Shown: in pieces, positions 1 to 20,298 of the stretch
Numbering within the stretch: the stretch's first letter is position 1
How the letters are laid out: the number at the start of each line of letters is the position of its first letter
DNA from: a virus
Length of the DNA stretch: 20,298 nucleotides
Strand: one strand, 5' to 3'
Virus record (IMG/VR): IMGVR_UViG_3300037104_000086
Coordinates: 1 to 20,298 of that record
Made by a program: the position numbers and the translations under genes
The notes under the pieces: generated by a model
What the model was told of the DNA's origin: nothing
Databases searched by the model: none
The model's input: only the letters and a program-made list of their open reading frames with translations

Positions 1-619
1 AACTTGTCCAATAATTGGTAGTCCAAAAGAAATTGGAATTCGCTGCTGACAGATTACTAGACCACGTAGTACCAGGGATGAACTCTACAAATCCACTAGC
101 TGTAAAATTGTAAGCATACTTAGTGTCAAAAAATACCGTCATTTCAGTGTTTAACGGGCTTAGATCTCTCCATCTTATGCCCATTACCGGAAGACACGGA
201 AAATATGAGAAAGTGACTGTCAGAGGTGCTATTGAGCCAACTACAGTATAAGCGCTGGTTGCATAATTGATTGTTCCCGATCCGGCAGGAACTCCCACTA
301 AAACTCCAAGACCATTGTCTGTAAATGTATTCGTTCCGTCTGTAATTACAACCGATCCAGCTTGTATTTCTGCGCTAGACTCAAGAGATAATTGAGAGAT
401 TAAGGTGCTTGAGGTGGAGGCTAACGCCTGATTAGTCAAAGTTCTTCGTAATCTGCCTAATAATTGATAGGCTTGTTTTCTTTTGATCCTTTCTCTCCAT
501 ACGTAGGCATTTTCTAAAATGGGAAAAGCATCAGAAGGGATTAAAAATTCCTCTCTGCTTTCAACGAGGCCTGTTTGTGGCCCCTTAATGAATAAAGGTT
601 GATAGCCCGAAGAACTCAC
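1..619 (-). CDS. Phage structural protein, C-terminus cut by window edge
   Basis: An open frame runs leftward from a GTG at 617-619 to the window edge, about 206 codons without a stop. The GTG overlaps the TGA of the preceding gene, so the two are probably translationally coupled. The N-terminal part has a charged helical stretch (ENAYVWRERIKRKQAY, then GRLRRTL). A beta-rich part follows with a G-T-I-N-Y-x-T module near residue 120, also seen in the upstream protein. A conserved-looking PVMGIRWRD and FDTKYAYNF segment comes next. Its place after capsid genes suggests a head-completion, connector or tail component. I recognise the general type from environmental phages but cannot name a function. 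The real 3' end lies outside the window. Confidence 0.75.
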   Translation of the reverse strand, partial: MSSSGYQPLFIKGPQTGLVESREEFLIPSDAFPILENAYVWRERIKRKQAYQLLGRLRRTLTNQALASTSSTLISQLSLESSAEIQAGSVVITDGTNTFTDNGLGVLVGVPAGSGTINYATSAYTVVGSIAPLTVTFSYFPCLPVMGIRWRDLSPLNTEMTVFFDTKYAYNFTASGFVEFIPGTTWSSNLSAANSNFFWTTNYWTS

Positions 620-1686
620 AAGTAAAATCCTCCTTGTGACCAACCTTGTCCACCTTGCTGATTTGGTGTTGAGCTTGAAAAAACCGTCGAGTTGCGTTGA
701 TTGATCTCTTCATTGGCTTGTCTTTCAAGAACAAGTCCCTCTTGTCTTTTAAACCCTTCCATGAGATTCTGTACGCCATCCATATCTTGTCTTCTTCTAA
801 GTATCTCAATAGCAACACCATAGCCCAAATACTGGGCCCACTGATTCAAGATAGGGCTATCAGTGCTTAACATGAACTGTACCGGAGTTAGGTACGTCTC
901 AACCGTGATACGGTGGACAAGTTTCGGGACTGGGCGTACATGGAATTCATTATTCCAGAACAGCAAAGCATAGGGTCTTCCTGGTTGATATTGAGACACC
1001 CAAAGATTAATCGCTGGATAATTCTGCGTAGGAGTGGCGGGAGCAACAGGAAATGTAATCGCAAAAACCCCTGTCACATAGTTAACGGTTCCAATATTTT
1101 GTACATTTAGTAACCCAGGATTGGCTGTGTTTTGGTTGTACATACCTGGAACGGCGGGATTTGTAGTCTGTGCAGGGACTGAAACGGTAGGATTGGGTGT
1201 TTGTAATTGCAGATTGCCTAGCCCATCATCTGCTACTGCAATAGGATTTCCGCTTACATCAGTTCCTCCAAGCGTTACCTCACCAGCAAGGAAAGGCCCA
1301 GGGATAGTGAAAGTAAATGTCGTAGTGACTCCATTTCCTGCAATTGGACTAAATTTAGTAGGCCATTTAGGCCATACATTGAAGAATTCTCGTCTGTCTT
1401 TTAGAAATGATCCCTGTATTCCATCTACATAAACAGGATCTCGAACAGATTGGTCAAAATTAACATCCAATGGATATCTATCCTGGTAAGGAACAGTAAA
1501 AAACTCATACACGCTCCTCATTTGATCTATCTTTATGGCGTAAGGGAAATCCGAGACCATGAATGTATTCAAAGTTGAATCAATATAGGAAGTTTTTAAT
1601 TGGTTTTCTCCTGGAGAAGCGGTCAATTCTCTCACCAATGTTCTAATGAAGGCTACATTTTGACTAGATTGGGTTACTGCGCTCAT
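616..1686 (-). CDS. Phage structural protein, connector/tail-adaptor candidate
   Basis: This 356-aa protein lies in the structural block. The N-terminal 80 residues are helical and charged (LVRELTASPGENQLKTSYID). A central beta-rich insert (about 110-235) is rich in Gly, Thr and Pro and contains G-T-V-N-Y-V-T-G, the same kind of module as in the next gene. The C-terminal third is helical (ILNQWAQYLGYGVAIEILRRR), followed by a Gln/Ser/Gly-rich tail. Its ATG overlaps the TGA of the HNH gene upstream, and its Shine-Dalgarno (AGGGA) lies inside the last HNH codons, so the pair is coupled. Position and architecture fit an adaptor or tail accessory role, which is inference. No enzyme motif is visible. 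Confidence 0.8.
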   Translation of the reverse strand: MSAVTQSSQNVAFIRTLVRELTASPGENQLKTSYIDSTLNTFMVSDFPYAIKIDQMRSVYEFFTVPYQDRYPLDVNFDQSVRDPVYVDGIQGSFLKDRREFFNVWPKWPTKFSPIAGNGVTTTFTFTIPGPFLAGEVTLGGTDVSGNPIAVADDGLGNLQLQTPNPTVSVPAQTTNPAVPGMYNQNTANPGLLNVQNIGTVNYVTGVFAITFPVAPATPTQNYPAINLWVSQYQPGRPYALLFWNNEFHVRPVPKLVHRITVETYLTPVQFMLSTDSPILNQWAQYLGYGVAIEILRRRQDMDGVQNLMEGFKRQEGLVLERQANEEINQRNSTVFSSSTPNQQGGQGWSQGGFYL

Positions 1687-2258
1687 ATTTCTTCCCTAGG
1701 ATTTACATCCAATAACTTATTGTGAATATGGTTGTGGCATATTTTACACACCCACTGAACGTCAAGAGGCTTAGAATAATCCTCATGATGTCCTTGTAAT
1801 TTTACTACTCTCATACACTTTCCACATTCATTTGGTTTCTTTAAAACACCTAATCTAACAGCCCACATAACGGCTTGCGTTGCATAACATTTTTCAGGAT
1901 TATTTCTCCTGTATTTAAGAACGTTAGCAGCTACTTTTTCCTTTCTTTCTCTCGCCCATTTTTTTACCGCTTCATTTTGTTTCTTTCTAGCTTCAGGATT
2001 CCTATTTCTCTCATTTGCACGCTTTCTGATTCTTTCATAATTCTTTAGGTACCATTCTTTAGTCTTAGCTAACGTTTTTTCTCTGTTCTGTTCATAGTAT
2101 TTCTTCCTTGTAGCATTTGATCTTTCAGTGTTCGCCGCATACCATTTCCTTGAATTTTCTCTTATACATGCTTTGCACCACGTGTACAATCTTCCTTTTT
2201 TAGAAGAAGGAAATTCTATCAACTCTTGTTCTATCAAACATTTGGTACATTTTTTCAT
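1683..2258 (-). CDS. Free-standing HNH homing-type endonuclease (copy 1)
   Basis: This 191-aa protein has an N-terminal zinc finger (CTKC near residue 4 and CKAC near 28). A long, very basic helical middle follows, with repeated Tyr/Asn/Arg-rich units (KKYYEQNREK, KEWYLKNYERIRKR). The C-terminal HNH domain has CGKC, then LQGHHEDYSKPLDVQWVC, then CHNHIH. Such proteins are site-specific nucleases that copy their own gene into relatives lacking it. It sits between two structural genes and is paralogous to the gene at 3160-3711. Its stop overlaps the ATG of the next structural gene. The start codon and Shine-Dalgarno lie inside a perfect hairpin (see 2254-2291). Cleavage activity and target are not known from sequence. 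Confidence 0.9.
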   Translation of the reverse strand: MKKCTKCLIEQELIEFPSSKKGRLYTWCKACIRENSRKWYAANTERSNATRKKYYEQNREKTLAKTKEWYLKNYERIRKRANERNRNPEARKKQNEAVKKWARERKEKVAANVLKYRRNNPEKCYATQAVMWAVRLGVLKKPNECGKCMRVVKLQGHHEDYSKPLDVQWVCKICHNHIHNKLLDVNPREEI

Positions 2259-2291
2259 AAAATCCTCCGTTTTATTAGAGGATTTTATGAA
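2254..2291 (-). promoter_or_regulatory. Hairpin burying ribosome site and start of HNH copy 1
   Basis: A perfect 14-bp inverted repeat, TTCATAAAATCCTC (2254-2267) and its complement at 2278-2291, encloses a 10-nt loop. In the leftward mRNA one arm is GAGGATTTTATGAA, which holds the Shine-Dalgarno (GAGGA), the spacer and the ATG at 2258. The other arm can pair with all of it, so a transcript from further upstream would hide the start. The mRNA loop reads TAATAAAACG, so a promoter firing within or just after the first arm would give an unblocked message. No T-run follows, so it is not an intrinsic terminator. The pairing is seen; the regulation is inference. Confidence 0.8.
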
Positions 2292-2328
2292 ATACCCATG
2301 ATAAAATTCAATTCTTCCCTTATGCTAA

Positions 2329-2751
2329 CTAAAATTGGCTAGAAATAAATCTATGTTCTGATGGCTCAACTTCATCTTTTAAGATGGGTCTTTCAAAGGC
2401 ATCGAGCAAACCACTTCTCTTATTCACACGAAGCGCATTAACTTCATCAATCAATCCTTGTGGCACTTCGTACTCATGTTCAGGCAAAAACTTATAGCTT
2501 AGGATTGGATCTCCATCCCATTTGCAATAAGGCCGCTCATAAGGGTCTTTTCTTCCTTTGGTATTAATGTAGATCACTTTCTTCATCTTGCATTGGTCGG
2601 CTTTCAATTTCTGCATAGCTGGACGATCTTTCTCTTTGAAACGTTTGAATTCATTGTCTGGAACAGAGTTAGCGACTACCTTCATAAGTCCATGCTCGAT
2701 TCCTGAAAGTGTTCTTTGTGTGACTGGCTCTTTGATATGTTGTAAAGACAT
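2329..2751 (-). CDS. Conserved-looking phage protein, unknown function
   Basis: This 140-aa, charged, soluble protein has no signal peptide or membrane span. The middle reads KKVIYINTKGRKDPYERPYCKWDGDP, then an acidic region (FLPEHEYEVP). It starts 9 nt beyond the upstream gene, with Shine-Dalgarno AAGGG placed right after that gene's TAA, so it belongs to the same operon. Its place between capsid-associated genes suggests a virion or assembly role, but nothing in the sequence shows a function. The 70-nt gap after it holds the HNH hairpin. Confidence 0.75.
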   Translation of the reverse strand: MSLQHIKEPVTQRTLSGIEHGLMKVVANSVPDNEFKRFKEKDRPAMQKLKADQCKMKKVIYINTKGRKDPYERPYCKWDGDPILSYKFLPEHEYEVPQGLIDEVNALRVNKRSGLLDAFERPILKDEVEPSEHRFISSQF

Positions 2752-2759
2752 GATTACCC

Positions 2760-3143
2760 TTAGTTTCCTATTCCCCCATTCAATGAATGGAAAGGAAGGT
2801 TTACGAAATTATATGTATTTCTTGACCCTTGCGAGGCCATACTTGCTGGCTGTTCTCCGCCAGATGGTGTCACAAATGAATCGAATAATGTCGAATCAAA
2901 ATCCATCGTGAATATCAAATTAGTAACGTCCACAGATTTCACCCTTGCACTCAGCCCGTTTAGCTGAAACATCCCATAATCAAAAGGAATGCTAAAATAG
3001 GCCATTTGGCCTGGTATGTATGCATTTGTGGTCGATACAGTCACTACCATAGGGCTGCCTTGAGTAATGTTTGTAATGATCAAAAATGGGGGAACTACTG
3101 GGGATGAAGGTAAGTAGGTATTTGCTCCGTAGGTTGTGGTCAT
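2760..3143 (-). CDS. Capsid-adjacent protein with an E1-FCCH-like beta domain
   Basis: This 127-aa beta-rich protein has one visible domain at about 30-90: PGQMAYFSIPFDYGMFQLNG, then a strand (ARVKSVDVTNLIFTMDFDST). The pattern F-x-I-P-x(3)-G-M-x-x-x-N, followed by FT-x-D-x-DST, recalls the small beta-barrel labelled ubiquitin-activating E1 FCCH in many phage virion proteins. The same pattern occurs in the C-terminal half of the 336-aa protein at 3764-4774, so the two are paralogous and separated only by an HNH gene. The tail YNFVNLPFHS also resembles YNFDKAPFRT of that protein. A capsid decoration or head-surface role is a guess. The Shine-Dalgarno is weak. Confidence 0.78.
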   Translation of the reverse strand: MTTTYGANTYLPSSPVVPPFLIITNITQGSPMVVTVSTTNAYIPGQMAYFSIPFDYGMFQLNGLSARVKSVDVTNLIFTMDFDSTLFDSFVTPSGGEQPASMASQGSRNTYNFVNLPFHSLNGGIGN

Positions 3144-3159
3144 GAATGATAGCCTGATT

Positions 3160-3711
3160 TTAAATTTCCTTTATTCCCACGTGGCATTTCTTGCAAAGCC
3201 ATTGTACTTCTAGAGGTTTTGTATAATCTGCGTGATGGGCCTCTATCTTCCTTTCCGATCCGCATATTTGGCATTTCCCCGCTCTTATCATCTTTCCATT
3301 CTTTATGGCTCTTGATACTTTCTGCCAAGCTGAAATCAATTCTTTTCTTTCGTCTCTTAATTTTTGTTGATAATTCCTTGCATATTGTCTAAATTCTGGG
3401 CTTTTTCTTCTCTTATTCTCTCTTTCCGTAATTTCAATCTTATTTTCTTCATAATTTTTTCTTCTTTTAGCAAGAATCTCTTGTCTATTTTCTAGGATAT
3501 GCTTCTTTTGAGAAGATCTGATTGCTTCACGATTTCTCTCCAAATTTTTCCGTTGCATTTCTTTGTAATGCTCTGGATTTTCTTTTCTTCTCTTCTTTCT
3601 AAACTCAGACCTACATTTCTTACAATCAAATCCGTACCCATCTTTCGATGTTTGATCTTTATTGAATTCCAGTAAATCTTTAGTCTGCTCGCATCTGTAA
3701 CATCTTTTCAT
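3160..3711 (-). CDS. Free-standing HNH homing-type endonuclease (copy 2)
   Basis: This 183-aa protein is translated from the ATG at 3711. A longer upstream extension would overlap the end of the 336-aa gene and is unlikely, because the zinc finger typical of the family begins right here (MKRCYRCEQTKD, then CKKC). A basic helical middle with repeated Glu/Asn/Arg units follows. The C-terminal HNH domain has CQIC, then EAHHADYTKPLEVQWLCKKCH. It matches copy 1 in domain order and in the HHxDYxKPLxVQWxC signature, but the helical middles differ widely, so the duplication is not recent. It ends more weakly than copy 1 (CHVGIKEI), so the last His pair is partly missing. A hairpin covers its ribosome site. 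Confidence 0.88.
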   Translation of the reverse strand: MKRCYRCEQTKDLLEFNKDQTSKDGYGFDCKKCRSEFRKKRRKENPEHYKEMQRKNLERNREAIRSSQKKHILENRQEILAKRRKNYEENKIEITERENKRRKSPEFRQYARNYQQKLRDERKELISAWQKVSRAIKNGKMIRAGKCQICGSERKIEAHHADYTKPLEVQWLCKKCHVGIKEI

Positions 3712-3713
3712 AA

Positions 3714-3740
3714 ATAGCCCCCATTCATCATGGAGGCTAT
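3714..3740 (-). promoter_or_regulatory. Hairpin covering the ribosome site of HNH copy 2
   Basis: The arms at 3714-3724 and 3730-3740 form an 11-bp stem with one G-U pair and a 5-nt loop. In the mRNA the 3' arm is ATGGGGGCTAT; its G-run is the only plausible Shine-Dalgarno for the ATG three nt further on. The upstream arm ATAGCCTCCAT contains CCTCC, an anti-Shine-Dalgarno. No T-run follows. The sequence is unrelated to the hairpin of HNH copy 1, but the arrangement is the same. Confidence 0.7.
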
Positions 3741-3763
3741 CATAAGCTAGAATAAACTGTCCA

Positions 3764-4774
3764 CTAACTATTTTGCAACGCTTCCATCTTATAGGCTTGC
3801 CATATGATTTTGTCGTTTGCCGCTCCTCCTGGGGAAGCCGCGCCACCGGAAATTACCATAAAAGGCGTAAACTGCCCTGTTCTGAAAGGTGCCTTATCAA
3901 AATTATACCCTGTATATAACCCAGTAGTAGCATTCTGTTGTGTACTTGAACCAGCAGGAGCTACAGTCGCAAACAAAGCTGATGTTGGCGAAGAAGCTGA
4001 TGTTGGGAAAGCAAACGTTGTGAATGCTGTACTGTCAATATTTACAGTTAAGGTATACGCAGCAGAAGACACAGCAGTGATTGTCCCTGTCAATTGATTC
4101 ATCTCGATCATTCCAAAAGATGATGGAATACTGAAGTGAATCTTCATCCCTACTGCATAGTAAGGAGTAGGATCAACAGAACAAGTTACTACTGCACTTG
4201 AAGCTTTAGAAATCCCAGTGACATAAAGGAACTGAGGATCTACCGCTAAGTTTGAAGACACTCTTCTGGTTGAACCAGCAGTAGCCGCGTTAGCGAATCC
4301 TGAGGAGTTCAATCCAATCAGTGTATATCCAGAACCAGATACGCTAGAAATTTGGAAGTTCATTCCGCCGATCTGAGCTTGTCCAGTCGTTCCGTAGAAC
4401 TGAAGGATATCTCCATTGTTGTAAGTATTAGTCTGAGTTACAACTGCATTTGAAGCCTGACTAATAGCAGTAATAGGGCTAGCGTTAGCTGCTTCTACAA
4501 CAGGAGATGAAGTCACATAAGTGAATCCATTAGATGCTGAAGAAGTAGAGAAAAGATCGATTAAGATCGCGCTACTTCCTGCTTTTCTCCAACGAAGACC
4601 ATCATTAGCTGCTGACACTCCATTAAACCATTCACCTGCTACGCACACAGAACCTGTAGCATTCATTTGCGTATAGTTCACAGTTTTAAAGTAATCAACT
4701 GAGCTTGGTAGCGGGATCTTTACGTTAACCCCAGTTGAGGTGAAAGATCCTTGTGTAATCAATGTGAAAGCCAT
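3764..4774 (-). CDS. Capsid-adjacent virion protein, beta-rich, FCCH-like C-terminus
   Basis: This 336-aa protein is rich in Ser, Thr, Ala and Gly and directly follows the capsid gene after an 11-nt gap. It has a strong Shine-Dalgarno (AAGGAG, 7 nt before ATG). The N-terminal part reads as a beta sandwich (ITQGSFTSTGVNVKIPLPSS). The middle contains GDILQFYGTTGQAQIGGMNF, then a parallel module at about 205-265 (HFSIPSSFGMIEMNQLTG, then LTVNIDSTAF). The two modules share the G-x-x-x-Q/E-M/I-N-x-L/F logic of the E1 FCCH-like domain and are probably internal repeats. Placement fits a head decoration or surface protein, which is inference. The 127-aa gene downstream repeats the C-terminal module. 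Confidence 0.8.
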   Translation of the reverse strand: MAFTLITQGSFTSTGVNVKIPLPSSVDYFKTVNYTQMNATGSVCVAGEWFNGVSAANDGLRWRKAGSSAILIDLFSTSSASNGFTYVTSSPVVEAANASPITAISQASNAVVTQTNTYNNGDILQFYGTTGQAQIGGMNFQISSVSGSGYTLIGLNSSGFANAATAGSTRRVSSNLAVDPQFLYVTGISKASSAVVTCSVDPTPYYAVGMKIHFSIPSSFGMIEMNQLTGTITAVSSAAYTLTVNIDSTAFTTFAFPTSASSPTSALFATVAPAGSSTQQNATTGLYTGYNFDKAPFRTGQFTPFMVISGGAASPGGAANDKIIWQAYKMEALQNS

Positions 4775-4785
4775 AAAAATTCTCC

Positions 4786-5751
4786 TTATAGTCTAGCTGT
4801 TACGTTAAGGCCAGAGACCCAGTTTTGGTTTGTAATCGCTCTAGCGATAGCAAACTTAGCGTATAGCTGACTGTTTTGTGCTACTGAAGACACGACATAA
4901 GGAGGTCTATAGCCGAGTACAGCAGTGTAGTTGTTTTGCTCAATTTTAGCGGCTGCTTCTAGACCATACATTGGAATAGTGTAGACAGTTTGGCCAGATG
5001 GTTGAGAGATTCCAGGGATCTTTGCAGCTTTTGAAGATACAAAGAATCTGAAACGGCTCACTGAGCAATATTCTTCAGGACGTAAACCTTCTTGCGATGG
5101 ATAAGCATTTTTCAGCAATACGCCCTGTACGTTTTGAAGGTCAGGTGTAATGTCTGTGGATGCTAAAGCAATGAAAGAATCTCTGGTCGGAGCTGTGCCG
5201 AATTTATTTTCCGCAGAGATAACTTCCAACATCGTACGAGCATCGTTGCCTAGCAAGATACGCTCGATGTTGTTGATATCGTTACGAGAAATTTCTGAAG
5301 GCTGCTGTCCATTAATTCCACCTGTTGCGTTGATATAACTAACAGATGAGGAATAAAGATCTCTCATCAATAGATCTTCTTTCTCACGTAGCCATTGTCC
5401 GCAAAGAGCTGTGAACTTGGTAAGCACCTTGTCGTTCTCAAAAAGTGTCACCTGTTCATTTATGACGACAGTCTTCGCATAGATCTCAGTGGTGGCGTCC
5501 ACGTCAGTTCTGACCACCACTTCTGGGGCGGGATCGATTCCTGAACCGTCTAATTGTCCACCATCTGTGGATAGTCTCTCGTATCGTGACATACGTGTAG
5601 TTTTACCGATATGTGACTCAGCAAAATGGAGATCCGCTCCAAAGGAGTGGATAAGATTAAACATTGGCGTAGAGAGTAAATCCTCGCTAAATTGCAAGGG
5701 TAACTCTGGAGCCATGTTTTGAATGTTGGTAATGCCTGTAGATGAAGACAT
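4786..5751 (-). CDS. Major capsid protein, N4-gp56-like family
   Basis: This 321-aa protein forms the icosahedral shell (HK97-fold family inferred). Visible hallmarks are an N-terminal arm, then GKTTRMSRYERLSTDGGQLD and VVINEQVTLFENDKVLTKF. The long spine-helix region is LREKEDLLMRDLYSSS, and the C-terminal part reads FFVSSKAAKIPGISQPSGQ and YPSQEGLRPEEYCSVSRF. This combination is typical of the N4-gp56 capsid family, and the length is within its range. It follows a scaffold-like gene, as expected. A 156-nt leader with a promoter candidate and two hairpins precedes it, one hairpin covering its Shine-Dalgarno (GAGG). It is probably the most abundant product of the block, which may explain a dedicated promoter. 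Confidence 0.92.
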   Translation of the reverse strand: MSSSTGITNIQNMAPELPLQFSEDLLSTPMFNLIHSFGADLHFAESHIGKTTRMSRYERLSTDGGQLDGSGIDPAPEVVVRTDVDATTEIYAKTVVINEQVTLFENDKVLTKFTALCGQWLREKEDLLMRDLYSSSVSYINATGGINGQQPSEISRNDINNIERILLGNDARTMLEVISAENKFGTAPTRDSFIALASTDITPDLQNVQGVLLKNAYPSQEGLRPEEYCSVSRFRFFVSSKAAKIPGISQPSGQTVYTIPMYGLEAAAKIEQNNYTAVLGYRPPYVVSSVAQNSQLYAKFAIARAITNQNWVSGLNVTARL

Positions 5752-5756
5752 GGTTT

Positions 5757-5814
5757 CCTCGTAGGTTGTTATTTTCGGTTTCTGGCGAGGGAAACTAAAA
5801 ACTGCCTACGGAGG
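5757..5814 (-). promoter_or_regulatory. Capsid-gene leader hairpin occluding the Shine-Dalgarno
   Basis: In the leftward mRNA the segment CCTACGAGG (5765-5757) holds the Shine-Dalgarno for the capsid ATG at 5751. It can pair with CCTCCGTAGG (5814-5805) as a 9-bp stem with one bulged C. Inside lies a second stem, GTTTC (5795-5791) with GAAAC (5782-5778), flanked by TTTT/AAAA. The fold therefore hides the ribosome site. It is not followed by a T-run, so it is not a terminator. Translational control, for instance by capsid or scaffold protein, is an inference. Confidence 0.6.
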
Positions 5815-5831
5815 AGGTACCCGTTACATCC

Positions 5832-5848
5832 AGCGGGAGCGACCCGCT
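5832..5848 (-). other. GC-rich hairpin in the capsid leader
   Basis: AGCGGG (5832-5837) and CCCGCT (5843-5848) form a 6-bp stem with a 5-nt loop in an otherwise AT-rich leader. It lies between the promoter candidate and the occluding hairpin. It could stabilise the 5' end of the capsid mRNA. No T-run follows, so termination is unlikely. Confidence 0.5.
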
Positions 5849-5873
5849 ATATGACGCTAGAATGTGTAAAATT

Positions 5874-5901
5874 GTTATACTATAAACTTTACTATTAACA
5901 A
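5874..5901 (-). promoter_or_regulatory. Candidate sigma70-type promoter for the capsid gene
   Basis: On the minus strand TTGTTA (5901-5896), a 16-nt spacer and TATAAC (5879-5874) resemble -35 and -10 boxes, just after the scaffold stop codon. The transcript would start near 5867 and carry a leader of about 115 nt with two hairpins. A degenerate copy of the GTAAAAC-N-GTTTTAC palindrome (5866-5880) covers the -10 box. Assigned by eye only. Confidence 0.4.
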
Positions 5902-5907
5902 GACAAG

Positions 5908-6627
5908 CTATTTTATGCCCTTGAGCGTCCGTTGCATCCTTTGCCAATTATCTGCTCTACGCTGATCATCCAGCTTATGAGGCGCATGATCACCAGTTTG
6001 AGTTACACCACCTTGGCTCATCGACTGTGGCTTGCTTAAATTTTTCTCAATCTTAGCTGCATCCCTTCTAGAATCTGCATTAGGTACATACCTTTTCATT
6101 GCCTTATACAAATCAGAGTATGTTTCTAAAGATTCTGGGGCATTTTTGAATCTTCTATAAAGTTCAGGATGATGGTAGGCGAGATAGTCCACATTCTCTT
6201 GAGAGCATACATGATCGAAATCTGGGTGTTCTGACTTGATTCTGGATGGAAGTTCTTGCACTTCTCTTTGTTTTCTTTCAACTTCATTTCTATCTCTTTC
6301 TGCCTTGAGAGCAGCTTGTACTTTCTTATCAATGCGTTGGTCTTCTGTCTCCTCTTCCTCTTGCTGAACGTATTGTTGTTGTGGCTTATTGAGTAAAGAC
6401 TCCATTGCAGCCTTCAATGCAGAGGCCTCAGCTTCTTTCTCAGTCGCTCTACGATCAGACTCAAGCTTCTCTTTGCGCTCTTTCTCTCTCTCTTGACGAA
6501 AACGCTTCCAGTTGATTTGCTCTTGTGTTTCTTCAGGAGGATTAGATGCTTGTTTCTGTTGTGCTTGCGTATCTTCTACTGGTTCTGTTAATTTTGGTTC
6601 TTGAATAACTTGAGTTTCTTCAGACAT
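5908..6627 (-). CDS. Scaffold-like head assembly protein
   Basis: This 239-aa, highly charged protein is rich in Glu, Gln, Lys and Arg, with long predicted coiled-coil stretches (about 40-130, e.g. KRFRQEREKERKEKLESDRR). A more ordered segment follows (HPDFDHVCSQENVDYLAYHHPELYRR region, about 142-190, split here only by name), and the C-terminus is basic (NWQRMQRTLKGIK), typical of a capsid-binding tail. It lies immediately upstream of the capsid gene, where scaffolds usually are. Scaffolds guide procapsid assembly and then leave the head. The Shine-Dalgarno is weak (AGGA about 10 nt before ATG). Its ATG at 6627 lies in a CATG that also provides the start of the oppositely oriented alpha-CTD-like ORF. 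Confidence 0.82.
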   Translation of the reverse strand: MSEETQVIQEPKLTEPVEDTQAQQKQASNPPEETQEQINWKRFRQEREKERKEKLESDRRATEKEAEASALKAAMESLLNKPQQQYVQQEEEETEDQRIDKKVQAALKAERDRNEVERKQREVQELPSRIKSEHPDFDHVCSQENVDYLAYHHPELYRRFKNAPESLETYSDLYKAMKRYVPNADSRRDAAKIEKNLSKPQSMSQGGVTQTGDHAPHKLDDQRRADNWQRMQRTLKGIK

Positions 6628-6904
6628 GTCCGATGATCCTATTGATGATAGTGTTAATTTAGCCCAAGAAGAGCTAAAAAAAAATTTAGCTCATTATAGG
6701 AATGTTGTAAATTGCTTAGGTGCAAATGTTCCCGTTGAATGTCTATGTTTGCCGAAAAAAATTGAGAATGCATTAATACGGGAGAAGTTTACTATCGTAT
6801 ACGACCTTCTCTACCGCGACTTTAGAGAAGTCAAAGGCATCGGAGACGTTGGTATCGAGATTATCCTTGGACGCTTGGACAATTTCGGCACGGTGGGCAT
6901 TTAG
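6626..6904 (+). CDS. RNA polymerase alpha-CTD-like small protein, antisense to late genes
   Basis: This 92-aa ORF is the only rightward one in the left 15 kb that looks real. The N-terminal 33 residues are acidic and helical. Residues 35-85 follow the alpha C-terminal domain pattern: VECLCLPKKIENAL (bacterial: L-x-L-x-x-R-x-x-N-x-L), FTIVYDLLYRD (I-x-T-V-x-D-L-L), then VKGIGDVGIEIILGRLDNFG (G-x-G-x-x-x-x-E-I). The Asn matching E. coli N268 and the Gly matching G296 are kept; the DNA-contacting R265 position is Lys. It could bind DNA or host polymerase and reprogram transcription. There is no Shine-Dalgarno. The start shares CATG with the scaffold start, and the last 132 nt are antisense to the 215-aa gene. 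A chance ORF is possible but the domain match argues against it. Confidence 0.6.
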   Translation: MSDDPIDDSVNLAQEELKKNLAHYRNVVNCLGANVPVECLCLPKKIENALIREKFTIVYDLLYRDFREVKGIGDVGIEIILGRLDNFGTVGI

Positions 6905-7420
6905 GTATTCTGATTCCGATTCTAGATTTATACCTGTTGCTGTACGAATGGCATTGTAAAATGATGATTCATTATAATTGGTGAAGCCACCGGTTTCATT
7001 GTCATACATGAATCCTGAGAAGAAAGCATCACACCAATATTTTGTATTTTTCCACTGAAACGATACCCCATTTGTCTCTGATATCACAGCCATCACCTTA
7101 GCGCTTGGCAATGACCATAATCTAATGATAGTGTCTGTTCTCTTTTGATAGTGAAAGACAATCTGCTCTGGACGAGGTTTCGGAAGATATGGCCATGCAT
7201 AAAACTTTCTACGCATTACCCCATAAATAAGAGGATCACTCGCTCTCACCATTGCAACGCAGAATTCAGGCTCATCGATTATGTTATAGTGTGCATCGAT
7301 GCATTTCCATACTTCCTTCAGAATATCATCAGTCAAGGCATGACCAATCTCCAACGGATCATACTTGGTATGGTCTGATTGAGCGGCAAGGGAGTCTGCG
7401 CCTACTGTTCTAGTTTTCAT
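6773..7420 (-). CDS. Conserved phage protein of portal/capsid module, unknown function
   Basis: This 215-aa soluble protein begins MKTRTVGADSLAAQSDHTKYD. The middle reads DPLIYGVMRRKFYAWPYLPKPRP and SLPSAKVMAVISE; the aromatic-rich part is WCDAFFSGF; the end is EYLNAHRAEIVQASKDN and AFDFSKV. I recognise this layout from proteins between portal and scaffold genes in related environmental phages, where it has no established function. The Shine-Dalgarno is poor. The C-terminal 43 codons are antisense to the alpha-CTD-like ORF, yet that part (YLNAHR, FDFSKV) also looks family-like, so both strands may be coding here. Expected role: head assembly or packaging (inference). Confidence 0.8.
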   Translation of the reverse strand: MKTRTVGADSLAAQSDHTKYDPLEIGHALTDDILKEVWKCIDAHYNIIDEPEFCVAMVRASDPLIYGVMRRKFYAWPYLPKPRPEQIVFHYQKRTDTIIRLWSLPSAKVMAVISETNGVSFQWKNTKYWCDAFFSGFMYDNETGGFTNYNESSFYNAIRTATGINLESESEYLNAHRAEIVQASKDNLDTNVSDAFDFSKVAVEKVVYDSKLLPY

Positions 7421-7434
7421 TCAATTTTAGTTTT

Positions 7435-7629
7435 TCATTCGTCAGATCGTTTTTTCAAAACCCAGTCAACGAATATATTTTGACAGGCGTCCAATACAAA
7501 ATCCCAATTATCCCCATCGGGATCTGATCCTTCCGAATCTTGCAAAAATCTCTTATGAAGTTCTAGTAACTCATTAAGATCCTTAAAAAATTCAAATCTT
7601 ATTTTTCTTATTTCTTCGTTGTTCCTCAT
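7435..7629 (-). CDS. Small acidic protein, unknown
   Basis: This 64-aa protein has a helical N-terminal half (RFEFFKDLNELLELHKRFLQ), an acidic loop (DSEGSDPDGDNWD) and a helical end. Its ATG overlaps the TGA of the upstream gene (ATGA), so it relies on coupling, as no clear Shine-Dalgarno is present. Fourth or fifth in a run of tiny genes between portal and scaffold. No function assignable. Confidence 0.65.
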   Translation of the reverse strand: MRNNEEIRKIRFEFFKDLNELLELHKRFLQDSEGSDPDGDNWDFVLDACQNIFVDWVLKKRSDE

Positions 7630-7811
7630 TTTTTCTTAGGAGTATATCCACCCCAAGATTTTCCTTCTTTTAAATGTTCTTTAAGAAATTTCTTATGTTC
7701 TTTCCCATAAGATTTCTTTTCTTTTTCAGAATAGGCAGATGATAATTCTTTTTTTGCCTTAGACAATGATTTTTTAATCATCTTCCTAGCAGGTTTAGGT
7801 GTAGCAGCCAT
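7626..7811 (-). CDS. Small Lys-rich protein, unknown
   Basis: This 61-aa protein is extremely basic (KPARKMIKKSLSKAKKEL, EHKKFLKEHLKEGKSW) and probably helical. It starts at an ATG sharing one base with the upstream TAA (TAATG) and has a strong Shine-Dalgarno (GGAGG, 8 nt away). Basic phage proteins of this size may bind DNA or be packaged with it; that is inference. Confidence 0.7.
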   Translation of the reverse strand: MAATPKPARKMIKKSLSKAKKELSSAYSEKEKKSYGKEHKKFLKEHLKEGKSWGGYTPKKK

Positions 7812-8017
7812 TAGTGATCCTCCCCATTAACCTTAGTATGAGTAGTAGTCCTAGTATTGGCCACTTTAGGATTCCACTCCGTACCAGCGATATGATTTGT
7901 ATCTCTCACATCGCTCATCTTGTAATGCTTCTCCCAATGGCTACCCCGATCAATAGATGCATTGCCTTTGCCAGGAACAGACGCAGACTTCCCGTGATTA
8001 TCATGATGCTTAGCCAT
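7811..8017 (-). CDS. Small His/Asn-rich protein, unknown
   Basis: This 68-aa hydrophilic protein is rich in His, Asn, Gly and Thr (MAKHHDNHGKSASVPGKGN) with no hydrophobic core, so it is probably disordered. A Shine-Dalgarno (GAGGA) overlaps the stop of the upstream 55-aa gene. It is a member of the short-gene cluster after the portal. Function unknown. Confidence 0.65.
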   Translation of the reverse strand: MAKHHDNHGKSASVPGKGNASIDRGSHWEKHYKMSDVRDTNHIAGTEWNPKVANTRTTTHTKVNGEDH

Positions 8018-8024
8018 ACGATCC

Positions 8025-8192
8025 TCACTTATTCTTTTTTCTTGTCATAGTTTCTTTTTTAATTTGTTTTCTCAATCCTTTTGGTCTATGTTCTGGCCTA
8101 GATATTTCCTTTTTAGATGATCTTCTTTCGATCATCTCCAAACCACTAGCATTTTTTTTAGCCAATGATTTATAGTAATTTTTTCTAGCCAT
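8025..8192 (-). CDS. Small basic protein, 55 aa, unknown
   Basis: An open frame runs from ATG at 8192 to TGA at 8025-8027 and gives a 55-aa, very basic protein (MARKNYYKSLAKKNASGLEM, then RPKGLRKQIKKETMTRKKNK). AGGA lies 5 nt before the start. It is separated by 6 nt from the upstream 59-aa gene and by 7 nt from the next start. The tight spacing and ribosome site support it as a gene. Probable DNA- or RNA-binding or virion-associated peptide; not recognised. Confidence 0.65.
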   Translation of the reverse strand: MARKNYYKSLAKKNASGLEMIERRSSKKEISRPEHRPKGLRKQIKKETMTRKKNK

Positions 8193-8198
8193 ATAATC

Positions 8199-8378
8199 CT
8201 AATATTTCATCTTATTCTTCTTAACATAGTTAGCGAGACCAGCTGAGTTTTTATCTAGATCACCAGGATTTCCCATCTCTGAACCATACTTTAGGCTGCA
8301 AGTTGGGTTGAGTTGACCTTCTGACTTTTCGCTGTGTTCTGAAGGCATTTTAGCTGATTTCATTCCTTTGCTTTTCAT
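8199..8378 (-). CDS. Small protein following the portal, 59 aa, unknown
   Basis: An open frame runs from ATG at 8378 to TAG at 8199-8201, 59 aa (MKSKGMKSAKMPSEHSEKSE, then GNPGDLDKNSAGLANYVKKN). The ATG overlaps the portal TGA as ATGA, so translation is probably coupled to the portal. A Shine-Dalgarno-like GGAGG lies within the last portal codons. The end pattern (LANYVKKNKMKY) recalls short ORFs beside portals in related phages, but no function is known to me. Confidence 0.65.
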   Translation of the reverse strand: MKSKGMKSAKMPSEHSEKSEGQLNPTCSLKYGSEMGNPGDLDKNSAGLANYVKKNKMKY

Positions 8379-10372
8379 TTTGGGCCTCCTTTAGGCTTTG
8401 ATTTTGTCTCTGTTTTTTCGGGATTTCGTCCCAATTTAATACTTTGTGCCAGATCAAAAGATTTCTGCATAGTTTCCATTTGCAGATCTTCTAATCCTAG
8501 CATAGTTTTTACTAATTCTAAATCAGCAGATGCCTCTTCATGTTCTGCGGAAGCTTCTAGCCTACCAACATTAGCGAGCTTCTCTTTCTCAGTGGCAAGA
8601 TCAACACGGCTCTTAGTGTAAGCAGACATGATCTTAGACTCATCAACTTTAGCCTGTTGTTCGGCTTCTTGCTGCTGAGCCTGTTGCTGCTGTTGGGACT
8701 GCTCTTGCATGTCAGCAATGACTTTAGCCTTATTGGTGATGAATGCAGCTTCAAGTATGCTCTTGTCTGCAATCGGCATACCGATCTCTTTGAAGTGTAA
8801 GAGTTGTTGGAGTTCCATCTGACGCTGAGAGGTAGAATAGTTGCCTTCTTCTACGGCTATGGAATATTTAAGAGAATGGCTACTGAAGAATCTAGGATCT
8901 GCTTCATGTCCCAAGATCGAAGAGATCTTTCCTTTAGAGAAATTCTTTCGGATTGCCTGTAGTCGGATCTTTCCGTAAAGTCTTTGGGTGTAGTCAAGTT
9001 TATCAAATATACCTTGGAGAGTCGTAAGACCTGCTCCTTGTCTGAGCATACTGAGGATACCGGATTTGTCATCGGTTGCGGCGCCGAGCAGTTCTTCATT
9101 GACTCCGCTGATTCTGGTGATGTCTTCACTAAGGCTTCTTGATAGCTCCATCATACTCTGTGGAAGATTGGGAGGATCTATCCTCTGAACTAAATTCTGT
9201 ATGGGCTGATCACTTGCCTTTAAAGGCACGAGAAAGCCCTGTCCTGACTGTCTAAATGCTTTGGGATCGGTTACACTATCTACCTTATAGATCCATCCAG
9301 AAGTGATCTGAGACTGCAAAATGTCCATCTCAATTACTTTGCGAACATTATAAAGGTATTGAACATCTCGCATATTCCGAATGATGCCTTGCAAACGCCA
9401 CGAAAATGACTGTAGATCAGGCTCATAATAACATAATGATGGGGCATACGGGTAGGAATCTATTGAAAGAAGATTAGGCCCGTCATACATTATTCTGCCG
9501 CCTAGACAGATTCCTACTTTCACTGTTGGCACCTGTACTTTCTTAATCATTAGCCAAGGCTGTTGGGCCAATGTACGTTCCATCATGTCTTCAGGATCTG
9601 TTTCATCCGCTTCCCATTCCACAGATTCACCTGATTTTGGGTCTATGATGAGCGTAGCCTCACGAGTAGTACGATAATGGAATTCATCCATAGGCATGAG
9701 CTGATTGGCTTGCAAATTGAGTAATTCTGCTTGTAAAGGGAATCTACCATCTTTGATACCACCTGTGGGCATCTTATCGATTTCTTTAGAATGGCCAGGA
9801 ATAAGCGACTTTGCTGCGTTCTTGTTCACCCATCTACGTCTCCATAACCCTGAGCAATCAGTTAAATCCATTTTACGAAAGAAAGGATCTACGAGGATGT
9901 TGCAATATGCAACACTGTCAGTAAAAAGATCACCAGAGATCGGATCAAGAGTATAAGAAGGATAGAGATGCAGCCAATTGCTACCGGTATCGCAACAGCC
10001 TTCGAAAGATTGAGACAAATATTCTTGAAAACCATCACGATCTTCACTCCATTTTAGCACTTTGTTGTAGTCGTCTGCTAAAGGATCTGCATCACCTTGC
10101 ACTGGAATGGTAATTGTAGACTTTCTATTCCTTCTTTGGAAGCCACAGATCATATTGATATGTCGACGTATCAGATTGAAGAAGAATCGACGTGCTTGGT
10201 AGTACTGATTGTCTCCATATACCATAGACCAGAGCGATTGATCGCCTGCTTTGAAGCGCTTATCGATAGCTCCCTGAGCCCAGTAAGATGCATTAGCTGG
10301 ATAAGAGGATTGATAGAAAGAATCCATGAATTGTTTTAGATGCTTTGAGCCTGAATCGGTCGGATCGACCAT
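8375..10372 (-). CDS. Portal protein, P22-like
   Basis: The portal forms the dodecameric ring at the packaging vertex through which DNA enters and leaves. The protein is about 665 aa, near P22 gp1 in length. Early features are ARRFFFNLIRRHINMICGFQRRNRK and WSEDRDGFQEYLSQSFEGCC; the middle has SYPYAPSLCYYEPD and ISGVNEELLGAATDDKSGI; the C-terminus is a long Gln/Glu-rich helix (about 565-600) like a barrel extension. I chose ATG at 10372 because GGGAG lies 5 nt upstream. A longer TTG start at 10408 is possible but has a weaker ribosome site and adds only a Gly/Ser/Tyr-rich tail. The next gene overlaps its stop. Confidence 0.9.
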   Translation of the reverse strand: MVDPTDSGSKHLKQFMDSFYQSSYPANASYWAQGAIDKRFKAGDQSLWSMVYGDNQYYQARRFFFNLIRRHINMICGFQRRNRKSTITIPVQGDADPLADDYNKVLKWSEDRDGFQEYLSQSFEGCCDTGSNWLHLYPSYTLDPISGDLFTDSVAYCNILVDPFFRKMDLTDCSGLWRRRWVNKNAAKSLIPGHSKEIDKMPTGGIKDGRFPLQAELLNLQANQLMPMDEFHYRTTREATLIIDPKSGESVEWEADETDPEDMMERTLAQQPWLMIKKVQVPTVKVGICLGGRIMYDGPNLLSIDSYPYAPSLCYYEPDLQSFSWRLQGIIRNMRDVQYLYNVRKVIEMDILQSQITSGWIYKVDSVTDPKAFRQSGQGFLVPLKASDQPIQNLVQRIDPPNLPQSMMELSRSLSEDITRISGVNEELLGAATDDKSGILSMLRQGAGLTTLQGIFDKLDYTQRLYGKIRLQAIRKNFSKGKISSILGHEADPRFFSSHSLKYSIAVEEGNYSTSQRQMELQQLLHFKEIGMPIADKSILEAAFITNKAKVIADMQEQSQQQQQAQQQEAEQQAKVDESKIMSAYTKSRVDLATEKEKLANVGRLEASAEHEEASADLELVKTMLGLEDLQMETMQKSFDLAQSIKLGRNPEKTETKSKPKGGPK

Positions 10373-10430
10373 TCCTGCTCCCGAATATTCACCACCGTAT
10401 GAACCCAAAAGAATACCTATGTGTTGGTAT

Positions 10431-10449
10431 CCTTATAGTATACTAAAGG
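10431..10449. repeat. Palindrome upstream of the portal gene
   Basis: CCTTATAGTATACTAAAGG has CCTT/AAGG ends around the perfect palindrome TAGTATACTA, with one unpaired base. It lies in the 43-nt gap between the 113-aa gene and the longest possible portal start. It could be a protein-binding site or a small mRNA hairpin. No T-run follows on either strand. Confidence 0.4.
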
Positions 10450-10451
10450 TT

Positions 10452-10793
10452 TTATTTGTATACGATTCTTCTCCTGCCACAAACATAACATTTCTTGCGT
10501 CTCTTCATGCCTTTACTAAATAGACGATGAATCCTGAATGCTCTTCCGAACACAAGACCTTTTACAGCCAATGTAGCATTCTGAAAAAATAGAATAGAAT
10601 TGTATGGCGGGCGATATATTATTTGATTCTCTCTCCATAGCAATCCTTCAGGCAATTGCATGAGTTTTTCTTTTATTTCCTCGAAACGAGGATTGCAGGA
10701 ATATTCAACATTCTCATTCAAAACAAAACTTCTTGCAAAGAAAGTTGCTCCATAAGGCTTTCCATCAATGATTTGATAGTCTTGTAGTTTCAT
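10452..10793 (-). CDS. Unknown protein with C-terminal CxxC, 113 aa
   Basis: This 113-aa protein has a mixed fold: NPRFEEIKEKLMQLPEGLLW, a hydrophobic strand (NSILFFQNATLAVKGLVFGR), and a basic end with one CYVCGRR pair. Its ATG overlaps the TGA of the 68-aa gene (ATGA). A single Cys pair could form half of a zinc site in a dimer. No family recognised; operon position between TerL and portal. Confidence 0.6.
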   Translation of the reverse strand: MKLQDYQIIDGKPYGATFFARSFVLNENVEYSCNPRFEEIKEKLMQLPEGLLWRENQIIYRPPYNSILFFQNATLAVKGLVFGRAFRIHRLFSKGMKRRKKCYVCGRRRIVYK

Positions 10794-10996
10794 TGCCTAT
10801 CAATCTCTTCTTCTTGCAATGTATATCTGATAGAATTCCACTCTCGCATACATCTCCGACATTTATACGTGTATCGAGTGTACTTACCAATTTCTTCAAA
10901 TTTCCACATCAAATCCCCTTTCCAACTTTCAACTCGTTCCGGATACCATTTTAGGCATTTTGGACATTCATCATTGGGCTCAGGGGTTAGATACAT
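10790..10996 (-). CDS. Small zinc-ribbon-like protein, 68 aa
   Basis: Two CxxC pairs (CPKC near residue 11 and CRRC near 46) flank an aromatic/basic segment (GKYTRYTYKC), the usual four-Cys zinc ribbon layout. GAGG lies 9 nt before the ATG. Such ribbons often bind nucleic acid or partner proteins. The 32-nt gap before it (10997-11028) holds only this ribosome site. Function unknown. Confidence 0.65.
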   Translation of the reverse strand: MYLTPEPNDECPKCLKWYPERVESWKGDLMWKFEEIGKYTRYTYKCRRCMREWNSIRYTLQEEEIDRQ

Positions 10997-11028
10997 TCAA
11001 ATTATCCTCATTAAAGATCTTCCATATC

Positions 11029-11241
11029 TTATTCTATAGATTTAGGAGGATTTGGCAACGGCATCCAATGAGAAGCATCTATTTTCCCCCAGGAATGCTC
11101 CCAACCATCACATTCACAGTTAGGAATAAAATGCTCAACATCTCTACACCAAACGCAAGAAACGGATCTATTTTCTGAAAAAACTAATATGTCTCTATCT
11201 TTAGGGATAGGCATATCCTTAACGCTGATCCATTCACTCAT
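11029..11241 (-). CDS. DUF551-like small protein
   Basis: This 70-aa protein starts SEWISVKDMPIPKDRDILVF and ends with ASHWMPLPNPP. This is the DUF551 signature: WISV-(K/D)-x-x-P near the start, (T/S)HWMPLPxPP at the end. The family is common in phages and has no known function. A strong AAGGAGG lies 7 nt before ATG, and the start overlaps the stop of the related 102-aa gene (ATGA). Confidence 0.85.
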   Translation of the reverse strand: MSEWISVKDMPIPKDRDILVFSENRSVSCVWCRDVEHFIPNCECDGWEHSWGKIDASHWMPLPNPPKSIE

Positions 11242-11546
11242 TGAAAATCCTCCTTATAATAACCTCTCTTAGATAATATCTGTAATGATTGTTCATCAAG
11301 CTCTCTCCAATGAGTTACATAATCCCATTTTTTATGCAAATCAAAAGGGGGGTAATAAAATGGGTTAACTATATATCCATTTTTAACGCTCCATCCAAAG
11401 GAATGATCTAAATGACCAATTCCTATCAAACGTTTCTCAAGTTTGTGCATTACATTTTCGGGATCAAAGTCATCTATTAGAAATATGACTTCTACATCTC
11501 TTTGGTGATCTGGCAGTTTGTCTTTGGTTCTTATCCATTCAATCAT
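11238..11546 (-). CDS. DUF551-related protein, 102 aa
   Basis: The N-terminus IEWIRTKDKLPDHQRDVEVI and the later VTHWREL match the DUF551 layout, with the PLPxPP end replaced by a longer helical tail (DEQSLQILSKRGYYKEDF). It is a paralogue, in tandem, of the next gene. Both the start and the stop overlap neighbours as ATGA. Function unknown; the pair suggests duplication. Confidence 0.7.
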   Translation of the reverse strand: MIEWIRTKDKLPDHQRDVEVIFLIDDFDPENVMHKLEKRLIGIGHLDHSFGWSVKNGYIVNPFYYPPFDLHKKWDYVTHWRELDEQSLQILSKRGYYKEDFQ

Positions 11547-11713
11547 ATATATTTACCAAACCAGCATGTCCAAGATTTGCAGCATTCAACACAAGTAAAT
11601 TGATATTTATCCATGTTTTTTCCGGATTCTAAAACTTCTGTAGAATTTGCCACCACTAACTTTCCTTTAGAATCTAAACAGTGATCACATTTGTCTTTCA
11701 TTTCTTTATTCAT
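11543..11713 (-). CDS. Small Cys-rich zinc-ribbon-like protein, 56 aa
   Basis: An open frame from ATG at 11713 to TGA at 11543-11545 gives 56 aa. It has CDHC near residue 9 and CVEC-C near 41, a four-Cys zinc-ribbon pattern, then WTCWFGKYI. The ATG shares one base with the TerL TGA, and its own TGA overlaps the next ATG. The double coupling argues that it is real although short. Function unknown. Confidence 0.7.
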   Translation of the reverse strand: MNKEMKDKCDHCLDSKGKLVVANSTEVLESGKNMDKYQFTCVECCKSWTCWFGKYI

Positions 11714-12987
11714 CAATAGTACCCTCCATGAGCCTGTCCAAAATCAATCACATCACTCTCTCCATATACCTTACGCCTCAGCTGATCAATCGTAAGATTC
11801 TCATCAGGAGAATTAAACTCACCTTGAGGGAAAGCAGAATAGCACGCATAGCGTAAACTGTCCATGATGTGGTCTCGCTTCTTCAATGGAGCATCTTCGC
11901 CTTTATCTGCTGCCTTTGGATCCCAACAATATGATTGAATACAGTCAATGAGATTCTTGCACCTCTTGTGAATGACCAGATTCTTTTGAGAAACGAACTT
12001 GGAGGTCGTGCGAATCCCTGGAAGCACATCATTCTTCGCATCCAAAACCGGTAAATCTTTCCTGCGGAGTTCCACTTTAAATGACGCAGCCGCCGGATCA
12101 ACGTATATTGCCCTGACACTTTTATGTTTGACAAAGTTGTAAAGATCATCTGACAACTCCGCATCAGTCTTGGATCTTCCTTTAAGTGTTGAGTCGTAAT
12201 AGTATTCATCTTCTACTCTTATCTGTGGCCATTGCGTAGGCGTGACAGCCAGTAGAACAGCAGCAGTGGCATTACTAGTACCATAGTCAACGCCAACAAT
12301 ATAATATGTAGCAGGCACACCATTGCTATCATACAAATTATCATGATCATACGAATCATAGATAAGACCATGAGCAACCGCCCATTCACCAAGGATGTAT
12401 CTTTTGTACCACATCCCTGTGTACTCTTTTTTAAGATTCTCTTTATAAATTGGGTCAAGGCTGGGGTTGTCATCCAACTCAAAACTCCAAGAAATAAGAT
12501 CGAGATCAGTACGGTCAATGTAGTCTTTCTTCAGCCAATGTGTCGGGCCTTCTGGATTGCATGTTGCTAGTAATTGAGCTTTAGGAACGCTTAAACGGCC
12601 TTGTAGCATACGCCAGAATGGTGCAGGAATGCAAGTTGCTTCATCCACATAGGCCATAGCCAAAGTAGACCCTTGGATGGCTCTTACGGCTGATTCGTCA
12701 TGAGCGCCTACGAAGTACACGTTACGTCCATAGATGCGAGTAGAACCTGTTTTAGATGAAGGTGGAGAGCCTCCTAGCATCTTATAAAGCTCTGTGAGCA
12801 CGTTACGTTGAATGGTATCTCTATTGACACCAATAATCATTGCGTCTCCCTTTGGGCCATTACGCATGAGATCCACAAGCTTTAGGATAGATGCGAATGT
12901 TTTTCCTGAACGAACAGCTCCAACCCAAATGTTGAAACGCTTATCGGCTTCATTGAACGATTTGATCTGCTTCAGGGATAGGGGCAT
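11713..12987 (-). CDS. terL: Terminase large subunit
   Basis: This is the ATP-driven DNA packaging motor and nuclease, 424 aa, a usual length. Walker A is GAVRSGKT (23-30), Walker B AMAYVDEA (110-117, with D115/E116) and the coupling motif ATCNPEGP (141-148). The C-terminal RNase H-like nuclease has acidic residues in VGVDYGTSNA (D234), YVDPAA (D297) and HIMDSLRYA (D376). The phage Terminase_3/PBSX-like subgroup is the best fit. It overlaps TerS by 38 nt and is followed by a coupled zinc-ribbon gene. No residue of the motor or nuclease looks lost. Confidence 0.95.
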   Translation of the reverse strand: MPLSLKQIKSFNEADKRFNIWVGAVRSGKTFASILKLVDLMRNGPKGDAMIIGVNRDTIQRNVLTELYKMLGGSPPSSKTGSTRIYGRNVYFVGAHDESAVRAIQGSTLAMAYVDEATCIPAPFWRMLQGRLSVPKAQLLATCNPEGPTHWLKKDYIDRTDLDLISWSFELDDNPSLDPIYKENLKKEYTGMWYKRYILGEWAVAHGLIYDSYDHDNLYDSNGVPATYYIVGVDYGTSNATAAVLLAVTPTQWPQIRVEDEYYYDSTLKGRSKTDAELSDDLYNFVKHKSVRAIYVDPAAASFKVELRRKDLPVLDAKNDVLPGIRTTSKFVSQKNLVIHKRCKNLIDCIQSYCWDPKAADKGEDAPLKKRDHIMDSLRYACYSAFPQGEFNSPDENLTIDQLRRKVYGESDVIDFGQAHGGYY

Positions 12988-13366
12988 TCTTATCTTTTAG
13001 CATTTTTATTTCTATGAGAAGATGATTGATGATAGCATCGTTGATAGGCAATTTATCATCATTATGATCTTTCTGGCCCAGCCATTGTTTTCCTAACCAG
13101 ATGGCCATCGCGCAGTTTTTTTGAGACATTTTGAATTGAGATCTTCTAAGTGAGGCATGTCCACCTTCGGAAAACCTTTTATATACGGTACAATAATCTT
13201 CCCCGTACATTTCTTGTATTTTTATTGCAAGAGTTTGCTTGTGTAATTTCAAAACAGAACAAATCTCAGATTGAGTGCATTGTATTTCACATAAACCTTC
13301 AAACTGTTCCCATAGAAAAATTTTCTTAGGAGGGCCAACGGGTTTTCCAGTAGGTTTACGTGCCAT
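12950..13366 (-). CDS. terS: Terminase small subunit
   Basis: The 138-aa protein has an HTH near residues 26-50 (CEIQCTQSEICSVLKLHKQT) and then FSEGGHASLRRSQFKMSQKN, followed by AMAIWLGKQWLGQKD. This is a recurring small-terminase layout: DNA recognition, then oligomerisation helices. It recognises the packaging start on phage DNA and hands it to TerL, whose gene overlaps its end. It may bind within its own gene or nearby; no such site is proven. The N-terminal KPTGKPVGPPKK is a basic arm. Confidence 0.85.
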   Translation of the reverse strand: MARKPTGKPVGPPKKIFLWEQFEGLCEIQCTQSEICSVLKLHKQTLAIKIQEMYGEDYCTVYKRFSEGGHASLRRSQFKMSQKNCAMAIWLGKQWLGQKDHNDDKLPINDAIINHLLIEIKMLKDKNAPIPEADQIVQ

Positions 13367-13369
13367 GTC

Positions 13370-13519
13370 TTAGCACATCCCTTTCTTAGCTTTCTTACCC
13401 ATATCGACTAAAGAATCGCGTTTCTTGTCCATCTTCTCTAAAGATTTGAGGTCTTTGGAAGCTTTCTTGAGTTTATGGCCCTTGACTTCAGATTCTATTT
13501 TACGGATTTTTTTGTCCAT
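13370..13519 (-). CDS. Small Lys-rich protein, 49 aa, unknown
   Basis: An open frame from ATG at 13519 to TAA at 13370 encodes 49 aa, about a third of them Lys (MDKKIRKIESEVKGHKLKKA). AAGG lies about 9 nt before the start. It fits the gap between the methyltransferase and TerS with 26 nt and 3 nt spacing. Probably helical and nucleic-acid binding. No family recognised. Confidence 0.6.
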   Translation of the reverse strand: MDKKIRKIESEVKGHKLKKASKDLKSLEKMDKKRDSLVDMGKKAKKGMC

Positions 13520-13545
13520 GACACAGCCTTATGGTAAAAGGCATA

Positions 13546-15297
13546 TCAAAACATTAGTTGATGATCAAAATCAAGTCTTTTCTTAGCTATCTCACAATAA
13601 TCTGGTTGTTTTTCTATACCTATTGCAGAAATATTGAGATGTTTTGCTGCAACAATAGTTGATCCTGATCCGGCGAATGGGTCTAGGATTAGGGAGTTTG
13701 TTGGAGGGGATATAAGTGTTAGTAAGTATCTCATTAGTGCGAGAGGTTTGACTGTTGGATGGGAATTCTTCGCGATCTTCTTGAATCGATCCCTTTCTCT
13801 TCCATCATCATCAATGGGCATCGCTCCGCCACATCCTGTTTGACATTCAATACCCGGCAATTCATCAAGCCCCTCATTCCTTTCGCGACTCGAGGCTTTA
13901 GCGCAATAAAAGAAACGGGAGGCTCCTCCAGTATCTGTAAAACCACCCCTAAAATGCTTTGCACTTTTTTCGTGGCCTTCTGGATGTTGTGATAAAGGAT
14001 TGCTAAAAGCTCCTCCTTTACACCCTTTACTAGTCTTTAATGGCTGAGGAGTATTGCTATAAATGCTTTTACTCACCCCACTCTGCTCATCCAACATCGC
14101 CCCCGCTTCCTCATCCAAGATTACATTGGCTGGCCAGCGGCCTTTCGTTTCCATCCGCTCATTATAAATTTCCCCTGAATGATTTCCTTCCGAACCCCTA
14201 CTGATACATCCTTGTGATCCTTGACTACCATAATTACATATCTTCCTTGGATCGGAAGCAATCCGACACCCATCAATATTAATCCCAGCCTGCCCCCACT
14301 TCTGAGCATTTTTCTTGAACGTGCCATCGCAAGGCTTCATGGCCATAATGATTGGTTCGTAGTTAGGGGATAAATTTCCAGTGTCTTTTGAAATGATCGG
14401 AGATAGACAGGACTTCAAGGTTCTCAATTCTGTTATCAGTCTTAATGCCATTCTTGTGGTGAACCTGCTCATTTCTCGTAAGACATCTTCCAAGGTGTTT
14501 CTCCACAACAAGGCGATGTTCTCCAATGTATCGCTTGTTGTGACGGACATATAAATATCCTGTATGTTTGCAAATATAATTTCCGCCCCTCCATGCAGGA
14601 TTAGATTCTCCGATAGATTTTCCGCGCATCCATTCGTGCTTACAGTTTCTTGAACAGAAGACGAATTCGCCGAGCTTGAGACGCGCTCTAGTGCGGTAAT
14701 ATTCCTTGCCACATAATTTGCATCGGCAAGTTTTTCCCAAGCGTACATTTTGACATTTTCTTGAACAGTAAACGGAAGCGCCTTGTTTAATAACGCTAGA
14801 GAATCTTTCAAATTCACTTCCGCATCGTTTACATTTGCATTTGATCTTTGGCATACATTCCTATGAATTTCATGGGTTAAATCATAAGATATTATAGCGA
14901 TAAGATGATTTATTTCATAGGGCTTTTGTCCGACCATAATCGGCTCATGAGCTGGCTTGAGAGCTGTTCCATATCCTTCGCATCCGAACTTATTGTGACT
15001 TTTAGGAAATCCCGATCCGTAGATCCACATAATGCAATCACGGATCTCAAACCCAGAATCTTCGATTGCACAAGTGAGGCGATGAAACGTTCTAGTTCCC
15101 CCCATTGCAAGTAAATGACCACCTGGCTTGGTGATTCTGAGGCATTCTTTCCAATATTCGATTCCTGGTACGGCATGATCCCATCCTTTCCCCATGAATG
15201 ATAACCCATAAGGAGGATCTGTAACAACGCCTGAGAAATGATTGTCAGGAAAGGTTTTCATGACATCTAGACAATCGCCTTGAATGATTTGCCACAT
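13546..15297 (-). CDS. Beta-class DNA (N4/N6) methyltransferase with a large in-frame insertion
   Basis: This 583-aa AdoMet-dependent enzyme methylates amino groups of adenine or cytosine, probably to protect phage DNA from host restriction. Motif IV (DPPYG, 27-31) lies near the N-terminus and the AdoMet motif (DPFAGSGSTIVAAKH) near the C-terminus, giving beta-class order. THPTVKP-like HPTVKPLALMRYL precedes it. Residues 127-309 look foreign: they interrupt the usual run ALKPAxEPI..AMKPxDGTF..N. The flanks show two imperfect copies, LKPAHEPIMVGQKP (113-126) and LSPNYEPIIMAMKP (309-322). The inserted DNA carries an HNH gene in another frame (14363-14854), yet the methyltransferase frame stays open. 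Whether the enzyme still works is unknown. No Shine-Dalgarno is obvious; the start fits the family (IIQGDCLDVMK). Confidence 0.88.
   Translation of the reverse strand: MWQIIQGDCLDVMKTFPDNHFSGVVTDPPYGLSFMGKGWDHAVPGIEYWKECLRITKPGGHLLAMGGTRTFHRLTCAIEDSGFEIRDCIMWIYGSGFPKSHNKFGCEGYGTALKPAHEPIMVGQKPYEINHLIAIISYDLTHEIHRNVCQRSNANVNDAEVNLKDSLALLNKALPFTVQENVKMYAWEKLADANYVARNITALERVSSSANSSSVQETVSTNGCAENLSENLILHGGAEIIFANIQDIYMSVTTSDTLENIALLWRNTLEDVLREMSRFTTRMALRLITELRTLKSCLSPIISKDTGNLSPNYEPIIMAMKPCDGTFKKNAQKWGQAGINIDGCRIASDPRKICNYGSQGSQGCISRGSEGNHSGEIYNERMETKGRWPANVILDEEAGAMLDEQSGVSKSIYSNTPQPLKTSKGCKGGAFSNPLSQHPEGHEKSAKHFRGGFTDTGGASRFFYCAKASSRERNEGLDELPGIECQTGCGGAMPIDDDGRERDRFKKIAKNSHPTVKPLALMRYLLTLISPPTNSLILDPFAGSGSTIVAAKHLNISAIGIEKQPDYCEIAKKRLDFDHQLMF
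14363..14854 (-). CDS. HNH homing-type endonuclease nested in the methyltransferase gene
   Basis: This 163-aa ORF has the same orientation as the methyltransferase but a different frame: each of its codons begins one nt before a methyltransferase codon. Two zinc-finger-like pairs lie at the start (CKRCGSEF with YCSRKC; CKLCGKEY with FCSRNC). A NUMOD-like GESNPAWRGG follows, then the HNH core: GEHRLVVEKHLGR, EQVHHKNGIKTDNRIENLEV. AGGA lies 4 nt before the ATG, so internal initiation is plausible. Its HNH-core codons read in the methyltransferase frame give RFTTRMALRLITELRTLKSC, without a stop. Its nuclease class differs from the two other HNH genes here. Likely a homing enzyme targeting uninterrupted methyltransferase genes (inference). 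Confidence 0.85.
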   Translation of the reverse strand: MPKIKCKCKRCGSEFERFSSVIKQGASVYCSRKCQNVRLGKTCRCKLCGKEYYRTRARLKLGEFVFCSRNCKHEWMRGKSIGESNPAWRGGNYICKHTGYLYVRHNKRYIGEHRLVVEKHLGRCLTRNEQVHHKNGIKTDNRIENLEVLSISDHFKRHWKFIP

Positions 15298-15329
15298 GGA
15301 GACGTATCAAAACATTTCTATGAAATTAT

Positions 15330-15344
15330 GTAAAGCTGCTTTAC
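15330..15344. promoter_or_regulatory. Palindromic operator-like site upstream of the leftward block
   Basis: GTAAAGC-T-GCTTTAC is a perfect 7+1+7 palindrome 33 nt before the methyltransferase start. It overlaps a possible -35 box (TTTACA) of a weak leftward promoter. Its core matches the inner part of the 27-bp palindrome at 16340-16366 (GTAAAAC-A-GTTTTAC) except for one symmetric base pair and the centre. It may be a second operator for the same regulator. Confidence 0.5.
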
Positions 15345-15371
15345 AAAAGGAATCATGATGCAGGGTAATTC

Positions 15372-15494
15372 TTGCATAGGTGCATAGGTAAACATAGGTT
15401 CTTTAATTCAGAGCCTAGAAATTGTCAGACAGTATGTATGACATATACATATAACGGATTGGAAATAGGTATGCTGACGTATGCACCTATGCAA
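15372..15494. repeat. Nested inverted-repeat region with CATAGGT units
   Basis: TTGCATAGGTGCATA (15372-15386) is repeated perfectly inverted at 15480-15494, 93 nt apart. Inside, TATGTAT (15433-15439) pairs with ATACATA (15445-15451). Three direct CATAGGT copies occur at 15375, 15383 and 15393, and the inverted ACCTATG at 15486. The segment is gene-free and lies near the junction of leftward and rightward genes. Repeated sites of this kind mark multi-operator regions or replication origins; which one cannot be told here. Confidence 0.6.
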
Positions 15495-15523
15495 TACAGA
15501 GTTGGTCTGATTAAATCGGTGAT

Positions 15524-15549
15524 ATCAACGGAATGAACATTTCGTTGGT
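15524..15549. repeat. 10-bp hairpin in the gene-free control region
   Basis: ATCAACGGAA (15524-15533) pairs with TTTCGTTGGT (15540-15549), two wobble pairs, loop of 6 nt. A further TCAACGATAT copy follows at once. The rest of 15298-15593 apart from the palindrome and repeats holds no recognisable gene. No T-run is present, so termination is unlikely. Confidence 0.4.
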
Positions 15550-15593
15550 GTCAACGATATGATCCAGTCGGTTACATTTTGTAATCTACTCAA

Positions 15594-15773
15594 TCACCCC
15601 GCAAAGAAATCGATCTGATGAGCTTTGTCTCTCTCTTTGAGAGGTTTTCTATCCTGAGACATATTGTGAATCTCCTTAAGCCATTGCATTTCTTTCTGCA
15701 ATCGGAATATCCACTTCTCAAGCCTATGTATTTTTTTTGAAAGCGTTTCATCGAAAAGATCTAGTTGTGTCAT
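15594..15773 (-). CDS. Small helical protein, 59 aa, unknown
   Basis: The protein starts MTQLDLFDETLSKKIHRLEK and continues as an amphipathic helix (WIFRLQKEMQWLKEIHNM), then a basic tail. I prefer ATG at 15773 because AAGG lies 7 nt before it; a start at 15800 would add nine residues with a poor ribosome site. The helix suggests a coiled-coil oligomer. It is the first leftward gene after the rightward ones, and about 300 nt of control region separate it from the methyltransferase. Confidence 0.6.
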   Translation of the reverse strand: MTQLDLFDETLSKKIHRLEKWIFRLQKEMQWLKEIHNMSQDRKPLKERDKAHQIDFFAG

Positions 15774-15850
15774 AGTTGGCCTTTTGAGACGTTCAATCAT
15801 ATTGGACTCACGGTTATTTAGTCTACGAAAGATATTATTTTAAGGAGAAT

Positions 15851-16108
15851 ATGGGAAGGAAAAAAGAAGTTACAAAGATGATGAAAGAAATTGAAGAGAG
15901 AGATAAAGAACCCGATCCAATTTTGTATCGTGTCTTCTTTAAGGTTATGGATGATCTAGATTATGCAGATATAGAATGTCATTGGCCTGAGATGCATCCA
16001 GACGGGTCTTTACATCTTCTAAACTGGAAAGAGAATGTCGTAGCCTGCTTTAGGAATTGGGAATATTTCTACGAAATAGTCAAGTGTAAAACTGAGATAT
16101 TGATATAA
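15851..16108 (+). CDS. Unknown rightward protein, 85 aa
   Basis: This 85-aa protein has a basic start (MGRKKEVTKMMKEIEERD) and an acidic/aromatic body (VFFKVMDDLDYADIECHW, WKENVVACFRNWEYFYEIVK). A strong AAGGAG lies just before the ATG. It is divergent from the 59-aa gene and convergent with the DUF6496 gene, and a leftward terminator begins right after its stop. No family recognised. Confidence 0.65.
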   Translation: MGRKKEVTKMMKEIEERDKEPDPILYRVFFKVMDDLDYADIECHWPEMHPDGSLHLLNWKENVVACFRNWEYFYEIVKCKTEILI

Positions 16109-16137
16109 GAAAAAGAGGTGCTTTTTTAAGGCACCTC
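16109..16137 (-). terminator. Intrinsic terminator, leftward
   Basis: On the minus strand GAGGTGC, a 9-nt A-rich loop and GCACCTC (arms 16131-16137 and 16115-16121) are followed by TTTTTCTT. This is a standard rho-independent terminator. It lies 26 nt after the DUF6496 stop and stops leftward transcripts before they enter the convergent 85-aa gene. The plus side lacks a T-run, so it works in one direction. Confidence 0.8.
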
Positions 16138-16162
16138 AGTCGGACTATCGTCCAAAATGGAG

Positions 16163-16336
16163 TTATTTGCGTTTAGGAATCTTTGCTCCGGCCTTTCTAG
16201 CCTCTGAAAGAGCTATTGCCACGGCTTGTTTTTTGGAGACTACAACTGGGCCTTTTTTCGAACCGGAATGAAGAGCGCCTTCCTTGTATTCATGCATCAC
16301 TTTCTCAATTTTCTTTTTCGATTTGGCCCTCTTCAT
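16163..16336 (-). CDS. DUF6496 family protein, 57 aa
   Basis: An open frame from ATG at 16336 to TAA at 16163 gives 57 aa. The run KVMHEYKEGALHSGSKKGP is followed by VSKKQAVAIALSEARKAGAK, the DUF6496 signature. These short basic proteins are widespread in phages and bacteria; their function is unknown. It lies downstream of the HTH gene and upstream of a terminator. The 27-bp palindrome ends 3 nt before its ATG, so binding there could control it. Only a weak AGG serves as ribosome site. Confidence 0.8.
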   Translation of the reverse strand: MKRAKSKKKIEKVMHEYKEGALHSGSKKGPVVVSKKQAVAIALSEARKAGAKIPKRK

Positions 16337-16339
16337 AAC

Positions 16340-16366
16340 CTGAATGTAAAACAGTTTTACATTCAG
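16340..16366. promoter_or_regulatory. 27-bp near-perfect palindrome, operator candidate
   Basis: CTGAATGTAAAAC (16340-16352), one A, then GTTTTACATTCAG (16354-16366) is a perfect 13-bp palindrome with a one-base centre. It lies between the HTH stop and the DUF6496 start. A one-base loop is poor for RNA folding and no T-run follows, so a binding site for a dimeric regulator is likelier than a terminator. The HTH protein encoded next to it is the natural candidate. Confidence 0.7.
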
Positions 16367-16372
16367 TGCAAA

Positions 16373-16603
16373 TTATTTTTGGAAACCAAAATCCCGTATA
16401 GACAATTCCTTGGCGTGTCTACAAATTTTTACCGCTATGCTTCTCTGTAAATTCCTGCCGTGATAAATAGGGTAAAGAGTAGAGGCGGATATGCCTGACC
16501 TTCTTGAGAAAGAATTGACTGTTTCGTTCTTTTTTAAAAGATACTCCCTGAGAGGATTTGTGTTTACCGTTTCTTCCATATAAACCGCTTGCGTTAAATT
16601 CAT
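16373..16603 (-). CDS. Small HTH (Cro/CI-like) transcription regulator
   Basis: This 76-aa protein (68 aa from Met9 at 16579) is almost entirely one helix-turn-helix domain: NPLREYLLKKNETVNSFSRR, then SGISASTLYPIYHGRNLQRS, then IAVKICRHAKELSIRDFGF. This matches the XRE/Cro layout, with no separate dimerisation or cleavage domain. It likely binds operators such as the palindrome just after its gene. If the leftward promoter at 16609-16638 is used, Met9 is the likelier start because the transcript begins near 16602. It may control the switch between leftward and rightward transcription. Confidence 0.75.
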   Translation of the reverse strand: MNLTQAVYMEETVNTNPLREYLLKKNETVNSFSRRSGISASTLYPIYHGRNLQRSIAVKICRHAKELSIRDFGFQK

Positions 16604-16638
16604 GAATTATCATAATATATTGATATAGTGAGAAGCAA
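16589..16638. promoter_or_regulatory. Candidate divergent, overlapping promoters
   Basis: Rightward: TTGCGT (16589-16594), 16-nt spacer, CATAAT (16611-16616). Leftward: TTGCTT (16638-16633), 18-nt spacer, TATGAT (16614-16609). The two -10 boxes overlap, so only one could fire at a time. This lies between the HTH gene and the rightward block. Box matches are by eye. Confidence 0.35.
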
Positions 16639-16831
16639 GAGAAAACATGATGAAAGCATGGAAAAGTTTAGCAAAAAAGAAGAGCGAGAATGGATCTATA
16701 ACAGGATCTTAAAATACTCAGAACAGCACATAAAAAAACCCGTTGATGAAAGCAACGGGTCAAACCTATACAGGGAATATGATGATAGCCGAAGATTATA
16801 CAGAAGAAGACGTTTGTTTGGAAGATCTTAA
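16628..16831 (+). CDS. Possible small basic protein, 67 aa
   Basis: The frame starts at GTG 16628 or ATG 16658 and reads EKFSKKEEREWIYNRILKYS, then an Arg/Tyr-rich end (SRRLYRRRRLFGRS). Neither start has a Shine-Dalgarno. The Arg-rich end is the shifted reading of the acidic start of the next gene, which makes it suspicious, and a leftward terminator lies within. The first 40 residues look protein-like. It may be real, shorter or absent. Confidence 0.4.
   Translation: MRSKRKHDESMEKFSKKEEREWIYNRILKYSEQHIKKPVDESNGSNLYREYDDSRRLYRRRRLFGRS
16732..16760 (-). terminator. Intrinsic terminator, leftward, inside the rightward block
   Basis: On the minus strand ACCCGTTG, a 7-nt loop and CAACGGGT (arms 16753-16760 and 16738-16745) are followed by a run of T (complement of A at 16732-16738). 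The 8-bp stem plus T-run is a strong rho-independent terminator for leftward transcripts. No leftward gene lies to its right in the window, so it would stop antisense transcription before the HTH gene. The rightward strand lacks a T-run. Confidence 0.7.
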
Positions 16832-16934
16832 GAAAGAGATCGACGATCTGCACTTAGAAATACGATACATTTCACACTTAGCTGAGAATCTGGTTAAGGA
16901 AATAAAATCACTTATAGATGCGATAGAACTATGA
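16779..16934 (+). CDS. Small acidic coiled-coil protein, 51 aa
   Basis: From the ATG at 16779 (AGGG 4 nt upstream) the frame gives MMIAEDYTEEDVCLEDLKKE, then helical heptads (IDDLHLEIRYISHLAENLVK) to LIDAIEL. I prefer this over a start at 16743, which has no ribosome site and lies in the terminator hairpin. The stop overlaps the next ATG (ATGA). The leucine spacing suggests a short coiled coil. Function unknown. Confidence 0.6.
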   Translation: MMIAEDYTEEDVCLEDLKKEIDDLHLEIRYISHLAENLVKEIKSLIDAIEL

Positions 16935-17176
16935 AAAAATATGAAACAAAAAGAGGATTTATTATTTATAAATTCAAAGATAAATACGATTCAAATTGTT
17001 CTCTTCAGCAAAGCTCTATAGCAGATTATGAAGCAGTATGGCTAGGAAGCGATGAGGATCAAAAAAAACATTCTGTAACAGGGGAACTTTTGACTACGCG
17101 AATGCACCTAGACAGGAAGTTGGCTCGACAAATTGGATTAAAACTAATTACATTTTCTGAAACTGGAGAAATTTGA
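16931..17176 (+). CDS. Conserved phage protein, SSxA-WLG-RMHL type, unknown function
   Basis: The 81-aa protein contains CSLQQSSIADYEAVWLGSDE and later LLTTRMHLDRKLARQIGLKL, ending FSETGEI. I recognise this layout (CSLQxSS, a WLG, then TRMHL and a final ETGE) from many phage hypothetical proteins, which usually have a longer middle. No function has been fixed to my knowledge. It is coupled to both neighbours (ATGA before, TGATG after). Confidence 0.75.
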   Translation: MKKYETKRGFIIYKFKDKYDSNCSLQQSSIADYEAVWLGSDEDQKKHSVTGELLTTRMHLDRKLARQIGLKLITFSETGEI

Positions 17177-17316
17177 TGAACTATTTTGCCTACGAAAACA
17201 TGACACCCTATGAAGATCACCTCACCACCGATGAATGGGAAGAGCTGATACATAACAGAGAAGAGAGAGCAGAAGACATTTTGGACGATTTAGAGCGAGG
17301 GATAGGCGATGAGTGA
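17176..17316 (+). CDS. Small acidic protein, 46 aa
   Basis: An open frame from ATG 17176 to TGA 17316 encodes 46 aa, strongly acidic (MNYFAYENMTPYEDHLTTDE, then ERAEDILDDLERGIGDE). Its ATG shares a base with the preceding TGA, and its end overlaps the Bet start by 8 nt. The coupling suggests it is translated. It may be a partner or inhibitor, but nothing shows this. Confidence 0.6.
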   Translation: MNYFAYENMTPYEDHLTTDEWEELIHNREERAEDILDDLERGIGDE

Positions 17317-18046
17317 AAATAACGAAATTATTTCTATAGAATTTGATGAAAAAAAGATGGAACTCATCAAAAATACTGTTTGTAAGGATGCTACTCAGGC
17401 CGAATATGAAGTTTTCATTGAGATCTGTAAAACAACAAAGCTAAACCCTCTTTTCAAACAGATCTATTTTATAAAAAGAGGTGGAGTAGCAACTCATCAA
17501 ACGTCAATTGATGGCTTAAGACTTATTGCCGATAGAACTAAAAGATATATCCCAGGAAGAGAGCCATCTTTTGTATATGACAAGAGCGGAACACTTTTTA
17601 GCGCAACTAGTTATGTAAAAAAGCTAGCCCACGATGGAAGTTGGCACGAAGTAGCAGCTACAGCAATGTTTCATGAATACAATGCAAAAGTGAACGTATG
17701 GAATAAGATGCCGCATATCATGTTGGCCAAATGCGCTGAAGCTTTAGCATTAAGAAGAGCTTTCCCCGCTGATATGTTAGGAATTTACACAAGAGAAGAA
17801 ATGGAACAAGCGGATGTACAAATACCTGAACAGATAAGAGCTGAACTCATCCAGCCAACAGTCGAAACCTTGGGCATCAAAGAAATCCTGGAGATAGAGG
17901 CCATGATCGGAGAGGATGTGGATCTTCTAGACCGTATTTTGAAATCCTACGGGAAGACAAAACTAAGTGAAATCGAAAGAGTACACTATCTTGCCATCAC
18001 TAGAGGCTTGGAAAAGAAATACGGGAAGACAAGTGAGAATACTTAA
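17309..18046 (+). CDS. bet: Phage recombination protein Bet (RecT family)
   Basis: This 245-aa single-strand annealing protein pairs complementary DNA ends made by the partner exonuclease, in the cytoplasm. Family marks are CKTTKLNPLFKQIYFIKR, THQTSIDGLRLIADRT, then AKVNVWNKMPHIMLAKCAEALALRRAFP. The length is near that of lambda Beta (261 aa). The next gene, a YqaJ-like nuclease, overlaps its end by 14 nt, the classical annealase/exonuclease pair. A GAGGG sequence lies 8 nt before the ATG. The C-terminal 60 residues (LGIKEILEIEAMIGEDVDLL) are helical and may bind host SSB or the nuclease. Confidence 0.92.
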   Translation: MSENNEIISIEFDEKKMELIKNTVCKDATQAEYEVFIEICKTTKLNPLFKQIYFIKRGGVATHQTSIDGLRLIADRTKRYIPGREPSFVYDKSGTLFSATSYVKKLAHDGSWHEVAATAMFHEYNAKVNVWNKMPHIMLAKCAEALALRRAFPADMLGIYTREEMEQADVQIPEQIRAELIQPTVETLGIKEILEIEAMIGEDVDLLDRILKSYGKTKLSEIERVHYLAITRGLEKKYGKTSENT

Positions 18047-18662
18047 ACTTCAACAAAATACGCCTGAGTGGTATGCGCTCAGGCCTTCTAAAATAGGTGC
18101 ATCCGATGCTGCCTCGATTACTGGGAAGAATCCTTACAAAACTCCCTTCATGGTTTGGGAAGAAAAACTTCTTGGAAAGGAAACGCCAATCAATGAATTC
18201 ATGCAAAGGGGCATCGACATGGAGCCGGAAGCCAGGGAATGGATTTCCAATAAGCACAACACCAAGTATGAAACCGTTTGCGCCGAAGACGAAAATAGAT
18301 CCTGGAGAATCGCCTCATTAGATGGTTGGGATGGAAAGGTTCATGTAGAGATAAAATGTCCTACATTAAGGCGTTTAAAAGATATGCAAAATGGCATAGT
18401 GCCTGAGTACTGGATAATCCAAGTCCAACACCAAATGATAGTTTCAGGATGTGCAGGCGCTTACCTTTTGGGATATAGCCCCGAGATGCAAGTAGAAATA
18501 TTCATAGAAAGAGACGAAGAAGTTATTGCAGAAATTCAGGAAAAAGAGGAACAATTCTACGAAAATTATATGCTCACTGGTATCGCGCCTCCTCTTTGTT
18601 CGTTGGATATAGAGAAGAGCGATCATGAGATGAGTTGGATGCCGTTCATAATGGGGATTTGA
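18033..18662 (+). CDS. YqaJ-type phage exonuclease (lambda Exo-like)
   Basis: This 209-aa nuclease resects double-stranded DNA ends for Bet. The PD-(D/E)XK core is visible: PEWYALRPSKIGASDAASIT (11-30), RGIDMEPEAREW, SLDGWD (D97), EIKCP (E106, K108) and QVQHQM (Q132, Q134). I chose GTG at 18033 because family members begin right before the QxTPEW motif; the longer ATG at 17967 would run 80 nt inside bet. GGGA lies about 7-8 nt before. It is probably a ring-shaped oligomer, as known for lambda Exo. All catalytic residues are present. Confidence 0.9.
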   Translation: MRILKLQQNTPEWYALRPSKIGASDAASITGKNPYKTPFMVWEEKLLGKETPINEFMQRGIDMEPEAREWISNKHNTKYETVCAEDENRSWRIASLDGWDGKVHVEIKCPTLRRLKDMQNGIVPEYWIIQVQHQMIVSGCAGAYLLGYSPEMQVEIFIERDEEVIAEIQEKEEQFYENYMLTGIAPPLCSLDIEKSDHEMSWMPFIMGI

Positions 18663-19096
18663 TGACCGTTTCTGTTGACTGCGAATTGAAAATATATTCT
18701 GTTTCCGACTGGGAAGAGATAGAAAATCCCAACGAGATAAAAATTCAGAATCTAGTCTTAAAAAGACTTGATGATCTGTCGATGCTTTGCAAACACAAAG
18801 GAAAAAAGATCATTACCGCGACTAAAACCGCAGCCAGCACGAAAGGGAGCGTGTTTTCAATCATCACTGGATTAGCCCTAATTGGGCTAGGCGCTGTTAT
18901 CAGTCTGGCTTGCCCACCTGCCGGAGCGATCATATCAGGGACTGGAATTTCCCTTGTAGCTAGCGCCGTGGTGAATGAAATTAATGATGCTGCGGAACCG
19001 ACAAAACCTAAATCCCCACAAATACAACCGCCTTCTGGATCGCATCCTAATGAAATTGAGTATGGCGGGACTATTTCAATCACAATGCCTATATAA
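18662..19096 (+). CDS. Membrane protein with hydrophobic hairpin, holin-like candidate
   Basis: The 144-aa protein begins at ATG 18662, which shares a base with the exonuclease TGA (TGATG) and has GGGG upstream. Residues 1-60 are soluble (KIQNLVLKRLDDLSML). Two adjacent hydrophobic stretches follow (VFSIITGLALIGLGAVISL and AGAIISGTGISLVASAVV) joined by CPP, a likely membrane hairpin. The end is a Pro/Ser-rich tail (KPKSPQIQPPSG). It could be a holin, a pore-forming toxin or a membrane anchor. It precedes an outer-membrane-like gene and a single-span peptide. No endolysin is visible, so the holin idea is weak. Confidence 0.6.
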   Translation: MTVSVDCELKIYSVSDWEEIENPNEIKIQNLVLKRLDDLSMLCKHKGKKIITATKTAASTKGSVFSIITGLALIGLGAVISLACPPAGAIISGTGISLVASAVVNEINDAAEPTKPKSPQIQPPSGSHPNEIEYGGTISITMPI

Positions 19097-19110
19097 AAAT
19101 GGAGAAAAGA

Positions 19111-19590
19111 ATGAAAAATCTAGCACTCGGCTTATTGGCCTTAACAACAACCGTATTTTCTCAAGAAAAACCTAAAGAAATTCAGGACATGTTCTACGTC
19201 ACGATGGGCTCTGAAATACCGACAAAAGCTGTATATGGATACAGTAAATCCGATCGATCATTCGTTTCTGTGGGAATGGGAATAAGAGCATTTCCTCATG
19301 AAGATCATGGAATAGATGTTAGCCTATCCCTATTACAGCACCCCTTAATTCGCATGAACGATGTGGCAATAGGATATATATACCGCCCTCAGTTCTTAGG
19401 AGGAACCTACCTTTCTGTGTCTGGGTATGCAAGGGATGAAATCACCTGCTGGTTCACTAAATTCTATCGTGTTGGGTTAAGAGGATCATTTGGCTATCAA
19501 GTTCCTACCATCTCAGGCAAGAGTTCATTCATAGAAGCTGGCCTTGATGAGCATTACAATTTGACCATTAGATCAGGGCTGTTGTTTTAA
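19111..19590 (+). CDS. Secreted beta-barrel-like outer membrane protein
   Basis: This 159-aa protein has a signal peptide (MKNLALGLLALTTTVFS, cut probably before QEKP). Alternating aromatic and polar strands follow (MFYVTMGSEI, FVSVGMGIRAF, VAIGYIYRPQ, YLSVSGYA, YRVGLRGSFGYQV) and it ends ...RSGLLF with a terminal Phe, the outer-membrane insertion signal. I chose ATG 19111 because GGAG lies 6 nt before it and the signal peptide starts there; ATG 19099 adds four residues. The size suits an 8-stranded barrel. Phage Lom-like proteins alter the host surface; superinfection exclusion or a virulence role is inference. The host must have an outer membrane. Confidence 0.7.
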   Translation: MKNLALGLLALTTTVFSQEKPKEIQDMFYVTMGSEIPTKAVYGYSKSDRSFVSVGMGIRAFPHEDHGIDVSLSLLQHPLIRMNDVAIGYIYRPQFLGGTYLSVSGYARDEITCWFTKFYRVGLRGSFGYQVPTISGKSSFIEAGLDEHYNLTIRSGLLF

Positions 19591-19667
19591 TGACTTGGCC
19601 AGAAGCATTTACATCTGTTGGACTATTACTTTCTTTAGTTTTATTAGTTTGGGTCATTAATAGATGA
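19590..19667 (+). CDS. Single-span membrane peptide, 25 aa
   Basis: An open frame starts at ATG 19590, overlapping the TAA of the previous gene (TAATG), and ends with TGA at 19667. The 25-residue peptide has MTWPEAFTSVG, then an unbroken hydrophobic run (LLLSLVLLVWVI) and NR. Too short for chance to be excluded, but coupling and a clean membrane segment favour translation. It could assist lysis or membrane targeting; this is a guess. Confidence 0.45.
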   Translation: MTWPEAFTSVGLLLSLVLLVWVINR

Positions 19668-19707
19668 AATAGAATATTAATCATTCCTATATTTATGGAT
19701 ATACATT

Positions 19708-19881
19708 ATGTGGAATTGGTTTAAAAAAAAATTACCCAAAAAAAAGTCTAACATGGACAAATGCTATGAGTATGCAGTTCTCGCATTGGCATACAGAAGA
19801 GCTGCTATAAAAAATAATGAAAAAGAAGATGGATTTACTATTTTTTGCGAAAATACAGAAAATTACGTTTCTGTAAATTGA
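19708..19881 (+). CDS. Small protein, 57 aa, unknown
   Basis: An open frame from ATG 19708 to TGA 19881 reads MWNWFKKKLPKKKSNMDKCY, then a helix (EYAVLALAYRRAAIKNNEKE) and GFTIFCENTENYVSVN. GGA lies 8 nt before the start. The 40-nt gap before it holds no clear feature. The amphipathic Trp/Lys start may touch the membrane. Not recognised. Confidence 0.55.
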   Translation: MWNWFKKKLPKKKSNMDKCYEYAVLALAYRRAAIKNNEKEDGFTIFCENTENYVSVN

Positions 19882-19891
19882 ACCAATATTT

Positions 19892-20047
19892 TTTAGGGTA
19901 CTAGTCACCCCTACGTTAGTCCTCGTGAGCACGATATAGCGATCCTGTAGTTCAGGAAAACTTAATATGAGGCAGTTAGTGAGGAGCGTCTGTAATACGT
20001 TTCTCAGGTTCCCCGTGACCTGTTCATGAGCGAATACGGGGGTTTTT
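19892..20047 (+). ncRNA. Candidate structured RNA ending in an intrinsic terminator
   Basis: No convincing ORF occupies this stretch. In order it can form five local hairpins: TAGGG/CCCTA (19894-19913), TCGTG/CACGA (about 19923-19934), TCCTG/CAGGA with a 5-nt loop (19943-19957), GAGGAGCG/CGTTTCTC (19981-20005, two wobbles) and the terminator stem (20011-20041) with TTTTT. A leader of about 160 nt with hairpins and a terminator is the form of a small regulatory RNA or the 3' UTR of the rightward operon. No known RNA family was recognised. No promoter is assigned. Confidence 0.45.
20011..20047 (+). terminator. Intrinsic terminator, rightward
   Basis: CCCCGT (20011-20016) pairs with ACGGGG (20036-20041), with an inner GTTC/GAAT stem, and TTTTT follows at 20043-20047. 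It ends the rightward block and the candidate RNA. The bulge on the 5' side weakens it slightly. Confidence 0.7.
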
Positions 20048-20048
20048 A

Positions 20049-20147
20049 GATATTCACGTCGCATAGGTAAGATAGTCCTAAGAGCGGGACGAAAGGAAAA
20101 TAAGAAAAGGGAATATCCTTTGTGTGAGTGCAAGTCTCACGGGTATC
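20049..20147 (+). other. tRNA-like fold, non-canonical
   Basis: GATATTC (20049-20055) pairs with GGGTATC (20141-20147) as a 7-bp stem with two G-U pairs. Directly before the latter sits GTGAG-TGCAAGT-CTCAC (20124-20140), a 5-bp stem with 7-nt loop just like a T arm. AAAGG/CCTTT (20106-20121) stands where a long variable arm would. GTCC/GGAC (20075-20090) is a possible central arm, but its loop is 8 nt, no D arm is found, T55 is replaced by G and no CCA follows. It is not a normal tRNA. A tRNA-like element, decayed tRNA, or chance remains open. Confidence 0.3.
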
Positions 20148-20171
20148 ATTTTGAAAGACTAATAGGTATCG

Positions 20172-20293
20172 ATCTGATGCATAAGGAGAAAAAATGAGAG
20201 ATTGGAAGAAATTTGAGAACGACGAGATCATGACAATCTGGAAAGGATATCTTTCGCAAGAGTTCGGAAATAGAGATCCTCTATGCATCAGAT
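20172..20293. repeat. 12-bp inverted repeat bracketing the start of the last gene
   Basis: ATCTGATGCATA (20172-20183) recurs inverted at 20282-20293, 98 nt apart. The left arm touches the Shine-Dalgarno (AAGGAG, 20183-20188) of the partial gene, the right arm lies within its coding region. Long-range pairing could reduce translation, or the arms may be two binding sites. Confidence 0.5.
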
Positions 20294-20298
20294 ATTTG
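20194..20298 (+). CDS. Partial protein at the right window edge
   Basis: From ATG 20194, with a strong AAGGAG 5 nt upstream, 35 codons run open to the window end (MRDWKKFENDEIMTIWKGYL, then EFGNRDPLCIRYL). It is hydrophilic and helical. Too short to assign. It follows the non-coding region 19882-20193, so it may begin a new transcription unit. Confidence 0.65.
   Translation, partial: MRDWKKFENDEIMTIWKGYLSQEFGNRDPLCIRYL

Follow-up and report, generated by a model that had tools for sequence, protein, structure and literature searches.

An HNH endonuclease gene hidden in the second frame of an in-frame insert in a phage DNA methyltransferase

Homing genes normally rely on an intron or an intein to occupy a gene without breaking it, and the T4 mobE/gene 60 cassette is a case in which a coding gene tolerates a nuclease-linked insert with no RNA splicing. 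Among the closest known systems to the locus studied here are ShiLan and, cited alongside it, Applejack (PMC12613952). The ShiLan insert was published in 2023 (PMC9957025) and followed up in 2025, when the ShiLan domain of mycobacteriophage methylases, located at the same position as the present insert, was described as having no stops in the host frame, a third-frame HNH gene, and a start that resembles the downstream flank over 11 residues (PMC11855218). The same study reported nine in-frame relatives of the domain, all of them in phage methylases, identified neither an intron nor an intein, noted no ribosome binding site for the HNH gene, and proposed leaderless initiation (PMC11855218).

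The locus analysed here lies in viral DNA of 20,298 nucleotides (IMG/VR record IMGVR_UViG_3300037104_000086, positions 1 to 20,298), the whole of which is referred to as the window. The comparisons indicate that its inserted element is a distant, new member of the published ShiLan kind. Both inserts occupy the motif VIII site, have the HNH gene in the +2 relative frame, leave the host frame without stops, and have a 5′ end resembling the downstream flank. They differ in that ShiLan has a C-terminal zinc finger, whereas the window HNH protein lacks one but has a second finger before the HNH domain, and in the start signals, which are ATG with AGGA in the window and GTG with GGAGG in ShiLan. The original prediction had considered a homing gene that keeps its host frame open to be an unusual strategy. 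The same site and frame had already been published for ShiLan in 2025 (PMC11855218) and the insert in 2023 (PMC9957025), so the arrangement is less unusual than supposed, and the suggestion that other phage methyltransferases contain similar insertions proved correct. Beyond the published work, we add the breadth of the family, a test of the open frame, the motif VIII carried by the element, and a ribosome binding site inside the insert; the duplication of the motif and the binding site had been overlooked in the original prediction.

The nested genes and the start of the hidden frame

The host methyltransferase (MTase) matched Pfam N6_N4_Mtase (3.5e-32), with motif matches flanking the insert on both sides, and was assigned to PHROG 67. 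It keeps the catalytic DPPY (residues 27-30) and DPFAGSG close to the C-terminus. The ORF coordinates and Pfam matches (Table 1) confirmed the predicted nesting of the HNH ORF, which lies entirely within the MTase ORF on the same strand and fills most of the insert, and the two peptides cited for the two frames are indeed encoded by identical bases. The insert was correctly predicted to be in frame, while its length, given as about 550 nt, was measured as 588 nt against L098, the closest insert-free relative found. Elsewhere in the window, two ORFs with paired Cys/His residues, at 1683-2258 (-) and 3160-3846 (-) beside structural genes, look by eye like free-standing HNH-type genes; Pfam did not match HNH in either.

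Table 1. Features of the methyltransferase locus, in window positions
Feature	Position	Strand	Basis or remark
Beta-class N6/N4 DNA methyltransferase, 583 aa including the insert	13546..15297	-	ORF and Pfam
Gene for a 163-aa HNH endonuclease, starting with ATG and read in the +2 frame of the MTase	14363..14854	-	ORF, Pfam HNH_3
AGGA resembling a Shine-Dalgarno sequence, 4 nt upstream of the HNH ATG	14859..14862	-	
Inserted element, 588 nt (196 codons), in motif VIII between TALK and PNYEPIIMAMKP	14368..14955	-	Comparison with insert-free L098
Copy 1 of motif VIII, element-borne, in frame (PAHEPIMVGQKP)	14920..14955	-	
Copy 2, the host's original motif VIII (PNYEPIIMAMKP), downstream of the element	14332..14367	-	76% DNA identity to L098

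The protein of the second frame matched Pfam HNH_3 (1.1e-12) and consists of two Cys4 zinc-finger-like modules followed by the HNH_3 domain (EHR...EQVHHKNGIKTDNRIENL). All zinc-binding and HNH catalytic residues are kept, and the predicted structure had a mean pLDDT of 86.6. The fold match with the best probability was I-HmuI (1U3E), with a Foldseek probability of 0.98 and an rmsd of 3.2 over 70 columns but an E value of 0.26, and a search of solved structures by sequence with the HNH profile found nothing. An HNH_3-type catalytic domain is common to the window protein and the I-HmuI-like nucleases of phage group I introns, but the window has no surrounding intron, the zinc-finger modules and the gene arrangement differ, and the fold match is weak at that E value.

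The two closest relatives, L001 and L002, have HNH proteins 69 and 66% identical to that of the window, at the same site and with both frames open; the identity to the ShiLan HNH protein was 43%. In the free tree, the window joined L001, L002, and L017-L020 in a deep branch that stood apart from the others with weak support. A single clade of the HNH genes inserted in motif VIII (site A) was not rejected (p-AU 0.72), and an independent origin of the window branch at this site is not supported. A patchy distribution arising by transfer between diverged hosts is clear for the mycobacteriophages, whereas for the window the comparison consists only of the insert-free L098 and the 66-69% identical HNH relatives. 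No near-identical copy of the window element was found in a different host gene.

A Shine-Dalgarno core was located 3-11 nt before the HNH start in 35 of 51 hidden genes; among 2665 start-like codons taken from these loci the proportion was 8.4% (p 4e-26). Besides the AGGA of the window, the signals included GAGGT in L002, AGGA in L001, GGAGG in cyanophage Cr-LKS3, and GGAGGACGA-GTG in ShiLan. The GTG preceded by GGAGG in ShiLan (L005, position 1989) aligns with the start of all relatives. Because this downstream GTG is the one preceded by a Shine-Dalgarno sequence, the ShiLan HNH protein probably starts there (about 169 residues) and not at the published upstream GTG (195 aa). It is likely that the hidden gene is translated from an internal ribosome binding site, a likely answer to the question of its translation that went unrecognised in the 2025 paper (PMC11855218).

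Two copies of motif VIII

At the insertion site, L098 has an uninterrupted TAIKPAYEPIIMAMKPCDGTF. Where it reads ...GYGTAIKPAYEPIIMAMKPCDGTF..., the window reads ...GYGTALK, then the 588-nt insert, and then PNYEPIIMAMKPCDGTF..., with a 3′ boundary that is precise only to within a few codons. At its start the insert has PAHEPIMVGQKPY, which is another version of the motif found after it. Over 45 nt of window DNA, copy 2 was 76% identical to L098, whereas copy 1 and copy 2 were only 47% identical to each other. The mean DNA identity between the two motif copies was about 52%, although the protein motif is common to both.

The 68 empty sites have both halves of the motif, TALKPAxEPIxxARK. Compared with these, the conservation of the two copies was complementary. 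In copy 1, the K, P, E, and K were kept in 27 of 27 cases and the R was mostly lost, while copy 2 kept the A, R, and K in 85, 85, and 93% of cases, the first K in only 11%, and the E in 70%. From this complementarity we infer that the first half of the motif comes from the element. Among mycobacteriophages whose MTases have diverged, a block that is 97-100% identical lies between flanks that are 63-80% identical, starting at CTGAAA/CCAAGC before copy 1 and stopping just before copy 2. Since the near-identical block includes copy 1, this copy travels with the element. Across site A, the alignments indicate that each element carries its own recoded copy of motif VIII, and the recoding may guard against both the nuclease and recombinational loss.

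A structure model of the inserted MTase, built from 20 inserted relatives, was poor overall (pLDDT 56). In this model the strand was occupied by copy 2 and not by copy 1, whose pLDDT was <50, so that a simple replacement of the strand by copy 1 is not supported; the structural role of copy 1 is not decided by the model because of its poor quality. Read in the MTase frame, the window insert was mostly predicted with low confidence, and tblastn of its in-frame peptide against GenBank phages gave no match.

Breadth of the family and the open host frame

Viral contigs and bacterial genomes were scanned with HNH and MTase profiles, and GenBank phage records were added. Altogether, 52 hidden HNH genes were found in MTases of viral contigs, named phages, and bacterial genomes, forming 33 clusters below 70% identity. 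Site A, in motif VIII, is used in the window, ShiLan, cyanophage Cr-LKS3, and others; site B is a variable stretch after SGFPKS (L024, L025, L029, L054, L096, L338, L350) and has no motif copy; site C lies just before HPTxKP (L178, L182, L318, L332). A copy that serves the host protein would fit this pattern, in which the conserved site A has one and the variable site B does not. Most related MTases lack the site-A element, the 68 empty sites being recognisable as such.

Several variants were seen alongside these genes. Single MTase ORFs with two hidden HNH genes, at sites A and C and both in the +2 frame, occur in L178 (1082-1529 and 2099-2417) and L182 (2500-2947 and 3649-4021). Intein-like inserts in terminases or MTases have an HNH-like nuclease out of the frame of the splicing domain (L008 1435-4194, L074 1551-2022, L021 1503-1968, L360 2455-2752); L008 is Gordonia phage Clown, whose host frame matched Pfam Intein_splicing at 2.8e-14. 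An unrelated phage protein has an HNH_3 gene hidden in the opposite frame near its C-terminus (L192 2500-2878, L193 2500-2824, L255 2002-2401), an arrangement also present in a Sinirhodobacter genome. Two more opposite-frame genes (L217 2494-2884, L273 1859-2216) are found in MTases, where they separate the HPTQKP-type motif region from DPFMGSG/DPFAGAG and are flanked in the host frame by zinc-ribbon-like cysteines.

The openness of the host frame was tested by permutation, in which synonymous codons were shuffled inside the HNH gene while the protein and codon usage were kept. For the 52 hidden genes, all in the usual frame, the host frame contained 0 stops in 7785 codons, compared with 75 expected, while the unused third frame contained 543 (564 expected). 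The same frame in free-standing relatives contained 792 stops in 16756 codons (744 expected) and was stop-free in 1 of 136. Where the hidden gene used the opposite relative frame (8 cases), it was the opposite frame that was open (0 stops, 44 expected), and the first frame had 53 stops (45 expected). In the window alone, the MTase frame was stop-free in 0.8% of permutations, or in 2.8% over a shorter stretch. All 36 of the site-A inserts measured, with lengths of 531-738 nt, were multiples of 3. The original prediction had named a frame full of stops in close relatives as a finding that would speak against it; the host frame was open in the MTase-embedded relatives, and stops were met only in free-standing ones.

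There is some circularity in this stop-freeness, because an open host ORF around the gene is what identifies it as hidden, and the comparison was therefore extended to MTase-flanked split cases and to the opposite-frame cases above. In a non-circular count of HNH genes between two MTase halves, the host frame was open in 52 and split in 3 cases. The N-terminal piece of the split MTases L189, L343, and L021 ends soon after a complete motif copy (...TALKPAHEIIVCGMKPTA, ...TAIKPSWEPFLVGRKPIKII, and ...TSLKPAFEPVCVGYKRV, each followed by a stop), after which comes the HNH gene; L343 has a downstream C-terminal MTase piece beginning VITVARKPLSGTV. No known intron was found in these three. Because the MTase is split at the site in them, an open frame is not strictly required.

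The open host frame, together with insert lengths that are all multiples of 3, argues that the insert is translated within the MTase and not removed from the RNA; as far as the sequences can tell, the frame is kept readable across the family, which argues against RNA splicing. At equal protein identity, hidden pairs retained more third positions than free pairs. The host-frame amino-acid sequence of the insert was scarcely more conserved than the unused frame. We therefore claim no selected peptide, and the small constraint on the host frame beyond the absence of stops is consistent with a tolerated loop.

Explanations of the arrangement

In our view the segment is probably a hidden homing element of the ShiLan type that works without splicing, its HNH gene being read in the +2 frame while the insert stays readable for the host. 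The HNH gene has an internal ribosome binding site of its own and lies inside an insert that is stop-free and in register with the MTase. The recoded motif VIII at the element start leaves the N-terminal half of the host still followed by KPxxEP...KP, and the extra loop after the carried motif is probably poorly ordered. The nuclease would be expected to cut motif VIII in co-infecting phages whose alleles lack the insert; the element would spread when the break is repaired from the occupied copy, and the MTase would be made with the loop inside, so that splicing would be unnecessary. That the empty motif VIII is cleaved, that the window copy homes, that the 583-aa MTase is active, and that both proteins are expressed are predictions from these sequences; for cutting of the empty allele and copying into it, the near-identical mycobacteriophage blocks give only indirect evidence.

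Phage group I introns often carry HNH genes of the I-HmuI type, which favours a self-splicing or otherwise spliced RNA intron that carries the HNH gene and in which the open host frame is incidental. The resemblance of the 5′ end of the insert to the downstream flank has also been taken as an intron-like sign (PMC11855218). However, Rfam searches matched no intron, whether in the window (gathering score), in the insert (E<=10), or in seven related loci (E<=1), no ribozyme core was recognisable even at such permissive thresholds, and only about 100 nt of the insert lie outside the HNH ORF. A spliced insert needs neither the frame nor the absence of stops, yet both hold in 33 diverged clusters, and copy 1 would be untranslated if spliced, yet its E and K are invariant while the codons vary. 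An intron is thus quite improbable, and an intein or intein-like protein-splicing insert is very improbable. Nuclease-bearing inteins are likewise in-frame inserts at conserved motifs that leave the host gene readable, and real inteins with hidden HNH genes exist (L008, L021, L074, L360), but the window nuclease lies in another frame and a protein-splicing domain is missing. The window MTase had no intein or Hint match in Pfam at E<=1, unlike the positive control L008 (2.8e-14), and the insert starts with Pro and ends with Leu-Ser, without Cys/Ser first or His-Asn last. The earlier reading of a second-frame HNH gene that leaves the host frame open and is neither intron nor intein is thereby supported, and the relatives strengthen it.

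We regard it as improbable that the insert is now a useful MTase domain, for example an enlarged recognition region, with the HNH frame as a relic. The insert does adjoin the target-recognition region, and helices are predicted in the host frame. Against this, the HNH frame keeps every zinc-binding and HNH residue and has a fold predicted at pLDDT 86.6, the host frame is little conserved beyond the absence of stops, and most related MTases do without the site-A element (the 68 empty sites). A homing nuclease likewise accompanies the bypass cassette of T4, and two similar sequences flank the window insert, as would suit ribosomal bypassing of the kind seen in phage T4 gene 60, in which the insert would be skipped between the motif copies. 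This is extremely improbable, since bypassing is not needed where the frame is open and in register, 588 nt far exceeds the known 50 nt, and the DNA identity between the motif copies averages only 52%. Compared with the T4 mobE/gene 60 cassette, the window uses an open frame and not a bypass, has the nuclease inside the insert, and is far longer.

The hidden homing element of the window might belong to a broad class of splicing-free homing elements that invade conserved coding motifs, a view for and against which we see about equal grounds. Such elements would keep the host frame stop-free by means of an out-of-frame nuclease, and a recoded motif copy would restore the motif, presumably destroying the target and preventing recombinational loss; the class may have several origins (MTase sites A, B, and C, inteins, and the unrelated phage protein). 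If so, the carried motif copy would be a device analogous to that of integrases restoring the end of a tRNA gene.

For annotation, calling only the longest ORF misses hidden HNH genes, and the corresponding in-frame inserts resemble meaningless extra domains. We propose that the start of the insert resembles the downstream sequence because it is a carried copy of the interrupted motif. The wide sample turns an anecdotal mycobacteriophage case into a testable rule, and the hidden-HNH family appears to need neither an intron nor an intein.
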